Below, piece by piece: positions 1-64,000 of a DNA stretch of 64,000 nt. Each line of letters opens with the position of its first letter. Positions within the stretch are counted from its first letter, which is position 1. The position numbers and the translations under genes are program-made. The notes under the pieces are model-generated. The model was given only the letters and a program-made list of their open reading frames with translations, ran no database searches and had not been told where the DNA came from. This DNA comes from an uncultured Bacillota bacterium (GTDB lineage Bacteria; Bacillota; Clostridia; Peptostreptococcales; Anaerovoracaceae). The DNA lies in assembly GCA_949284065.1 (NCBI GenBank), contig CASDUO010000001.1, positions 1 to 64,000 of the forward strand. The letters run 5' to 3'.

Positions 1-1
1 G

Positions 2-66
2 GGCTCCTTTCGGTACATGGTTTTTTGGTTTTGATTTATTGTACCAGAGCCTCTCTCTTTTTTTAC
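2..66 (+). terminator. Hairpin with T-run, probable terminator of an upstream gene
   Basis: A two-part stem pairs GGCTC (2-6) with GAGCC (47-51) and GGTACA (12-17) with TGTACC (40-45), followed by a T-run at 58-64. This would end a transcript entering from left of the window. The loop is long (22 bases), so efficiency is uncertain. Confidence 0.45.
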
Positions 67-113
67 CTATTTCTGTAACATATGTCTTATCACATTACAT
101 CTGCAGCCTCTCC

Positions 114-165
114 TTGTTTCATCCGCCCCATCGGTGGTATACTATCTTCAGGTGCTTTGCACCTG
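114..165 (+). promoter_or_regulatory. Ferritin promoter with downstream palindrome
   Basis: A sigma-A-like promoter is visible: TTGTTT at 114-119 and an extended -10 (TGGTATACT, hexamer at 138-143), spacer 18. A perfect 7-bp inverted repeat, CAGGTGC-TTT-GCACCTG, follows at 149-165, where transcription would start. It could be an operator or a 5'-UTR hairpin. Iron or redox control is inference from the gene product. Confidence 0.5.
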
Positions 166-218
166 CAGTTTGACAGACTGGATATGGATATCGCATTTTC
201 AACACATGGAGGTAAAAC

Positions 219-731
219 ATGGATAAAAAAGTAGCAGATCTTATGAATGATCAGATAAACAAAGAATTTTACTCGGCATATCTGTATTTGGATTTTTCCA
301 GCTACTACGCTGATGAGGGCCTTGACGGATTCGCCAACTGGTACAAGATACAGGCCCAGGAAGAAAGGGATCACGCCCTTCTCTTCATGGAATATCTGCA
401 GAACAACGGCGTCAGCGTCACACTGGAGGCCATCGCAAAGCCCGATGTGGAGCTCAAGGCCCACATAGATCCCCTCAAGGAGGCTTTCAAGCACGAACAG
501 TATGTGACTTCACTCATAAACACCATATATGACGCCGCCGCAGAGGTAAAAGACTACCGCAGCATGCAGTTCCTCGACTGGTTCGTTAAGGAGCAGGGCG
601 AAGAAGAAAAAACTGCCGATGATCTCGTCAAAAAATACGAACTCTTCGGCTCTGATGCAAAAGGACTGTACGCACTCAACGAGGAAATGAACGCAAGGAC
701 ATATACGGCTCCTTCCCTGACCCTCGACTGA
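219..731 (+). CDS. ftnA: Bacterial non-heme ferritin
   Basis: 170 aa, the usual length for FtnA-type ferritins, which form a 24-subunit cytosolic shell that oxidises Fe(II) and stores it as a ferric mineral. The four-helix ferritin fold is evident, and the ferroxidase ligands can be placed at E16 (NKEF), E49 and H52 (EERDH), E93, Q126 and E129. There is no C-terminal rubredoxin, so it is not a rubrerythrin. The start ATG follows GGAGGTAAAAC. The gene stands alone, with its own promoter at 114-143 and a hairpin after the stop. In an anaerobe it probably both stores iron and limits Fenton chemistry. Assignment is secure. Confidence 0.95.
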   Translation: MDKKVADLMNDQINKEFYSAYLYLDFSSYYADEGLDGFANWYKIQAQEERDHALLFMEYLQNNGVSVTLEAIAKPDVELKAHIDPLKEAFKHEQYVTSLINTIYDAAAEVKDYRSMQFLDWFVKEQGEEEKTADDLVKKYELFGSDAKGLYALNEEMNARTYTAPSLTLD

Positions 732-774
732 TCGAAGGCATAGGACAGGGACTTGTGTATACGCATACGGACAG

Positions 775-807
775 GACCGGATCCACTGAGGGACCCGGTC
801 TTTCGTT
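775..807 (+). terminator. Terminator between ftnA and the PhzF-like gene
   Basis: GACCGG (775-780) pairs with CCGGTC (795-800), followed by TTTCGTT. It lies between the ends of two convergent genes and overlaps the stop codon of the minus-strand PhzF gene, so it may serve mainly the ferritin transcript. Confidence 0.5.
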
Positions 808-1681
808 ACGTAAGCATTATATCCCCTTTTGCCAATATCTTCGCACTTCCGCCTACTCTTATCTTTATATCTCCGTTTTTATTTTCCAGCATCGCCCTTA
901 TGACTGAAGGCCGGCCCATTTTCTCACCCTGTACCACGGTGATATCCAAATCTCTTTTTTCGTCTGCGCATATGTACAGATAATATGCAAGGGCTCCGTT
1001 TGATGTGCCCGTGGCCGCCTCCTCGTCTATATCATAAAGGGGCGCGAAATTCCTCGCATGTATCCTGCCGTCTTCACCGTTCACGGTAAAGGCATGTACC
1101 CCTACCACATCCAGTCTCTTTGAAAAATCGGCCAGGGCGTCAAAGTCAGGATCTATCATGTCCAATACTTTTTCGTCCTTTACGGGCATCATCACATCAG
1201 CAAGTCCCGTGGATATCATTTTGGGTCCCATGGAAACGTCCAGCCCGTCTGAGCCTATCCCCATTATACCGGCAAGACTATCCGCTTCCTCAGCCTCGTC
1301 CAAAGGCCCTATATATTCCGGATCGGCCATATCCATCAATATGCCGCCGTCGTCTGTACGGACTTCTATCTCTCCGGCCCGGGTCAGGGCTCTGCACACA
1401 TCTCCTTCATGCACCGAACCTTCATCCATCAATGCACAGAAAGTCCCTATGGTAGCATGACCGCAAAGATCCACCTCTGCAGCCGGAGTGAAATACCGCA
1501 GCTCGAAAACATCGCTGTCTCCCGGTCTCACGAAAGCGGTCTCGGAATATCTCAGTTCCGCCGCAGTCTTTTTCATGATCTCATCTGCGGGGAAATCCTC
1601 ACCCTTCTTCAGGATGACAACCCCTGCCTGATTCCCGCCGAAAACTCTGTCAGAAAACGCATCTACTATATAAAAACGCAT
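806..1681 (-). CDS. PhzF-family epimerase/isomerase
   Basis: 291 aa, full length for the PhzF superfamily (two pseudo-symmetric diaminopimelate-epimerase-like halves). Family hallmarks seen are the N-terminal MRFYIVDAFS strand, GGNQAGVV, the general acid/base glutamate in RYSETAF (E47), DLCGHATIG near 72-80 and the second-half motif ATGTSNGALA. PhzF itself isomerises trans-2,3-dihydro-3-hydroxyanthranilate, but no other phenazine gene is nearby, so phenazine synthesis is unlikely. Most clostridial members have unknown small-molecule substrates. The start ATG follows GGAGGGAC. A TATAAT at 1750-1755 could be its -10. Family sure, substrate unknown. Confidence 0.85.
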   Translation of the reverse strand: MRFYIVDAFSDRVFGGNQAGVVILKKGEDFPADEIMKKTAAELRYSETAFVRPGDSDVFELRYFTPAAEVDLCGHATIGTFCALMDEGSVHEGDVCRALTRAGEIEVRTDDGGILMDMADPEYIGPLDEAEEADSLAGIMGIGSDGLDVSMGPKMISTGLADVMMPVKDEKVLDMIDPDFDALADFSKRLDVVGVHAFTVNGEDGRIHARNFAPLYDIDEEAATGTSNGALAYYLYICADEKRDLDITVVQGEKMGRPSVIRAMLENKNGDIKIRVGGSAKILAKGDIMLT

Positions 1682-2025
1682 ATGATGTCCCTCCGTATCT
1701 CACCCTTCCTTCGGCAAACCCTTCCGTTCACCGTTTTCTCTGCAGATACATTATATACCAGAGTCAGCCGTGCCGCCACAGAAACGAAATTTTTGCAAAG
1801 GTAAAGGCGATCGTTCAGAAGGCATATCTTCTCTACGACCGCCTCTTTGTTGTTCAAAGCCATTCACTTACCATTTTGGATCGGCTGGTTTATTGATGCA
1901 AAAGCATACATAGTATCCGTATCCGGCTTCAAACATCGTACTTACCCACTTCCGAAGTTAGCACATCAAGCCAAGGTCACTGCAATACACTTTTTTTCGA
2001 AAATATACAGCCGGCTTTACCACTC
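1682..2025. other. Intergenic region, 344 bases, no recognisable gene
   Basis: Between the start of the PhzF-like gene and the end of the NCS1 gene. The only element I can support is a TATAAT (minus strand, 1750-1755) 69 bases before the PhzF start. Short open frames in this stretch lack a ribosome binding site and overlap that promoter. No RNA gene was recognised. Confidence 0.5.
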
Positions 2026-3597
2026 TTATGCATGTTTCGTCATTTCCTCATGCTCTTCATCGGAGAGATAAGAATCTTTTGCAAGACTCGTCTTCATCAA
2101 CAGTATATAAATCACGAATCCCAGTATGAACGACCAGAAGTAATTTATGGAATTGATGAACTTCCAGAAAGGACCTTCTACTCCGAAGTAGAGCATCAGA
2201 GGCAATATGAATGCAGCGAACCATGAGATTATAGCCGCCCAGTTGAATCCGCCGCTGTACCAGTACTTACCTTTTTCTCCTCTGAAGAGTCCTGCCAGAT
2301 CTATCCTCTTTTGCTTACATATGTAGTAGTCTGCTATGAATATTCCCGCAATAGGCGCCAGTATGGTCCCGTATGCGTTCATCCATGTGAAATATGCCGA
2401 ACCCGATCCGTATATCCACCATGCCTGGAGTACACAGAAAGCGATCAGGATGGCGATCACGACTCCCTTTCTGTAAGATATCTTTCTTGGAGAAATATTG
2501 GAGAATCCATTAGCCGGAGCCACTACATTGGCAGCGATGCATGTCGTTACCGTAGCTGCTATAACACCGATGGCGCTTATGAATACTATTATCTTGTTAT
2601 CGATGTAATAGAAGACGCCTGTCGGATCGAACATAGCTTCTCCGTATGCCAGTTTCGTTGCCTGGGCAAAATATGCTCCTATGAACGCACAGCCGGCCAT
2701 AGGAATGGGCATGCCGTAGAGCTGTCCCCTGAACTGATCTTTCTGAGACCTTGCATATCTGGAAAAGTCCGGTATATTGAGTGCCATGGTGGCCCAGAAT
2801 GCTATATTGCCGCATATGCCCGAAAGGTATATATACCAGAATCCTCCGTACTGTGCAATGACTGCCGGGTCGTTATCCTGCTCCATGACTTCCCATATGC
2901 CGTATCCGGACTCTGTTGCAAGGTTGGCTGCCCAGGCGAACAGAGCGAGCATGACTACTATGAGCAGGGGGCCGCCTATGTTCTGTACCCATTTAATCCT
3001 CTCTATACCGTTATATGCTACCCATCCTATGAATATGATGAAGATGACATAGCCTATGAACTGTCCGCCGGCGACTTCCGTCATACCTCCCCATGAAGGA
3101 ACGCTGAATGTCCAGTTCGGATCACCGAACGCCTCTATAAAGCACCCTATCAGAGCTCCTACTGCTCCGCCTCCTACCCAGGACTGCACAGATGTCCAGC
3201 CGCAGGCTGTCACTCCTCTGAGCACAGTCGGGATATGGGCTCCTTTGGCTCCGAAAGTAAGCCTTGCGAACAGAGGGAACGGTACACCGTACTTCGTTCC
3301 GATGTGAGAGTTGAGCTGTATAGGTATGAGTACTATCACGTTGGCAAGGGCCACGTTGATGACCGAGAGAGCCGGTGATACTCCCATAGATATGAGTCCG
3401 GATGCAAGGGCGAGAGCAGGTATACAGATAGACATACCTACCCACAGCATGGCGACGTTGTATGTGGTCCATGTCCTTTGCGAAACGGATGTAGGTGCCA
3501 GATCTTCATTGTAATACCTGGATGAATAAAGTTCTGCACGAACATTTTCGGTCAACTCAAATAGACCGTTTTTCTCCACTTGTGTTACATTTGTCAT
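2026..3597 (-). CDS. NCS1-family nucleobase/hydantoin/allantoin:cation symporter
   Basis: 523 aa with about 12 hydrophobic segments, typical of the NCS1 family (Mhp1 hydantoin permease, PucI allantoin permease, cytosine permease), which import purines, pyrimidines or related compounds with Na+ or H+. Diagnostic stretches are NSHIGTKYGVPFP, LFARLTFGAKG and RGVTACGWTSVQSWVGG, matching the substrate-site region of helices 3-4. The N-terminus carries a cytosolic lead of about 40 residues. The start ATG follows CGGAGGTGAAAC. It is divergent from the MerR-type regulator at 3812, a common arrangement for a transporter and its local regulator, but that link is inference. The exact substrate cannot be read from sequence. 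Confidence 0.85.
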   Translation of the reverse strand: MTNVTQVEKNGLFELTENVRAELYSSRYYNEDLAPTSVSQRTWTTYNVAMLWVGMSICIPALALASGLISMGVSPALSVINVALANVIVLIPIQLNSHIGTKYGVPFPLFARLTFGAKGAHIPTVLRGVTACGWTSVQSWVGGGAVGALIGCFIEAFGDPNWTFSVPSWGGMTEVAGGQFIGYVIFIIFIGWVAYNGIERIKWVQNIGGPLLIVVMLALFAWAANLATESGYGIWEVMEQDNDPAVIAQYGGFWYIYLSGICGNIAFWATMALNIPDFSRYARSQKDQFRGQLYGMPIPMAGCAFIGAYFAQATKLAYGEAMFDPTGVFYYIDNKIIVFISAIGVIAATVTTCIAANVVAPANGFSNISPRKISYRKGVVIAILIAFCVLQAWWIYGSGSAYFTWMNAYGTILAPIAGIFIADYYICKQKRIDLAGLFRGEKGKYWYSGGFNWAAIISWFAAFILPLMLYFGVEGPFWKFINSINYFWSFILGFVIYILLMKTSLAKDSYLSDEEHEEMTKHA

Positions 3598-3752
3598 GTT
3601 TCACCTCCGTAGTATAAAGAAAAAATGAATATATTTGCATATTTATTCTATCGTTTCATGTCGCGTTTAGAGCAAGGCGGAAAATCTCAAAAACATAAAC
3701 CCGGGTCAACTTATTGCGAATATACCCTCACTTTTTATAGCGGGCTTTGCTA

Positions 3753-3780
3753 TTGATATGAACTCAAAACCTTCTATAAT
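3753..3780 (+). promoter_or_regulatory. Promoter of the MerR-type gene
   Basis: TTGATA (3753-3758) and consensus TATAAT (3775-3780) with a 16-base spacer, ahead of the GGGAGGTC ribosome binding site and ATG at 3812. MerR regulators usually activate long-spacer (19-20) promoters. This spacing is normal, so it need not be a MerR-activated site. Confidence 0.65.
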
Positions 3781-3811
3781 CTAAAATATACAGAGGTGAA
3801 GGGAGGTCATT

Positions 3812-4828
3812 ATGAAGATAGGGGAATTCGCCGGCAAATACCATATAAACCCCAGCACGGTGAGATACTACGTGGACAAGGCTCTTATCGCTCCACGCCG
3901 GGAAAACGGCCAATATGTTTTCGACAGACACTGTATGGAACAGATGGATATGGTGCTCTACTACAAAAAACTGGGTTTTTCATTGGAAGAAACAGGGCTG
4001 ATGGAATATTACGAAAACGCCTCCAGTCTCGGGGACAAAAAAGCTGCTAAAAAGATCGTGGAACTGCTGAAGCAAAAACTGCATGAAACACGATCCAGGT
4101 TCGAAGAGCTCAACGAGATATCCGAAGCTCTCACCGGTGAAATCGATAAATATAAAGCTCTGTCATCTTCTGTATCCCATGACACAAAAGAGTTCCATAT
4201 GCCCCTCGACATCCTCAACATCCTCATGTGTCCAAAGTGCAGAGGCAACCTGTCTCTCAAGAACGCGATAATTTCTGAAACCGGTAACATAGTGGAAAGC
4301 GACGTCGGATGCAAATGCGGATATTCTGCACGCATATCGGACGGCATCCTCATAAGCGAAGGCTGCACCGACGTTTCGCCGTTCAAGATCTTTGAGAACA
4401 TAGACTCTGTCTCTGCCATAACCGATGATTTCAGCGCAGAGTACTCCGGCCTGATGGAAAGGGCATATCTTTACATGTACCAGCAGATACTCTCTCACGG
4501 GAACAGTTTGGGTTACATCATGACCGGGCCTTTTTCATACAATTTCATATTCAAGTACATGAACAACCTGCCTGACGAACCCATATACATAATCGTAGAT
4601 GTGTCTACCCGCAAGATCGAAAAAATACAGCGGTATTTTTCCGGCTGCGGCAAAAAACTGATCTATATCGCCGGCCAAATGGAAAGCATACCCCTCAAAG
4701 ACAAGATCATAAGTTGTTGCATCGACGATTTTTCCACCAGCAACTACATATTCACGTACAACAAAAATCTGCTTTTGATCCTGAATCGCCTCATAAAGGG
4801 GAACGGTATACTTACGGGCAGTTCATAG
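3812..4828 (+). CDS. MerR-type regulator with zinc ribbon and methyltransferase-like domain, truncated by frameshift
   Basis: 338 aa as read. Residues 1-70 are a MerR winged helix (MKIGEFAGKY, STVRYYVDKALI). Residues 75-115 are a coiled-coil helix. Residues 137-175 hold a Trm112-like zinc ribbon with C140, C143, C167 and C169. From about 200 on is a SAM-methyltransferase-like fold (LPDEPIYIIVDVS, then IPLKDKIISCCIDD) whose glycine-rich SAM loop is degenerate (DVSTRKIE), so binding without catalysis is possible. The frame ends at TAG 4826-4828 inside the fold. The missing C-terminus continues in another frame to 5073 (next entry). One missing G in the GGG at 4816-4818 would explain it. Function inferred: a ligand- or redox-sensing DNA-binding protein. 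Confidence 0.75.
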   Translation: MKIGEFAGKYHINPSTVRYYVDKALIAPRRENGQYVFDRHCMEQMDMVLYYKKLGFSLEETGLMEYYENASSLGDKKAAKKIVELLKQKLHETRSRFEELNEISEALTGEIDKYKALSSSVSHDTKEFHMPLDILNILMCPKCRGNLSLKNAIISETGNIVESDVGCKCGYSARISDGILISEGCTDVSPFKIFENIDSVSAITDDFSAEYSGLMERAYLYMYQQILSHGNSLGYIMTGPFSYNFIFKYMNNLPDEPIYIIVDVSTRKIEKIQRYFSGCGKKLIYIAGQMESIPLKDKIISCCIDDFSTSNYIFTYNKNLLLILNRLIKGNGILTGSS

Positions 4829-5073
4829 ATTATTCCCAGGCGCCTGTAAGCCTCAACAACTTCAAGACAGACAATCCCGATTTCCATCCGGAGCTCATGA
4901 ACATCAACAGACTTTACAAGAATTTCTCCGATGCGAGGTTCGATATCACAGGGAAAAAACAACACGGCAGCCCCCGGGAGAATGAGAAGCATTTTATCCG
5001 CCATGTCGAAAGCGAAAATGTGAAAGTGTTGTCCTATTCTGCGAAAAAAACTTCTGACTGCGACCCTGCCTGA
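4816..5073 (+). pseudogene. Displaced C-terminal tail of the MerR/methyltransferase-like gene
   Basis: Reading from the GGG at 4816-4818 in the other frame gives GQFIDYSQAPVSL and about 80 more residues to a TGA at 5071-5073. The tail has normal composition for this genome and no start codon or ribosome binding site of its own. It fits the end of a methyltransferase-like domain, so gene plus tail would make about 420 aa. Either the allele is inactive or a base was lost in sequencing. Confidence 0.7.
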
Positions 5074-5208
5074 CCCCGCTCCCTTACCTCCGGCTGTCTG
5101 CTTCCCCGCACGAACAGTCTTTTTCACGATTTTTACGACAAGAGGACCATCACCTTACTGCAAGAAAGGTGTCTTCATCTGTCTGCGATATGAAAAGTAC
5201 GGATCCTA

Positions 5209-5598
5209 TCAGCTTTTTTTGACGAACGTGCCTCCGCAGCGGGGACACTTGATCTCGATCTTGCCCTTCCCCTTTGGCACCCTCACATGCTGCCCGCAGG
5301 AGGGACATTTGAAAATGTGATTGTATTTTTTTTCGTTCCTGATGGTCTTCTTTTTCCAAAAGAAATTACGCACCGACGCGGTCTTGGCCATGAACCACTG
5401 ATTTTCCCTGGCCCTGTTCCCATGGGCTCTGGAAAAGGCTCTTGCCAGAGCGAATATCCAGATTATCACGCCTATGGTATAAAAGAGGCGTATCCTCACT
5501 ATCATCGATAAAAAGCTGAGTACGAGCCCCAGGATCATCAAAAACCTGTTGAAATTGTCCATGCCGTAACGGCCGCTAAAAAAACTTCCAAAATTCAT
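5209..5598 (-). CDS. Small membrane protein with C-terminal zinc ribbon
   Basis: 129 aa, using the ATG at 5598 because it is preceded by CAGAGGGAGA at good spacing. A longer frame starting at 5649 has no such site. Two adjacent transmembrane helices (about 18-34 and 37-53) are joined by a short turn. A basic linker follows, then a zinc ribbon with C98-x2-C101 and C118-x2-C121 at the C-terminus, as in rubredoxin-like or YgiT-like ribbons. No family name is certain. The topology suggests a cytoplasmic metal-binding or nucleic-acid-binding tip on a membrane anchor. It is monocistronic with its own promoter. Unknown function. Confidence 0.7.
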   Translation of the reverse strand: MNFGSFFSGRYGMDNFNRFLMILGLVLSFLSMIVRIRLFYTIGVIIWIFALARAFSRAHGNRARENQWFMAKTASVRNFFWKKKTIRNEKKYNHIFKCPSCGQHVRVPKGKGKIEIKCPRCGGTFVKKS

Positions 5599-5624
5599 AT
5601 CGATTCTCCCTCTGAACAAAGTAT

Positions 5625-5654
5625 ATGATAACTTAGTGACGTGCAACATGTCAA
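5625..5654 (-). promoter_or_regulatory. Promoter of the membrane zinc-ribbon gene
   Basis: On the minus strand, a consensus TTGACA (complement of 5649-5654) and TATCAT (5625-5630) are separated by 18 bases, about 27 bases before the ATG at 5598. Confidence 0.6.
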
Positions 5655-5799
5655 CGAATCAAGATCCAAGGAAAAAGTTTTACAGGAATTTTTAAGGGTA
5701 TCACCTTCCCTTACGACAGGCCTCCCATACGCCTCCCGAGCCCTTTTTATCTGTTTCACAAATCGTGCGGCAGGGTATAAGCATCTTGGCGGGGATGTA

Positions 5800-5828
5800 T
5801 TGATTTCCCGCCATGGCTGCGTTATCAT
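5800..5828 (+). promoter_or_regulatory. Promoter of the flavodiiron gene
   Basis: TTGATT (5800-5805) and TATCAT (5823-5828), spacer 17, about 67 bases before the ATG at 5896 and its GGAGGATATAC ribosome binding site. Confidence 0.55.
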
Positions 5829-5895
5829 TTAATGGCCGGACAGATCGGATCCGGCTGACAGATCAACGATTTTTACGTAATGGAGGATATACGAT

Positions 5896-7689
5896 ATGAC
5901 ACAGATAACCGAATCTATAAAATATGTAGGAGTCAACGACCATAAGTTGGATCTCTTTGAGGGACAATATCCTGTTCCAAACGGCATGGCATACAACTCT
6001 TATGTGATAATTGATGAAAAAATCGCCGTTATGGATACGGTAGATCGCAACTTCACTGAAGAATGGCTGTCCAACATATCCCAAGTCTTAGACGGGAGAA
6101 AGCCCGATTATCTCATCGTACAGCATATGGAGCCGGATCATTCCGCGAATATAAAGAATTTCCTGGAAGTATATCCTGACACCACAGTAGTGGCTACGGG
6201 AAAAGCTTTCAAAATGATCGGGAATTTCTTCGATATGGACCTTGAAGGTAAAAAAATCGAAACCACAGAGGGCTCCACCCTCTCTTTAGGTAAACATGAG
6301 CTCACTTTCGTAATGGGCCCCATGGTCCACTGGCCGGAAGTCATGCTTACCTATGACAGCACAGATAAGGTCCTTTTCTCCGCAGACGCATTCGGGAAAT
6401 TCGGTGCACTGGACGTAGATGAAGACTGGGATTGCGAAGCCCGTAGATACTATATCGGCATCGTAGGTAAATACGGTCCTCAGGTACAGAACCTTTTGAA
6501 AAAAGCGGCAGGTCTGGACATAGAGATCATATGCCCTCTCCACGGACCTGTACTCAAAGAGGATCTGGCACATTACATCAAACAGTACGACACGTGGTCA
6601 TCTTATGCTGTAGAATCAGAAGGCATAATGATAGCTTACACGTCCGTTTACGGACATACCAAAGCGGCTGTCGAACTGCTGGCTGAAAAATTGAGAGAAA
6701 ACGACTGTCCTAAAGTGGTAGTCTGCGATCTTGCCAGAGACGATATGTCCGAGGCTGTAGAGGACGCCTTCCGATACGGAAAACTGGTCCTAGCCACCAC
6801 CACTTACAATGCAGAGATCTTCCCTTTCATGAAGCAGTTCATAGATCATCTGGTGGAAAGGAACTATCAAAACAGGACTATCGCCATCATCGAAAACGGT
6901 TCATGGGCTCCTCAGGCCGCCAAGATCATGAAGCGTATGTTCGAAAAATGTAAAAATATCACCTTCACCAAAAACACCGTCAGCATCATGTCCGCCATGA
7001 ACGATGAGAACAGGCAGCAGATAGACGGGATGGTTTCGGAACTGTGTAAAGAATATGTGGCCCAGTCTGAAGAAGATGCCGATAAGGGAGATATGACCGC
7101 TCTGTTCAGGATAGGTTACGGCCTGTATGTGGTCACATGTAACGACGGTGAAAAAGATAACGGCCTCATAGTGAACACCGTTTCCCAGGTGACAGACAAC
7201 CCCAACCGTGTGGCCGTCAACATCAACAAGGCCAATTACTCTCACGACGTGATAAAAAAGACGGGCATACTGAATGTGAACTGTCTCTCGGTTGAAGCCC
7301 CATTCAAAGTATTCGAGCATTTCGGCTTCCAAAGCGGCAGGGATGTGGATAAATTTGCCGATTGTACGCCCATCCGCTCAGACAACGGCCTCATAATACT
7401 TCCCAGATACATAAATGCCGCCTTCTCCCTGAAAGTGGAGCAATATGTGGATCTGGACACTCACGGCATGTTCATATGCACTGTCACCGAGGCCAGGGTC
7501 ATGAGTACGAAGGATACGATGACTTACACTTACTATCAGAACAACGTGAAACCCAAGCCTGACACTGATGGGAAAAAGGGATTCGTATGTGCGGTATGTG
7601 GATATATCTATGAAGGAGACACCCTTCCTGACGATATCGTCTGCCCTCTCTGCAAACACGGGGCTGCCGATTTCGAACCCATATCCTGA
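5896..7689 (+). CDS. Flavodiiron protein fused to flavin reductase and rubredoxin
   Basis: 597 aa four-module protein. (1) Metallo-beta-lactamase-like diiron core, 1-245, with ligands H77-x-E79-x-D81-H82 (QHMEPDH), H in MVHWPE and H in CPLHGP. (2) FMN flavodoxin domain, about 246-395 (IAYTSVYGHT). (3) FMN flavin-reductase domain, about 400-545 (FRIGYGLYVVTC, VNINKANYSHD). (4) Short-loop rubredoxin, about 563-597, CAVC and CPLC. Flavodiiron proteins reduce O2 to water or NO to N2O. Here the electron chain NAD(P)H to flavin to rubredoxin to FMN to diiron may lie on one chain, as in Hrb-type high-molecular-weight rubredoxins joined to FprA. Monocistronic, with a promoter upstream and a terminator at 7727. 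Role in O2/NO detoxification is strong, O2-versus-NO preference unknown. Confidence 0.93.
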   Translation: MTQITESIKYVGVNDHKLDLFEGQYPVPNGMAYNSYVIIDEKIAVMDTVDRNFTEEWLSNISQVLDGRKPDYLIVQHMEPDHSANIKNFLEVYPDTTVVATGKAFKMIGNFFDMDLEGKKIETTEGSTLSLGKHELTFVMGPMVHWPEVMLTYDSTDKVLFSADAFGKFGALDVDEDWDCEARRYYIGIVGKYGPQVQNLLKKAAGLDIEIICPLHGPVLKEDLAHYIKQYDTWSSYAVESEGIMIAYTSVYGHTKAAVELLAEKLRENDCPKVVVCDLARDDMSEAVEDAFRYGKLVLATTTYNAEIFPFMKQFIDHLVERNYQNRTIAIIENGSWAPQAAKIMKRMFEKCKNITFTKNTVSIMSAMNDENRQQIDGMVSELCKEYVAQSEEDADKGDMTALFRIGYGLYVVTCNDGEKDNGLIVNTVSQVTDNPNRVAVNINKANYSHDVIKKTGILNVNCLSVEAPFKVFEHFGFQSGRDVDKFADCTPIRSDNGLIILPRYINAAFSLKVEQYVDLDTHGMFICTVTEARVMSTKDTMTYTYYQNNVKPKPDTDGKKGFVCAVCGYIYEGDTLPDDIVCPLCKHGAADFEPIS

Positions 7690-7726
7690 TGACCGGCATC
7701 GGTTCCACAGACCTTTTACAGATACT

Positions 7727-7757
7727 ATCGCGATCTTCTATAAGGTCGCGATTTTTG
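7727..7757 (+). terminator. Terminator of the flavodiiron gene
   Basis: ATCGCGA (7727-7733) pairs with TCGCGAT (7746-7752), followed by a T-run at 7752-7756. It lies 38 bases after the stop codon. Confidence 0.8.
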
Positions 7758-7774
7758 TTCATGGATCATGGACA

Positions 7775-7807
7775 CTGAAAAGCCGCAGCTTCCGGAGAAA
7801 CTGCGGC
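7775..7807 (-). terminator. Terminator of the radical SAM gene
   Basis: On the minus strand GCCGCAG (complement of 7801-7807) pairs with CTGCGGC (7782-7788), then TTTTC. It sits about 35 bases after the stop of the gene at 7841. Confidence 0.75.
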
Positions 7808-7840
7808 ATCTCGTCTTTTCCTCTTTTATGCCGCAATATT

Positions 7841-9196
7841 TTATCTGGCATTCCTTTTCTTATGAGGCTCTGTGTCCCATATATGCTGGGCAACAGGCGC
7901 CCATTTTTCCGCAATATCTACGCAGCGTCCTGAAAGATCCTCCACCTCTTCGGGATTTTCCAGGTCGGTGGATACAGCCTTGCTCTCTCTGACTATACCG
8001 TTTATCTTTTCCGGATTGTCGAGAACAGGGCAGGGCCTCAGATAATTGTCGTTGAAAGGCTGTCCCTCTTTATATTTCATGAACAGCGGCGACTGGTACG
8101 CTTCAAGCAACGTCTTGTCCTTTATGTTGGAATCTGAATAATGTACGAATGCACAAGGTTCGATATCTCCGTTTGCATTGATGTGCAGGTAGTATCTGCC
8201 TCCCGCTATACATCCGTTTACATACTCACCATCATTCCAGAAGTCCATAGTGAACAGGGGCTTTTCCTTTCTGAATTTACGTAACTGCCTGTACATAAAT
8301 TCTCTGTCTTCCGCAGAGGCCATCAGCTCCGGCACAGCGTTCACCCCGACGGGCATGTATGTGAAGAACCATGCAAACTTGCCGCCCTTTGCTATTATCC
8401 AGTCGATGAACTCCTCGCTGCCTATGGAATGGGTGTTTCTGCTGGTGTAGCAGCAGGAAACTCCGAAAGGCAATTTCTTCTTTTTCAAAAGATCCATGGC
8501 CGCTTCAACTTTCTTGAACGTGCCTGCACCTCTCCTGTCATCGGTGGCTTCTTCAAATCCTTCCACACTTATTGCAGGTACAAAGTTCTTCACTCTCAGC
8601 ATCTCATCGGTGAAATCATCGTCGATGAGCGTGCCGTTGGTGAAAGCCAGGAAGGCACAGTCATCATGCATCTCACAAAGCTTGATGATGTCGTCCTTTC
8701 TCACCAGAGGCTCCCCACCGGAGTATATGAACATGTATGTTCCCATTTCTTTAGCCTGTCTTATTATGCTGTCCAGGGTATCCAGGTCCATGTTGAGTTT
8801 ATGACCGTACTCTGCGGCCCAGCATCCCGTACATTTGAGATTGCACGCAGATGTGGGATCCATGAGTATGGCCCATGGAACGTTGCAGTTATATTTTTCT
8901 CTGGTTTCCACCTGTTTTTCCAATCCTATAAGCCCCGCATTGATTACGAAATTGGTGAACAACTTTTTGACGATCTCAGAATCGATGTCGTCCCAAAGGC
9001 TCACCAGAAGTTTGTACCAGGGACTATCAGGATCACTCAGTACTTCGTTCACGATATTTTTCTGAGAAGATGCCGCTCCGCTGGAAAACTTATTTACCCA
9101 GTCCATTATGAGAGGAAGGTTCTTCTCCGGATCCTTCTCGAAATACTGGTATACCGTTTCTATTCCTTTGATTTGTAATGTCTTTTTTACTCCCAT
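7841..9196 (-). CDS. Radical SAM protein with SPASM-like C-terminus
   Basis: 451 aa. The 4Fe-4S cluster binding CxxxCxxC of radical SAM enzymes is C118, C122, C125 (SACNLKCTGC), followed by the SAM-binding motif YSGGEPL. An N-terminal helical extension of about 105 residues precedes the barrel. The C-terminal third has cysteines in VNGCIAGG, IEPCAFVHY and RPCPVLDN, plus the INANGDIEPC motif typical of SPASM/auxiliary-cluster regions. No RiPP precursor or known partner is adjacent. It follows pduL by 55 bases with no terminator between, so the two are probably cotranscribed. Start ATG follows AGGAGTGAGAG. Substrate unknown. Class assignment is sure. Confidence 0.85.
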   Translation of the reverse strand: MGVKKTLQIKGIETVYQYFEKDPEKNLPLIMDWVNKFSSGAASSQKNIVNEVLSDPDSPWYKLLVSLWDDIDSEIVKKLFTNFVINAGLIGLEKQVETREKYNCNVPWAILMDPTSACNLKCTGCWAAEYGHKLNMDLDTLDSIIRQAKEMGTYMFIYSGGEPLVRKDDIIKLCEMHDDCAFLAFTNGTLIDDDFTDEMLRVKNFVPAISVEGFEEATDDRRGAGTFKKVEAAMDLLKKKKLPFGVSCCYTSRNTHSIGSEEFIDWIIAKGGKFAWFFTYMPVGVNAVPELMASAEDREFMYRQLRKFRKEKPLFTMDFWNDGEYVNGCIAGGRYYLHINANGDIEPCAFVHYSDSNIKDKTLLEAYQSPLFMKYKEGQPFNDNYLRPCPVLDNPEKINGIVRESKAVSTDLENPEEVEDLSGRCVDIAEKWAPVAQHIWDTEPHKKRNAR

Positions 9197-9251
9197 GTTT
9201 ATCTCTCACTCCTTGATATTTTCTACACGCTGATATGATCAAGCCATTCCT

Positions 9252-9827
9252 CTACTTTATTATCAATTCCGCCTCGGTGGAAGGTCCGCAGCCTGCAGCG
9301 TTCGCTTCATCTGTATCCAGATGGATCTCTTTCTCATGCTTGTCCCCGGATCTCACCAAGACTTCATCAAATACAAGTCCTCTTTCTCCTCCTATTTTTA
9401 TGCTTATGACATCTTTGTCTTTCACTCCTGCTTCCTTTGCCTGCTCAGGATTGAGGTGTACATGCCTCAAAGCCACTATGACGCCGTGATCCAGCTGGAC
9501 TTCACCTTTAGGTCCCACCAGCTTGCATCCCGGTGTGCCATCGAGTTTTCCCGACTCTCTGACAGGTGCATCTATACCTATGGTCCTCGCATCGGTCTTC
9601 GCCAATTCGACCTGCGTTTCCGGTCTTACCGGTCCCAGTACCCTTATTCCCTTCAACGTCGCCTTGGGCCCTACTATATCCACTTTTTCCTCGCTGGCAA
9701 ACTGGCCCGGCTGAACAAGATCCTTTGTGGGAGTAAGTTCATATCCCTCTCCGAAAAGTGCTGCCAGATCTTTCTCCGATAAATGGAGATGCTTGTTTGA
9801 AATTCCCACTTGTACCTTGTAACTCAT
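9252..9827 (-). CDS. pduL: Phosphate propanoyltransferase (PduL-type phosphotransacylase)
   Basis: 191 aa from the ATG at 9827, chosen because AGGAGGAAAAACTA precedes it. PduL interconverts acyl-CoA plus phosphate with acyl phosphate plus CoA and is unrelated to Pta. The zinc-site histidines are visible in NKHLHLS (H13, H15), RHVHL and EIHLDTDEAN. There is no N-terminal encapsulation peptide and no microcompartment shell gene nearby, so it is likely a cytosolic enzyme replacing Pta in acetate or propionate formation with ATP gain. No acetate kinase is in the window. Own promoter at 9919-9947, downstream neighbour a radical SAM gene. Confidence 0.93.
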   Translation of the reverse strand: MSYKVQVGISNKHLHLSEKDLAALFGEGYELTPTKDLVQPGQFASEEKVDIVGPKATLKGIRVLGPVRPETQVELAKTDARTIGIDAPVRESGKLDGTPGCKLVGPKGEVQLDHGVIVALRHVHLNPEQAKEAGVKDKDVISIKIGGERGLVFDEVLVRSGDKHEKEIHLDTDEANAAGCGPSTEAELIIK

Positions 9828-9918
9828 TAGTTTTTCCTCCTGAAATTCCACAATCTTACTGTGATCCATGTGTTTCCTGCCGATTTTATACAGATGTCAC
9901 CTACGAACCACTACCTCT

Positions 9919-9947
9919 ATGATATATGCAAAACATTTTGAAATCAA
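9919..9947 (-). promoter_or_regulatory. Promoter of pduL
   Basis: On the minus strand TTGATT (complement of 9942-9947) and TATCAT (9919-9924), spacer 17. It separates pduL from the upstream hpt gene. Confidence 0.6.
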
Positions 9948-9979
9948 TTCTAATACCTCTGCAGGGAACCATACACCGG

Positions 9980-10516
9980 TCATCTGTCCAGGTAGCTGAT
10001 GTATGGAAGCTGCCTGTATCTCTGGTCAAAATCCAGTCCGTAACCTATGATGAAAACGTCTCCCACAGGGAATCCCACGTAATCTCCTTCTATCTCCATC
10101 TTCCTGCCCTCCGGCTTGTCCAAAAGGCTGCATACCTTTATACTTTTGGGATCCCGGTTCATCAGATACTTTTTGAGATAGTTCAGGGTCACGCCCGAAT
10201 CGATTATATCCTCTACCAGTATCACATTTTTTCCGGCTATGCTGCTGTCCAGATCCTTGTTTATCTTCACCACTCCCGATGTTTTGGTATCAGATCCGTA
10301 GCTGCTGCATGCCAGAAAGTCGATGGTCACATCCAGATCTATATGCTTCATTATCTCTGCCATCCACATGACTGCACCCTTCAGCACACCGATCAGATGT
10401 ACACTTTCTCCTTCATAATCCCGAGTTATCTGCTCACCGATCTCTTTCGCCCTTTTTTCGATCCTCTCTTCCGGTATCATGACCTCCCCGATATGCTTTT
10501 TGTGTGGCATTTTCAT
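9980..10516 (-). CDS. hpt: Hypoxanthine (guanine) phosphoribosyltransferase
   Basis: 178 aa, the usual length. It salvages hypoxanthine and guanine to IMP and GMP using PRPP. The PRPP-binding loop VILVEDIIDSGVTL, the pyrophosphate loop region (LIGVLKGAVMWMAE) and the C-terminal FVIGYG-like FIIGYGLDFDQRYR are present. It is the last gene of the tig-clp-lon operon, overlapping the preceding DUF1232 gene by 4 bases (ATGA), so translational coupling is likely. In many Firmicutes hpt sits near tilS-ftsH instead, so this placement is a local rearrangement. Assignment secure. Confidence 0.95.
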   Translation of the reverse strand: MKMPHKKHIGEVMIPEERIEKRAKEIGEQITRDYEGESVHLIGVLKGAVMWMAEIMKHIDLDVTIDFLACSSYGSDTKTSGVVKINKDLDSSIAGKNVILVEDIIDSGVTLNYLKKYLMNRDPKSIKVCSLLDKPEGRKMEIEGDYVGFPVGDVFIIGYGLDFDQRYRQLPYISYLDR

Positions 10517-10860
10517 CCTCCTCTCCTCTTATCATTTTCCTCTTCTTCATCGTATTCCACTTCGAAGTCGGTTTCTATGGCGTCCTTGTATTTATCAGAA
10601 TAATCCTTGGTTTTCTCCCCCATCCAGTATTTATCCAGCGTCTCTCGCAAGTGATAAAGTATATACAGCCACAAAATCAGGTCGTCCAGAAACCCTATGG
10701 GGAAAATAACGGGCGGAATAATGTCAACAGGAAGGAACAGATATATGATGCCGAATACCACAAGCGCTTTTCTGCGCTTCGGCACTGTCCTGTCGGCCAT
10801 CATGAATCTGATCGCCTTTATCCTCTTTATTATAACATTGAAGGCTATGTTAAACTGCAT
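10513..10860 (-). CDS. DUF1232 (YkvA-like) membrane protein
   Basis: 115 aa. Carries the DUF1232 core: a basic N-terminal helix, then YLFLPVDIIPPVIFPIGFLDD and a second hydrophobic helix to about residue 75, followed by a charged tail rich in acidic and basic residues. The P-x-D-hydrophobic-P signature (PVDIIPP) is the family mark. Function is not established for the family. Overlaps ysxC by 11 bases upstream and hpt by 4 downstream, so it is translationally embedded in the operon. A few residues at the start are hydrophobic but no clear signal peptide is seen. Confidence 0.8.
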   Translation of the reverse strand: MQFNIAFNVIIKRIKAIRFMMADRTVPKRRKALVVFGIIYLFLPVDIIPPVIFPIGFLDDLILWLYILYHLRETLDKYWMGEKTKDYSDKYKDAIETDFEVEYDEEEENDKRRGG

Positions 10861-11440
10861 CTACTGCTCCTTCTATCGCCTTTAGCATCTCGTCCAATCC
10901 CTCTTTCTTGAGAGCCGACACGGCTATCAGTGTATCGTCACCTGCCATATCAAGCCCCTTCCTTATGGCGGAAAGATGTCCTGCCCTCCTGGTCACAGGG
11001 ACCTTGTCGGCCTTGGTGGCCACGACGAACCCGTCAAGGCCGTAAAACTTCAGATAATCGTACATCTGGATATCAAGGGCGGTGGGACCGTGTCTTATGT
11101 CCACGAGCTGCACCACCTTGACCAGATTTGGCCTTTTCTCCAGGTAGGATTCTATCATCCTGCCCCACTTTTCCCTTTCGCTGCGGGAGATCTTGGCATA
11201 TCCGTACCCCGGGAGATCCACGATCCTGAAGCTGCCGTTTATCTCATAAAAATTTATGGTCCTCGTTTTCCCCGGCGCACCGCTGACTTTGGCCAGTTTC
11301 CTCCTGCCTGTCACAAGATTCAGCAAAGATGACTTTCCCACGTTGGACCTGCCGGCAAAGGCTATCTCCGCCATATCTGCCGGAGGATACTGCTCCTTTT
11401 TTACGGCCACTGCCACGATATCCACCTTATTCACTATCAT
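10850..11440 (-). CDS. ysxC: Ribosome biogenesis GTP-binding protein YsxC/YihA
   Basis: 196 aa single-domain GTPase needed for late 50S subunit assembly. G1 is GRSNVGKSS, G3 is DLPGYG, G4 is ATKADK and G5 is VSALK. It lies directly after lon, as is standard in Firmicutes (lon-ysxC), overlapping its end by 14 bases, which implies coupled translation. Assignment secure from the Walker-type motifs, length and gene order. Confidence 0.95.
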   Translation of the reverse strand: MIVNKVDIVAVAVKKEQYPPADMAEIAFAGRSNVGKSSLLNLVTGRRKLAKVSGAPGKTRTINFYEINGSFRIVDLPGYGYAKISRSEREKWGRMIESYLEKRPNLVKVVQLVDIRHGPTALDIQMYDYLKFYGLDGFVVATKADKVPVTRRAGHLSAIRKGLDMAGDDTLIAVSALKKEGLDEMLKAIEGAVDAV

Positions 11441-13850
11441 CCAGAACTATCTCCAAAGCATCCTCCACCTTCTCTATGAGGATGAATTCCATCTCTCTCC
11501 TGACTTTTTCCGATATGTCCTCTATATCCTTTTCGTTTTCCTTAGGCAGGAGGACAGTTCTGATACCTGCTCTATGGGCTGCCAGCACTTTTTCCCTGAT
11601 ACCTCCCACAGGCAATACCTTGCCGCGCAAAGTTATCTCTCCGGTCATGGCCACGTCTTTCCGTGCCGCCCTGCCTGTCAGCTCAGAAACCATAGCCGTG
11701 CACATCGTCACTCCCGCACTGGGGCCGTCTTTTGGGACCGCTCCCTCAGGTATATGGATATGCATATCCAGATTCTTATAAAAATCCTTTTCTATCCCCA
11801 GCTTATCAGAGATGGAACGGATGTAGCTGATGCCTGTTTTCGCAGACTCCTGCATCACATCTCCCATCTGGCCCGTAAGGTTGAGCCTGCCCGTCCCCGG
11901 CACTGCAGCCGTCTCTATGAAAAGAGTATCTCCTCCTACGACGGTCCATGCCAATCCGGTGACTACGCCGACCTCTTTCTGGCCTTCGATCTTGTCATAC
12001 CTGAACCGCTTTTTGCCGAGAAGCTTTTCCAGAGTGGAAGGTGTTATCCTGAACGTCTTTTTCTTTCCCGAAACCATCTTTCTGGCCGTCTTCCTGCACA
12101 GATTGGCTATCTCTCTTTCCAGGTTCCTCACTCCTGATTCTCTGGTATAATAGTTTATCAGATCATGCAGAGCAGGCTCTGTTATTTTCAGGTTCTCCTC
12201 CTTGAGTCCGTTTTCTTTTCTCTGTTTCGGTATGAGGTACCTTTCTGCGATGTTTATCTTTTCCTCTTCAGTATATCCCTCTACCTCTATGAGCTCCATC
12301 CTGTCCAGCAGCGGCCTCGGTATGGTCTCCGTGGTGTTGGCCGTGGCTATGAACATTACTTTGCTCAGATCGAAGGGAATCTCAAGGTAATGATCCGTGA
12401 ACTCTTTGTTCTGCTCAGGATCCAGCACCTCCAAAAGAGCCGACGCCGGATCTCCCCTGAAGTCATTTCCCAGCTTGTCCACTTCATCGAAAAGGAAAAC
12501 AGGGTTCTGGGTCCCGACTTCCTTTATGGCGTTTATCACTCTGCCGGGTATAGCCCCCACATATGTCCTCCGATGTCCTCTTATCTCAGCCTCGTCTCTG
12601 ACACCACCCAATGACATCCGGGTGAATTCCCTGTCTGTCGCACGGGCCACAGATTTAGCTATGGAAGTTTTTCCCGTACCGGGAGGTCCTACGAGGCAGA
12701 GTATGGGGCCTTTTATCTTCTGGTTCAATTCCACCACTGCCAGGTATTCAAGAACTCTCTCTTTGACTTTTTTCAGTCCGTAGTGGTCCTCTTCCAATAT
12801 TTCCTCAGCAACTTTCAAATCGTTGTTCAACTCTGACATCTTGTTCCAGGGCAGGGCGAGTATGGTTTCGATATATGTCCTGCTCACTGATGCCTCCGGG
12901 CTCGACGGCTGTAATTTGGAGAATCTCTTTATTTCTTTCGAGACCGCTTCCTTGCTCTTTTCAGGCATGGCCAGTTTTTTGAGTTGTTTTCTCCATACGT
13001 CCACCTCTTTTTCAGCGTCCTCATCTCCGCCCAGCTCTTCCTCGATTATCCTCATCTGTTCACGAAGATAATATTCCCTCTGGTTCTTGTTTATCTGTGT
13101 GGAGACTTTACGGTTGATATCCTGTTCGATATCTATTATCTCTATTTCTTTGTTCAGGATGGTGTTGGTCTTTTCCAGCCTTTCCTCAAGATCGAGACAC
13201 TCAAGTATGGTCTGCTTGTCCTCTATGCTCATATCTATATGAGAGGCTACCATGTCAGCCAGCTTCCCCGGCTCGTCTATGACCGCTACTGTGGAAAATA
13301 TCTCCTCCGGCCTGTTGACGCGCCTGGATATATAATCATCAAAACTGTTGAGCACGCTCCTCATGAGCGCCTCCATGCGAGGGCTGATCTCTGCAGGCTC
13401 TTCATCCACTATTTCTTCTATATCACAGCTGAAGAAAGGGACCTCGTACAGGATCTCCTTTATACGGCCTCTGTTTATGCCCTCCACGAGCACACGCACC
13501 GTATCTCCTGACAGCTTGAGCATCTGTTTTATCTTTGCAATAGTGCCCACATGATAAAAATCATCGCCTGTAGGCAGATCTGTATTCTCATCCTTTTGAG
13601 TCGCGAGAAAGATCATCTGCTGATGCATCATAGCCTGCTCCAAAGCATTTTTGGACTTTTCCCTGCCCACATCAAAATGTAAGACCATATTGGGGAAAAC
13701 ACTCAGTCCTCTCAGGGGTATCATGGGCAATATCAGCTTACCGTCTTCACTTCGGACAGTCTCTTCCCTTTTATCTGTCATGTCCTCTGCCGCTTCATCT
13801 ATCATTTCATTTCCTTCCGGCAACGTTGCTTTCTTTTCCTCTTTATCCAT
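11427..13850 (-). CDS. lon: ATP-dependent protease La (LonA)
   Basis: 807 aa, full-length LonA. It degrades misfolded and some regulatory proteins in the cytosol. Domains in order: N-terminal substrate-binding LON domain (about 40-245, LPMIPLRGLSVFPNMV), helical linker, AAA+ ATPase (Walker A GPPGTGKTS, Walker B FLFDEVDKLG) and the C-terminal protease with the catalytic serine in PKDGPSAGVTM and lysine in GKVLPVGGI/REKVLAA. The N-terminus carries an extra acidic stretch of about 30 residues before the LON domain. Start ATG follows GGAGGAATAA. A perfect hairpin at 13878-13897 separates it from clpX. Confidence 0.97.
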   Translation of the reverse strand: MDKEEKKATLPEGNEMIDEAAEDMTDKREETVRSEDGKLILPMIPLRGLSVFPNMVLHFDVGREKSKNALEQAMMHQQMIFLATQKDENTDLPTGDDFYHVGTIAKIKQMLKLSGDTVRVLVEGINRGRIKEILYEVPFFSCDIEEIVDEEPAEISPRMEALMRSVLNSFDDYISRRVNRPEEIFSTVAVIDEPGKLADMVASHIDMSIEDKQTILECLDLEERLEKTNTILNKEIEIIDIEQDINRKVSTQINKNQREYYLREQMRIIEEELGGDEDAEKEVDVWRKQLKKLAMPEKSKEAVSKEIKRFSKLQPSSPEASVSRTYIETILALPWNKMSELNNDLKVAEEILEEDHYGLKKVKERVLEYLAVVELNQKIKGPILCLVGPPGTGKTSIAKSVARATDREFTRMSLGGVRDEAEIRGHRRTYVGAIPGRVINAIKEVGTQNPVFLFDEVDKLGNDFRGDPASALLEVLDPEQNKEFTDHYLEIPFDLSKVMFIATANTTETIPRPLLDRMELIEVEGYTEEEKINIAERYLIPKQRKENGLKEENLKITEPALHDLINYYTRESGVRNLEREIANLCRKTARKMVSGKKKTFRITPSTLEKLLGKKRFRYDKIEGQKEVGVVTGLAWTVVGGDTLFIETAAVPGTGRLNLTGQMGDVMQESAKTGISYIRSISDKLGIEKDFYKNLDMHIHIPEGAVPKDGPSAGVTMCTAMVSELTGRAARKDVAMTGEITLRGKVLPVGGIREKVLAAHRAGIRTVLLPKENEKDIEDISEKVRREMEFILIEKVEDALEIVLDDSE

Positions 13851-13877
13851 TTATTCCTCCATATATCTATATAGCGC

Positions 13878-13897
13878 AGGGCGACTAAAGTCGCCCT
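13878..13897 (-). other. Perfect 9-bp hairpin between clpX and lon
   Basis: AGGGCGACT and AGTCGCCCT flank a two-base AA centre (20 bases, palindromic on both strands). It lies in the 70-base clpX-lon gap without a T-run, so it is not a classic terminator. It could be an RNA-processing or mRNA-stability element that sets the lon/clpX ratio, which is inference. Confidence 0.55.
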
Positions 13898-13920
13898 ACG
13901 ATATTTTCTCTTTCATTCAA

Positions 13921-15240
13921 CTAAGCACTCTCTTTAGGCTCAGACTTCCTGCGCCTTACAGTCTGCCCTTTTTCCTTCTCCAAAAGGGGCATAGAACCTT
14001 CTCTGATATTCTTGCCGGTAACTGTGCATCTGCTTATCGAAGGTTCTGAGGGCACCTGATACATGACCTCCGTCATAACATCTTCGATTATGCTCCTCAG
14101 TCCGCGCGCTCCCGTTTTTCTCTCCAAAGCCCTTTGCGCTATTTCCCTCAGCGCGCCTTTTTCGAATTCCAGCCGCACGCCATCCATGGCAAGGAGTTTC
14201 TGATACTGCTTCACCATGGCGTTTTTGGGTTTCGTCAAAATGTCCTCCAGCATCTCTTCTGTAAGTTCATGAAGAGTGACTATGTCCGGGAGCCTTCCTA
14301 TGAATTCCGGTATCAGACCGTATCTGAGCAGATCTTCCTGCTGTATCATCTCCAGGATATTGTCCTCTTCATCAGGGGTCTTTGCAACGTCAGAATTGAA
14401 ACCGATCACATTCTCACCTATACGCCTCCTGATTATCCTCTCGAGACCGTCAAAAGCTCCGCCGCATATGAACATCACATTTGTCGTATCGAACTTTATG
14501 AATTCCTGCTGAGGATGCTTCCGGCCGCCTTTCGGCGGCACATTGGCCTCTGTCCCTTCCAGTATCTTCAAAAGAGCCTGCTGCACGCCTTCTCCGGAAA
14601 CGTCTCTCGTTATGGACACGTTTTCCGATTTCTTGGCTATTTTATCGATCTCATCTACATATACTATACCCAGCTGCGCTCTGTTCAAATCATTGTCGGC
14701 AGCCTGTATGAGTTTGAGGAGTATGTTCTCAACATCCTCGCCTACATAGCCTGCTTCCGTAAGAGTCGTGGCATCTGCTATGGCAAAAGGCACGTCCAGT
14801 ATCTTAGCCAGTGTCTGGGCCAGCAGGGTCTTACCCGATCCCGTAGGCCCTATCATTATGACATTGCTCTTTTGCAGTTCCACATCTTCCAGGCTTTTTT
14901 CCATCTGGGCTTCCATGGGAGCCCCTATGCGTTTATAGTGGTTATATACTGCTACGGCCAAAGTCCTCTTGGCCTTTTCCTGCCCTATGATATATTTGTC
15001 CAGTTCTTTCACTATGTCCTTTGGCTTGGGCACCTCAAAATCCGGCTTCCAATCTTCATCCGCACGCAGCCAGTCCTGTTCTTCCTGCGCGCTTTCGATG
15101 ATCTCATTGCAAACATCTATACAGGCGTCACAGATATAAACGCCTCCCGGCCCCGATATGAGTTTTTCCGTTTCGCTTTGAAGCCTCCCGCAAAAGGAAC
15201 ATCTGGGCTCCTGTCCCGTAACATCTTTGTCCATGCTCAT
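13921..15240 (-). CDS. clpX: ClpX, ATP-dependent unfoldase of the ClpXP protease
   Basis: 439 aa. The N-terminal C4 zinc-binding domain has CSFCGR and CDACIDVC. The AAA+ module follows with Walker A GPTGSGKT, Walker [11 protein letters not shown], pore loop GYVGED and sensor/arginine-finger region. The IGF-type loop that docks on ClpP is present as IGENVIGFN. It unfolds tagged proteins and feeds them to ClpP, encoded just upstream in the same operon (88 bases apart). The C-terminal about 20 residues are basic and extend slightly beyond the usual end. Assignment secure. Confidence 0.97.
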
Positions 15241-15328
15241 CTCTTTCTTTCCTTAATACTTCACTTTTACTCTCTTATCCTGTGCTTTATCACATCACCC
15301 TCTGCCCGGCCTGCTCTCCGCAACGAAG

Positions 15329-15910
15329 TCATCTCGGTTTCAGCACCTGGTCTATGATGCCGTACTCCATCGCTTCCTCAGCAGACATGAAATTATCTCT
15401 GTCCGTGTCTCTGGCAATGGTTTTGACGGTCTGCCCCGTGTTCTTGCTTAGTATCTTATTGAGTTTCTCCCTTATCCTGAGCATCCACTGGGTCCTTATC
15501 CTCATATCCTCAGCCTGGCCCGATACGCCTCCCAGCGGCTGATGTATCATGACTTCCGCATTGGGCAACGCGTACCGCTTCCCCTTTGTGCCTGAAGAAA
15601 GCAGGAATGCGCCCATGCTGGCAGCCTGTCCTACACATATGGTGGACACATCGCACTTTACATGGCACATGGTGTCGTATATGGCCATCCCTGCAGTTAC
15701 GGAACCTCCGGGACTGTTTATATACATACAGATATCCTTTTCCGGATCCTCCGCCTCCAGATAAAGCAGCTCAGCCACCACCACCGATGCCATACGGTCA
15801 TCTATCTCATCGCCTATGAAAATGATCCTGTCCACCAAAAGACGGGAATATATGTCATGAGTACGCTCCCCGCTCTCGGTCCTTTCCACTACATAAGGTA
15901 TGGTTATCAT
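15329..15910 (-). CDS. clpP: ClpP, proteolytic subunit of Clp protease
   Basis: 193 aa. Serine protease forming a 14-mer chamber with ClpX. Catalytic serine in [11 protein letters not shown], histidine in MIHQPLGG and aspartate further on (ARDTDRDN) are all present. The short N-terminal propeptide before the mature [12 protein letters not shown]-like start is short or absent. Its start codon overlaps the trigger factor stop by one base (TAATG), so tig and clpP are coupled, as in many bacteria where tig-clpP-clpX form a unit. Ile codons here are mostly ATA. Confidence 0.97.
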
Positions 15911-17193
15911 TATTTGAGCACCGCCTTATCGAACATGTGATCTACTGCCTTTTTCAGCACCAGATCCTTTGCAAGGAAAGCTATGTTCTCAGGTCCGATC
16001 ATCTCTTTTACCTTTTCCTTGTCCATTCCGTACTGAGTCGCCATGCTTTCGATCTGCTCGTCTATTTCCGCTTCCGTTGCCTCAAATCCTTCCTGATCCG
16101 CTACGGCCCTGACCAGCATCCTGGTCTTTACCCGCTTGAAAGCATCGTCCTTGACTTCTTCCCTGAAATCTGCAGGATCTTTTCCTATCATCTCGAAATA
16201 TTTGTTCAGATCGAATCCCTGGCCTCTCAGCTGCTGATCGAATTCCTGCATCATGCTGTTTATCTCATCCTGTACCATTATGTCGGGCACGTCGATGTCG
16301 TTGCCCTCATATACGGCCTCCAGGACCTTATCTTTCATCTGGTTCTCCGCCTGAGCTTTCTTTTGCTCCTGCAGCTTTTCTCTTATGTCTTTCTTGAGAT
16401 CTTCCAGAGTATCGAATTCGCTCACATCTTTTGCGAACTCATCGTCGAGTTCAGGCAGTTCTTTTTCCTTTATCTCATGTATCACACATTTGAAAACAGC
16501 TTCCTTTCCCGCCAGCTCTTCTGAATGATACTGCTCCGGGAACGTCACTTTGACATCGACAGGTTCTTCCTTTTTGACGCCCACGAGCTGATCTTCGAAT
16601 CCGGGTATGAAACTGCCGGAGCCCAGCTCCAATGGGAAATTCTCTGCGGTGCCGCCCTCAAACTGCTCGTCTCCTACGAATCCTTTATAGTCCAGCACCA
16701 CCGTATCGCCTTCTTTTGCTTCTCTGTCCACATCCACCATGCGTCCGTTCCGTTCCTGCATGTTCTTCAGTTCCCTGTCTATATCTTCATCGGTGACTTC
16801 GGCTTCTATTTTATCCACCTCGACACCGATGTAGTTTTCCACCTTGATATCGGGATATACTGCTACCGTAACAGTGGCAGTAAAGTCCTCTCCCTTTTTG
16901 ATCGTGGAAAACTCTACTCTGGGAGCATCTATTATGTCCAGATCCAAATCATCTATGGCCTTGGGATATTCCTGGTTGAACACTGTGTTTATGGCCTCTT
17001 CCAGAAAGATGTTCTCACCATATCTCTTTTCAATGATACTTCGGGGAGCCTTTCCCTTTCTGAACCCGTCCACCTCATACCTGTCCTTGTTCTTCTGGTA
17101 TGCCTTTACGGTAGCCTGTTCCAATTCGGCTCCGGTGATCTCCATCGTGAATCTGACCTCATTGTTTTCTCTCGATACGAATGTCGCTTTCAT
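15910..17193 (-). CDS. tig: Trigger factor, ribosome-bound chaperone
   Basis: 427 aa, normal length. Domains: N-terminal ribosome-binding domain (1-115) with the signature [10 protein letters not shown] that docks on protein L23, an FKBP-type peptidyl-prolyl isomerase domain (about 150-245, containing [21 protein letters not shown]), and the C-terminal chaperone arms (helical, charged). It shields nascent chains at the exit tunnel. Second gene of the operon after the CYTH gene, with a gap of 18 bases. Start ATG follows AAGGAGACAACAA. Assignment secure. Confidence 0.96.
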
Positions 17194-17211
17194 TGTTTGT
17201 TGTCTCCTTGT

Positions 17212-17841
17212 CTAATATATTTCTTTTTCCAGAAGTTGCAGTCCTCTGGCGTACTTACTCAGCCCCTCCGGTGTATACCCCTTCTTTTCCTTTATCCTGG
17301 CACCCATTTCCTCTATAGCCTGATCGGGGCCTGAATAAAGCTCTATCTCCAGCTCACAGATCGGTATGCTCTTGTCATTGGCGAATATGGTTCCCTGGTC
17401 TATGGACATTTCGAATATGGCATCGTCGCTGTCCAGTTTCACCGATCTTCTTTCGATCTCCATTTCGATTATCTTGTGCAATGGTTTCCCGTCCACCATG
17501 GATATGATCTTTTTTCCGATCTCACTTTGTCCAAAGACATCCAGATCCGGCAATATGTCGGCGCCGCTCCCCAGATTTACGGTCAATTCTTCCCGCATAT
17601 GCAGGGGGCCGTCGTTTTTGCCGTCCCATTTGAGCCCGGCCACCATTTTTGTCCCCTCTTTTCTTACTCTGTATGCTATATTATGCTGATAAAGGTCAAA
17701 ATCTTCCGTGTCGTAGTAAATGGCATGCAAAGATATGGTTTCTTTCGTCTTTTCATCCTTAAACTCTTTAAGAAATTCTCCGTCCCATAAAGAATCCGCT
17801 TCGGTTTTATTTGTAAGCGAATACTTGAGTTCTATTTCCAT
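17212..17841 (-). CDS. CYTH domain protein (triphosphate tunnel metalloenzyme)
   Basis: 209 aa. The CYTH signature ExExK is the first residues, MEIELKYSL, and alternating charged residues along later strands (ELTVNLG, EMEIERRSVKL, CELEIELYSG) form the eight-stranded tunnel that binds triphosphates and metal. Members include tripolyphosphatases, thiamine triphosphatases and class IV adenylate cyclases. Which applies here cannot be told from sequence. It lacks a C-terminal CHAD domain. First gene of the tig-clp-lon operon, downstream of a good promoter, so its product is co-expressed with chaperones and proteases. The start ATG follows AGGAGGGAC. Confidence 0.85.
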   Translation of the reverse strand: MEIELKYSLTNKTEADSLWDGEFLKEFKDEKTKETISLHAIYYDTEDFDLYQHNIAYRVRKEGTKMVAGLKWDGKNDGPLHMREELTVNLGSGADILPDLDVFGQSEIGKKIISMVDGKPLHKIIEMEIERRSVKLDSDDAIFEMSIDQGTIFANDKSIPICELEIELYSGPDQAIEEMGARIKEKKGYTPEGLSKYARGLQLLEKEIY

Positions 17842-17896
17842 GAATCAAGTCCCTCCTTAAAAATGGCGCCACTAACCTAGTATAATTCAGAGAGTT

Positions 17897-17925
17897 ATTT
17901 TAGCATTTTTGATAGGATTTATCAA
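17897..17925 (-). promoter_or_regulatory. Promoter of the CYTH-tig-clpP-clpX-lon operon
   Basis: On the minus strand TTGATA (complement of 17920-17925) and TAAAAT (17897-17902) are 17 bases apart, about 56 bases upstream of the CYTH start. No CIRCE or CtsR-like repeat was seen nearby, so heat-shock control is not evident. Confidence 0.7.
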
Positions 17926-18011
17926 GAGAAGGGGCGAGTTTGCCCTGTCTAACCGCCTTTTTTGTGCCTTTGGCCCCGTTTTTTATCCCTCTGACACATG
18001 AAAACCGATCA

Positions 18012-18042
18012 CAAAACAAGCGCCCTACTGCTGAGAGCGCCC
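18012..18042 (-). terminator. Probable terminator of the DUF6485-like gene
   Basis: On the minus strand GCGCTC pairs with GGGCGC (one G-T pair), followed by TTGTTTTGT. It sits about 36 bases after the stop at 18076. Confidence 0.4.
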
Positions 18043-18075
18043 GTTTCATCACATCGCTACTGCACATGCCCTGGC

Positions 18076-18291
18076 CTATTTTTCATCTTTCTCCAATATG
18101 AGTCTGGCAAAGTCCTCGAAAGTGTCTCCCTTCCTTTTTTCCGCTCCCTCGATAAGAGTGAAAAAACAGTTGGGTATCTCTCTCGTCCTCAGGTTTTCCT
18201 CCATGCAGAGGCTGCACCCTTTATCATGGTTCGTGGGATGGAAATCACATTCCAGTTCGCTACATGTGCAGAATTTACTTAAATTAGCCAT
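18076..18291 (-). CDS. Small cysteine-rich protein, DUF6485-like
   Basis: 71 aa from the ATG at 18291, which follows AAGGAGGACGAA. A longer frame to 18360 has no ribosome binding site. Cysteines at FCTCSELEC and GCSLCMEE near the N-terminus and in IPNCFF suggest a small metal-binding fold. The tail is helical and charged. The pattern C-x-C ... C ... C-x2-C ... P-x-CFF resembles DUF6485 proteins of anaerobes, whose role is unknown. It stands alone between the clp operon and tsf. Likely cytosolic. Confidence 0.65.
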   Translation of the reverse strand: MANLSKFCTCSELECDFHPTNHDKGCSLCMEENLRTREIPNCFFTLIEGAEKRKGDTFEDFARLILEKDEK

Positions 18292-18397
18292 TTCGTCCTC
18301 CTTGACCGTTCGCCGTACCGGCGTCTCATCAAATGTCTTGTACCGGGTATATGATATCACTTTATCACATTCCCTGCCACCCGGGCAGATAGAGCCA

Positions 18398-18442
18398 CAA
18401 AAGGGGCTGCCTCATGAGATCATCATCTCACGCAGCAGCCCC
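18398..18442 (-). terminator. Terminator of the rpsB-tsf operon
   Basis: On the minus strand GGGGCTGC (complement of 18435-18442) pairs with GCAGCCCC (18403-18410), with further inner pairing of GAGAT with ATCTC, followed by TTTTG. It lies 28 bases after the tsf stop. Confidence 0.88.
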
Positions 18443-18469
18443 GCCTGTATACTCTCTATGGGAAGATCT

Positions 18470-19387
18470 TTACTTGCCGGCGCTCATGGAAGCGACCTCT
18501 GCAGCAAAATCATCCTCCTTTTTCTCTATCCCCTCGCCTACTTCATATCTTACGAATGAGGCCACGGTCATGTCCTTGCCTATCTCCTTACCTGCCTGCT
18601 CTACATATTTTTTTACTGTGAGCTCGTTGTCCTTTACGAACTTCTGCTCTACCAGACAGTATTCCTTGAGTTCTTTCTTTATCTTTCCTTCAACGATCTT
18701 GTCCACCATGTTCTCAGGTTTTCCTTCCTGTCTGACCTGCTCAGCCAGGATCCTCTTTTCCTCGGCGATGAAGTCTGCATCTACATCGGACTCATCCAGG
18801 AACTTGGGGCTCATGGATGCCACCTGCATGGCGACGTCTTTTCCCACTACCTGTATCTCATCTGCGGAAGCCTCTGTCTTGATACCTACCAGGACGCCGA
18901 TCTTGCCGTTGCCGTGTATATATCCGGTATATACCACTCCCGGTTCTGCCTTCTTCTCAAACCTTCTGATAGTCAGATTCTCACCTATGGTAGCCACCAT
19001 GTTCGTGTGGGCGGCTTCAACGGTGGTGTCACCGTCAAATTTCACACCTTTGAAGGCTTCTACGTCTCCGGCATCCGAGGCCAGTGCCAGTTCGGCGAGT
19101 TTTTCAACATACTTCTGGAAATCTTCGTTCTTTGCCACAAAGTCTGTCTCGGAATTCACCTCTATGACCACGGCCTGCTTCCCATCGGCGGAAAACGCAG
19201 TCCTTACAAGACCTTCTGCGGCAACTCTGCCTGCTTTTTTCTCTGCCTTGGCTATGCCCTTTTCTCTTAAAAGTTCTACTGCCTTATCTATGTTACCGTC
19301 GGTCTCCACCAATACTTTCTTACAGTCCATCATTCCTGCGCCTGTCATCTCACGCAGTTCCTTTACCAATTGTGCTGTTACAGCCAT
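18470..19387 (-). CDS. tsf: Elongation factor Ts
   Basis: 305 aa. Nucleotide exchange factor that recharges EF-Tu with GTP. The conserved N-terminal UBA-like stretch VKELREMTGAGMMDCKKVL and the core TDFVAKNEDF are present. It is downstream of rpsB by 87 bases, the near-universal rpsB-tsf pairing, and precedes a strong terminator. The start ATG follows AAAGGAGGAAACATC. Assignment secure. Confidence 0.97.
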   Translation of the reverse strand: MAVTAQLVKELREMTGAGMMDCKKVLVETDGNIDKAVELLREKGIAKAEKKAGRVAAEGLVRTAFSADGKQAVVIEVNSETDFVAKNEDFQKYVEKLAELALASDAGDVEAFKGVKFDGDTTVEAAHTNMVATIGENLTIRRFEKKAEPGVVYTGYIHGNGKIGVLVGIKTEASADEIQVVGKDVAMQVASMSPKFLDESDVDADFIAEEKRILAEQVRQEGKPENMVDKIVEGKIKKELKEYCLVEQKFVKDNELTVKKYVEQAGKEIGKDMTVASFVRYEVGEGIEKKEDDFAAEVASMSAGK

Positions 19388-19474
19388 TGATGTTTCCTCC
19401 TTTTTTCATCTGCTCACTTAGCATGATATATCGTCCCGCATGTCATCGATGCGGTGCTCCATCCGGATCAGAAA

Positions 19475-20296
19475 CTACTCCTGCTCCTCTTCGGGAACTC
19501 CCGCTGTTTCTTCATCCTCTGCTTTTTCTTCGATCGTTTCTTCCTCGGCACTTTCTTCAGGTGCTTCAGCTTCAACCTCTTCTTCTGTATCTATCTCGCT
19601 GTCATCGTAGCTTTCACCCTGTCTGCCTTCGATTATGGCGTTTGCCATAGTGCTTGCGATGAGTTTCACCGCTCTTATGGCATCATCGTTTGCCGGTATC
19701 ACATAATCCACTTCATCGGGGTCGCAGTTGGTATCGACTATTCCCACGACGGGGATCCCCAGTATCCTTGCCTCTTTTACCGCATTGGACTCCTTCTTAG
19801 GGTCTACTACGAACATTGCAGCGGGCATGCCTTTCATCTCCTTGATGCCGCCGTAAAATCTCTCCAGCTTTGCTTCCTCGTTCTTCAAAGCCATGACTTC
19901 CTTCTTCGAAAGCTTCTCAAATGTGCCGTCTTCTTCCATCCTCTTTATATCAAAGAGTCTTGAGATCCTGCCGGATATGGTCTTGTAGTTTGTAAGGGTA
20001 CCGCCCTTCCAGCTCTGATTCACGAAGAACATGTCGCATCTCGTAGCCTCATCGGCTATAGCTGCCTTTGCCTGCTTTTTCGTTCCGACAAAAAGCACGG
20101 GTCTGCCTGTTTCGCCTACCTGCCTCATGAATTCATACGCTTCGTCGATCTTTTCCGCTGTTTTCTGAAGGTCGATGATATAGATACCGTTTCTCTCGGT
20201 AAAAATATACGGAGCCATCTTAGGGTTCCATCTGCGAGTCTGGTGCCCAAAGTGAACACCTGCTTCTAAGAGCTGTTTCATAGAAATCACTGACAT
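19475..20296 (-). CDS. rpsB: 30S ribosomal protein S2 with acidic tail
   Basis: 273 aa from the ATG at 20296, chosen because GGGAGGAATTGAAT precedes it and homologues begin [23 protein letters not shown]-like. An upstream in-frame extension to 20485 would overlap the promoter and is rejected. Core S2 runs to about residue 230 ([25 protein letters not shown]). The last about 40 residues are a Glu-rich extension ([13 protein letters not shown] onward) not needed for the fold and variable among clostridia. Promoter at 20466-20494 with a structured leader of about 160 bases, cotranscribed with tsf. Confidence 0.96.
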
Positions 20297-20465
20297 ATTC
20301 AATTCCTCCCGGTTACGCCTCCACCGCTGCCTTCCCATGGAAAACCTCAATATTTCAGAGGACCGCATCCACAGTAGCCCGGTGTGTGAATTTTTTGCGA
20401 AAGAGCCGCTTTCATGCAGCATTTTCGCCAAACAAATAACTGATGGCGCAAAAGCACCGTCAGTT
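20297..20465 (-). promoter_or_regulatory. Structured leader of rpsB
   Basis: The 5' region of the rpsB mRNA contains an inverted repeat at 20438-20465 (AACTGACGGTGC-TTTT-GCGCCATCAGTT, two imperfect pairs), which spans the predicted transcription start, and a second hairpin at 20397-20428 with outer stem GCGAAA/TTTCGC and inner stem GCTGC/GCGGC. S2 autoregulation through its own leader is known in gammaproteobacteria. That a similar control acts here is inference. Confidence 0.45.
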
Positions 20466-20494
20466 ATTTTACTATACCTCTTCATTCATTTCAA
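20466..20494 (-). promoter_or_regulatory. Promoter of rpsB-tsf
   Basis: On the minus strand TTGAAA (complement of 20489-20494) and TAAAAT (20466-20471), spacer 17. It isolates rpsB-tsf from the gmk-rpoZ unit upstream. Confidence 0.7.
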
Positions 20495-20545
20495 GCCTTT
20501 TTCCATGCCGTTGCGTCAAAAATCGCCGCTGTTTTCCAAAGTCTC

Positions 20546-20737
20546 TTATCTCCTGTAGGTTATGAGATCTTCGTATATCTCCTCCGCCGCTACGGAAACG
20601 GGCTTTTCGATCTCCACATCTTCCAGCAGGATCGGTTTCCCGTCGATTATGTCCCTCGCCCTCTTGGCTGCAAGTATGACCAGCGTATATCTGCTGTCGA
20701 CTTTTGTTCTGAGATCGTTTATGGATGGATATAACAT
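20546..20737 (-). CDS. rpoZ: RNA polymerase omega subunit
   Basis: 63 aa, short even for omega (usually 65-90). Begins MLYPSINDL, with the core VDSRYTLVILAAKRARDI that lies against the beta-prime subunit, and ends in a short acidic tail. Promotes assembly and stability of RNA polymerase. Its start overlaps the gmk stop by one base (TGATG), the standard gmk-rpoZ coupling. GAGGAAAG provides the ribosome binding site within gmk. No terminator is obvious after it. Confidence 0.92.
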   Translation of the reverse strand: MLYPSINDLRTKVDSRYTLVILAAKRARDIIDGKPILLEDVEIEKPVSVAAEEIYEDLITYRR

Positions 20738-21348
20738 CAGCTTTCCTCCTTATATTTTTCTATCACACCGGCGGAACTCTCTGTTACTTTCAACTGTTCT
20801 GCCGTCATTATGGCTTTCACTTCCTCGACTGCCTTGTCCAGGTCGTCGTTTATCACTATGTAATCGTACTTATCGGCACATGATATTTCGTTTATCGCCT
20901 CGCTGAGCCTGCGGGCCTTGCTTTCCGGGCTTTCCGTCCCTCTGCCTGATATGCGTCTTTCCAGTTCTGCTACAGAAGGCGGGAGTATGAAAATTAGCAC
21001 CGCATCGGGATCTTCCTTCCTTACGCTCATAGCTCCCTGTACGTCCAGTTCCAGTATGACGTTCTTCCCATTTTTCAGCATATCCGCAACGAAGGCTTTC
21101 GGTGTCCCGTAATGTTGGCCGTATACCTGAGCATGTTCCAGGAGTTCTCCGTCGTCTATCATTTTCAGGAATTTTTCTTTATCAGTAAAAAAATATTCTT
21201 TTCCGTCCTCTTCCCCTTCTCTGGGTTCCCTTGTGGTCATGGAAACAGAATATATGGTGTTTTCCCTGTCATCCAGTATCCTGCCGCAAACGGTCCCTTT
21301 GCCTGTTCCCGAAGGGCCCGATACAACGAAGAGTTTACCCTGTTTCAT
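20737..21348 (-). CDS. gmk: Guanylate kinase
   Basis: 203 aa. Phosphorylates GMP to GDP with ATP. P-loop SGPSGTGKGT at residues 10-19, GMP-binding stretch TTREPREGE, then YVI-type core and lid. It is the target of (p)ppGpp in many Firmicutes, so it ties GTP supply to the stringent response. It leads a gmk-rpoZ unit. The upstream promoter (21397-21425) is overlapped by a perfect 24-bp palindrome, so repression by an unidentified factor is plausible. The yicC/remA genes that often precede gmk are absent. Confidence 0.96.
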   Translation of the reverse strand: MKQGKLFVVSGPSGTGKGTVCGRILDDRENTIYSVSMTTREPREGEEDGKEYFFTDKEKFLKMIDDGELLEHAQVYGQHYGTPKAFVADMLKNGKNVILELDVQGAMSVRKEDPDAVLIFILPPSVAELERRISGRGTESPESKARRLSEAINEISCADKYDYIVINDDLDKAVEEVKAIMTAEQLKVTESSAGVIEKYKEES

Positions 21349-21396
21349 AGCTCATCTCCCATAAGTCGTTTGGTTCATCTGCCGATACAGTGTAAT

Positions 21397-21440
21397 ATTA
21401 TACCATTACTGCACCGTTTGAGCAAAACATTTTGCTCAAA
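21397..21440 (-). promoter_or_regulatory. gmk promoter with overlapping 24-bp palindrome
   Basis: Minus-strand promoter TTGCTC (complement of 21420-21425), spacer 17, TATAAT (21397-21402). A perfect inverted repeat with 11-bp arms, TTTGAGCAAAA and TTTTGCTCAAA around CA, covers 21417-21440 and contains the whole -35 hexamer. There is no T-run after it in either direction, so it looks like an operator rather than a terminator. Confidence 0.65.
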
Positions 21441-21479
21441 AGCCCCATTTTTGCCCCACGCCGTCAAAACACAGACATT

Positions 21480-21522
21480 TAAAAACCCTATAACCGTTGA
21501 AGTTCCAACGATATAGGGTTTC
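21480..21522 (-). terminator. Terminator of tRNA-Glu
   Basis: On the minus strand AAACCCTATA pairs with TATAGGGTTT with an inner CGTTG/CAACG, followed by TTTTT. It begins about 6 bases after the CCA end of the tRNA. Confidence 0.85.
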
Positions 21523-21527
21523 GCATC

Positions 21528-21602
21528 TGGTACCCAATAGGGGAGTCGAACCCCTGATTCCGCCGTGAGAGGGCGACGTCTTGACCACTTGACCAATTGG
21601 GC
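21528..21602 (-). tRNA. tRNA-Glu (anticodon CTC)
   Basis: 75 nt including an encoded CCA. The acceptor stem GCCCAAT pairs with ATTGGGT (one G-T pair), the D arm is TGGTCAAGTGGTCAAGACG, the anticodon stem TCGCC/GGCGG encloses the loop CTCTCAC with CTC at the anticodon position, and the T arm AGGGG-TTCGACT-CCCCT is canonical. It decodes GAG. A terminator follows at once. gltX, which charges this tRNA, lies 3 kb away on the other strand. Confidence 0.96.
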
Positions 21603-21671
21603 CTGTCTTCAGACAGACCTCATTATACTTGTTTCACGGCCGTTTGTAAACTACCATTTTTCGCCCGGATC

Positions 21672-23546
21672 TCAGTTAGACCTTTTCTTGACGCTCCAGC
21701 TGCCGTAATATCTCACGCCGTCATATGTGACGAAAGGACGTACTTTCACATAATATCGCTTGCCGGAACTGAGTCCCGTCAGGGTTTTCGCCGCAGATGT
21801 GCTGATCTTCGTCTTGTATGTGCCGTTCTTGGTCCTGCTGTATGCATACTGATATCCGCTTACGGTGCCCTGCTTTTCCACGGTCACTTTGAGCCGGGTC
21901 TTTGAAGTCCTCTTTATCTTCGTGACCTTTCCTTTGGTCATGGTCCCCTTTACCTCATCCAGACTTGCATCGGAGGCCAGGCCTTTTATCCTGGCTGCAT
22001 AACCTGTGGACCGGTTTTTTGAATCGTATTCGCCAAGATATACGTCGCTTTTGAGATCCCTCCACTTTCCGGCAGATTTATCATACAGATAACTCTGTTT
22101 TGCAGTGGTGTCGGCAACGAATCTGATCAAGGGATCCCTGCTGTCCGGAAACGAATAACTTTCCTCTATACCGTATGATATATCATCCTTCGAGCCGTCG
22201 CTGTTGCTCGGCGTTATTATCACGCTGAAGTACTGTCCCTTCCTCAGGGTCACGGCCTCTGTGAGCTCTACATTATGATATCCGGTGTAATATGTGCTGC
22301 CGCACATCACGAGCTTCCTCGTCCCCGAGGTGGGCTTGGCTGGCTTGCTGTCGCTCACATATACGGACAGCTTATAATCCAGCTGTGTGCTCAAAGTGGC
22401 AAAACTTACAGACTCCAAAGTGTGCCATACGTTCCTGCTGTCCGAGTCGTCCTCCACCTTATAGACGTTGGCTATCTTATCGCCGGTCTTGGCTATCTCG
22501 TATGCTTCTCCGGCCGCTCCGTCATACTGATAGTTATAGTCGTATCCATCTGCAAGTTCCACATCGTAAGCTGTGAAATCGCATATGCTCTTATCTTCGT
22601 AGGATATGTATCCGTATCCGTCTTCACCTAAGTCTGTTCCCCAGCTGTTCTTTATTATCCATGCACCGTCCTTTGAAGGCGTCGCGCCTGTGCCTGCGAA
22701 GTTTTCCTTAGAATAATCGTCGTCCCAGCCCACGATGATCACATCGTGATTGGTGTCCTGCATCCTGGGACAATAATAGTTCGTGTATGTCCTATCACTG
22801 CGATCTGCATTGAGCGACACTACCACTGCGCCGCTTTCCGCTACCTGTTTTTTCACATTCTTGTTGACGTCCGCAAGATCCTGACCGTCCTTCGTATCTG
22901 CAATGAACTGAACGTTGGTGACCACTATCTCGTTGTTGAAGGCCATGTCATCGGTAAAACCTCCCTCATGCAGCAGCCTGTACGGAACTATGCTCTCGAG
23001 AGCGCCTCCCTGCCATCCCATCAGAGAATTGTAAGTGGCGATGCTGGTGCCCCCTATCTTTGCATCACTGTTTCCTTCCGGATCATACTCCTTCCCCACA
23101 TTAATGTTCTTGTCGCCTTGGGTATTCCCGAGGGGATCCCCTACTCTGTTGTAAAAATAGTGGACGATCTGTGCCTCGCTTATGTCCAGAGTCTCATCTG
23201 CTATACCCTTTTTTATGGCTGTAGTCTCCATGGCTGCCGCAGCTGCGAATGCCCAGCATGTACCGTCTGTGCCCTGATCCTTTACAGAAGTCACATAACC
23301 CTCGTCTGCGGAATTGTAATATGACTCTGAGGCCGTGTCCGCTGCGCTTTTGCTTATGGTGTCCGACTTATATATATTTTCGGACCCCTCAATAGGCTCA
23401 GCGTAGACATTCTCTCTTTCTTCCATCAGCCCATGGTCCTCATCTGCCTTGCTGTCATTATCAGCGAAAGCGGTCCCCGTACCTGCCACGGGCACTGCCA
23501 TGACCCCTATCAACATGCATATTATCAGTCTCTTCAATGGTTTCAT
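21672..23546 (-). CDS. Secreted C1A (papain-like) cysteine protease with lectin-like and fibronectin-type modules
   Basis: 624 aa from the ATG at 23546 (ribosome binding site GGAGAG). A signal peptide fills residues 1-28 (basic start, hydrophobic core, AFA cleavage). The mature protein has an acidic linker to about 80, then a papain fold with Q91, catalytic C97 (GTCWAFA), H267 (NHDVIIVGW) and N300 (IIKNSWG). A beta-rich lectin-like domain follows at about 335-500 (LSVYVSDSKP, RKGQYFSVII), and the last 95 residues form a fibronectin-III or Ig-like module (KTYKTKIST-type, YYVKVRPF). No LPXTG or surface-layer repeats, so it is probably released or held non-covalently. Likely an extracellular nutrient or surface-remodelling protease. 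Own promoter at 23611-23639. Confidence 0.87.
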   Translation of the reverse strand: MKPLKRLIICMLIGVMAVPVAGTGTAFADNDSKADEDHGLMEERENVYAEPIEGSENIYKSDTISKSAADTASESYYNSADEGYVTSVKDQGTDGTCWAFAAAAAMETTAIKKGIADETLDISEAQIVHYFYNRVGDPLGNTQGDKNINVGKEYDPEGNSDAKIGGTSIATYNSLMGWQGGALESIVPYRLLHEGGFTDDMAFNNEIVVTNVQFIADTKDGQDLADVNKNVKKQVAESGAVVVSLNADRSDRTYTNYYCPRMQDTNHDVIIVGWDDDYSKENFAGTGATPSKDGAWIIKNSWGTDLGEDGYGYISYEDKSICDFTAYDVELADGYDYNYQYDGAAGEAYEIAKTGDKIANVYKVEDDSDSRNVWHTLESVSFATLSTQLDYKLSVYVSDSKPAKPTSGTRKLVMCGSTYYTGYHNVELTEAVTLRKGQYFSVIITPSNSDGSKDDISYGIEESYSFPDSRDPLIRFVADTTAKQSYLYDKSAGKWRDLKSDVYLGEYDSKNRSTGYAARIKGLASDASLDEVKGTMTKGKVTKIKRTSKTRLKVTVEKQGTVSGYQYAYSRTKNGTYKTKISTSAAKTLTGLSSGKRYYVKVRPFVTYDGVRYYGSWSVKKRSN

Positions 23547-23610
23547 ATTTTCTCTCCGTTCTGATGCATTTGAAATCGGTTCAACGGGTATATCCCTTCC
23601 TCCGCCGGTG

Positions 23611-23639
23611 ATTATATTATCCTTTCCGCCCGGCTTCAA
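23611..23639 (-). promoter_or_regulatory. Promoter of the C1A protease
   Basis: On the minus strand TTGAAG (complement of 23634-23639) and TATAAT (23611-23616), spacer 17. An imperfect inverted repeat with TTCACA/TGTGAA ends lies further upstream at 23667-23690, a possible activator site. Confidence 0.65.
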
Positions 23640-23759
23640 GCTGTTTCATCAAACCCCACCTTTATTTCACATAAAACCTCTTTTGTGAACGATATATGTT
23701 GCAGACATCCACGGATATGAGATGGGATACAGCCTGCCCTCCTTTTGTTGAAATGGATT

Positions 23760-23833
23760 TTGCGACTCATGGCCCTGCTATGGTATACTTTAGCATACGA
23801 AGGAGACCGCCCGGTGGACAGACGCCGGTCTCC
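23760..23833 (+). promoter_or_regulatory. Promoter and leader hairpin of the DUF2148 gene
   Basis: TTGCGA (23760-23765) and TATACT (23784-23789), spacer 18. The transcript would begin with a perfect 8-bp hairpin, GGAGACCG (23802-23809) with CGGTCTCC (23826-23833), ending 6 bases before the ribosome binding site AGGAGG region. No T-run follows. Confidence 0.55.
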
Positions 23834-23853
23834 GGTAAAGCAAGGAGGAAAAA

Positions 23854-24402
23854 ATGGCAAAGATAACAAGCGACGGATCGGAACAAAGAACGGTAATGGC
23901 AGTAGCGGATCTTATGGTCGCAGCGGCGCGTACCGCTCCCAAGGCATGCGGTGAAGACGCCATAGAGGCATTCATCCTCACCGGCGATGAGAAAGATGCT
24001 CTTGCTGCAAAAATGAAAGAGATAGGTACAAACGGCGGACCGGACTTTTTCATACGCGACGGTAATAATGTGGATGAAAGCCCGTGCATCGTCATGGTAG
24101 GCGTAGCCAACATACCCATTGCCTTAGAATCGTGCGGCCTGTGCGGCCATGACGACTGTGCAGGAATGGCGAAGGCAAAGGGAAGATGTGCGTTCAAAAA
24201 CGTGGATCTGGGCATAGCCATAGGATCCATGGTTTCCATTGCAGCGGACAACCGCGTAGACAACCGCATACTGTTCTCTGCAGGGAAGGCTGCCGTAGAC
24301 ATGGGCCTCTTCCCTGACAATGTAAAGATAAGTTTCGGCATACCCCTTTCCGTTACGGGGAAAAGCCCTTACTACGACAGAGCAGAACAGGCTGAAAAAT
24401 AA
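23854..24402 (+). CDS. DUF2148 ferredoxin-domain protein
   Basis: 182 aa. Members of DUF2148 occur in anaerobes and archaea and are predicted to bind an iron-sulfur cluster. The visible cysteine cluster is SCGLCGHDDC (C-x2-C-x4-C) near residues 92-99 with another cysteine at GRCAF, and MVGVANIPIALE precedes it. The N-terminus (RTVMAVADLMVAAARTAPKACGEDAIEAF) is the family signature. No enzymatic role has been shown. It is followed by gltX 41 bases later without a terminator, so cotranscription is likely. The start ATG follows AAGGAGGAAAAA. Confidence 0.87.
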   Translation: MAKITSDGSEQRTVMAVADLMVAAARTAPKACGEDAIEAFILTGDEKDALAAKMKEIGTNGGPDFFIRDGNNVDESPCIVMVGVANIPIALESCGLCGHDDCAGMAKAKGRCAFKNVDLGIAIGSMVSIAADNRVDNRILFSAGKAAVDMGLFPDNVKISFGIPLSVTGKSPYYDRAEQAEK

Positions 24403-24412
24403 TCGGTGAAAG

Positions 24413-24446
24413 AAAGGAGGGGCCGAGCGGCCCGTGATCACATATG
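24413..24446 (+). promoter_or_regulatory. Ribosome binding site of gltX with intervening hairpin
   Basis: SD AAAGGAGG (24413-24420) is 23 bases from ATG 24444. GGCCG-AG-CGGCC (24421-24432) can fold between them, which would cut the effective spacing to about 11 bases. No better start is in frame. Confidence 0.4.
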
Positions 24447-26123
24447 TCTATGAACAACGAAAAACTGGCGGATATGCTTTTCCCCCATGTAGACGGTACT
24501 CCCGCACTGTATGAAAACATGTATCCGAAAAGAGACCTTCCTGACGGAGCCATGGTCACCAGACTGGGACCGAGCCCGACGGGGTTCATCCATCTCGGCA
24601 ACATATACGGGGCTCTTACCGATGAAAGGCTGGCTCACAGATCCGGCGGCATATTCTACCTGCGCATAGAGGACACGGACAGCAAGCGTATGGTGGAAGG
24701 CGCTGAGAAAGTCATAATAGAGTCCCTGGATTTCTTCGGTATACACTTTGATGAAGGCGCGGGCCAGGACACAGACAGAGGCAGTTACGGCCCCTATCAT
24801 CAAAGCCGGCGCAAGGATATATACCACTGCTTCGCCAAGGAGCTCGTCAAAAAGGGCCTCGCCTATCCCTGTTTCATGACGGAGGAAGAAATAGGGGCCA
24901 TAAGACAAAAACAGGAAGCGGAGAAAAAGACCCCCGGCATATATGGTGGATATGCAAGATGCCGTGACATGAGCATAGCAGACGTGGAGGATGCCTTGGA
25001 GTCGGGCAGCCCCTATGTGCTCAGACTCAGGTCTAAGGGATCGGAAAACATAGATCCTGAGACCGGCTCGTCATCTGTATATTTCAAAACCAGGGACGGT
25101 ATCAGAGGAGAGATCTCCATGCCTGAGAACATACAGGACATAGTGGTGCTCAAAGCAGACGGCATGCCCACATATCACTTTGCCCATGTGGTCGATGACC
25201 ATCTGATGAGGACCACCCACGTGATCCGGGGTGAAGAATGGCTGTCGTCTCTGCCGATACATATAGAACTTTTCAACGCTTTGGGCTTTGATATCCCCGT
25301 ATACTGTCACACTGCGGTATTGATGAAGCTGGACGAGAACGGAAACAAGAGAAAACTGTCAAAGAGGAAGGATCCTGAGCTTTCTCTGGACTACTATAAA
25401 GAAAAAGGGTACCACCCCGATGCTCTCAAGGAATACATGCTTACCATATTGAATTCGGATTTCGAAGAATGGCGGACCGAACACCCCGAGCTCCCCATAG
25501 AGGACTTTGACTTTTCCATGGATAAGATGAGCACCTCAGGGGCTCTGTTCGACCTTGATAAACTGGAAGATGTATCCAAAGAGTGTCTGTTCAGGATATC
25601 CTCTTCCGATCTTGCCGCTTTCATGGCCCGCTGGATATCCATGTACAGGCCGGACCACAGTGATGTGAGCAGCGATATGGATTATCTTGAAGCCATACTT
25701 GATCTTGGCCGCCATGACAACAAACCCAGGAAAGATCTTATATACGCCGAGCAGATCTTGGATTTCATAAAGTATTTCTTCGACGGATACTTTAGGGTAG
25801 AAGACGGACTGCCTGAAGAGGTATCCCCTCAGGACGCAAAAGAAATAATCGCCCGATACAAGGAGACCTACGATCACAGCGATGACCAAAGCGCCTGGTT
25901 CGACAAGATAAGGACCATAGCCGCAGACATGGGATATGCGGCGAAACCCAAAGACTACAAAAAGAACCCTGACGACTTCAAGGGCCATGTGGGCCATGTG
26001 AGCACAGTAATACGTCTTGCTGTCACAGGCAGGAGCCAGTCTCCCGACGTTTGGGCCATACAGCAGATAATGGGAGAAGAGCGCGTCATGCGCCGGCTCG
26101 GAGACTACGATCCGTCCCTGTAG
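24444..26123 (+). CDS. gltX: Glutamyl-tRNA synthetase
   Basis: 559 aa, the longer clostridial type. Class I signature PSPTGFIHLG (residues 43-52, HIGH equivalent IHLG) and KLSKRKDPE (KMSKS equivalent) are present, and the GluRS zinc-free insertion and C-terminal anticodon-binding helical domain follow. Charges tRNA-Glu, and in organisms with GatCAB also tRNA-Gln. No GatCAB is in the window, so discrimination cannot be judged. The ribosome binding site AAAGGAGG (24413-24420) is 23 bases upstream of ATG, with a perfect hairpin filling most of the gap (see findings). No T-box leader is seen. Confidence 0.93.
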   Translation: MSMNNEKLADMLFPHVDGTPALYENMYPKRDLPDGAMVTRLGPSPTGFIHLGNIYGALTDERLAHRSGGIFYLRIEDTDSKRMVEGAEKVIIESLDFFGIHFDEGAGQDTDRGSYGPYHQSRRKDIYHCFAKELVKKGLAYPCFMTEEEIGAIRQKQEAEKKTPGIYGGYARCRDMSIADVEDALESGSPYVLRLRSKGSENIDPETGSSSVYFKTRDGIRGEISMPENIQDIVVLKADGMPTYHFAHVVDDHLMRTTHVIRGEEWLSSLPIHIELFNALGFDIPVYCHTAVLMKLDENGNKRKLSKRKDPELSLDYYKEKGYHPDALKEYMLTILNSDFEEWRTEHPELPIEDFDFSMDKMSTSGALFDLDKLEDVSKECLFRISSSDLAAFMARWISMYRPDHSDVSSDMDYLEAILDLGRHDNKPRKDLIYAEQILDFIKYFFDGYFRVEDGLPEEVSPQDAKEIIARYKETYDHSDDQSAWFDKIRTIAADMGYAAKPKDYKKNPDDFKGHVGHVSTVIRLAVTGRSQSPDVWAIQQIMGEERVMRRLGDYDPSL

Positions 26124-26175
26124 TCTTGCCCCACATATACTGCCTGTCTCATACAGAAGAAAAGAGGTATGAAGT

Positions 26176-27204
26176 ATGTGTGATGTTATTGTGGTCGGTG
26201 CGGGGCCTGCCGGCAGCACCGCATCCAAGACATTAGCTGACAAAGGTCATAAAGTTCTGTTAGTTGAAAAGTTTAAAATGCCACGCTATAAGTCCTGTTC
26301 CGGGCAACTTATCAAAAAATCTATAGGATTGGTACAGGAATATTATGGCTAACCTGTTCCGGCTTCTGCCATGTGTGTCCCAACGGAAAATCGTGGTATG
26401 ATCTTTACGAACGATAAGGGCAAGTCATTCCGTTTTGAGCAGGACTGTCTGAATGTATGGCGCAGTTCCTTTGACAAATGGCTTGCTGATAAGACAGCAC
26501 AAGCCGGTGCTGAAGTCCGTGATGATACCGCGGCTCTGTCATGCAAAGAACAAGACGGCGTCGTGGAGGTCACTTTAAAATGCCAAAAAGTTTATACCGA
26601 ACAGGCAAAATATGTCATTGATTGTGAAGGCGTGGCAGGTGCATTGAAGCGTAAGCTATTAGGACATGATCCGCAATATATAACTACCTATCAGACCTAC
26701 AATCAAGGCAGCATCGATTTGGATCATCACTTTTTCTATGCTTATTTACAACCGGAACTATCTGAATATGACGCGTGGTTCAATGTCAAGGACGATCAGT
26801 TGGTGCTTGGCGTATCTGTCAAAGACGGTAGCAAAGCGGGATATTATTTCACTCGCTTTATTTCCTATATGCAAGAAAAGCACGATCTAAGGATCCATAA
26901 GCAGATAAAAACAGATAAGTGGCTCATGCCGTATATTCGTCCAGGCTGTGCTATTGATCACGGTGTAGGTCGGATATTGTTTGCCGGAGAGATCGCAGGT
27001 TTTCTCAATCCTATGGGAGAGGGCATTTCCGCCGGAATGGAAAGCGGCTATCATGCAGCAAACTCGATCATACAGCATTTTGATGATTTGGCTTCGGTGT
27101 ATGCCGACTACAAAGAAAAAACAGCAAACTTGCATAACTACATGAAAAAGCAATGGAGTTTCGTTGCAGGTATGGCTGACACTTTCTCGGAAATGAAATT
27201 ATGA
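26176..27204 (+). pseudogene. FAD-dependent oxidoreductase (geranylgeranyl-reductase-like), interrupted by in-frame TAA
   Basis: An ATG at 26176 (ribosome binding site GAAAAGAGGT) opens a flavoprotein with the FAD-binding [10 protein letters not shown] and MPRYKSCSG motifs but stops at TAA 26350-26352. The same frame continues at once with PVPASAM and runs to TGA 27202-27204 (NVWRSSFDKWLAD, IRPGCAIDHGVG, GRILFAGEIAGFLNPMGEGISAGM), the rest of an about 340 aa protein. A single GAA-to-TAA change would explain the break. A second ATG at 26371 begins a 277 aa frame that lacks the dinucleotide fold. Composition is more AT-rich than its neighbours (TTA leucines, ATT isoleucines), so it was probably acquired. 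Probably nonfunctional. Confidence 0.8.
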
Positions 27205-27257
27205 TCACGTCTTCCCGGCTTACGCGGCATGCTGCGGCAAGGTCATTGAGATTTATA

Positions 27258-28445
27258 TCACTCATTCAGATATTCTCTCATCAGTTGACCGAGTATCTTT
27301 ATCCCTTTTCGCGTATCTTCATCTTTCATGTTGGAAAAATTCAGCCGCATTTCATTGTTCTTTATCCCGCTCGGATAAAAAGATGCTCCCGGTATGAACG
27401 CCACTCCTTCTCTGCCGGCCCTCATCAAAAGTTCTCCGGCATCCTTGTCCTCCGGCATCTCGGCCCATATGAACAGGCCGCCTTTCGGTTTTACATATGT
27501 AACCTCTTTGGGGAACTCCCTGTCTATGGCTTCCGCCATGACATCGCATCTGTGCCTGTATACTTCACATATATCCTTTATGTGAGCATCTATATCGTTA
27601 TGCTCGAGATAATCCGCCATTTGGAACTGGGCTATTGTGGAAGACGAAAGATCCGCCGCATTTTTCAGCACCAGATATCTATCCATTATCTCCCTCGGAG
27701 CGCACAGCCATGCCACTCTGAGTCCCGGACAAAATATTTTGGAAAATGTTCCTATGTATACGGCCTGTCCCTTTTTATCGTAGTATGAAAGGGGTCTCTG
27801 CAGATTTCCGGAAAAACCCAGCTCGCCGTAAGCCGCATCTTCCAGGACCGGTATGTCGTAGCCTGCCATAAAGTCCATGAAATCCGCACGTCTCCTGTCC
27901 GACCAGCTTCTTCCCGTAGGATTTTGGAAATCCGGATTCACATATATCATCTTGACCCGGTCTCCCCATTTTTTCAAAGTCGCTTCAAGGGCTTCAAGCT
28001 CTATGCCTTCCCTGTCCGTAGGTACCGATATGAGATCGGCCTGATATGCCCTTAAAGCATTCACCGCCCCCAGGTAGGAAGGGGATTCGAAAAGCACCAC
28101 GTCCCCCTGGTTAACGAAAAGCATGCCGCTCATGTCCAGTCCCTGCTGGGATCCGCTGGTTATTATCAATTCGTCCAGATCGTATTCCAGCCCGAACTTG
28201 TCCTTCATGCGCCGTCTCATTATTTCTCTTAGTCCCGTATATCCGCTCGTGGAACAATAACTCAGCGCCGCTTCTCCGTGAGTCTCTATGACTCTGTCCA
28301 TGGACCTGCGTATATCGTCTAAAGGATAAGTTTCAGATGACGGGAAGCCGGCAGAAAAAGATATCATATCATCTGTTTCCACAAGCTCGAACGCATTGAG
28401 GAGCGATCTGTCTTCAAGCCATCCTACTCTGTCAGCATATCTCAT
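27258..28445 (-). CDS. PLP-dependent aminotransferase, class I/II (2-aminoadipate aminotransferase-like)
   Basis: 395 aa. Fold-type I aminotransferase related to MocR-type and LysN/aminoadipate enzymes but without the GntR helix-turn-helix domain, so it is an enzyme rather than a regulator. Seen: substrate-tunnel start MISFSAGFPSSETYP, GSQQGLDM, NPDFQNPTG, and the PLP lysine in YIGTFSKIF, then CPGLRVAW. Transfers amino groups between amino acids and 2-oxo acids. Substrate cannot be set from sequence. It follows ahcY by 70 bases on the same strand, so both may be read from the glmS operon. Confidence 0.88.
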   Translation of the reverse strand: MRYADRVGWLEDRSLLNAFELVETDDMISFSAGFPSSETYPLDDIRRSMDRVIETHGEAALSYCSTSGYTGLREIMRRRMKDKFGLEYDLDELIITSGSQQGLDMSGMLFVNQGDVVLFESPSYLGAVNALRAYQADLISVPTDREGIELEALEATLKKWGDRVKMIYVNPDFQNPTGRSWSDRRRADFMDFMAGYDIPVLEDAAYGELGFSGNLQRPLSYYDKKGQAVYIGTFSKIFCPGLRVAWLCAPREIMDRYLVLKNAADLSSSTIAQFQMADYLEHNDIDAHIKDICEVYRHRCDVMAEAIDREFPKEVTYVKPKGGLFIWAEMPEDKDAGELLMRAGREGVAFIPGASFYPSGIKNNEMRLNFSNMKDEDTRKGIKILGQLMREYLNE

Positions 28446-28515
28446 TTTTTTCTCCCTGATAACCGATCATCAACACACACCGCTTACTTGGGCCTCGTCC
28501 GCCCTGTGATACCGT

Positions 28516-29781
28516 TCATATCTGCCAGCTGTTCAGATATTCCCTTTGCTCATCTGTAAGCTCATCTATGGTTATTCCCCAGGCCTTCAGTCTCCTTGCA
28601 GCTATCTGCCTGTCTATCTCCCGGGAAACATCTATGACTTTTCCGTCTGCAGGACGTCCTCCCGTCTGAGGACCGAAATTGTCCTTCACATACATGGCAC
28701 CCATGACCTGCACGGCAAAACTCAGATCCATGATCTCCGCAGGATGGCCGTCTGCCGCCGCGATGTTTGCCAACCTGCCCTGCGCCAGTATATTGATCCT
28801 GTTGCCGTTGGGCATCACATAAGCGGTCATATTTTCTCTGGCCTCATATTTTCTTATGGCTGTCTCCTCGGCTCCGGCTACATCTATCTCCACGTCGAAA
28901 TGTCCGGCGTTGGCCAATATGGCCATGTCCTTCATCTTCATCATATGATCGGGAGTCACAGTCTTACAGCAGCCGGTAGCCGATATGAAATAATCTCCCA
29001 ACGGCGCCGCATCATCCATAGTCATCACGTCGTACCCGTCCATCTTAGCTTCCATGGCCTTTACCGGATCTATTTCCGTGACGATGACCTGTGCACCCAG
29101 GGCCGATGCCCTCATGGCTATGCCTTTTCCGCACCATCCGTATCCTGCCACCACTGCTTTCTTTCCCGCCACTATGAGGTTGGTGTTCCGCATGATGCTG
29201 TCCCAGACAGACTGTCCGGTGCCGTATCTGTTGTCGAACATATGCTTGCAGTCGGCGTCGTTCACTGCCACCATGGGGAATCTCAAGGCTCCTTCTCTCT
29301 CCATAGCCTTCAGCCTTATTATGCCTGTGGTGGTCTCTTCACATCCGCCCCATACTTCATCAGCAAGGTCGGTCCTTTTTCCGTGCAGCATAGCCACCAG
29401 GTCACCGCCGTCATCTATCACTATGTTCGGGTGACACTCAAGGCACTTCTCTATATGTTCAAAGTATTTTTTCTCGTCCGCCCCGTGGATGGCAAACACG
29501 GATATCCCGTCATCAGCCAAAGCTGCTGCCACATCATCCTGAGTGGAAAGGACGTTGCTGCCTGTGGCGGTCATCTCAGCTCCTGCAGCTGCGAGGACTT
29601 TGCACAGATAGGCGGTTTTTGCCTCCATGTGTATGGACAAAGCTATCTTCACCCCGTCAAAGGGTCTTGTTTTTGAAAATTCCTCTTCCATAGAGGAAAG
29701 AAGGGGCATGTGCTCCTTTACCCATCGGATCTTTTTATGACCCGACGGAGCCGATCCGATATTTTTTACTTCGTATTCCAT
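28516..29781 (-). CDS. ahcY: Adenosylhomocysteinase
   Basis: 421 aa, the shorter bacterial type of S-adenosyl-L-homocysteine hydrolase. It splits SAH to homocysteine and adenosine, relieving product inhibition of methyltransferases. The NAD-binding Rossmann motif GYGWCGKG, the substrate loop NDADCKHMFDNRYGTGQS, the active-site region SNVLSTQDDVAAAL and the C-terminal HPAEIMDLSFAVQ are present. The shorter length suggests loss of the about 40-residue insertion found in eukaryotic and gammaproteobacterial forms. Starts 36 bases after the glmS stop, an unusual neighbour. An SAH nucleosidase/LuxS route is not seen in the window. Confidence 0.95.
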   Translation of the reverse strand: MEYEVKNIGSAPSGHKKIRWVKEHMPLLSSMEEEFSKTRPFDGVKIALSIHMEAKTAYLCKVLAAAGAEMTATGSNVLSTQDDVAAALADDGISVFAIHGADEKKYFEHIEKCLECHPNIVIDDGGDLVAMLHGKRTDLADEVWGGCEETTTGIIRLKAMEREGALRFPMVAVNDADCKHMFDNRYGTGQSVWDSIMRNTNLIVAGKKAVVAGYGWCGKGIAMRASALGAQVIVTEIDPVKAMEAKMDGYDVMTMDDAAPLGDYFISATGCCKTVTPDHMMKMKDMAILANAGHFDVEIDVAGAEETAIRKYEARENMTAYVMPNGNRINILAQGRLANIAAADGHPAEIMDLSFAVQVMGAMYVKDNFGPQTGGRPADGKVIDVSREIDRQIAARRLKAWGITIDELTDEQREYLNSWQI

Positions 29782-29816
29782 TTCTCTTTCTCTTGTTCGA
29801 TATATATGATATGGGG

Positions 29817-31646
29817 CTACTCTACCGTTACGGATTTTGCCAGGTTTCTCGGTTTGTCTGCATCGTTGCCCCGCATGACTGAAACATAGTATGCAAAGAG
29901 CTGCAGGGGCACTACGGACAATATAGGGGCCACATCATCGCTGCACCTCGGGATGTAAAAAGTGTTGTCCGCATGCTTTTTGATCTCTTCGCCCCCCTCT
30001 TTGGCAACAGCGAATATCTCGCCGCTCCTGGCTATGATTTCCTGTACGTTGGAAACCATCTTTTCGTACAACCTGTCCTGTGTACACATTGCTATGAACA
30101 GGACGCCCGGTTCGACAAGGGCGATAGTGCCGTGTTTCAGCTCACCGGCTGCTATGGCAAAAGAGTTTATGTATGATATCTCCTTCAGTTTGAGGGATCC
30201 CTCATAGGATACCGCCGAGTCGGTTCCCCTACCGATGAAAAATACCTTTTCTCTTCTGTAAAATCTTCTCGCTATGCCCTTGATATCGTTTTCCTTTTCC
30301 AGTATCTCCGTCAGCATGTCCGGTATGGTCTTCAACTCTTCTATGATTTCTCTGTATTTTTTCTCTTCGAGGACACCGGTCTGTTTCCCCATATAGAGCC
30401 CTAAAAGGTACATGCACATGAGCTGGGTGGTATATGCCTTCGTAGACGCCACAGCGATCTCCGGCCCCGCCCATGTATAGAACACGTCATCAGATTCTCT
30501 GGCTACCGAACTTCCTACCACATTGACCACGGAAAGTACCCTGGCGCCTTTTCTCTTGGCCTCTCTCAAAGCTTCCAGCGTGTCCGTCGTCTCTCCGGAC
30601 TGGCTTATGGCGATGAACAAAGTCCTTTCATCCACCAGAGGATATCTGTATCTGAACTCGGATGCTATATCCACTTCAACGGTTATCCCGGCATATTTTT
30701 CGATTATATATTTACCTACCAGTCCGGCATGATATGCCGTGCCGCAGGCGACTATATATATCTTGTCGAAGTTCCGTATATCCTCTCCGGTCATGGATAT
30801 ACCGTCCAGTTTTATATCTCCGTTTTCATCCAGCCTGCGGGTCAGCGTTTCCCACAAACCCTTGGGCTGCTCATGTATCTCCTTGAGCATGAAATGCTCA
30901 TATCCTTCTTTTTCTGCTGCATCCACATCCCATGTGACATGGAAGACATCCCTCGTGACTCTGTTCCCTCCGTCGTCGTATATGCACACGTCATCCGGGG
31001 TGAGTACCACCGTTTCGTTGTTCTCAAGAAGATAGACTTCTTTCGTATAGGGCAAGAGAGCCGGTATATCCGAAGCTACGAAATTGCATCCATCACCGCA
31101 GCCTACCACCAGAGGGGCATCCTTCCTCACGGCGATCAGTTTATCCGGTTCGGCGGCAGCCATGACACATATCGCATAGGCCCCGCGCATTTTTTTAGTG
31201 GCTTTTCTCACGGCTTCATAAATATCGCCCTCATAGCACGCTCCTATGAGGTGTGCTATGACTTCACTGTCGGTCTCACTTCTGAACGTTATGTTCTTTT
31301 CATCTGCAAGCCACTCTCTGAGCTCCAGATAATTTTCGATTATGCCGTTATGCACTACTGCAATATCGCCTTTTTCATTCAAATGGGGATGGGCGTTTAT
31401 GTCCGAAGGGGCTCCGTGAGTGGCCCACCTGGTGTGGCCTATGCCCATTTCGCCGTCAAAACCGGCATCTGTGATTATTTCCTCGAGTTTCTCTATCCCT
31501 CCGACGCGTTTCCTGACTTCTATCCCCTCACCCGTCGCCAAGGCTATGCCCGCAGAGTCGTACCCTCTGTACTCAAGTCTTTTCAATCCGTCTATTATTC
31601 TGGTCTTCGCCTTTTCTTTTCCTACATATCCAACTATTCCGCACAT
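29817..31646 (-). CDS. glmS: Glutamine:fructose-6-phosphate aminotransferase (isomerizing)
   Basis: 609 aa. First enzyme of UDP-GlcNAc synthesis: Gln plus fructose-6-P to glucosamine-6-P. N-terminal class II glutamine amidotransferase with nucleophile Cys2 after Met1 removal (MCGIVGYVG) and HTRWATHG, then two SIS domains (ACGTAYHAG, ISQSGETTDT, and SYINSFAIAAGELKHG). The 22-base gap from glmM leaves no room for a glmS ribozyme, so control by that device is absent here. Follows glmM in the c-di-AMP operon. Confidence 0.97.
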   Translation of the reverse strand: MCGIVGYVGKEKAKTRIIDGLKRLEYRGYDSAGIALATGEGIEVRKRVGGIEKLEEIITDAGFDGEMGIGHTRWATHGAPSDINAHPHLNEKGDIAVVHNGIIENYLELREWLADEKNITFRSETDSEVIAHLIGACYEGDIYEAVRKATKKMRGAYAICVMAAAEPDKLIAVRKDAPLVVGCGDGCNFVASDIPALLPYTKEVYLLENNETVVLTPDDVCIYDDGGNRVTRDVFHVTWDVDAAEKEGYEHFMLKEIHEQPKGLWETLTRRLDENGDIKLDGISMTGEDIRNFDKIYIVACGTAYHAGLVGKYIIEKYAGITVEVDIASEFRYRYPLVDERTLFIAISQSGETTDTLEALREAKRKGARVLSVVNVVGSSVARESDDVFYTWAGPEIAVASTKAYTTQLMCMYLLGLYMGKQTGVLEEKKYREIIEELKTIPDMLTEILEKENDIKGIARRFYRREKVFFIGRGTDSAVSYEGSLKLKEISYINSFAIAAGELKHGTIALVEPGVLFIAMCTQDRLYEKMVSNVQEIIARSGEIFAVAKEGGEEIKKHADNTFYIPRCSDDVAPILSVVPLQLFAYYVSVMRGNDADKPRNLAKSVTVE

Positions 31647-31668
31647 AAGTGTCTCCCGTATCCTAAGT

Positions 31669-33015
31669 CTATCCGAACTTTTTACCTATTTTATCTGCCA
31701 GCTCAACAGCCATCCTGTCTATTTCCACAGGATCCGGACCTTCTATCATGACCCTTACACAGGGCTCCGTCCCGGAGGGCCTTATGAGTATGCGCCCATT
31801 TCCTTTCAGTTTTTCCTCAGCCTTATCTATCGCCTTCTTTATCTCATCATCTTCTTTGAACGCCGCCTTGTTTTCATTTTTTACTGCGGCATTTTTCAGC
31901 ACCTGCGGGAACAGTTCTACGCCGTCGGACACCTCTGAAGGCAGCATGCCTTTTTCGATGATTGCACTGAGTACCTGCAGAGATGAAAGTATGCCGTCAC
32001 CTGTGGTGCTGTATTCTGAAAATATGATATGGCCCGACTGTTCACCGCCCAAAGATGAGCCTGTCTCCCTCATCTTCTCCAAAACATACCTGTCGCCTAC
32101 ATTCGTCACCTGGGTCCTGCAGCCTATGGACTCCAGATACTTATGGAAACCCAGATTGCTCATTACGGTACCGGTCACAAGATCCCCTGCCAGTTTACCT
32201 TTCTTATGCAGCATCTCCGCACATATACATATAGTCTTGTCCCCGTCTATGAGCCTGCCCTTTTCATCCACGGCTATGAGCCTGTCGGCATCGCCGTCGA
32301 AAGCCATTCCCATAAAGGCGCCTTCGTCCACTACCTTTTTCTGCAGGCCCTCCGGGTGGGTGGAACCGCACTTCTCATTTATATTCGTTCCGTCAGGCTC
32401 ATCGCCTATGAGCGATACCCTGGCGCCTAAAGCCTCATACGCCTCCTTTGCCACGCGATAAGCCGCGCCGTTGGCACAGTCTAAAACTATGCGTTTGCCG
32501 CTGATGTCCGCAGATACCGAATTTATGAGATGATCCACATATATCTTTCCGAAATCACTCCCGGTCCGCAAATATTTCCCTACATCTGCACCGGTCACAT
32601 CTTTCTCATCCTCCTCACCTGTGACCATCTCCTCTATCGCATCTTCTATATCGTCGTCCAGTTTGAATCCGTCGCTGCGGAAAAACTTTATACCGTTGTA
32701 TTCATATGTGTTGTGTGATGCACTTATCACCACTCCGGCGTCTGCACCGAATTCTTTTACGAGACAGGCTACAGCCGGAGTAGGGATGACTCCCAGGCAC
32801 AGCACCTCACCGCCTGCGGAAAACACACCGGCGCTCAAAGCGCTTTCAAGCATGTCTCCTGAGATCCTCGTATCTTTTCCTATCAAAAACAGAGGACGAG
32901 TTCCGCTCTTTTTCAAAAGACGGGCCGCCGCCCTGCCAAGTTCAAATGCCAGTATCGGTGTCAATTCTTTGTTTGCGATGCCTCTGACACCATCGGTCCC
33001 GAATAATCTGCTCAT
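31669..33015 (-). CDS. glmM: Phosphoglucosamine mutase
   Basis: 448 aa alpha-D-phosphohexomutase. Converts glucosamine-6-P to glucosamine-1-P. FGTDGVRGIAN starts domain 1, the phosphoserine loop is ISASHNTYEYNGIK, the metal loop AFDGDADRLIAVD, and the sugar-binding RIDP-like C-terminus RPSGTEPCVRVM. In Firmicutes GlmM binds and inhibits the diadenylate cyclase CdaA, and both are in this operon, with the cyclase three genes upstream. Confidence 0.97.
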   Translation of the reverse strand: MSRLFGTDGVRGIANKELTPILAFELGRAAARLLKKSGTRPLFLIGKDTRISGDMLESALSAGVFSAGGEVLCLGVIPTPAVACLVKEFGADAGVVISASHNTYEYNGIKFFRSDGFKLDDDIEDAIEEMVTGEEDEKDVTGADVGKYLRTGSDFGKIYVDHLINSVSADISGKRIVLDCANGAAYRVAKEAYEALGARVSLIGDEPDGTNINEKCGSTHPEGLQKKVVDEGAFMGMAFDGDADRLIAVDEKGRLIDGDKTICICAEMLHKKGKLAGDLVTGTVMSNLGFHKYLESIGCRTQVTNVGDRYVLEKMRETGSSLGGEQSGHIIFSEYSTTGDGILSSLQVLSAIIEKGMLPSEVSDGVELFPQVLKNAAVKNENKAAFKEDDEIKKAIDKAEEKLKGNGRILIRPSGTEPCVRVMIEGPDPVEIDRMAVELADKIGKKFG

Positions 33016-33074
33016 TCCACTCCTCTTATATACTCAAAATCATCCTTTGGTCACCTGCTGCCGTATCTCCGTCA

Positions 33075-34271
33075 TCATTTGTGTGTCACTCTGACCGTGA
33101 CTGTTTCAGGAGAGATACCGGTCACATCTATATTGTCGTCGCAGGAATATCTCAGTCTGAGATCATGTACTCCTTCGCCAAGGCTTTTTCCCCGCACATA
33201 AAGCCTTATGTCGCTTTTCTTGACGTCGCTGACGATGTTTCTCGTTCCTCTGATCGTGACCGTTACACGTTCCGTCTGTACCGTTGCCGTGTATGTGTCC
33301 TGCAGATCGGCTACTTCTATGTCACCGGCGGAAAATGAGAGCTGTCTCAGATCCACATCGCTTATCTTCACTCTCACCGTAAGGTTCTCGCTGTTTTGCG
33401 CCGGCACCACACCGTCCGGCAGATCGAGGACTATAGGGATCTTCACAGTGGCTGTTATACCGCTTATATCTATGGGCTCTCCCCTTACCTCCTCGATATC
33501 GTCCAGATCTCTCTTGGCGCCTTTTACGGTCACCTCATCGGGGATCTCGATAGAATCCACCTGATATGCGTCTGTCACTTCACCGACAGTTTCCACGTTA
33601 AGAGGGACTGTCTTAGTATGCATCATGGTAGCCGTTACCGACACTCTGTCCTGTGACACACGTACATATGAAACTGTACGGCCTCTGCTGTCCACCGGCT
33701 CCGTTTCTGCATATACCGTAGTCTCCGATCCTTTTATCTTCCCTGCATCCACTTGGGCATGCACAGTTTCTACCTTGTCCACATTGGACTCGGCGCCTGT
33801 TATCACAAGGGTATCAGGCTCCACACTCACATTGCCCGGCTCGCGGTTGGCAGCGGATCCCAGGAATTCCGCTTCCACCTGTCTGGTCTCGCTTACCAGA
33901 TCGTCTATGCTCACATTGACGGTCTCCGGTGATACGTCCTGGACTCTCGTGTTTTTAGGCGGCATCACCAATACGTCGAGAGAAAAATCTCCCCGGTCCA
34001 GTCCTCCAAGATCTACAGTTGCTCGGATGTCTTCAGCGGCCACCCCTATGACATCAGATCTGCTGCCCGACAGCACCACGTCTACTGTATCCGTATCGGC
34101 CTCTGCCAGAGCCAGTCCCCTGTCTTCCAGATCATCGGTGTTGAGGAATTCTATCTCCACGTTGCGTACGGTGACATCCACATTCGGGTCCACCTGACCT
34201 ACTACATACATCCACAATATCACAGCCACTATGAGGGATATCACTATATCGGCTTTTTTACTGTTAAGCAC
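33075..34271 (-). CDS. cdaR: YbbR-domain regulator of diadenylate cyclase (CdaR)
   Basis: 398 aa. One N-terminal transmembrane helix (ADIVISLIVAVILWMYVVG, near residues 8-26) anchors an extracytoplasmic chain of repeated YbbR beta-strand units (VDVTVRNVEIEFLN, ATVDLGGLDRGD, VNVSIDDL and later repeats). CdaR modulates CdaA activity from outside the membrane. Its start overlaps cdaA by 8 bases. The order cdaA-cdaR-glmM-glmS is the standard Firmicute unit linking c-di-AMP to wall precursor synthesis and osmolyte control. Confidence 0.93.
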   Translation of the reverse strand: MLNSKKADIVISLIVAVILWMYVVGQVDPNVDVTVRNVEIEFLNTDDLEDRGLALAEADTDTVDVVLSGSRSDVIGVAAEDIRATVDLGGLDRGDFSLDVLVMPPKNTRVQDVSPETVNVSIDDLVSETRQVEAEFLGSAANREPGNVSVEPDTLVITGAESNVDKVETVHAQVDAGKIKGSETTVYAETEPVDSRGRTVSYVRVSQDRVSVTATMMHTKTVPLNVETVGEVTDAYQVDSIEIPDEVTVKGAKRDLDDIEEVRGEPIDISGITATVKIPIVLDLPDGVVPAQNSENLTVRVKISDVDLRQLSFSAGDIEVADLQDTYTATVQTERVTVTIRGTRNIVSDVKKSDIRLYVRGKSLGEGVHDLRLRYSCDDNIDVTGISPETVTVRVTHK

Positions 34272-35106
34272 TTTTCCCCCTCCTTATAGCTTTCTGCAAT
34301 ATGGTGTCGTTTCCTTCATCATCCTGCTGTTTTTTCAGATACAGTTTCAAAAGTATTTTTTCCACGGATTTCTCGTCAAGATACCGCTCAAGTTTCCCGT
34401 CGCTGGCGTATGAGATTATACCTGTCTCTTCTGACACTATGAATGTGGTGGCATCGGATTTTTCTGTTATCCCTATGCCGGCCCTGTGCCTCGTTCCCAG
34501 TTCTGAACTCAGATTCTTGTTTTCTGTCAGAGGCAGCACGCATCCTGCGGCATAGAGTTTTTCTCCCCGCACGATGAGAGCTCCGTCATGGAGAGGTGAA
34601 CCTTCGTAAAATATGTTTTCGATCAGTTCAGCGCTTATGTCTGCATTTATGACTATTCCCGACTCAGCTATATCATTGAGCATGGTCTCGTTTTCTATGA
34701 CTATGAGCGCACCTTCTTTTTTCCCCGACATGCTGTCTATGGCATTGACGAACTCTCCCACGATGCTCATGCTGGCTTCTTTGTGGGTCCTGGTGAATGC
34801 GTTTTTGATTATCTTGCTCCGACCCATCTGTTCAAGACCCCTTCTGAGTTCCGGCTGGAACACTATGACCAGGGCCAGGGCCCCCAGAGTCATAGCTGCC
34901 TGCAGCAACCAGTTCAAAGTGTACAGGTGCAGCCATCCCGAAGCCAGTGTAGCTACAACTAAAAGAAACAGCCCCTTTACCAACTGTCCGGCGCGGCTTT
35001 CTCTTATAAATCCTATGACTTTATACACGACAAAGGCCACTATGAGGATATCCACGATATCCATAAATCCTATGCCGCCTCGCATATTGCTTAAGAATTC
35101 CTGCAT
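34264..35106 (-). CDS. cdaA: Diadenylate cyclase CdaA
   Basis: 280 aa. Three hydrophobic segments in the first about 90 residues form the membrane anchor, and the rest is the DisA_N (DAC) domain that joins two ATP to c-di-AMP. Catalytic motifs SPLHDGALIV (DGA) and GTRHRAGIGITE (RHR) are intact, so it should be active. c-di-AMP controls potassium and osmolyte uptake in most Firmicutes. Leads the cdaA-cdaR-glmM-glmS unit, 43 bases after hpf, with a perfect hairpin in that gap. Confidence 0.95.
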   Translation of the reverse strand: MQEFLSNMRGGIGFMDIVDILIVAFVVYKVIGFIRESRAGQLVKGLFLLVVATLASGWLHLYTLNWLLQAAMTLGALALVIVFQPELRRGLEQMGRSKIIKNAFTRTHKEASMSIVGEFVNAIDSMSGKKEGALIVIENETMLNDIAESGIVINADISAELIENIFYEGSPLHDGALIVRGEKLYAAGCVLPLTENKNLSSELGTRHRAGIGITEKSDATTFIVSEETGIISYASDGKLERYLDEKSVEKILLKLYLKKQQDDEGNDTILQKAIRRGKSA

Positions 35107-35123
35107 CTTCCCTGTTTATGACA

Positions 35124-35145
35124 GATCCTGCGCAGCGGCAGGATC
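35124..35145 (-). other. Perfect hairpin between hpf and cdaA
   Basis: GATCCTGC (35124-35131) pairs with GCAGGATC (35138-35145). No T-run follows on either strand, so it is not a canonical terminator. It may damp or tune read-through from the hpf promoter into cdaA. Spacing to the cdaA start leaves little room for a separate promoter. Confidence 0.4.
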
Positions 35146-35149
35146 ACTA

Positions 35150-35680
35150 TCAGTAGGTTGTCTCCAATAATCCGTAGTTATCGTTACTTCTCCTGTATAC
35201 TACGTTGACGCTGTCAGTTTCCATATTAAGGAATACGAAAAAGTTGTGCTCCAGCATCTCCATCTGTAATATCGCCTCATCAACGGTCATAGGCTCCAAC
35301 TCGAACTTTTTGGTCTTGACCACGTTGAGCTCTTCCGGCTCATCGGGATTTTCGGGCCACTGAGCGAACGAGAACTGCTTGTTGTCTTTGTGCTTCCTCT
35401 GGATCTTCGTTTTGAATCTGGACATCTGTGATGAAAGCTTGTCCACTGCGCTGTCTATACCTTCATAAAAATCTTCCGTCACACATTCCGCTCTGAATAT
35501 CATGCCTCTTGCGTTGATGGTGGCTTCCACCTTTTTTCTGGATTTTTCTGCGGAAAGGACCACGTTTGCCACAATGTCATCGGAAAAATACTTGCTGAGC
35601 TTTTGCATCTTTTTTTCAATGATTTCCTTAAGGGCATCGTCGGCTTTTACGTTATTTTTGCCCGTTATCGTTACTTTCAT
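35150..35680 (-). CDS. hpf: Ribosome hibernation promoting factor, long form
   Basis: 176 aa, the long-HPF length typical of Firmicutes. The N-terminal about 100 residues are the RaiA/HPF fold that sits in the decoding region (ITGKNNVKADDALKEIIEKK). A linker follows, then a C-terminal dimerisation domain (VKTKKFELEPMTVDEAI, LEHNFFVFLNMETDSVNVVYRR) that joins two 70S particles into 100S. Consensus-like promoter at 35718-35746 and a structured raiA-motif RNA upstream. Confidence 0.96.
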   Translation of the reverse strand: MKVTITGKNNVKADDALKEIIEKKMQKLSKYFSDDIVANVVLSAEKSRKKVEATINARGMIFRAECVTEDFYEGIDSAVDKLSSQMSRFKTKIQRKHKDNKQFSFAQWPENPDEPEELNVVKTKKFELEPMTVDEAILQMEMLEHNFFVFLNMETDSVNVVYRRSNDNYGLLETTY

Positions 35681-35717
35681 AATAATCCCCTCCTTATCTT
35701 ATGAATATCTTTGTTTG

Positions 35718-35746
35718 ATTATAACAATTCTGCGTTTTTAATACAA
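35718..35746 (-). promoter_or_regulatory. Promoter of hpf
   Basis: On the minus strand TTGTAT (complement of 35741-35746) and perfect TATAAT (35718-35723), spacer 17, 37 bases before the ATG. It lies between the structured RNA and hpf, so hpf can be transcribed without that RNA. Confidence 0.72.
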
Positions 35747-35772
35747 TAGCATTAAAGTTGTCAGGGAAATAT

Positions 35773-35947
35773 AACAGCCACTTGGTTGACCCGGTCTTTG
35801 CCCCCACACTTGCCTTTATCCGGTTTCCGGAGGTCTTACTTCTAAACTGCGCCATGATCACCGTGCCTATCTCTTACGGCACGGCTTACGTGGGTCCTTT
35901 TGCCCGCAGCTGGCATGGACTTTCAACCGCAAACCCAAGTGGCTGTT
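35773..35947 (-). ncRNA. raiA RNA: Probable raiA-motif structured RNA
   Basis: A 175-base gene-free block on the minus strand closed by a perfect 13-bp stem (AACAGCCACTTGG with CCAAGTGGCTGTT). Inside are a stem CCGTGCC/GGCACGG with loop GTAAGAGATA, the enclosing pair CCATG/CATGG, a crossing pair CTGCG/CGCAG (possible pseudoknot) and a TCCGG-AAA-CCGGA hairpin. Location between comFC (9 bases after its stop) and hpf is the reported setting of the raiA-motif RNA of Clostridia, a non-coding RNA tied to sporulation and aggregation in that group. The match is by position and fold, not by a covariance search. No promoter of its own was clear, so it may be processed from the comFC transcript. Confidence 0.78.
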
Positions 35948-35955
35948 TTGCTTAT

Positions 35956-36717
35956 TTACTGTTGTCCCAGGCTTTTGTTCCCCGCAGCAAATGTCAGTAC
36001 GTACACCTTTCCCACGCCCACATCTTTAAGGGCGGTCGCTGCGCTGTCCAAGGTGGCGCCGGTAGTGTATATATCATCTACCAGCAACACATTTGCTTGT
36101 GACAACTTATCACCGGCCGCTGAAAAAACTCTGAATGCGCCCTCCATGGTTTTCCTCCTTGTATGAGCGTCCTGATCTTTCAGCGGCGGCGTCTCTCTTA
36201 TCCTTTCCATAGCCTTTCTCATCACCGGTTTCCCTGCCCGCTTCCCAAGAGTCACGGCGATTATCTCCGCCTGATCATAACCTCTCTCGGCCAGTCTCTT
36301 TTTATGTACGGGGACCGGTATGATGACATCGTATGCCAGACTTTCGCCATCCATCCTGTCAGCCATGATCTCTCCTATGACACGGCCTATATATGCTTTA
36401 CCTTTATACTTCAGATCCATCATCAGCATACGCTCGTACAGACCGTATGACGCACATGTGTATCCCCTGTCGAAGGAATGTACGTTTTCCCTGCAGTCCG
36501 GACATGTTTTTCTCACGCTGTTTGCCGGCAATATCCTGCCGCACACATCACAGAGATCTTGTCCCGCCCACATGAATCTTCTTATACATTTGTCACAAAG
36601 ACAGTATTTTCTCGTACTGTCTATTATGCTGCCGCAGCAAAGACAATATGTGGCCGGCGGGAAAAGCATATCCATACATTTTTCCATCCCCTTCTCCAAA
36701 AAATCAAAAGTCTTCAT
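35956..36717 (-). CDS. comFC: ComF-family amidophosphoribosyltransferase-like protein
   Basis: 253 aa. An N-terminal zinc-binding region (CLCCGSIIDSTRKYCLCDKC, further C-x2-C pairs at DVCG and CPDC) precedes a phosphoribosyltransferase domain with the PRPP motif VLLVDDIYTTGAT near the C-terminus. ComFC/GntX proteins take part in DNA uptake or handle PRPP-related steps. Natural competence is not otherwise seen in this window. Overlaps recD2 by 14 bases, and the raiA-motif RNA starts just after it. Confidence 0.92.
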   Translation of the reverse strand: MKTFDFLEKGMEKCMDMLFPPATYCLCCGSIIDSTRKYCLCDKCIRRFMWAGQDLCDVCGRILPANSVRKTCPDCRENVHSFDRGYTCASYGLYERMLMMDLKYKGKAYIGRVIGEIMADRMDGESLAYDVIIPVPVHKKRLAERGYDQAEIIAVTLGKRAGKPVMRKAMERIRETPPLKDQDAHTRRKTMEGAFRVFSAAGDKLSQANVLLVDDIYTTGATLDSAATALKDVGVGKVYVLTFAAGNKSLGQQ

Positions 36718-38914
36718 AGAATGTCTTCTTCAACCTCGCTTTGAGTCCGGAATTCCTCTTGTTATGCTCCACATTATCCACCATAGCATATATGTCCCTT
36801 TTACTGCCTACCAGTACGACTTTTTCCTTTCCTCGCGATACTGCTGTATACAGGAGGTTCCTGGTGGCCAGCCCCCTGTACAGTCCGTGTGTGACAGGTA
36901 TGATGACCATAGGGAATTCACAGCCCTGGGATTTGTGCACCGTAACTGCATAGGCAGGCATGAGTTGGTTCAGTTCTTCACCGCTGTACACTGAAGTTTT
37001 TTCGTCTGAAAAACTTACCTGTACCGCACATTTGTCCGGGTCCACTATCTTTATGATACCCATATCTCCGTTATATATCCCTCTGTTCTTTTCAAAGGTC
37101 TCTTCATCGGTCCACTCCTTTTGATAGTTGTTCACCGACTGCATGACCTTGTCTCCCTCTCTGAAAATATGTTCCTCGAATTCTATCTGCTCTCTCCCCG
37201 GAACGAGCGGCACCAGTTCTTCCCTCAACCTTTTGCTCAGTTCCCTGCTGCCTGCAGGCCCTTTACGCATAGGTGTCAGCACCTGGATGTCCATTACTGG
37301 GTCATACCCGTATCTCTCTGCCCCGTATTTCGCCGCAAGTTCGAGGACCATATCCATTATCTCATCTTCCCTCTCACATTCTATTATCCGGAATTCGCTG
37401 TCCTCCCCTCCATCACCGGGATAATCTCCCATGTTTATCCTGTGGGCGTTCTCGGCTATGAGGCTTCCCTCGTACTGACGAAAGATCATCTTGAGGTCGT
37501 TGACCGTGAAACAGTCGCTTTCGATCATATCGGAAAGCACTCTGCCCGCTCCCACACTGGGAAGCTGGTCTGCATCGCCTACTATGATCAACCTTACGTT
37601 TTTATCGACGGCCTCCAACAATCCATCCATGAGCAGCAGGTCGATCATGGAAGCCTCGTCGATTATTATCGCCTCTGCCTCTATAGGGTTTTCCCTGTTC
37701 CTCTGGAAAACCATCCTGCCGGTGTTTTCATCAACATAACATTCCAACATCCTGTGGACAGTGGATGTGGGAGCACCTGTCGCTTCCGTTATCCTTTTGG
37801 CCGCTCTGCCCGTAGGCGCCGCTATCTTGTATGATATCCCGTTGAATTCCAATATCCTGACTATGGCGCTTATTATGGTAGTCTTGCCTGTGCCCGGACC
37901 TCCCGTGACTATAGAGACATTGTTCTTCATAGCATCTGCCACTGCTTTTTCCTGGCCTTCGGAAAGGACTATATCCGTTCTCAAAGTGCCTCTTCCAACG
38001 GCCTCGTCTATATCCACTTCTGCAGTTCCTGCCAAGGTCAGTTTCTTAAGATTATCACATATCCTTTTTTCCGCTTTGAGATATCGTTCGATATAAACCA
38101 GTTCTCTGTCCTCAAGTATGTCTATACGAAGATCTTCCCTGCCCTCTATGACGGCCGTCTTGAGAGACATATCGGCTTCTTCGACAGATATACCGGCTAC
38201 AGCCGCCGTCTCCTCGCAAAACATTCCCAAAGGCATATATACGCTCCCCCGGTCCAGCAGCCGGTCCATCACCTGCTTCATGGCACATTCTGTACGAAGC
38301 TGTCCGGCTACATCTATTCCCAGCGCCTTTACTATCCCGTCGCTTTGTTCGAAGTCCATGCCTCTCAGATCCCCCAGTATCCTGTAAGGATCTTCGCTCA
38401 GGACGTCCCAGGCTTTTCCACCGTAGCTCTTATACAGCTTTACGGCCCATTCCATGTCCGCTCCGCTGGCGGAAAACTTTTCCAAAAGTTCCAGCAGTTC
38501 GATGTTTTCCTTTACGGAATCCCCTATATCCTTTGCCGCGTCCCGGCTTATACCCTTTATTTCGGCAAGCCGCTCCGGCTCATTCTCCACTATATGCCGC
38601 GCCTCTTCGCCGAAAAGCCCCATTATGGCCTCGGCCCTTCTCTTTCCTATATTCTTTATCCATTCGGAATCGAGGAAACGGATCAAGGCTCTTTTCTCCG
38701 CAGGTTCCGCCTCCTCCACCGATATTATCCGATACTGTTCTCCATATCTGCCCATCCCTCTTTTCAATCTCAAAGAAAAACTCTCCCCTTCTCTGCATGA
38801 GGGGAGGTTTCCCACTATCTTTATGATCTCGTCTCCTGTTTCAAAATCGGCTACCACATAACCGTTTTTACTGTATATGATGCGCCGGACGGTCCCCCCT
38901 TTTATCTCATCCAT
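36704..38914 (-). CDS. recD2: RecD2-type ATP-dependent DNA helicase
   Basis: 736 aa superfamily 1B 5'-3' helicase of the RecD2 subfamily, which works without RecBC and aids repair and fork stability. N-terminal helical/OB-like extension (1-about 330, KNIGKRRAEAIMG helix-hairpin-helix), then Walker A GGPGTGKTT, motif II EASMID, ADQLPSVG, and the C-terminal UvrD_C2 signature YAVTVHKSQGCEF. Overlaps cca by 13 bases upstream and comFC by 14 downstream, so the three are translationally linked. Confidence 0.94.
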   Translation of the reverse strand: MDEIKGGTVRRIIYSKNGYVVADFETGDEIIKIVGNLPSCREGESFSLRLKRGMGRYGEQYRIISVEEAEPAEKRALIRFLDSEWIKNIGKRRAEAIMGLFGEEARHIVENEPERLAEIKGISRDAAKDIGDSVKENIELLELLEKFSASGADMEWAVKLYKSYGGKAWDVLSEDPYRILGDLRGMDFEQSDGIVKALGIDVAGQLRTECAMKQVMDRLLDRGSVYMPLGMFCEETAAVAGISVEEADMSLKTAVIEGREDLRIDILEDRELVYIERYLKAEKRICDNLKKLTLAGTAEVDIDEAVGRGTLRTDIVLSEGQEKAVADAMKNNVSIVTGGPGTGKTTIISAIVRILEFNGISYKIAAPTGRAAKRITEATGAPTSTVHRMLECYVDENTGRMVFQRNRENPIEAEAIIIDEASMIDLLLMDGLLEAVDKNVRLIIVGDADQLPSVGAGRVLSDMIESDCFTVNDLKMIFRQYEGSLIAENAHRINMGDYPGDGGEDSEFRIIECEREDEIMDMVLELAAKYGAERYGYDPVMDIQVLTPMRKGPAGSRELSKRLREELVPLVPGREQIEFEEHIFREGDKVMQSVNNYQKEWTDEETFEKNRGIYNGDMGIIKIVDPDKCAVQVSFSDEKTSVYSGEELNQLMPAYAVTVHKSQGCEFPMVIIPVTHGLYRGLATRNLLYTAVSRGKEKVVLVGSKRDIYAMVDNVEHNKRNSGLKARLKKTFYEDF

Positions 38915-40203
38915 TTTACCTTCCTTGTAGCTGCCGAGAATTTGTTGCGGCTGAACCTCTTGGCCCGGAACATGAGCTCCTCTTTATTGTTCTTCGATGG
39001 TTTTCTGTGTACCACATCGGTGAGCATCAGCAGTATCCTGTCTGCCGTTTCCTCATCTTTACAGATGCCGCCGTCCAAAAGATCTTTCGCGTTTACCGCA
39101 AGATCTTCCACATATACAGGTTCGCCGCTCACCACTATCATGTCCATGTAATGCTTCCTTGCCACTATCTTCATCTCGTCGTACCCATGGACGATCCTGT
39201 CAGCCTTCGAAAAGTTGTCCACGAACTCATATACGTCGGGGCCGTATTTTGCAAGGAATCCCTTCAGCTCCACTGTGTTCCTGATGAAATACACTTTAGG
39301 ATTCAGATCTATTGCCATCTCTATCTTGTCCTGGGTATCTTCATCGTATTGCAGCCTCTCCGCCGCTCTTTTTCCCTTTTTATCATCTATGCACATGTAG
39401 AACAGACAGAGCCTCCGCTGAAGGATCCGCTTCGTCTTGTCGATATTTTCAAAAAGCTCATCGAACATACGCTTTTGCCGTCTGCTGAGTCCCTGCGCAA
39501 GATCTCCGATTATGTACTGCATCAGATCTGCGGCTGCGAGCATCTTGAGGCCCTTTCCCGCATAGGGAGCCGCGATTATCTTTTCAAACTCGTCCCTTAT
39601 GCTGGCCGTGCTGCAGAGCTCCATCCTCTGAGCGTTTGCCACCATGGCAGAGTACGTTTTTCCATCTATATCGTAGTCCGTATAAGCCGCCAGCCTTATT
39701 GCCCGCATTATGCGAATGGGGTTCTCCGCAAGTCTTTCCATAGGGTCCCCCACGATCCGTATCAATCGCTTGTCCATATCTTCCCTGCCGCCGAAAGGGT
39801 CCACGAATCTGCCTGTCGGATTGTCGGCCATGGCGTTTATGGTGAAATCTCTTCTCGCAAGATCCGTTTCTATATCATCGACGAATTCCACAGTTGCCGG
39901 TCTGCGGCCGTCTTTATACTGGCCGTCCTTCCTGAAAGTGGCAATGTCGGCAATGATGCTCTCTTCATCATCTTCGTCTTCCGTACGGTCTATCCTGACC
40001 ACACTGAGCTTTTCGCTGAGCACCTGAGCTTCCGGGAATATGCTTTTGAGATCGTCGAGCCTGGCGTCCGTAGCCAGGTCCCAGTCTACCGGTTTTTCTC
40101 CCCTCAGACAATCTCTGACACAACCTCCCACGGCATAGCACTGAAAGCCTTTGTCACTGAGCTTTTTCATTATCCTGTTCACATCTCTGTGTAGCTTTAT
40201 CAA
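38902..40203 (-). CDS. cca: tRNA nucleotidyltransferase (CCA-adding enzyme)
   Basis: 433 aa, class II. Adds or repairs the CCA end of tRNA without a template. Nucleotidyl-transferase core: YAVGGCVRDCLRG and DWDLAT (the DxD metal aspartates), then RRDFTINAMA, NPIRIMRAIRLA and the ERx2DE-like region. The C-terminal half is the HD-less tail with body helices. tRNA-Glu in this window already encodes CCA, so a repair role dominates for such tRNAs. It could be a poly(A) polymerase of the same family, but the Firmicute-type domain set favours cca. Confidence 0.9.
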   Translation of the reverse strand: MIKLHRDVNRIMKKLSDKGFQCYAVGGCVRDCLRGEKPVDWDLATDARLDDLKSIFPEAQVLSEKLSVVRIDRTEDEDDEESIIADIATFRKDGQYKDGRRPATVEFVDDIETDLARRDFTINAMADNPTGRFVDPFGGREDMDKRLIRIVGDPMERLAENPIRIMRAIRLAAYTDYDIDGKTYSAMVANAQRMELCSTASIRDEFEKIIAAPYAGKGLKMLAAADLMQYIIGDLAQGLSRRQKRMFDELFENIDKTKRILQRRLCLFYMCIDDKKGKRAAERLQYDEDTQDKIEMAIDLNPKVYFIRNTVELKGFLAKYGPDVYEFVDNFSKADRIVHGYDEMKIVARKHYMDMIVVSGEPVYVEDLAVNAKDLLDGGICKDEETADRILLMLTDVVHRKPSKNNKEELMFRAKRFSRNKFSAATRKVKWMR

Positions 40204-40214
40204 ATCGATACCTC

Positions 40215-41177
40215 CTATTTTTTCTTGTAGACGCGCCTGTTGTCCAGGCTCCAGACACTTTCGCTGAACTGTCCGGCATCTGTCTTTGACAGGGCGTCCT
40301 CCATATCATACATCCTGGCGTCGATCATATCCAGGTGATGCAATATCTCTGCCTCCGGGAACATGGGTTTTTTGGGACTGCCGTACTCCGGTTCGTAATG
40401 GTGGGAAAGGATCATATGCTGTATCATCACCCTTTTCTCGTGAGAAAATCCCAGTTCTTCCATGATGGCATCGGTGTTCCTGACTCCCTGCACTATATGG
40501 CCCAGCATCATCCCCTCGAAAGAATACCCATCGCTTATGCCGTATTCATTCGACTTTATCTCCTTTATTTTTTCCATGTCATGGACTATTACTCCTGCAG
40601 CCACAAGGTCCCTGTCCAATATATCGTACACCTGGCATATCCTGTCTCCTGTCATGAGCATGCGCTTCATGTGGTAAAGCAGTCCGGACATTATGGAATG
40701 ATGGTTTTTCGATGCTGCCGGATAGTACATCAGCTTTTCCCTGTTATCCTCCAACAGTCTTTTACACAGGGCTTTCAACTGGGGATCCGCCATGCTTTCC
40801 GTCCTGTCCCATATGAAGTCGAACATGTCGCGGGCCGGCTCCGGCGCTGTTTTTACGAATTCCCTTATGTCGAATTCCTTTTCGTCCGCTTTGTATATGA
40901 TCTTCAGCGTATACTGATTTATCCCTTTCCATTCCGAGACCAGACCTTTGGCGTGGATCATGTCTCCGGTTTTCAGACTGCTGTAGTATTCCACGGCCTC
41001 TTCCCCGTCTCCATGGATGTCCCACTTTTTTGCCGCTATGTCTCCTGTGCTGTCAGAAAGTACCATGTCCAGATACGATCTGCCGTTTTTGTCCTCGCGT
41101 ATCACTGCGGACTTCACCATGAATATCCCTTCTGCATCATCTTTGGCTCTGAAGTCAGCTATTCGTTTTCTTTCCAT
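40215..41177 (-). CDS. yhaM: YhaM-type 3'-5' exoribonuclease (OB plus HD domains)
   Basis: 320 aa from the ATG at 41177 (AAAGGGAAT precedes). A longer frame to 41222 overlaps the promoter region. N-terminal OB fold (1-about 115, SYLDMVLSDSTGDIAAKKWD) binds nucleic acid. The HD phosphohydrolase domain follows with HHSIMSGLLYHMK, VIVHDMEK (HD pair) and MILSHHYEPEYGSP. YhaM trims short RNA and DNA 3' ends in Bacilli. First gene of a yhaM-cca-recD2-comFC unit. Confidence 0.9.
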   Translation of the reverse strand: MERKRIADFRAKDDAEGIFMVKSAVIREDKNGRSYLDMVLSDSTGDIAAKKWDIHGDGEEAVEYYSSLKTGDMIHAKGLVSEWKGINQYTLKIIYKADEKEFDIREFVKTAPEPARDMFDFIWDRTESMADPQLKALCKRLLEDNREKLMYYPAASKNHHSIMSGLLYHMKRMLMTGDRICQVYDILDRDLVAAGVIVHDMEKIKEIKSNEYGISDGYSFEGMMLGHIVQGVRNTDAIMEELGFSHEKRVMIQHMILSHHYEPEYGSPKKPMFPEAEILHHLDMIDARMYDMEDALSKTDAGQFSESVWSLDNRRVYKKK

Positions 41178-41210
41178 AAAGATTCCCTTTCTTTCTATCG
41201 TCTGAAAGAC

Positions 41211-41216
41211 ATTATA
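41211..41216 (-). promoter_or_regulatory. -10 element of the yhaM operon
   Basis: Consensus TATAAT on the minus strand, 34 bases before the yhaM start. No convincing -35 at 17-bp spacing. An 8-bp palindrome GACCGGTC lies at 41225-41232. Confidence 0.4.
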
Positions 41217-41240
41217 CAACATTTGACCGGTCTTTCATAT

Positions 41241-41273
41241 AAAAAAGGACCTTTTCCGTAGGCAAAGGTCCTT
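41241..41273 (-). terminator. Terminator of the coiled-coil gene
   Basis: On the minus strand AAGGACCTTT pairs with AAAGGTCCTT, followed by T6. It sits 12 bases after the stop at 41285. Confidence 0.88.
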
Positions 41274-41284
41274 CTCTCCCAACC

Positions 41285-41929
41285 TTATTTGAATATCCTG
41301 TGAGCGCTGCTGTCGTCTATCACTTTCACATCGGCTATCTCCGGGAAAAGCCATCTTCCTATGGCATCCAAGGCAAATTCTTTCACCTCTTCCTCCTTGT
41401 TTTCATCTATGACCAGGACTACGTTCCCCTTGTTCAGCCAGTCATGTTTGCACCCTTTCTTATCCATTATCCTGACATACAGGTACTCCTCATCCTTTGC
41501 AACGACGGAAACTTTGCCGTACGCCCAGTGATAATACTCCGATCCTTCTGTACACTGGGAGATCTCTTTGCTCCAGTCTCTGCCGGAGTCTTCCCCCTTT
41601 TTGGCTTTTTTCAATCCCAGTTCATAAAGATCAGCACCTGCTTCTTCGCCTAAAGCCATGATTTTTTTCTTTCTGTCATCTATCTTCCGTCCCAATTTCT
41701 CGGTGCCTTCCTCCAGGGCCGCCTTCCCTCTCTTTATCTTCTTCCAGTCCATTTTGACCCATTTGTTTTCTTCCATGATCTCATCGACTTTGTCGCTGAG
41801 TTTGTTCATTTCTTCTTTATCTTTATCTTCTTTGGCTTTTTTGAACTTTCGGAAATTTCTTCTGAGGCTTTCGAGGGTCTTGATCTCCTCTTTCCACTTT
41901 TCCATGTTCTTTGCCTGTTTATCTTCCAC
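41285..41929 (-). CDS. Hypothetical coiled-coil protein, unknown family
   Basis: 214 aa, GTG start at 41929 after AAAGGTGAAACACA. The first about 100 residues are highly charged Lys/Glu helices predicted to form coiled coils (EKWKEEIKTLESL, KKAKEDKDKEEMNKL). The C-terminal half (about 130-205) looks globular, with EYYHWAYGKVSVVAKDEEYLYVRIMD and VVLVIDENKEEEV. No domain was recognised and there is no signal peptide or membrane segment. It is monocistronic with a near-consensus promoter and a strong terminator, so it may be well expressed. Confidence 0.6.
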   Translation of the reverse strand: MEDKQAKNMEKWKEEIKTLESLRRNFRKFKKAKEDKDKEEMNKLSDKVDEIMEENKWVKMDWKKIKRGKAALEEGTEKLGRKIDDRKKKIMALGEEAGADLYELGLKKAKKGEDSGRDWSKEISQCTEGSEYYHWAYGKVSVVAKDEEYLYVRIMDKKGCKHDWLNKGNVVLVIDENKEEEVKEFALDAIGRWLFPEIADVKVIDDSSAHRIFK

Positions 41930-41982
41930 TGTGTTTCACCTTTCCTTTCATAATACCCCATCTTGTTTCAACACATATGCTA

Positions 41983-42010
41983 ATTATAATTGGCCCGGTC
42001 TTTTTGTCAA
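41983..42010 (-). promoter_or_regulatory. Near-consensus promoter of the coiled-coil gene
   Basis: On the minus strand perfect TTGACA (complement of 42005-42010) and perfect TATAAT (41983-41988), spacer 16. One of the best sigma-A matches in the window, 54 bases before the GTG. Confidence 0.8.
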
Positions 42011-42074
42011 TGGCATTTGTCAAAAGCCGCTATCTTTCCCTGGGGAAAACATCATCACATCGTACTCCCTTTGT

Positions 42075-43511
42075 CTAAAGGAGTTCCAGCGCCCGCAACC
42101 TGCGGTAAAGGGTCGATTCACTTATGCCCAACATTTTGGCAGCTTCCCGTTTGCCCTGAAGGCTTTTTCCGGTCTGTTCGAGGCATTCTTCTATTATCTT
42201 TCGCTCTGCAGATGCAAGCCTGCTTTTCAGATCGTCATGACCCACTGCATCGGTGGTCTTTAAAAGTATGTTTTCGGGCAGGTTCTCCAGATGTATCTGC
42301 TCCCCATCCTCCATATTCACCGCATATTCTATTACATTCTCTATCTCTCTCACATTGCCGGGCCAACTGTACTCATTGAGGGCCCTCCTCGCCTCATCGG
42401 TCATCCCCCTTATGTCCTTGCCCAGCCTTGCTGCGAATTTCTGTGTTATATGATCTAAAAGCACATCTATATCATCAGGTCTCTCCCTCAAAGGCGGTAT
42501 GTATATGGGTATGACATTGAGGTAAAAATACAGATCCTTGCGGAATTTTTTCTCCCTGATCATTTTTTCCAGACTCTTGCATGTGGCGGCTATCACTCTC
42601 ACGTTCACGTCCACCGGCGCAACGCTGCCTACAGGATATATCTTGCGGTTCCTCAAAGCGAAAAGGAACTTTTCCTGGATGTGCAGGGGCATATCGCCCA
42701 CCTCGTCCAAAAATATGGTGCCTCCTCCGGCGATCTTCAGCTTGCCCGGTTTGCTCCACTTTTCTCCCGTACCTGCCTCCGTCTTCTCATATCCGAAAAG
42801 CTCGCTTTCCAGCAATATATCCGGTGTGGCCGTACAGTTGACTGTTATGAACGGAGCGTCTGCTCTGTTGCTTTCCCTGTGTATGGATCTGGCCAGCAGG
42901 CTCTTGCCTATACCGCTGTCTCCGCTTATCAGCACGGCAGAGTCACTCTGGGCTACCTGCAGGGCTCGCATCTTCACATTCTCCATCTGCCTGCTGACGC
43001 TTATGATGTGATCGAGCGAAGGTCCCTCATCTGTGTCCGAGATAAGTGAAAAGAGAGTATCCTCCAGGCTCGACCTGTTCTCATCCACCAGGTAGGCGTC
43101 TGCGATCAGTTCAGCCATTATACGCAAAAATTCCATGAGATCCGAGGTCTTGTCTATTATCTTTTGTCTCTGCTGTTCATCAAAGGCGATCAGTCCTATG
43201 ATGCCTAAAGTCACGTTCCCCGCCTTTACAGGCGTACAGATCTCTGCGAGCTCCCCCTTTCCTCCCCCGTAATTCTTATCCTTACGGGAATCTATAGTTA
43301 TATAACCGCTCCCGCTTCTCAGACAGTTGGCATATACCATATTGCCGTTTATATCACCGTTTTCCTCGTATTCCCCCGTCTTATCCGCGTAGCGTCCGGT
43401 GCCTCCTATTATTTTCAGGCTGTCATCCACTATCTCCGTCTCCAGATCCAAGGCGGCGGTAATAGCGTTAGCGACCCTCTGCACCGTATCCTGTATCAAT
43501 TCCAGCGACAT
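42075..43511 (-). CDS. Sigma-54-family AAA+ transcriptional regulator lacking GAFTGA
   Basis: 478 aa. Residues 1-145 form an N-terminal sensor domain, perhaps GAF-like or sugar-diacid-like (ITAALDLETEIVDDSLK), with a conserved GGGKGELAE stretch. A short linker leads to the AAA+ core with Walker A GDSGIGKS (197-204), Walker B GTIFLDEVGD (264-273) and the PLRERPDDI sensor region. The last 45 residues are a Fis-type helix-turn-helix (KREAAKMLGISESTLYRRL). The loop that contacts sigma-54, normally ELFGYEKGAFTGA, reads ELFGYEKTEAGTG (243-249), so activation through sigma-54 is unlikely. A TyrR-like role at sigma-70 promoters, often repression, fits better. Divergent from DUF1847. Start ATG follows CGGAGGTGGAAC. 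Confidence 0.9.
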   Translation of the reverse strand: MSLELIQDTVQRVANAITAALDLETEIVDDSLKIIGGTGRYADKTGEYEENGDINGNMVYANCLRSGSGYITIDSRKDKNYGGGKGELAEICTPVKAGNVTLGIIGLIAFDEQQRQKIIDKTSDLMEFLRIMAELIADAYLVDENRSSLEDTLFSLISDTDEGPSLDHIISVSRQMENVKMRALQVAQSDSAVLISGDSGIGKSLLARSIHRESNRADAPFITVNCTATPDILLESELFGYEKTEAGTGEKWSKPGKLKIAGGGTIFLDEVGDMPLHIQEKFLFALRNRKIYPVGSVAPVDVNVRVIAATCKSLEKMIREKKFRKDLYFYLNVIPIYIPPLRERPDDIDVLLDHITQKFAARLGKDIRGMTDEARRALNEYSWPGNVREIENVIEYAVNMEDGEQIHLENLPENILLKTTDAVGHDDLKSRLASAERKIIEECLEQTGKSLQGKREAAKMLGISESTLYRRLRALELL

Positions 43512-43534
43512 GTTCCACCTCCGTATATGGAGAC

Positions 43535-43563
43535 ATTATATTATTTGTTGCCAAATATGACAA
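43535..43563 (-). promoter_or_regulatory. Promoter of the AAA+ regulator gene
   Basis: On the minus strand TTGTCA (complement of 43558-43563) and TATAAT (43535-43540), spacer 17. The left arm of inverted repeat 1 (GTTGCCAAAT, 43547-43556) lies inside the spacer, which suggests autoregulation. Confidence 0.65.
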
Positions 43564-43629
43564 TGATTTTATCACATTTGGCAACCTCTGCGCAGATTTT
43601 ATCGTTGCCTCTTAAAACCGGAGGGCAAC
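43547..43629. promoter_or_regulatory. Two GTTGCC/GGCAAC inverted repeats (probable operators)
   Basis: Repeat 1: GTTGCCAAAT (43547-43556), 19 bases, ATTTGGCAAC (43576-43585), a perfect 10-bp pair. Repeat 2: GTTGCC (43604-43609), 14 bases, GGCAAC (43624-43629). Their centres are about 50 bp apart, roughly five helical turns. They sit in the 169-bp divergent region between the regulator and DUF1847 genes. Confidence 0.65.
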
Positions 43630-43680
43630 TGTGTTAATATCATGGTGATACAGATCCGAAAATCAAGAAAGGAGAGGGAA

Positions 43681-44334
43681 GTGACAGAAGAAAAAAATAC
43701 ACGCTATGGTAAGAGCTGCGGTGACTGCTCCCTGAAATCCTGCGACGGGAAAGGAGGCATGTATCCTGATTTTTGCCTCACGGAAGGCCCTCAAGCCCTG
43801 TCTGAAGACCTTATAAATGAAGCCGTCATGACTTATCTCAACGACCCTGGCGATCTTGCTTTCGCACAGATCTCGGCTTTCGTGGAAGCGGAAAAATACG
43901 GCAAAGTGACACGTCTTGAAGAGATCGCACGATTTGCCGAGAAAATGGGATACGAAAGGCTCGGTATAGCAACATGCGTAGGCCTGCTCTACGAGGCAAG
44001 ACAGGCTGTGAAGTATTTCAGGCACAAAGGTTTCGACGTCTTTTGTGTGTCCTGCAAGGCAGGAGCCATACCCAAGGAAAAGCTCTCCATGGACCCTGTA
44101 TGTCAGGAAACCGGCCCCAACATTTGCAATCCCATACTGCAGGCAAAGGCCCTCAATGAAAAGAAATCACAGTTCAACATAGTCATGGGGCTATGTGTGG
44201 GACATGACAGCCTGTTTTACAAATACAGCGAAGCTCCCGTCACCACCCTCGTAACCAAGGACAGGGTCCTGGGACACAACCCTGCGGCTGTCCTTTACCA
44301 GCTGGGCTCATACTACTCAAAACTCATGAAATGA
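43681..44334 (+). CDS. DUF1847 cysteine-rich putative metal-binding protein
   Basis: 217 aa from a GTG at 43681 (SD AAAGGAGAGG); an ATG at 43642 has none. DUF1847 occurs in anaerobic Firmicutes and archaea. Cysteines near the start (SCGDCSLKSC, DFC) and others later (ATCVGLLYEAR, CVSCKAGA, CNP) look like iron-sulfur or zinc ligands, and IARFAEKMGYERLGIATCVGLL and MGLCVGHDSLF are family motifs. No biochemical role is known to me. Divergent from the AAA+ regulator, so it is the likely target. GIY-YIG, YhhN and xth genes follow on the same strand with short gaps. Confidence 0.85.
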   Translation: MTEEKNTRYGKSCGDCSLKSCDGKGGMYPDFCLTEGPQALSEDLINEAVMTYLNDPGDLAFAQISAFVEAEKYGKVTRLEEIARFAEKMGYERLGIATCVGLLYEARQAVKYFRHKGFDVFCVSCKAGAIPKEKLSMDPVCQETGPNICNPILQAKALNEKKSQFNIVMGLCVGHDSLFYKYSEAPVTTLVTKDRVLGHNPAAVLYQLGSYYSKLMK

Positions 44335-44352
44335 TGGGACGGGAGCAAGATC

Positions 44353-44607
44353 ATGCACTATGTTTACATCGTAAGATGCAGCGACGGTTCGCTGTATACC
44401 GGCTGGACCACCGATATAGAAAGGCGTATATCCGCTCACAACGCCGGAAAGGGTGCAAAATACACCAGGAGCAGGCGGCCCGTGGAGCTGGTCCATCTTG
44501 AAAGCTTTGAGGAAAAGACCGCCGCTCAAAAAAGGGAACGTATGATCAAAAAATTGTCTGCGGCGGAAAAACGAAAACTTGCAGGTCTATTACAGGATAT
44601 AGACTGA
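44353..44607 (+). CDS. GIY-YIG nuclease-domain protein (YhbQ/UPF0213 type)
   Basis: 84 aa. GIY-YIG fold: HYVYIVRCSDGSLYTGWT, with arginine in IERRISAHNAG and glutamate in HLESFEEKT, i.e. the catalytic set Y-Y-R-E. Small stand-alone members such as YhbQ may act in repair. Starts 18 bases after DUF1847, so it is cotranscribed. Ribosome binding site GGGACGGGAG is moderate. Family secure, function inferred. Confidence 0.9.
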   Translation: MHYVYIVRCSDGSLYTGWTTDIERRISAHNAGKGAKYTRSRRPVELVHLESFEEKTAAQKRERMIKKLSAAEKRKLAGLLQDID

Positions 44608-44640
44608 TGATGGTACGAAAGTGAGGTAAGGTGAGCTGAG

Positions 44641-45327
44641 ATGACAGTATCCATAATATCCATATCCTTCATATACGCTGTTCTGGCCGTTGCCGCCATC
44701 GTTGCCATGTACAGGAAAAAGCAGCCGGCTTACGCCCTGCTCAAGATCCTTGCGAGCCTGGGTTTTCTCGTCATAGGTTTCCTCGTATGGCAGAGTACCG
44801 GCAGCGATCTATACCTTGCCATGCTCCCGGGGTATATCCTTTGTTTCCTGGGCGATGTGATACTTTCCGTTTCCGGCGAGATAGACAATGATCTGAAGAA
44901 GACACCCTTTACCTTAGGGGTAGGCGCATTTTTGCTTGCCCATATCTTCTATTGCTACAGACTGACGGAGCTCGCCGATTTCCACATATCCTGGCCCCTA
45001 TCGATATCCATCCTCACCCTGGCATACACCCTATGGTCGGTACGCAGCCCCTCTTTCGATTACGGGGACAACCGCATACCTTCCCTTATCTACTCTGTTT
45101 TTGTGGGAGCCTTCGCAGGACTGGGCATAAACCTGATCATAGTTTCAGGCCCTGATGCCGTGACATGTATGATAGCGTCGGGGTCGGCGCTTTTCGCCGT
45201 CTCAGATCTTGTCCTGGCGAACAGGTATTTCAGAAAACAGGTGCCGTCTTCATTTGGATCCATAAGCCTCGGCACATACTATACCGCTATGTATCTCCTG
45301 TCGGTTTTCCATCTGTATCTGATATGA
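44641..45327 (+). CDS. Lysoplasmalogenase (YhhN family) membrane protein
   Basis: 228 aa with about eight hydrophobic segments. The YhhN/TMEM86 signature is visible: GYILCFLGDVILSV (with D), LGVGAFLLAHIFYCYR and ASGSALFAVSDLVLA. TMEM86B hydrolyses the vinyl-ether bond of lysoplasmalogens, and plasmalogens are common lipids in anaerobic clostridia, so the enzyme role is plausible. Starts 33 bases after the GIY-YIG gene with GTAAGGTGAGCTGAG before ATG. Confidence 0.88.
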   Translation: MTVSIISISFIYAVLAVAAIVAMYRKKQPAYALLKILASLGFLVIGFLVWQSTGSDLYLAMLPGYILCFLGDVILSVSGEIDNDLKKTPFTLGVGAFLLAHIFYCYRLTELADFHISWPLSISILTLAYTLWSVRSPSFDYGDNRIPSLIYSVFVGAFAGLGINLIIVSGPDAVTCMIASGSALFAVSDLVLANRYFRKQVPSSFGSISLGTYYTAMYLLSVFHLYLI

Positions 45328-45419
45328 TATATACCGGTCCGATAAAAGGAACATGGATATAAGAAAGGAGGAGCAGCCGCCCGATCCCAAAGATGTACGG
45401 AGCTGCACATAAACGACAT

Positions 45420-46193
45420 ATGAAACTCATCTCATGGAATGTGAACGGCCTCAGAGCCGTGATGAAGAAAAACTTTTTTGAATTTCTTAACGAATACGAC
45501 CCCGACATCCTGTGTCTCCAGGAAACGAAAATGCAGGAAGGCCAGGCAGAGGTCCTCACTCCCGGATACCATCAATTTTGGTGCAGCGCTGAGCGAAAAG
45601 GATATTCAGGCACGCTGGTCCTTTCAAAAACGGAACCCCTGTGGGTGGATTACGGTATAGGGGTAGAACGGCACGATAAAGAAGGGCGTGTCATCACTGC
45701 GGAATACCCTGACTTTTATCTGGTATGTGTATATGTGCCGAATTCCCAGGACGAACTTGCCCGCCTGGATTACCGCATGGATTGGGAAGATGAATTCCGT
45801 AAATATGTGAAAGGCCTCGAAAAAACAGGACCTGCCGGCCGGGAGGGGAAGCCTGTGGTCATATGCGGTGACATGAATGTGGCCCATAAAGAGATAGATC
45901 TAAAGAACCCCTCCTCCAACCATCGACATGCGGGATTCACAGATGAGGAAAGAGGCAAGCTCACAGATCTTTTGGGATCGGGATTCGTAGACACGTTCAG
46001 ATACTTCCATCCCGATGAAAAAGACCGCTATTCCTGGTGGAGTTACAGGTTCAATGCGCGGTCCAGAAACGCAGGGTGGCGTATCGACTACTTCCTTGTA
46101 TCAGAGTCCCTGACCGAAAGGCTGAAGGACGCATCCATACTGGATCATATCATGGGAAGCGATCACTGTCCGGTGTCCATAGATCTGGAATAG
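45420..46193 (+). CDS. xth: Exodeoxyribonuclease III (Xth/ExoA)
   Basis: 257 aa from the ATG at 45420, by homology with MKLISWNVNG starts. An in-frame ATG at 45393 has AAAGGAGGA 22 bases ahead, so a 9-residue longer form is possible. AP endonuclease/3' exonuclease of base excision repair. Metal and catalytic residues: WNVNGLRAV, LQETKMQ, Y in CVYVPNS, GDMNVAH, GWRIDYFL and GSDHCPV. Last gene of the DUF1847 transcription unit. Confidence 0.94.
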   Translation: MKLISWNVNGLRAVMKKNFFEFLNEYDPDILCLQETKMQEGQAEVLTPGYHQFWCSAERKGYSGTLVLSKTEPLWVDYGIGVERHDKEGRVITAEYPDFYLVCVYVPNSQDELARLDYRMDWEDEFRKYVKGLEKTGPAGREGKPVVICGDMNVAHKEIDLKNPSSNHRHAGFTDEERGKLTDLLGSGFVDTFRYFHPDEKDRYSWWSYRFNARSRNAGWRIDYFLVSESLTERLKDASILDHIMGSDHCPVSIDLE

Positions 46194-46230
46194 GCGGACC
46201 TTCTGACCCTGGCCCTATGTCATACCGCTG

Positions 46231-46713
46231 CTATCCTGCTGTTTCGGCAGCTTCCAGCGCCACTACCTTTTCCAGGTCCTTGGCCCTCATCTCTATTTGA
46301 TATCCTATCTTTCCGGCACTGAAGAATATGGTCGGATAGTCATAGGCTCTCGGATCTATGAATGTCCTAAAGGCCTTTTTCATACCGACGGGAGAACATC
46401 CCCCGTGTACATAGCCTGTAAGAGGAAGGAGTTCTTTTGACTTTATCATGGAAAGGGATTTTTCCCCGGCGGCCTTGGCTGCTTTTTTCAGATCCAGCTC
46501 TTCAGATACAGGCACCATGAACACGAAGTGTTCGCCGCTCTTCCCCACTGTCACCAGAGTCTTGAATACCCGCTTTTCGTCCTGCCCTAAGACACGGGCC
46601 ACCTCCACGCCACTGACGGCATTCGTATCTACATAGGTATGGATGGAATATTCCAGCCCTTTCCTGTCTATGATCCTTATCGCATTGGTTTTTTCCGTTA
46701 CAGATTTTTTCAT
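46231..46713 (-). CDS. ybaK: Cys-tRNA(Pro)/Cys-tRNA(Cys) deacylase (YbaK/EbsC family)
   Basis: 160 aa. YbaK clears tRNA-Pro mischarged with cysteine. Motifs: GVEVARVLGQDEKRVFKTLVT, VFMVPVSEELDLKKAAKA, and GYVHGGCSPVGMKK with FFSAGKIGYQIEM. Length and order fit. Starts 11 bases after the feoB stop on the same strand, so the two may be cotranscribed. The link to iron uptake is probably accidental. Confidence 0.92.
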   Translation of the reverse strand: MKKSVTEKTNAIRIIDRKGLEYSIHTYVDTNAVSGVEVARVLGQDEKRVFKTLVTVGKSGEHFVFMVPVSEELDLKKAAKAAGEKSLSMIKSKELLPLTGYVHGGCSPVGMKKAFRTFIDPRAYDYPTIFFSAGKIGYQIEMRAKDLEKVVALEAAETAG

Positions 46714-46723
46714 TTTTCCCTTC

Positions 46724-49090
46724 TCACAACAGGATGCTCATCATACCGTAAACACAAAGCGCCGTCAACCAGGCCACGGCACATTGGAACAACACTACTC
46801 CCGCGGCCCACTTCCCGCCCAGTTCTCTGTTTATGGAAGCCACCGCCGCTACACAGGGCGTGTAGAGCAGACAGAATACCAAGAGAGACATGGCTGACGC
46901 CGCCGTAAGGACCTGCTGCAGTTCTGCCATGGAGCCGAAAAGCACAGACATTGTGGAAACCACACTTTCCTTTGCCATGAATCCTGTGACCAGCGCAGTG
47001 GATATCCTCCAGTCGCCGAATCCCAGCGGTGTGAAAACAGGGGCGATGAGTCCGGCCACATAGGCGAGCATGCTATCCTTCGAGTCGGTCACCACGTTCA
47101 TATGGATGTCGAATGTCTGCAGGAACCATATGACGATAGTCGCCACGAATATGACGGTGAACGCCCTCTGCAAAAAATCTTTCGCCTTTTCCCAAAGCAG
47201 CCTCATGACATTGCCCATGCCCGGCATCCTGTAGTTTGGAAGCTCCATGACGAAGGGTACAGGTTCACCTTTGAAAAGTGTTTTTCGGAATATGAGAGCT
47301 ATCAATATACCCACACATACACCCAGAATATACAGGCTTATCATGACGATGGCACCGTTATCCGGAAAGAATGCCGCAGTGAAAAAGGCATATATGGGTA
47401 GCTTGGCGGAACAGCTCATGAACGGGGTCAGCAATATGGTCATCTTCCTGTCCCTCTCAGACGGCAGGGTCCTGCTTGCCATAACTCCCGGTACCGTACA
47501 TCCGAACCCTATGAGCATAGGGACTATGCTCCTGCCTGACAGCCCCAGCGACCTCAACAGTTTGTCCATGACGAAAGCGACCCTTGCCATATATCCGCTG
47601 TCCTCCAAAAGGGACAGGAAAAAGAACAGGGTCACTATTATGGGCAGGAAACTTACCACCGTTCCCACGCCCTGGAATATCCCGTCAATGATGAGGGAGT
47701 GCACCACATGGTTTACATCCAAAGTCTCAAGGGCATTATCCACCGTTTCGGTAAGCGCGCCTATGGCCATATCCAGCAGATCTGCCAGGGCCGTTCCTAT
47801 GACTCCGAAGGTGAGCCAGAACACCAGGGCCATTATCCCCAAAAATGACGGTATGGCTGTGAATTTCCCTGTAAGTATCCTGTCCGCCTTCCTGCTTCTC
47901 ACCCTTTCCATGCTTTCCGCCGGTTTTATCACCGTGGCATCGCACACTTTCCTTATGAATTTGAACCGCATATCTGCTATGGCCGCAGCCCTGTCCAGGC
48001 CCGTCTCGTCTTCCATCTCCAATATGATATGCTCCAGCATTTCCTTTTCGTTTTGTGAGAGATCGAGCTTATCCAGGATCATCTCATCTCCCTCTGCCAG
48101 TTTGCAGGCAGCGAACCTCGAGGGGAGCCCCGCTCTTTCTGCATGATCCTCTATGAGATGCATCACGCCATGTATACATCTGTGGACCGCTCCCCCTTTA
48201 TCTTCCGGATCGCAAAAGTCGGTGCGGCCGGGCCTCTCCTGGTACCGGGCCACATGTATGCCGTGATCCACGAGTTCAGTTATGCCTTCACCCTTTATGG
48301 CGGAAATGGGCACTACCGGGACTCCGAGCATGTCCTCCAGCTCGTTCACCTTTATGGTCCCTTCGTTTTCCTTCACCTCATCCATCATATTGAGGGCCAC
48401 CACCATGGGTATCTCCATCTCCATGAGCTGCATGGTGAGATAAAGGTTACGTTCCATATTGGTCCCGTCCACGATGTTGATGATGCCTCTCAGGCCGTCC
48501 TTCATCACGAATTCTCTCGTGACTTTTTCCTCACTGGTATAAGGTGACATTGAATATACGCCGGGCAGATCGGTGATCAGAGTATCCGGATGTCCCTTTA
48601 TCCTTCCATCCTTCCTCTCCACAGTGACTCCCGGAAAATTCCCTACCCGCTGGTTCGATCCCGTAAGCCCGTTGAACAGAGTGGTCTTTCCGCAATTCTG
48701 GTTCCCCACCAACGCAAAAGTCAGGATCTCTCCCTCAGGCAGAGGATCCTCGTCAGCCTTTACATGGTACTTTCCGCCTTCTCCCAAGCCGGGATGCTCT
48801 ATGGATCCGCCGGCCTTGTTTTCTTTCCTCTTTTCTCCGTCTGCAGCCCTATGTATATCTCCGACGATGATCTTATCTGCATCATCCAGGCGCAAAGTGA
48901 GTTCGTAACCGTGTATCCTCAGCTCCATAGGGTCTCCCATGGGGGCATATTTTACAAGGGTGACTTCGGCCCCGGGTATCATACCCATATCCAGAAAGTG
49001 CTGCCTCAGAGGGCCCTCGCCTCCGATGGAGCATATCCTGGCCGTTTGGCCTATTTCCAACTGCTTCAGTGTGATCTCTTTGTGATTCAT
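46724..49090 (-). CDS. feoB: Ferrous iron transporter, FeoA-FeoB fusion
   Basis: 788 aa. Residues 1-about 80 are a FeoA SH3-like domain (ITLKQLEIGQTARI, LDMGMIPGAEV), followed by a linker and FeoB: G-domain about 125-290 with GNQNCGKTT, GNFPGVTVERK and DLPGVYSM, then the helical GDI region and about 8-9 membrane spans with two gate repeats (PMLIGFGCTVPGVMASR and ACVAAVASI-like LYTPCVAAVAS). Imports Fe(II) under anoxia, in keeping with ftnA earlier in the window. Most bacteria have feoA as a separate gene. Fusions are known in some clostridia. Promoter at 49133-49162. Confidence 0.95.
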   Translation of the reverse strand: MNHKEITLKQLEIGQTARICSIGGEGPLRQHFLDMGMIPGAEVTLVKYAPMGDPMELRIHGYELTLRLDDADKIIVGDIHRAADGEKRKENKAGGSIEHPGLGEGGKYHVKADEDPLPEGEILTFALVGNQNCGKTTLFNGLTGSNQRVGNFPGVTVERKDGRIKGHPDTLITDLPGVYSMSPYTSEEKVTREFVMKDGLRGIINIVDGTNMERNLYLTMQLMEMEIPMVVALNMMDEVKENEGTIKVNELEDMLGVPVVPISAIKGEGITELVDHGIHVARYQERPGRTDFCDPEDKGGAVHRCIHGVMHLIEDHAERAGLPSRFAACKLAEGDEMILDKLDLSQNEKEMLEHIILEMEDETGLDRAAAIADMRFKFIRKVCDATVIKPAESMERVRSRKADRILTGKFTAIPSFLGIMALVFWLTFGVIGTALADLLDMAIGALTETVDNALETLDVNHVVHSLIIDGIFQGVGTVVSFLPIIVTLFFFLSLLEDSGYMARVAFVMDKLLRSLGLSGRSIVPMLIGFGCTVPGVMASRTLPSERDRKMTILLTPFMSCSAKLPIYAFFTAAFFPDNGAIVMISLYILGVCVGILIALIFRKTLFKGEPVPFVMELPNYRMPGMGNVMRLLWEKAKDFLQRAFTVIFVATIVIWFLQTFDIHMNVVTDSKDSMLAYVAGLIAPVFTPLGFGDWRISTALVTGFMAKESVVSTMSVLFGSMAELQQVLTAASAMSLLVFCLLYTPCVAAVASINRELGGKWAAGVVLFQCAVAWLTALCVYGMMSILL

Positions 49091-49132
49091 CTATGGGTCT
49101 TCTCCTATCTCATTCCTCGATCCAACATACTG

Positions 49133-49162
49133 ATTTTACATTATTTACACCTGTATTATCAA
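49133..49162 (-). promoter_or_regulatory. Promoter of feoB with Fur-like half-site
   Basis: On the minus strand TTGATA (complement of 49157-49162) and TAAAAT (49133-49138), spacer 18. TGATAAT at the -35 resembles half of the Fur 7-1-7 site, but the second half is weak, so iron control is only suggested. Confidence 0.5.
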
Positions 49163-49221
49163 CAGCAGCCGATGCTTATTTCGATAAAACCATGAAGTCT
49201 GTATATCCCGGGCGAAGTATA

Positions 49222-49265
49222 AACGAAAGGCGACCCGTCTGCCTTATATGCAAACGGCGCCGCCC
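49222..49265 (-). terminator. Terminator of the arc genes
   Basis: On the minus strand CCGTTTGC pairs with GCAGACGG (one G-T pair) and an outer GGCG with CGCC, followed by TTTCGTTT. About 60 bases after the arcC stop. Confidence 0.6.
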
Positions 49266-49325
49266 CTTGTTTTTCTCTGGTCCATGGCCGGTCCCTCAAC
49301 CTGGGATCCGGCATGCCCTTCCTTA

Positions 49326-50291
49326 TCAGTTGAAGGTTATGTGAGTTCCCGTACTGCCTGTAAGTGCCTCTATAGCTTTGTCCAGCGACGAGATTATGGC
49401 TTTCTTGTCGGGGTTTGCCCTTACGAACTTCATAGCCGCCTGTACTTTGGGGAGCATGCTCCCTGCAGCGAACTGGCCTTCCTCCATATATTTGGTGGCC
49501 GTTTCCAAAGTCATGCTATCCAGATCTTTCTGATCGGGTTTATTGAAGTTTATGGCCACTTTTTCCACTTCGGTGAGTATCATCAGCACATCCGCCTCTA
49601 CCTGCTCCGCCAGCAGCTCTGCTGCGAAATCCTTGTCTATGACGGCTGCGATCCCCTCAAGAGATCCATCCGGTTTTTCCACAACAGGTATGCCGCCTCC
49701 GCCGCAGGCTATGACTATGGTGGAATCCCACAGATCCTTCACCGCATCGATCTCCACTATCTTTCGCGGCATGGGCGAAGGTACCACCCTTCTCCATCCT
49801 CTGCCTGCATCTTCCTTCATCACATAGCCTTTTTCCTCTGCCAGAGCCTTTGCCTCTGCCTCCGTATAAAAAGGTCCTATAGGCTTTGTGGGGTTTTGGA
49901 ATGCCGGGTCCGTCTCTTCCACTATCATCTGAGTCGCCACAGTCACCACCGGCACTCTCCGGTTATGCATATTCAGGGCATATTTCAAAGACTGCTGCAG
50001 ATGATATCCGATATATCCCTGGGACATGGCTCCACACACGTCGAAAGGCATGGCCGGGGTCACATCGCTTGCCGCCTCGGAACTGAGCAATATCCTCCCT
50101 ACCTGAGGTCCGTTGCCATGGACTATGGCTATTTCGTAATCAACGCTTATCTTCGCTATATGCTCGCAGGTCTTTTTCACCACTTCCAGCTGGGCTTCTG
50201 CCGTCGCAGGGCCGTTCCCGGACTGGAGTGCATTGCCTCCCAGCGCTATGACTATTTTTTTCGTTTCCTTTTTATCCTTTTTGCTTACCAT
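49326..50291 (-). CDS. arcC: Carbamate kinase
   Basis: 321 aa. Transfers phosphate from carbamoyl phosphate to ADP, the ATP-yielding end of the arginine deiminase (ADI) pathway. Seen: IVIALGGNALQ at the N-terminus, IVHGNGPQVGR, TQMIVEETDP, CGGGGIPV and KDFAAELLAEQ. It is the last of argF-arcA-arcC, and arcA precedes it by 45 bases. An arginine/ornithine antiporter (arcD) is not seen here. Confidence 0.95.
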   Translation of the reverse strand: MVSKKDKKETKKIVIALGGNALQSGNGPATAEAQLEVVKKTCEHIAKISVDYEIAIVHGNGPQVGRILLSSEAASDVTPAMPFDVCGAMSQGYIGYHLQQSLKYALNMHNRRVPVVTVATQMIVEETDPAFQNPTKPIGPFYTEAEAKALAEEKGYVMKEDAGRGWRRVVPSPMPRKIVEIDAVKDLWDSTIVIACGGGGIPVVEKPDGSLEGIAAVIDKDFAAELLAEQVEADVLMILTEVEKVAINFNKPDQKDLDSMTLETATKYMEEGQFAAGSMLPKVQAAMKFVRANPDKKAIISSLDKAIEALTGSTGTHITFN

Positions 50292-50336
50292 ATATTCGTA
50301 ACTCCTGCTTAGTTTTATGTTTTTACTGATGCGACC

Positions 50337-51557
50337 TTACACTCTGTCCCTGTTCACAGGGCAGCTCATACATCTGGGGCCCCCTCTGCCTCTGGAAAGT
50401 TCCGAACTGGGCATGGTTATGACTTTTATGCCTTTTTTGTCCAGGAGAGAATTGGTCACATAGTTCCTCTCGTATGTTATGACCACACCGGGGGCTATTG
50501 CCAGCGTGTTGGATCCGTCGTTCCACTGTTCCCTCTGTGCCGCCAGGGGATCGTCCCCTCCGCATCTTATGAGTTCTACAGCCGGAAGGTTCAGCTCCTT
50601 TTTGAGTATGTCCTCAAGCTCGCCCTGTATGCTCTCAAAGTGAGGCCTGCCGTCCTTGTTCAGGGTGACTTCATATATCTGCAGCGGGCCCTCTATCTCC
50701 GGATGTATGGTGAATTTATCGAAATCGACCATGGTGAAGACCGTATCCAGATGCATGAAAGCCCTGCTCTTCGGTATATCGAACACCAGTATCTTTTTGA
50801 ATGTGGATCCGCTCAAAACTCTCTCGGCAAAATTTTCTATACCTACGGCAGTGGTTCGCTGGGAAAGACCGATACCGACCACATCGTCGGAAAGCACCAG
50901 CACGTCTCCTCCCTCTATGGAGTAACTGTCGTCGAAATCATACCAGAGCTTGGTCCCCTCGGGGGCAAAGTCCTTGTTGTACTTGTACATATACTCCAGC
51001 AGCAGGGATTCCCTTCTTCTTGCCTTCGTGCTCATGTGATGTACATTCAGACCGTCTCCCACACATGCTCCGGGGTCCCGCGTGAAATAAAGGTTGGGCA
51101 TAGGATCCGTGTAATACGGATATCCTCCGGCTATATAGCTGGCAAGGGAATTGTTCATCCCCACATCTATGCTTTCCTTTTTGATGCCTGCGATAACTGT
51201 TTTTACCAGATCCAAAGGCTCTTTCTGTACCAGATGATCAACGATCACTTCTTCCACATGCTCAGAATATATGTCGCTCTCCTTTACGAACCTGCGCACG
51301 AAATCTTCTTTGATCTTGGGATCGGCGATGGCTTTTGCGGTCTCATCCACATAATAGACCACCTCAACACCGTTTTCCCTCAATATATCCGCAAACACAT
51401 CATGTTCCTGCTGCGCAACTTTAAGGTACGGGATATCATCGAAAAGCAACCTTTCGAAATTGTCCGGTACTAACGCCTCTATCTCTTTGTCCAAACGGTG
51501 AAGCAATACCTTATTCAGCTTTCCTATCTCGGAAAAGTTTGAAATCTTATATCCCAT
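50337..51557 (-). CDS. arcA: Arginine deiminase
   Basis: 406 aa from the ATG at 51557 (AGGAGGCAAAA precedes; a start at 51575 would add six residues inside the ribosome binding site). Hydrolyses arginine to citrulline and ammonia. Guanidinium-binding and catalytic motifs: YFTRDPGACVG, HLDTVFTMVD (with catalytic H and D), EGGDVLVL and C-terminal nucleophile in RCMSCPV. In anaerobes it gives ATP and raises pH. Adjacent argF and arcC complete the pathway. Confidence 0.96.
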   Translation of the reverse strand: MGYKISNFSEIGKLNKVLLHRLDKEIEALVPDNFERLLFDDIPYLKVAQQEHDVFADILRENGVEVVYYVDETAKAIADPKIKEDFVRRFVKESDIYSEHVEEVIVDHLVQKEPLDLVKTVIAGIKKESIDVGMNNSLASYIAGGYPYYTDPMPNLYFTRDPGACVGDGLNVHHMSTKARRRESLLLEYMYKYNKDFAPEGTKLWYDFDDSYSIEGGDVLVLSDDVVGIGLSQRTTAVGIENFAERVLSGSTFKKILVFDIPKSRAFMHLDTVFTMVDFDKFTIHPEIEGPLQIYEVTLNKDGRPHFESIQGELEDILKKELNLPAVELIRCGGDDPLAAQREQWNDGSNTLAIAPGVVITYERNYVTNSLLDKKGIKVITMPSSELSRGRGGPRCMSCPVNRDRV

Positions 51558-51571
51558 TTTTGCCTCCTGAC

Positions 51572-52567
51572 TCAACCCATAGTAGCCACTATGACGGCCT
51601 TTATGGTGTGCATCCTGTTTTCCGCTTCATCGAAAACTTTGGAGTTCCTGCTTCTGAAAACCTCATCTGTCACTTCTCTGATATCATATCCCAGTTCCTT
51701 CTGCTGTTTGGCCATGTCGGTCTCAAAGTCATGGAAAGACGGCAGGCAGTGAAGGAAGAGACAATCCGGGTTCCCCGTGCTGTCCATCAGTTCCTTGGTG
51801 ACCTTGAAAGGTGTGAGCAGTTTGACTCTCTCGGGTATCTGATCCTCCTCGCCCATGGAAGCCCATACATCTGTGTAGATGACATCGGCCCCTTTCACTG
51901 CGCTCACATCGGATGATACCGTTATAGTAGCTCCTGTCTCTTTGGCAACTTTTTCTACCTTGGCTATGGTCTCCTTATCCATTTCCGCAGCCAGCACATC
52001 AGGACCGTATGCTACAAAATCCATTCCCATCTTCGCACAACCGTACATCCAGGCATAACTCATATTGTTCCTTATGTCGCCGCAGAACACCACTTTGCAC
52101 TTGTTCAAAGGTTTGGCTATATGTTCTTCCATAGTGAGCATATCCGCCAGTATCTGGGTAGGATGATCCACATCGGTAAGTCCGTTCCACACCGGCACTC
52201 CCGAATATTTGGCAAGATCCTCCACCACTTTCTGGTCATATCCTCTGTATTCTATACCGTCGTAGAACCTTCCCAAAACTCTGGCCGTATCTTCCAGAGA
52301 CTCCTTTTTACCCATCTGTGAACTTTTTGAATCCAAGAACGTTACATGGGCACCCTCTTCCAAACAGGCCAACTCGAACGAACATCTCGTCCTGGTAGAT
52401 GTCTTTTCAAACAGAAGCACTACATTCTTGCCTTTCAGCACCTCATTGTGTATCCCCGCTCTTTTTTTCGCTTTGAGATCCCTGGACAAGTCGAGCAAAT
52501 ATCTTATTTCCTCAGTGGTGAAATCCATCAAAGTCAAAAAACTTCTGCCTTTTAAGTTTACCGCCAT
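51572..52567 (-). CDS. argF: Ornithine carbamoyltransferase
   Basis: 331 aa. Catalyses citrulline to ornithine plus carbamoyl phosphate in the ADI direction or the reverse in arginine synthesis. Carbamoyl-phosphate site STRTRCSFE, GFYDGIEYRG, HPTQILADM, and ornithine site LFLHCLPSFHD are present. Its place before arcA suggests the catabolic (arcB) role. carB upstream means it could also draw on newly made carbamoyl phosphate. Name argF/arcB is not separable by sequence here. Confidence 0.94.
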   Translation of the reverse strand: MAVNLKGRSFLTLMDFTTEEIRYLLDLSRDLKAKKRAGIHNEVLKGKNVVLLFEKTSTRTRCSFELACLEEGAHVTFLDSKSSQMGKKESLEDTARVLGRFYDGIEYRGYDQKVVEDLAKYSGVPVWNGLTDVDHPTQILADMLTMEEHIAKPLNKCKVVFCGDIRNNMSYAWMYGCAKMGMDFVAYGPDVLAAEMDKETIAKVEKVAKETGATITVSSDVSAVKGADVIYTDVWASMGEEDQIPERVKLLTPFKVTKELMDSTGNPDCLFLHCLPSFHDFETDMAKQQKELGYDIREVTDEVFRSRNSKVFDEAENRMHTIKAVIVATMG

Positions 52568-52657
52568 TTTTATTCCTCCTGTTTTCTCTGATAATTTTGT
52601 TTTCCCGAAAACATGTCCTGTCTCCGCACACGGGACACGGACCGGCTCGGTACTGCA

Positions 52658-52687
52658 ATTTTAACTTGTATCTGCCGATCTTGGCAA
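52658..52687 (-). promoter_or_regulatory. Promoter of argF-arcA-arcC
   Basis: On the minus strand TTGCCA (complement of 52682-52687) and TAAAAT (52658-52663), spacer 18. The about 90-base leader can form GTCC/GGAC and TTTTCGGGAAAA hairpins. No ArgR box was recognised. Confidence 0.5.
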
Positions 52688-52783
52688 CACGATAGGACAA
52701 ATTGGTTTATATTACTTTACTGTGCATATTTATACCGGGTCCATCCTTCCGGCCCCATCACATCCTTATCTCTCCGGTCCCTT

Positions 52784-55700
52784 TCATATCTTCGATATAT
52801 CGACCATCTGCACATTGTCCAGGTTCTTTCCCGAAAGCAGTGCGTTGGCCAAAGCGTTCGCCGTATCTATGGAGGTCAGCGTGGCTATGGAACGCTCGAT
52901 GGCCTTTCTCCTCATCTGCACCGACCTTGTGGCCGGCTTCCTGCCTATTTTCGATGTGGACACTACAAAATCCACTGCCCCGCTGTCGAAGAGGGTATCG
53001 GTGTTGGGCTTGTCCTCATCGAAATAATTTATTTTCTCCGCCTTCACACCATGTGCGTTTAGATATTTGCAGGTGCCCTCTGTAGCAACGATTTTATATC
53101 CGAAATCTATGAATTTTTTCGCAAGGGGCACCGCTTCCGGCTTGTCCTCGTCCTTTACCGTGAACAGGACTACGTCGTCCACTTTATGGAGTTCATATCC
53201 CGCACCTAAGAGCCCCTTGTAGAGGGCCGATTCAAAATCGCGGTCTATGCCGAGGACCTCTCCCGTAGACTTCATTTCCGGTCCCAGCTGACTGTCGGCA
53301 TCAGTGAGTTTGGGGAAGCTGAATACAGGCACCTTCACCGCCACATAGGACGCCTCCGGTACGAGTCCCGGCTCATATCCAAGGTCTCTTATGGTGCTTC
53401 CCAAAAGGACTTTCGTAGCCAGGTTCACTATGGGGACATTGGTCACTTTGCTTATGTACGGGACCGTCCTGGATGACCTGGGGTTGACCTCGATGACATA
53501 AAGTTCCCCGTTGTAATATACATACTGTATATTGACCATGCCCAGCACTTTGAGCTCTCTCACCAGTTTCTCCGTGTATGAGACGACCTTGTCCTTTACC
53601 TCCTGTGACAGGCTTTGAGGAGGGTATACGGATATGGAGTCGCCTGAATGCACTCCGGCTCTCTCGATATGCTCCATTATCCCCGGGATGAGGAGATCCT
53701 TGCCGTCGGAAATGGCGTCGACTTCTATTTCCGTTCCCATCAGGTATTTGTCCAACAGCACCGGATTTTCCAGATCCGCCGTGGAAGTTATTATCTCCAT
53801 GTATTCCCTGACATCTCCATCGCTGTGGGCGATTATCATGTTCTGTCCGCCAAGTACATAGGAGGGTCTGAGCAATACGGGATACCCCAGCTCGTTCGCC
53901 GCCTTCACCGCTTCCTCGGTAGTGAATGCGGTCCTGCCTTTCGGTCTCGGTATATCGCACCTTTCCAAAAGCGCATCGAATCTTTCTCTGTCCTCTGCCT
54001 CATCTATGCTGTCTGCAGACGTACCCAATATGTTTTCTCCTCTTTCAAGGAGATGCTTCGTGGTCTTTATGGCAGTCTGCCCGCCAAACTGTACTATGAC
54101 TCCGTCGGGCTTCTCTGTATCCAGGACCCCGTCTATATCTTCCGGTGTAAGGGGCTCAAAATACAGTCTGTCGCTTATATCGAAATCAGTGGACACCGTT
54201 TCCGGATTGTTGTTCACTATGACGGCTTCATGCCCCGACTCCCTCAGGGCATTTATGCAGTGTACCGAGCAGTAATCGAATTCTATGCCCTGGCCTATCC
54301 TTATGGGACCGGAACCGAACACGACTATTTTCTTCCGGCCGTCCTCATGTTTTTCGATGAACTCTTCAGCCTCATTTTCCTCATCAAAGGTAGCATAAAA
54401 ATATGGGGTCTCTGCTTCGAATTCCGCTGCACAGGTGTCTACCATCTTGAAGGCAGCCTTCAGTCTGCAGGGAGGTTTCTGGCCGCTGAGCCTCTCTATG
54501 GTGCTGTCCAAAAATCCCATATCTTTGGCATCCTTATATTTGATCTCCGTGAGTTCTCCTTCCCGCAGATATTTGTCCATATGTACCAGGTTGTTTATCT
54601 TCGACAGGAACCATCTGTCTATGCCGGTTATGTTGTATATGCTGTCGATGGGGACTCCGCGCCTCAGGGCTTCATATACCACGAATATCCTTTCATCATC
54701 ACAGCTGTGAAGGAACTCCTCTATCTCCAATATGCTCTTGTCATGGAGCTTTTTCAATTCCAGAGTGTCAAGCCCCAGCTCTATGGACCTTACCGCCTTC
54801 ATGAGGGCCTGCTCAAAGAAGCTCCCTATGGCCATCACCTCACCGGTGGCTTTCATCTGCGTACCCAGGGTCCTTTTGGCATATACGAATTTATCGAAAG
54901 GCCATTTGGGGAATTTCACCACCACATAGTCCAGGGCCGGTTCGAAACACGCATAAGTATCTCCGGTCACCTCGTTCTTTATCTCGTCCAGAGTGTATCC
55001 TATGGCTATCTTCGATGCGACCTTCGCTATCGGATATCCCGTGGCTTTTGACGCGAGAGCAGACGAGCGGGACACTCTTGGATTCACCTCTATGACTGCA
55101 TATTCAAAGCTGTCCGGATCCAAAGCGAACTGACAGTTACAGCCCCCTTCCACTCCCAGTTCCTGTATTATCTTGATGGAAGCGGATCTCAGCATCTGGT
55201 ATTCCTTGTCTGCAAGTGTCACCGCCGGAGCCACCACGATGGAATCTCCTGTATGCACGCCTACGGGATCCAGATTCTCCATGGAACATACTGTTATGGT
55301 ATTGTTTTTCGAATCTCTTATCACTTCGAATTCTATTTCTTTCCACCCGGACACGCTTTTTTCTACCAGTATCTGGGTTATAGGGCTCTGCCTGAGGCCG
55401 TCGCTTCCTATGATCCTGAGTTCATCGGGGTTATTGGCGATCCCGCCTCCCGTTCCTCCCAGGGTATAGGCCGGTCTTACTATTACCGGATATCCTATTT
55501 CCTCTGCGTATTCGAGAGCACCTTCTATATAATTCACCACCTTAGACGGGATCACAGGCTCTCCTATGGATATCAGCATATCCTTGAACATCTGCCGGTC
55601 TTCCGCCTTGTTGATGGTCTCCGGTGTGGCCCCCAGGACCTTTATGCCCATTTCATCCAATACCCCGGCTTTTGCCAGCTGCATGGAAAGGGTCAGTCCC

Positions 55701-55981
55701 ATCTGTCCGCCCAAAGTACTGAGTATGCTGTCCGGCCTTTCTATCTCTATTATTTTTTTGAGCACGGGCAGGGTCAGCGGTTCGATATATACTCTGTCCG
55801 CCATGGTTTTATCGGTCATTATAGTGGCCGGGTTCGAATTCACCAAAACCACCTCGAGGCCCTCTTTCTTCAAGGTCCTGCACACCTGGCTGCCGGCATA
55901 GTCGAACTCCGCCGCCTGTCCTATCACTATTGGTCCCGATCCTATTACCAGCACCTTTTTTATATCTTCTCTTAAAGGCAT
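52784..55981 (-). CDS. carB: Carbamoyl-phosphate synthase large subunit
   Basis: 1065 aa. Makes carbamoyl phosphate from bicarbonate, ammonia (from CarA) and two ATP, for pyrimidine and arginine synthesis. Two homologous ATP-grasp halves, each beginning GSGPIVIGQAAEFDY (residues 14 on) and GSGPIRIGQGIEFDY (near 560), with RPAYTLGGTGGG and RPSYVLGGQN loops, and a C-terminal MGS-like allosteric domain from about 930 (IVATEGTCKYL). Follows carA by 34 bases. Confidence 0.97.
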   Translation of the reverse strand: MPLREDIKKVLVIGSGPIVIGQAAEFDYAGSQVCRTLKKEGLEVVLVNSNPATIMTDKTMADRVYIEPLTLPVLKKIIEIERPDSILSTLGGQMGLTLSMQLAKAGVLDEMGIKVLGATPETINKAEDRQMFKDMLISIGEPVIPSKVVNYIEGALEYAEEIGYPVIVRPAYTLGGTGGGIANNPDELRIIGSDGLRQSPITQILVEKSVSGWKEIEFEVIRDSKNNTITVCSMENLDPVGVHTGDSIVVAPAVTLADKEYQMLRSASIKIIQELGVEGGCNCQFALDPDSFEYAVIEVNPRVSRSSALASKATGYPIAKVASKIAIGYTLDEIKNEVTGDTYACFEPALDYVVVKFPKWPFDKFVYAKRTLGTQMKATGEVMAIGSFFEQALMKAVRSIELGLDTLELKKLHDKSILEIEEFLHSCDDERIFVVYEALRRGVPIDSIYNITGIDRWFLSKINNLVHMDKYLREGELTEIKYKDAKDMGFLDSTIERLSGQKPPCRLKAAFKMVDTCAAEFEAETPYFYATFDEENEAEEFIEKHEDGRKKIVVFGSGPIRIGQGIEFDYCSVHCINALRESGHEAVIVNNNPETVSTDFDISDRLYFEPLTPEDIDGVLDTEKPDGVIVQFGGQTAIKTTKHLLERGENILGTSADSIDEAEDRERFDALLERCDIPRPKGRTAFTTEEAVKAANELGYPVLLRPSYVLGGQNMIIAHSDGDVREYMEIITSTADLENPVLLDKYLMGTEIEVDAISDGKDLLIPGIMEHIERAGVHSGDSISVYPPQSLSQEVKDKVVSYTEKLVRELKVLGMVNIQYVYYNGELYVIEVNPRSSRTVPYISKVTNVPIVNLATKVLLGSTIRDLGYEPGLVPEASYVAVKVPVFSFPKLTDADSQLGPEMKSTGEVLGIDRDFESALYKGLLGAGYELHKVDDVVLFTVKDEDKPEAVPLAKKFIDFGYKIVATEGTCKYLNAHGVKAEKINYFDEDKPNTDTLFDSGAVDFVVSTSKIGRKPATRSVQMRRKAIERSIATLTSIDTANALANALLSGKNLDNVQMVDISKI

Positions 55982-56015
55982 ATCTTTTCCCTTTCATGTC
56001 CCGACATGGACCTGT

Positions 56016-57146
56016 TCATCCTATGGTCTTGTTCTTTTTATACTCCAGCATATTCTCCAGAAATCTGTCAAACAGATACTGGGTGTCATGAGGTCCCGCA
56101 CAGGCCTCCGGATGGAACTGCACCGTGAACGTGCCGGGCCTGTTGTATCCGACGCCTTCACAGCTTCCGTCGTTGACATTATAGTGGCTCACATGTCCTA
56201 TATCCTTCGTGATGGAATCACCCACTACTGCATAACCGTGATTTTGACTGGTGACATATATCCTGTCTTTTTCCATATCCATCACGGGCTGGTTGGCTCC
56301 TCTGTGTCCGTACTTGAGCTTTTCTGTCCTGCCGCCGGCTGCGATGGCCAAAAGCTGATGGCCCAGGCATATGCCCAATATGGGCACATCGGTCTTCAAC
56401 AGCTCCGCCAGGTTCCTTATGACCTCCGTTTCCTTTGAAGGATCTCCGGGACCGTTGCTCAACATTATACCGTCCGGCTTCATGGCCATTATATCCTGAG
56501 GACTGCTGTCGTAAGGCATTATCATGACGCTGCAGCCCCGGGCGTTGAGACTTCTCAATATATTGTTCTTATATCCGTAGTCCAGCATGACTATCCTGCA
56601 CAGCGGATCCGCACAGTTGTATGTGACTCTCTCCTTCACCGAAACGGCCTTGAGCGGCTCCTCTATGGAGTATGCCTTTATCTCTCTCATGAACCCGGGC
56701 TTGTCATCGGGCATATCAGTGGTGATAGCGCCGTTCATGACTCCCTTGCTTCTGAGTTTTCTGGTCAATGCCCTCGTGTCTATGTCATATATCCCCACTA
56801 TACCATGGCTTTCCAGGTACTCTCCCAATGTGGATCTGCTCCTGAAATTGGAGGGTTCATAGCACCACTCCCTTATGATATATCCGTTCAGCCATACTTT
56901 GGCCGATTCGCGATCCGCTTCGTTCACCCCGTAATTCCCTATAAGCGGGAATGTCTGGGTGACGATCTGGCCGTAATAGCTGGGATCCGTCAACGTTTCC
57001 TGATATCCCGTCATACCGGTGGTGAACACCACCTCTCCGATGGCCGTGCCTTCTGCTCCCAGATTCCATCCCGAGAATACGCTTCCGTCTTCCAGGATCA
57101 GGTAAGCCGGCTTCCCGTGTTCATACTGTGTGCTGTTCCTGCTCAT
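56016..57146 (-). CDS. carA: Carbamoyl-phosphate synthase small (glutaminase) subunit
   Basis: 376 aa. N-terminal CarA domain (AYLILEDGSVFSGW, GEVVFTTGMTGYQE) and C-terminal class I glutaminase with nucleophile in GICLGHQLLAIAAGG and catalytic His/Glu in VQFHPEACAGP. Supplies ammonia to CarB. A 40-base gap separates it from the upstream methyltransferase gene. Confidence 0.97.
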   Translation of the reverse strand: MSRNSTQYEHGKPAYLILEDGSVFSGWNLGAEGTAIGEVVFTTGMTGYQETLTDPSYYGQIVTQTFPLIGNYGVNEADRESAKVWLNGYIIREWCYEPSNFRSRSTLGEYLESHGIVGIYDIDTRALTRKLRSKGVMNGAITTDMPDDKPGFMREIKAYSIEEPLKAVSVKERVTYNCADPLCRIVMLDYGYKNNILRSLNARGCSVMIMPYDSSPQDIMAMKPDGIMLSNGPGDPSKETEVIRNLAELLKTDVPILGICLGHQLLAIAAGGRTEKLKYGHRGANQPVMDMEKDRIYVTSQNHGYAVVGDSITKDIGHVSHYNVNDGSCEGVGYNRPGTFTVQFHPEACAGPHDTQYLFDRFLENMLEYKKNKTIG

Positions 57147-57186
57147 ATCTTCACTCTCACTCCGTTACCGTATTTTTATCTATCAT

Positions 57187-58350
57187 TCACTCTATATCTC
57201 TTCCGGGTCTCTCTCCGTGGTACTGGTAGTAACACACCTCTATACGCCCATTATACAGCTTGCGTCGTCTGGTCGCTTGCTTGTCCATAGCCTTTTTTTC
57301 AAAGTCTTTGTCAGCGGTAAGGGCGAAAAGGGACCAGTCGCTGTGGAGTTCATAAAATCTATGGAATGTATCGTATATGGACTCTATGGTCTTGGCCTCT
57401 CCTACCCTGATGCCGTAGGGCAGATTGGTCATCATTATGCCGTTCCTCCTGTTGAAGGGTTCGTTCCCCGAAAGTATATGTCCCCTTATGTCTGCCTTCC
57501 TGAACTCAACGACCTGATCCACTCCTGCAGCCTGGGCATTTGCCTTTGCCGCCTTTATGTTCTTTTTGCTTATGTCAGAGCCCACTATGCGGATATCCTC
57601 TCCAGGCCTGACCGGAGTACTGGCCTTTTCACGTTCCTCACGCCATACCTTCTCATCTATGATATCCCACTGTTCAGCTGCAAAACTCCTGTTCCTTCCC
57701 GGTGCTATACCCAGGGCCATCATTGCCCCTTCGATGGGTATCGTTCCCGATCCGCAGCAGGGATCCACGAGGACCCGGCCCGGTTTCCAAAACGAAAGCC
57801 GGACCATAGCCGCCGCCAAGGTCTCTTTTATCGGCGCCTCTACGTTTTTCACACGATACCCTCTTTTATGGAGCCCTTCTCCTGTGGTATCGGCTGTGAC
57901 CGTGACCCTGTCTTTGAGTATGGATATCTTTATCTGATATTTCCCCCCGTCCTCTTTGAGCTCTCCTACATTATAGAAATCCAAAAGCCTGTCCGCTATG
58001 GCCTTTTCCGAAACGCTCTGTACGGCCGGGACACTGTGGAGCTCGGACTTTACACAGGATGCTGTCACGATAAAGTGCCCGTCTATGGGGATGAGTTCCT
58101 CCCAGGCTATACCTCTGACCTGCTGATACAGCTCCTCAAAATCCCTGGCCTCAAAATCCTCTGCCATGTTCAGGAGCACTCTTTCCGCACAGGCAAGCCA
58201 AAGGTTCGATCTGACTATGGCCCTTTCATCGCCATGATAGGTCACCTTGCCGTCGGCCACTTTCGCTATTTCATAGCCTAAAGCTTCTATTTCTCTTTTT
58301 ACCACAGCTTCCAGCCCGAATGTGGTGGCTGCCGTAAGGATCTTTTTCAT
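57187..58350 (-). CDS. 23S rRNA methyltransferase, THUMP plus N6-adenine methylase (RlmL/YpsC-like)
   Basis: 387 aa. N-terminal THUMP domain (1-about 160, TAATTFGLEAVVKREIEALG) binds RNA. C-terminal Rossmann methyltransferase with DPCCGSGTIPIEGA (motif I) and the N6-methyl motif NLPYGIRVG (NPPY-type). Related to the m2G-2445 enzyme of E. coli and B. subtilis YpsC. It leads the carA-carB transcription unit, so a pyrimidine-linked regulator might sit upstream, but no PyrR-type attenuator was seen. Confidence 0.87.
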   Translation of the reverse strand: MKKILTAATTFGLEAVVKREIEALGYEIAKVADGKVTYHGDERAIVRSNLWLACAERVLLNMAEDFEARDFEELYQQVRGIAWEELIPIDGHFIVTASCVKSELHSVPAVQSVSEKAIADRLLDFYNVGELKEDGGKYQIKISILKDRVTVTADTTGEGLHKRGYRVKNVEAPIKETLAAAMVRLSFWKPGRVLVDPCCGSGTIPIEGAMMALGIAPGRNRSFAAEQWDIIDEKVWREEREKASTPVRPGEDIRIVGSDISKKNIKAAKANAQAAGVDQVVEFRKADIRGHILSGNEPFNRRNGIMMTNLPYGIRVGEAKTIESIYDTFHRFYELHSDWSLFALTADKDFEKKAMDKQATRRRKLYNGRIEVCYYQYHGERPGRDIE

Positions 58351-58421
58351 GGGTCTTCCTCTCTCTGATTAATATAACACGGTATGGACTCCGATAACAG
58401 TCCGGAGATACTATTTTGACG

Positions 58422-58456
58422 AAAAAACGGGACGCCGTCAAAACACAGCCGTCCCG
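58422..58456 (-). terminator. Terminator of mreB
   Basis: On the minus strand CGGGACG pairs with CGTCCCG, followed by TTTTTT. It falls between mreB and the rlmL-like gene, 61 bases after the mreB stop. Confidence 0.85.
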
Positions 58457-58516
58457 TATCATCCATGTCTATCCGTAATGGTTTGCACCACAGTTTCTTG
58501 CATACGGCTGTGAAAA

Positions 58517-59542
58517 TCAGATGAAGGTCCTTTTTCTCCTGTTTATCTCAGCCTTTTCTACAAGATCTATATCATCCAAAGCCATTCCGGTCCCCTTTGC
58601 CACACAGTTCAAAGGATCAGGTGCGATCCTCACCTCAAGGCCTGTCCTCTGCTTGACTCTCTCGTCTATACCCCAAAGGAGTCCGCAGCCTCCTGTGATA
58701 GTAAGGCCGCTTGCAGATATATCCGCCGAAAGTTCAGGCGGCGTCTTTTCCAAAACCTGATGGACTGCATCGCATATGATCTGGAGAGGTTCCTCTAGTG
58801 CCTCCAGCATCTCGGAGCTGGTCACTTCGATATCTCTGGGCAGACCCGTGACCAGGTCTCTTCCTGAACAGATCTGGCTCACATCTTCCTGTCTCTTCGC
58901 CGCTGCTCCTATGCCCTTTTTCAGGTCCTCCGCTGTACGTTCACCTATATACAGCTTGTGTTTTTTACGCATGTATTTGACGATGGCTTCATCGAACTTA
59001 TCGCCTGCTGTTTTGACAGAAGCGGAGGATACGATCCCACCTAAGGAGATGACGGCTATGTCCGTCGTCCCGCCACCCATGTCCATTATCATCTTTCCTT
59101 CGCTGCCGCTTATGTCCATGCCTGCACCTATGGCTGCAGCAATGGGTTCCTCCATAAGGTATACGCTCTTCCCGCCTGCCTGAGTCGCTGCCTCACGGAC
59201 GGCACGCTTTTCCACTTCCGTGACTCCGCTTGGAACGCAGACCATTATCCTCGGTCTGAAGAACTTGCTGTTGCCGCATGTCTTTTTTATGAAGTGCTTG
59301 AGCATCCTCTCAGTTATATCGTAATCGCTTATGACGCCATCACGCAAAGGACGCACCGCGACGATGTTCGCCGGCGTCCTGCCCAGCATCTCTTTTGCTT
59401 CTTCACCTACTGCCAGTATCTCATCGGTTTCATCATCTACCGCTACTACTGAGGGCTCCTGCAGCACTATACCTTTACCCTTGATATATACTATGACGTT
59501 GGCTGTCCCCAGATCGATCCCGACTTCTTCTGAAAATCGCAT
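58517..59542 (-). CDS. mreB: MreB/Mbl family rod-shape actin homologue
   Basis: 341 aa. Actin-fold ATPase that guides lateral wall synthesis, so the organism is probably rod-shaped. Phosphate-1 motif EVGIDLGTANVIVY, connect-1 and phosphate-2 MIMDMGGGTTDIAV, and adenosine motif LTITGGCGLLWGI are seen. The paired mreC/mreD genes are absent, which suggests an Mbl- or MreBH-like paralogue. Monocistronic, promoter at 59613-59641. Confidence 0.93.
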   Translation of the reverse strand: MRFSEEVGIDLGTANVIVYIKGKGIVLQEPSVVAVDDETDEILAVGEEAKEMLGRTPANIVAVRPLRDGVISDYDITERMLKHFIKKTCGNSKFFRPRIMVCVPSGVTEVEKRAVREAATQAGGKSVYLMEEPIAAAIGAGMDISGSEGKMIMDMGGGTTDIAVISLGGIVSSASVKTAGDKFDEAIVKYMRKKHKLYIGERTAEDLKKGIGAAAKRQEDVSQICSGRDLVTGLPRDIEVTSSEMLEALEEPLQIICDAVHQVLEKTPPELSADISASGLTITGGCGLLWGIDERVKQRTGLEVRIAPDPLNCVAKGTGMALDDIDLVEKAEINRRKRTFI

Positions 59543-59612
59543 TCTGATCTTCCTCCTTATGTCTTATATGTATGTCCCCCGCAGGGAACGATATTTACCG
59601 GTCACGACTCAC

Positions 59613-59641
59613 ATTATATATAAAACGGCCTGTATTTTCAA
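59613..59641 (-). promoter_or_regulatory. Promoter of mreB
   Basis: On the minus strand TTGAAA (complement of 59636-59641) and perfect TATAAT (59613-59618), spacer 17. The -35 overlaps the intergenic space just after the DUF2007 stop. Confidence 0.75.
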
Positions 59642-59646
59642 CTAAA

Positions 59647-59925
59647 TCACGCCTCTTCAAAATCGTCGCCTATGGGTACGGGCACTATGGCATCCAGCGC
59701 CTTATCCAAAAGTTTCTCCGGCACGAATATCTCTATAGGCTGTATGGTATTGAGTCCCATGGTTATCTCCAGAAAATTGGACGCTCCCACATACCGCTTC
59801 ACGCAGGGTATATCTTCGCTTTTCAATTTGGACTCTATTATATCAGCTTGGAAGGAATCGTCTACGGTGCACAGATATACTCCGTCACGCCACGGCCTTT
59901 CTTTATTTCTTTCCGGCACGAACAT
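59647..59925 (-). CDS. DUF2007-domain protein
   Basis: 92 aa. DUF2007 (putative prokaryotic signal-transducing or metal-binding fold) core: VYLCTVDDSFQADIIESKLKSEDIPC and IEIFVPEKLLDKALDAI. Function unknown. The one-base gap after thrS means the two are translated together. No signal peptide or membrane segment. Confidence 0.8.
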   Translation of the reverse strand: MFVPERNKERPWRDGVYLCTVDDSFQADIIESKLKSEDIPCVKRYVGASNFLEITMGLNTIQPIEIFVPEKLLDKALDAIVPVPIGDDFEEA

Positions 59926-59926
59926 A

Positions 59927-61672
59927 TTACACCGCCTTTGTCCTTATCTCTTCCTTCAACTTCTCTACAAAATCATCTATCTTCATTTCTCCCAGTTCGC
60001 CGACCTTTGAGGATCTGACACTGAGAGTTCCGGCTTCCGCCTCTCTCTCTCCTATTACGCCTATGTAAGAAGCCCTTTCATTCCTGGCCTCTCTCATTTT
60101 ATATCCTATTTTTTCGTTCCTCAAATCAGTCTCTACGCGCAACCCGGCTTTTTCCAGCATGTCTGCCGTTTCACGGGCATAATCGTCGAAGGTCTGTGTG
60201 ACGGTCAAAAGCTTGACCTGTACCGGCGCCAGCCAGAGGGGGAATTTACCTGCACAGTGCTCTGTCAGCATCCCTATGAATCTCTCTATGGATCCGAATA
60301 TGACTCTGTGTATCATTATGGGCCTGTGCTTCTCTCCATCGGCCCCTACATATGTCAGGTCGAATCTCTCCGGCAGCATCATGTCCAGCTGTATAGTCCC
60401 GCACTGCCATGTCCTGCCCAGGGAATCTTCCAGATGGAAATCCAGTTTAGGTCCGTAAAAAGCGCCGTCGCCTTCATTTACCACATAGTCCAGACCCTTC
60501 TCATTCATCGCCTCTCTGAGGGCCGTAGTGCAAAGCTCCCATGCTTCATCGCTGCCGATGGATTTTTCCGGTCTTGTGGAAAGTTCTATATGATACTTGA
60601 ATCCGAACAGTCCGTACACATAATCTATGAAGTCTATGACCCCCTTGATCTCAGACCGGACTTGTTCCGGAAGCATGAAGATATGGGCGTCGTCCTGTGT
60701 GAATGTCCTGACTCTCATAAGTCCGTGTAGGGCTCCTGAGAGCTCATGACGGTGGACATGGCCCAGTTCACCCATCCTGATGGGGAACTCTCTGTATGAA
60801 TGGAGCTTTCTCTTATATACCAGCATGGCTCCGGGACAGTTCATGGGCTTTATGGCATAATTCTCGCCATCGATCTGTGTGAAGTACATATTGTCCTTGT
60901 AATTGTCCCAGTGTCCCGAGGTATGCCACAGGTCCTCGCTGAGTATCAGCGGAGTCCTGATCTCCTCGTATCCTCTTTTCCTGTGCTCCTCCCTCCAGAA
61001 ATTCTCCAGCTCGTTTTTTATTATCATTCCCTTGGGCATGAAAAACGGGAACCCGGGGCCTTCCTCGTAAAGAGCAAAAAGATCCATTTCCTTTCCGATC
61101 TTACGATGGTCTCTCTTCTTTGCCTCTTCTATCTTCGCCAGATACTCATCGAGTTCTTCCTGAGAAGGGAAAGCCGTTCCGTATATACGCTGGAGCATCT
61201 TTCTGTCCGAATCGCCTCTCCAGTATGCTCCGGCAACGCTGGTGAGCTTTATGGCCTTTATGTCGCTGGTTTTTTCCATATGAGGTCCGGCACAAAGATC
61301 GGTAAAGTCATCCTGTTTATAGAAGGATATGACCGCATCTTCCGGCAGATCCTCGATCAGCTCTACTTTATACGGTTCTCCCTTTTCCTCCATGAACTTT
61401 ATGGCCTCTTCTCTCGGCAGCTCAAATCTCTCAAGGGGATACCCGTTCTTGCTGATCTTTTTCATCTCCTTGCTGATCTTTTTCAGATCCTCTTCGGTAA
61501 ACTTGTGTTCCAGATCGAAATCATAATAGAACCCGTCGGCGATGGCAGGTCCTATGGCAAGTTTCGCCTCGGGCCATATGCGCTTTACCGCCTGGGCCAT
61601 TATATGAGACGCCGTGTGCCTGTACCGTTCTCTCGTTTCCTCATTGCTGAAATCTATTTCTTTCTTTGTCAT
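59927..61672 (-). CDS. thrS: Threonyl-tRNA synthetase lacking the TGS domain
   Basis: 581 aa from the ATG at 61672 (AGAGGTGAG precedes; an upstream GTG is within that site). Usual length is about 640 because a TGS domain leads. Here the first residues go straight into the editing domain, RHTASHIMAQAVKRIWP (HxxxH) and CAGPHMEKT. The class II core follows with motif 2 PIRMGELGHVHRHE and motif 3 VIFGSIERFIGM, then the anticodon-binding domain (APVQVKLLTVTQ). Charges tRNA-Thr. No T-box leader lies in the 32-base gap from ddl. Confidence 0.93.
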   Translation of the reverse strand: MTKKEIDFSNEETRERYRHTASHIMAQAVKRIWPEAKLAIGPAIADGFYYDFDLEHKFTEEDLKKISKEMKKISKNGYPLERFELPREEAIKFMEEKGEPYKVELIEDLPEDAVISFYKQDDFTDLCAGPHMEKTSDIKAIKLTSVAGAYWRGDSDRKMLQRIYGTAFPSQEELDEYLAKIEEAKKRDHRKIGKEMDLFALYEEGPGFPFFMPKGMIIKNELENFWREEHRKRGYEEIRTPLILSEDLWHTSGHWDNYKDNMYFTQIDGENYAIKPMNCPGAMLVYKRKLHSYREFPIRMGELGHVHRHELSGALHGLMRVRTFTQDDAHIFMLPEQVRSEIKGVIDFIDYVYGLFGFKYHIELSTRPEKSIGSDEAWELCTTALREAMNEKGLDYVVNEGDGAFYGPKLDFHLEDSLGRTWQCGTIQLDMMLPERFDLTYVGADGEKHRPIMIHRVIFGSIERFIGMLTEHCAGKFPLWLAPVQVKLLTVTQTFDDYARETADMLEKAGLRVETDLRNEKIGYKMREARNERASYIGVIGEREAEAGTLSVRSSKVGELGEMKIDDFVEKLKEEIRTKAV

Positions 61673-61704
61673 TTTTCTCACCTCTTACTTATATATCATT
61701 CTTA

Positions 61705-62769
61705 TCATTCTCGCTCCAAAGCCAGTTCGATCAACTTGTCGATGAGCTCTCTGTATGAGAGTCCTGCCGCTTCCCAAAGTTTGGGATACATGCTTATGGC
61801 AGTGAATCCCGGTATGGTATTTATCTCGTTGAAAATGACCTCTCCTTTGTCGCTGTAGAAAAAGTCCACCCTGGCAAAACCTCTGCACCCCATGATGCAA
61901 AAGACCTTTACGGCTGTGGCTCTCAACTCCTCCACCGCTTTTTCGGGCAGGTCATCAGGTATCCTGGTCTCCGATTTCACATCCTCATATTTCGATTTAT
62001 AATCGTAGAACTCTCCCGCCGATATTATCTCCCCCACCGGCGACGCCTGAGGGCTGTTGTTTCCAAGCACTGCCACCTCTAACTCGCGGCCGGTTATGGC
62101 CTCTTCTATGATAGCCTTCTTGTCCTCTGCGAAAGCGGCCTCAAGGCCCCCTGCCAGCTCTCCTTCATTATGGACCTTCGATACACCTACTGACGACCCG
62201 GCATTGGCAGGCTTTACGAACAAAGGGAACTTCCCTTTGAATTTCCGGTCTATCTCCTTTATCTCTTCTGTCGGATCCGATGAGAACCTGTTGAGGTTCG
62301 TCTCATGGTATCCGGCCTGGAGGATCCCGGCGTCCTTCGCTATGATCTTCGTTACCGCCTTGTCCATACAGGCTGCCGAGGCCAGAACTCCCGATCCCAC
62401 ATAAGGTATGCCTGCGATCTCCAGTATCCCCTGCACCGTACCGTCTTCCCCGTATTTCCCGTGGAGGATGGGAAAGGCACAATCGATCCGTACCTCTTTG
62501 CCCCGCAGATATCTTATCCCGTGGACTTCCCTGCTGGGCGATATGCTCACCTCTTTGTTACCGACTTTTTTCTCCCAGGAACCGTCCTCTATTTTCTCCG
62601 TAGGCGCTTCGGTGAGTATCCACTTTCCTTCTTTGGTTATTCCGACACAATAGATCTCATATTTGCTTTTATCGAGGTTCCGCAATACCGACGCAGTGGA
62701 TTTTCTCGATATTTCATGTTCCGAAGATGTGCCTCCGAACAATATGAGCAGTTTGATTTTTTCATTCAT
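61705..62769 (-). CDS. ddl: D-alanine--D-alanine ligase
   Basis: 354 aa ATP-grasp enzyme that joins two D-Ala for peptidoglycan. LILFGGTSSEHEISRKS, the GKYGEDGTVQGILE loop, KPANAGSSVGVSKV, and the C-terminal ARVDFFYSDKGEVIFNEINTIPGFTAISMYPKLW are diagnostic. Start overlaps the ABC ATPase gene stop by 4 bases (ATGA), placing it at the end of an envelope operon that continues into thrS. Confidence 0.96.
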   Translation of the reverse strand: MNEKIKLLILFGGTSSEHEISRKSTASVLRNLDKSKYEIYCVGITKEGKWILTEAPTEKIEDGSWEKKVGNKEVSISPSREVHGIRYLRGKEVRIDCAFPILHGKYGEDGTVQGILEIAGIPYVGSGVLASAACMDKAVTKIIAKDAGILQAGYHETNLNRFSSDPTEEIKEIDRKFKGKFPLFVKPANAGSSVGVSKVHNEGELAGGLEAAFAEDKKAIIEEAITGRELEVAVLGNNSPQASPVGEIISAGEFYDYKSKYEDVKSETRIPDDLPEKAVEELRATAVKVFCIMGCRGFARVDFFYSDKGEVIFNEINTIPGFTAISMYPKLWEAAGLSYRELIDKLIELALERE

Positions 62770-63545
62770 TGTTTTTTCTCCGTAAATATTTTTTTGCTTT
62801 TGGCGATCTCCCTGTCCTCATCCAGCATCTGCCTGTATCTTTCTATGGCTGAGTCTATATCGCCGTCGAATATGAGGTTCCCTTGTCTCATCACCATACC
62901 TCTGCTGCAAAACTCCTTCGCCACACTGGTGGAATGTGTCACGAAAAGCAATGTCACGCCCTCTCTTTCTATTATCTCGTTGACCTTTTCCACACACTTC
63001 TTTTTGAAGTTGACATCTCCCACGGAAAGGGCCTCGTCTATTATCAATATCTCAGGCCTTATGTTGGAGTTGATGGCGAAACCCAGTCTCGCTTTCATGC
63101 CGCTGGAATAAGTCCTTACCGGCTGGTCTATATACTCCTCGATCGCTGCAAAATCTATTATCCCTTTTTCCAGCTCTGCGATCTCCTCATCGCTTATCCC
63201 CATTATCTGTCCCTTGAGATATATGTTCTCTCTTCCGGTGAGTTCCGGATCGAATCCTGCAGTGAGCTCCAAAAGAGCGCTCACTCTGCCTTCCACCCTT
63301 ATCTCTCCTTCCGTAGAAAAGGTGACTCCCGTTATCATCTTGAGGAGAGTCGATTTCCCCGCGCCGTTCTTGCCGAATATGGCTACGGCCTCTCCTCTTT
63401 TTACGGAAAAGGAGACTTTGTTCACCGCCATCTTCTTGGTGTGTTTTATGTTCTTGTTGAACACGGCCTTGAGTCTGGCTTTATCGTTCTTGTAAAGCTT
63501 GTATACTTTGGTCACATCTTTGAATTCGATCACAATATCATCCAT
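62766..63545 (-). CDS. Polysaccharide/teichoic acid ABC exporter ATPase (TagH/Wzt type)
   Basis: 259 aa. Walker A GKNGAGKSTLL, signature YSSGMKARLGFA, Walker B ILIIDEALSVGD and switch histidine LFVTHS are intact. The start MDDIVIEFKDVTKVYKLYKND and the RLKAVF stretch are typical of TagH, RfbE and Wzt proteins, which power export of lipid-linked polysaccharide or teichoic acid. No C-terminal carbohydrate-binding extension. Partner permease lies 41 bases upstream. Confidence 0.92.
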   Translation of the reverse strand: MDDIVIEFKDVTKVYKLYKNDKARLKAVFNKNIKHTKKMAVNKVSFSVKRGEAVAIFGKNGAGKSTLLKMITGVTFSTEGEIRVEGRVSALLELTAGFDPELTGRENIYLKGQIMGISDEEIAELEKGIIDFAAIEEYIDQPVRTYSSGMKARLGFAINSNIRPEILIIDEALSVGDVNFKKKCVEKVNEIIEREGVTLLFVTHSTSVAKEFCSRGMVMRQGNLIFDGDIDSAIERYRQMLDEDREIAKSKKIFTEKKQ

Positions 63546-63586
63546 CGCACGTACCCTCTCACCGGTATATCCTATGTCCTCTGCCC

Positions 63587-64000
63587 CTAAAGGACGTCGG
63601 GCAGATCCCTCCTCATCTTGTTATACACATACACTGCCAGCAGTATCATGATCAGCATCTCTGCCAGATATACGGCCAGTGCCGCCGGTTCTTCCCAAAA
63701 CCAGACCTGATGTATGAAACAGTTCCTGTATCCTTCTACGATATATGTTATGGGATTCAGCTTGAATATGAGCTGGGCCCACCATATATCTATCTCGCTC
63801 ACCGGGAACATTATCCCCGAAAGCCAAAAAAACGCCATCGTAAGAGTCTTTATAAGATTGGCGAAATCTTTACTCATGGCAGCCAGCACAGATCCGAAAA
63901 GGCCCCATGCCGTAGCGAATATGAACATGAGCAGCATGTAGAAGGGCAACTGCAGATAATACAGTGTCGGCCAGTACCCGAACAGTATGAATATGATGAT
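63587..64000 (-). CDS. ABC-2 type polysaccharide exporter permease, partial
   Basis: C-terminal about 137 residues, running off the window at 64000. The frame is open to the edge (upstream residues IIFILFGYWPTLYYLQL), so an apparent start at 63949 is not real. At least four hydrophobic helices and the ABC-2 motif NPITYIVEGYRNCF are visible. With the ATPase at 62766 it forms a TagG/Wzm-like exporter of cell-surface glycopolymer. Confidence 0.9.
   Translation of the reverse strand: MIIFILFGYWPTLYYLQLPFYMLLMFIFATAWGLFGSVLAAMSKDFANLIKTLTMAFFWLSGIMFPVSEIDIWWAQLIFKLNPITYIVEGYRNCFIHQVWFWEEPAALAVYLAEMLIMILLAVYVYNKMRRDLPDVL

Follow-up and report, generated by a model that had tools for sequence, protein, structure and literature searches.

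The window, that is, the whole stretch of 64,000 nucleotides analysed here, carries on its minus strand a row of genes running into comFC, then a 175-base block and then hpf (Table 1). As the original prediction had it, the block lies between comFC and hpf (on the minus strand, with the end of comFC at 35956 and the start of hpf at 35680), contains no plausible gene and is closed by a perfect 13-bp stem (AACAGCCACUUGG/CCAAGUGGCUGUU, exactly at 35773-35785 and 35935-35947). The comFC stop codon is 8 nt ahead of this stem and 12 nt ahead of the Rfam core. The gene for the c-di-AMP synthase, cdaA (34264-35106), is located after hpf, together with ybbR and glmM. Upstream of the block, yhaM (3'-5' exoribonuclease) and cca (tRNA CCA-adding enzyme) are found at 38902-41222, both encoding enzymes of RNA ends. 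A sigma-54-dependent transcriptional activator is encoded at 42075-43511, with a strong TTGTCA-17-TATAAT site upstream of it (43563-43535).

Table 1. Features of the raiA/ModT locus, in window coordinates.
Feature	Position	Strand	Basis or detail
raiA/ModT RNA with full 13-bp closing stem	35773..35947	minus	RF03072, 139.1 bits; fold z -4.1; Rfam core 35777-35943
P1, 5' strand	35935..35947	minus	9 bp of Rfam P1 plus 4 extra pairs (35944-35947)
P1, 3' strand	35773..35785	minus	Sequence and covariation
P1b/P1c, 5' strand (UUG, CGGUU)	35925..35932	minus	Partners 35786-35788 and 35792-35796
P3 hairpin (P3a GUCC/GGAC, P3b GCC/GGC, 7-nt loop)	35894..35920	minus	100% of cells paired
P3 loop, first half of pk-1	35905..35911	minus	Covariation
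pk-loop, second half of pk-1	35845..35851	minus	Covariation
P4, 5' strand (CCAC)	35890..35893	minus	Pairs with GUGG 35804-35807; 100% paired
P5 hairpin	35860..35885	minus	Both-side changes at 6/8 pairs
Short P6/P7 stem-loop (variant 1)	35813..35833	minus	RF03072 alignment and covariation
J4-1c nucleotides of pk-2	35799..35800	minus	Proposed partners 35853-35854
comFC	35956..36717	minus	DZR_2 and Pribosyltran over cut-off; ComF family matches
hpf (long-form ribosome hibernation promoting factor)	35150..35680	minus	Ribosom_S30AE and S30AE_C
Putative hpf promoter, 3' of the RNA	35718..35746	minus	-35 TTGTAT 35741-35746, 17 nt, -10 TGTTATAAT 35718-35723; read from sequence
Gene row into comFC (214-aa unnamed ORF, yhaM, cca, recD2)	36704..41929	minus	Read toward the RNA
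Promoter-like site TTGACA-16-TATAAT (12/12)	41983..42010	minus	Consensus scan only; upstream of the gene row

An Rfam search confirmed that the block is a raiA-motif (ModT, RF03072) RNA, a family already known. The match runs from 35943 to 35777 on the minus strand and covers the full model (1-209) with 139.1 bits (E 2.8e-34), far over the gathering score of 101.3 bits, which bears out the identity first proposed from the letters. No strand had been named then, and a fold of the plus strand was set aside, the RNA being encoded on the minus one, where the block folds at -71 kcal/mol (z = -4.1), with none of 200 shuffles equally good. The window RNA shares with raiA/ModT the sequence core, P1, P3-P6, pk-1, the GGNCAAA junction, and the usual neighbours, comFC upstream and hpf downstream. 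These neighbours, reported in the literature at 74% (comFC) and 66% (raiA/hpf), are common but not defining.

Copies from outside the family of the host score 148-200 bits; the window copy scores lower because the 42 model positions of the long P8 region are replaced by 3 nt. With this replacement the P6-P7-P8 multi-stem domain is missing and the P6 region is a short stem-loop, so the window RNA is a further member of the short-form class (short-P6, variant 1) and not of variant 2. Variant 1 represents 32% of known raiA sequences (Haack et al. 2025, PMC11751092). The solved raiA structures, from C. acetobutylicum, represent the long form, variant 2 (PMC11751092), and no variant 1 structure was found within the limited literature covered.

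The secondary structure was evaluated in an alignment of 29 short-form relatives, made by sequence alone and therefore not fitted to any fold. The tested structure comprised 52 pairs, taken from the cryo-EM description (PMC11751092) and from the window sequence. Across the relatives 93.3% of the cells were paired, against 82.2% after shuffling, and changes on both sides were found at 31 of the 52 pairs (18.0 in shuffles) and in 183 cells (51.5 in shuffles). When the partner was slid by one to three bases the pairing dropped to 32-46%, a control that flatters the structure because the window sequence was one of its sources; the counts of both-side changes are unaffected by this. The alignment thus supports P1, P3-P7 and the 7-bp pk-1 as predicted stems of the RNA, and a lack of stem covariation among close relatives, which the original prediction had named as grounds for its rejection, is not what was found.

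All nine Rfam P1a pairs show both-side changes. In P1b and P1c the window carries the rarer compensated types, U-A in P1b (UUG/CAA) and C-G in P1c; the compensatory changes are CG to UA in two rows and UA to CG or AU in six. P3 alternates among G-C, A-U and G-U, and P4 shows one compensatory change, A-U to G-C. The Rfam pairing of nucleotides 28-30 with the 3' part was dropped, as the CCAC/GUGG form of P4 matches the published description and has this compensatory change. The pseudoknot that had been suggested as possible proved to be real: pk-1 joins the P3 loop to the pk-loop by seven pairs (35905-35911 with 35845-35851), is 96.5% paired in the 29 relatives and has both-side changes at five of the seven. 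The proposed pk-2 is 98% paired but almost invariant across the 29 rows, and hence beyond the reach of covariation.

Between the RNA and the hpf start codon there is a probable hpf promoter, TTGTAT-17-TATAAT with an extended -10, which supports the view of the original prediction that hpf is transcribed on its own. A similar TTGTAT/TATAAT pair occurs in the flanks of three relatives (L031, L049 and L054). Rfam types the family as 'Cis-reg; riboswitch', and hpf does follow the RNA in the same orientation, as would be expected of a leader or riboswitch controlling that gene in cis. The position of the promoter, however, would leave the RNA outside the hpf leader; in relatives the distance from RNA to hpf ranges from 27 to more than 2000 nt, with hpf sometimes inverted, and knockouts in C. 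difficile and C. acetobutylicum are complemented in trans (PMC11706538), all of which makes control of hpf in cis very improbable.

The observation that the RNA has no clear promoter of its own agrees with the promoter scans. A consensus scan of the minus strand at 35600-36300 found none for the RNA, and in the region 5-60 nt upstream of P1 the best score was 3.9 (p 0.34). Nor was a strong minus-strand promoter found within recD2 or comFC. As judged from its sequence, the 12/12 site at 42010-41983 probably gives rise to the transcript that extends into the RNA. The C. difficile RNA is equipped with a sigma-A promoter and terminators of its own (PMC11706538), and a sigma-A promoter has been reported for four clostridia, a feature that is common but not defining. 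The window copy differs from the known raiA/ModT RNAs in three respects at the locus: it lacks the P8 domain, it has no recognisable promoter, and the comFC stop nearly touches P1.

These features were examined across the family of the host, for which the closest named relatives are Clostridiales Family XIII, Mogibacterium and Anaerovorax. Of the 350 genomes of the family, 314 carry the RNA (148 of the 156 of high quality), compared with 42 of 196 at class level. The dominant form in the family (Clostridiales Family XIII) is the short-P6 variant 1; the long form is limited to a few genera, and those sampled cluster on the Hpf tree. The commonest gene order in the examined family loci is recD2-comFC-RNA-hpf-cdaA-ybbR, the part from the RNA to ybbR being common in the family.

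The promoter survey included 194 non-redundant loci with enough flank, scanned 5-60 nt upstream of P1. A score of at least 10, which background positions reach in 4%, was obtained for 29/31 class-level and 14/16 order-level copies, but for only 51/147 copies of the family. A first scan of 5-20 nt could have missed sites because a lengthened P1 may intervene; rescanning 5-60 nt left the outcome unchanged. In 86 of the 147 family loci the comFC stop lies at most 60 nt from the RNA or inside it, and in 10 family loci comFC overlaps the RNA; these overlapping loci have the lowest promoter scores of all (median -1.2). In six loci (L040, L052, L055, L057, L183 and L196) the comFC frame extends 21 nt into the RNA, an overlap that puts the comFC stop codon on the UGA at nucleotides 19-21 of the RNA. 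A third arrangement was observed in a rumen Mogibacterium-like group (L106-L122), with no promoter, no long P1 and a preceding gene other than comFC.

A different reading of the window copy is that of a stand-alone raiA gene with a poor-consensus promoter inside the 3' end of comFC, for which processing would be unneeded; a promoter of unusual sequence at that place would be missed by a consensus scan. Seven relatives (L083, 1918-2079; L085, L086, L087, L090, L097 and L108) have the TAAAAT -10 of the probable promoter of the RNA inside the final codons and the stop of comFC, one example of this dual use of stop codon and -10 being GATGTGGTAAAATAA/G, and outside the family promoters are the rule. 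Since the best window score is within the range of shuffles, and the lowest scores belong to the loci with a comFC overlap, we regard such a promoter as possible but somewhat doubtful.

The flanks of the RNA in the family pair for about 13 bp beyond the Rfam P1, with 67-88% of the loci paired at each position, against 38-54% when the flanks of different loci were combined as a control. Most of the extension positions show all four Watson-Crick types, and pairing returns to background by position 16. P1 is thus commonly about 22 bp in the family, or two helical turns, while the flanks of copies from outside it scarcely pair past the first few bases. A significant extension was found in 75 of the 91 copies without a promoter (near scan score below 7), compared with 16 of the 38 with one; in the 5-60 nt scan a promoter was present in 23 of 98 long-P1 family copies. 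When independent events were counted on the Hpf tree, the association of a long P1 with loss of the promoter was not significant (10 pairs; about 2.6 opposite and 0 same). The window P1 has only 4 of the extra pairs, 13 bp in all.

P1 and the U-rich stretch after it could also be read as an intrinsic terminator whose loop is the entire RNA, making the 3' end and ending the comFC transcript, a role compatible with processing. In the window UGUUAUAUUU follows the 9-bp P1, and a stretch of 8 nt at the foot of the stem contains 5 U or more in 30% of the promoterless long-P1 relatives, compared with 14% of control positions. The remaining 70% lack such U-richness, so the explanation fits only a minority; moreover, a stem of about 22 bp exceeds what a terminator needs and the loop would be 150 nt, making a terminator a rather unlikely account of the stem.

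Promoterless copies with a lengthened, covarying P1, and with comFC running into the RNA, suggest that processing frees the RNA from the operon transcript. The original suggestion of such processing, from the comFC transcript, is strengthened by the missing promoter here and by the extended P1 or comFC overlap of relatives, while the processing step itself we infer. The reading that we consider reasonably probable is that the short-P6 raiA/ModT RNA, likely trans-acting, is made without a promoter of its own within the yhaM-cca-recD2-comFC transcript and trimmed to P1. The RNA would form the 3' part of this long transcript; its compact fold would draw both ends together into the P1 stem, and nucleases would degrade the transcript up to that stem and leave the folded RNA intact, with hpf transcribed separately from its promoter just 3' of the RNA.

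The stems of rRNA precursors are processing sites cut by RNase III, and the covarying P1 of about 22 bp in relatives would be the kind of duplex that this enzyme cuts there. The likeness is that in many family members a compact RNA is bounded by flanks that form a long duplex with each other; the window copy differs in having 13 bp only, and its cleavage is putative. An RNase III gene is present in the host genome, and the enzyme may act on the window RNA, but a 13-bp stem is short for a standard RNase III substrate, and the 5' end of the window RNA is its least explained feature because its own P1 has only four extra pairs. The operon-embedded arrangement and long closing stem across the family appear, from the comparison of loci, to be the new part and apply only partly to the window copy; no description of the embedded arrangement was found within the limited literature covered.

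Regarding function, the original prediction placed the RNA near ribosome hibernation. This is not where the published effects lie, which concern growth transition, c-di-GMP and sporulation, with the RNA acting in trans (PMC11706538). ModT of C. difficile is abundant, stable and trans-acting, and structure probing suggests that protein binds to it (PMC11706538). For a raiA/ModT RNA such a transcript is expected to measure about 165-215 nt. In the host, the compact pseudoknotted RNA would most likely act in trans as well, probably bound by protein, as growth gives way to stationary phase.

Deletion of modT in C. difficile leads to a delayed entry into stationary phase, higher c-di-GMP and reduced sporulation (PMC11706538), from which one might suppose that c-di-GMP or sporulation is the main route by which the RNA acts. 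The window host differs from that system: its genome (95.3% complete) carries the RNA, but GGDEF, PilZ, Spo0A and SpoIVA were searched for and none was detected, and an EAL match was below threshold (21.8 bits, cut-off 31.3). Two further genomes with the RNA, G010 (99%) and G061 (98%), lack all five markers (GGDEF, EAL, PilZ, Spo0A and SpoIVA). Because the RNA is kept where no c-di-GMP or sporulation marker can be detected, its core function cannot depend on either, and a main action through them is highly unlikely; the effects on both probably arise, in particular lineages, from a more basic role.

For the family as a whole, we hold evenly balanced the broader proposal that raiA/ModT of Family XIII is largely promoterless and cut out of the mRNA of the comFC operon by means of a dedicated closing duplex about 22 bp long, in some species overlapping comFC with a conserved UGA as its stop, and that its core role is independent of c-di-GMP and sporulation. 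If so, the supply of the RNA would follow transcription of the comFC operon, and caution is needed since RNA levels may track the activity of that operon. The family-wide shift from a promoter to an operon-embedded RNA with a long P1 offers a concrete and testable model of biogenesis. The small genomes that have the RNA without detectable GGDEF, PilZ, Spo0A or SpoIVA exclude those pathways as its general output, and provide simpler systems in which to seek the partner of the RNA.
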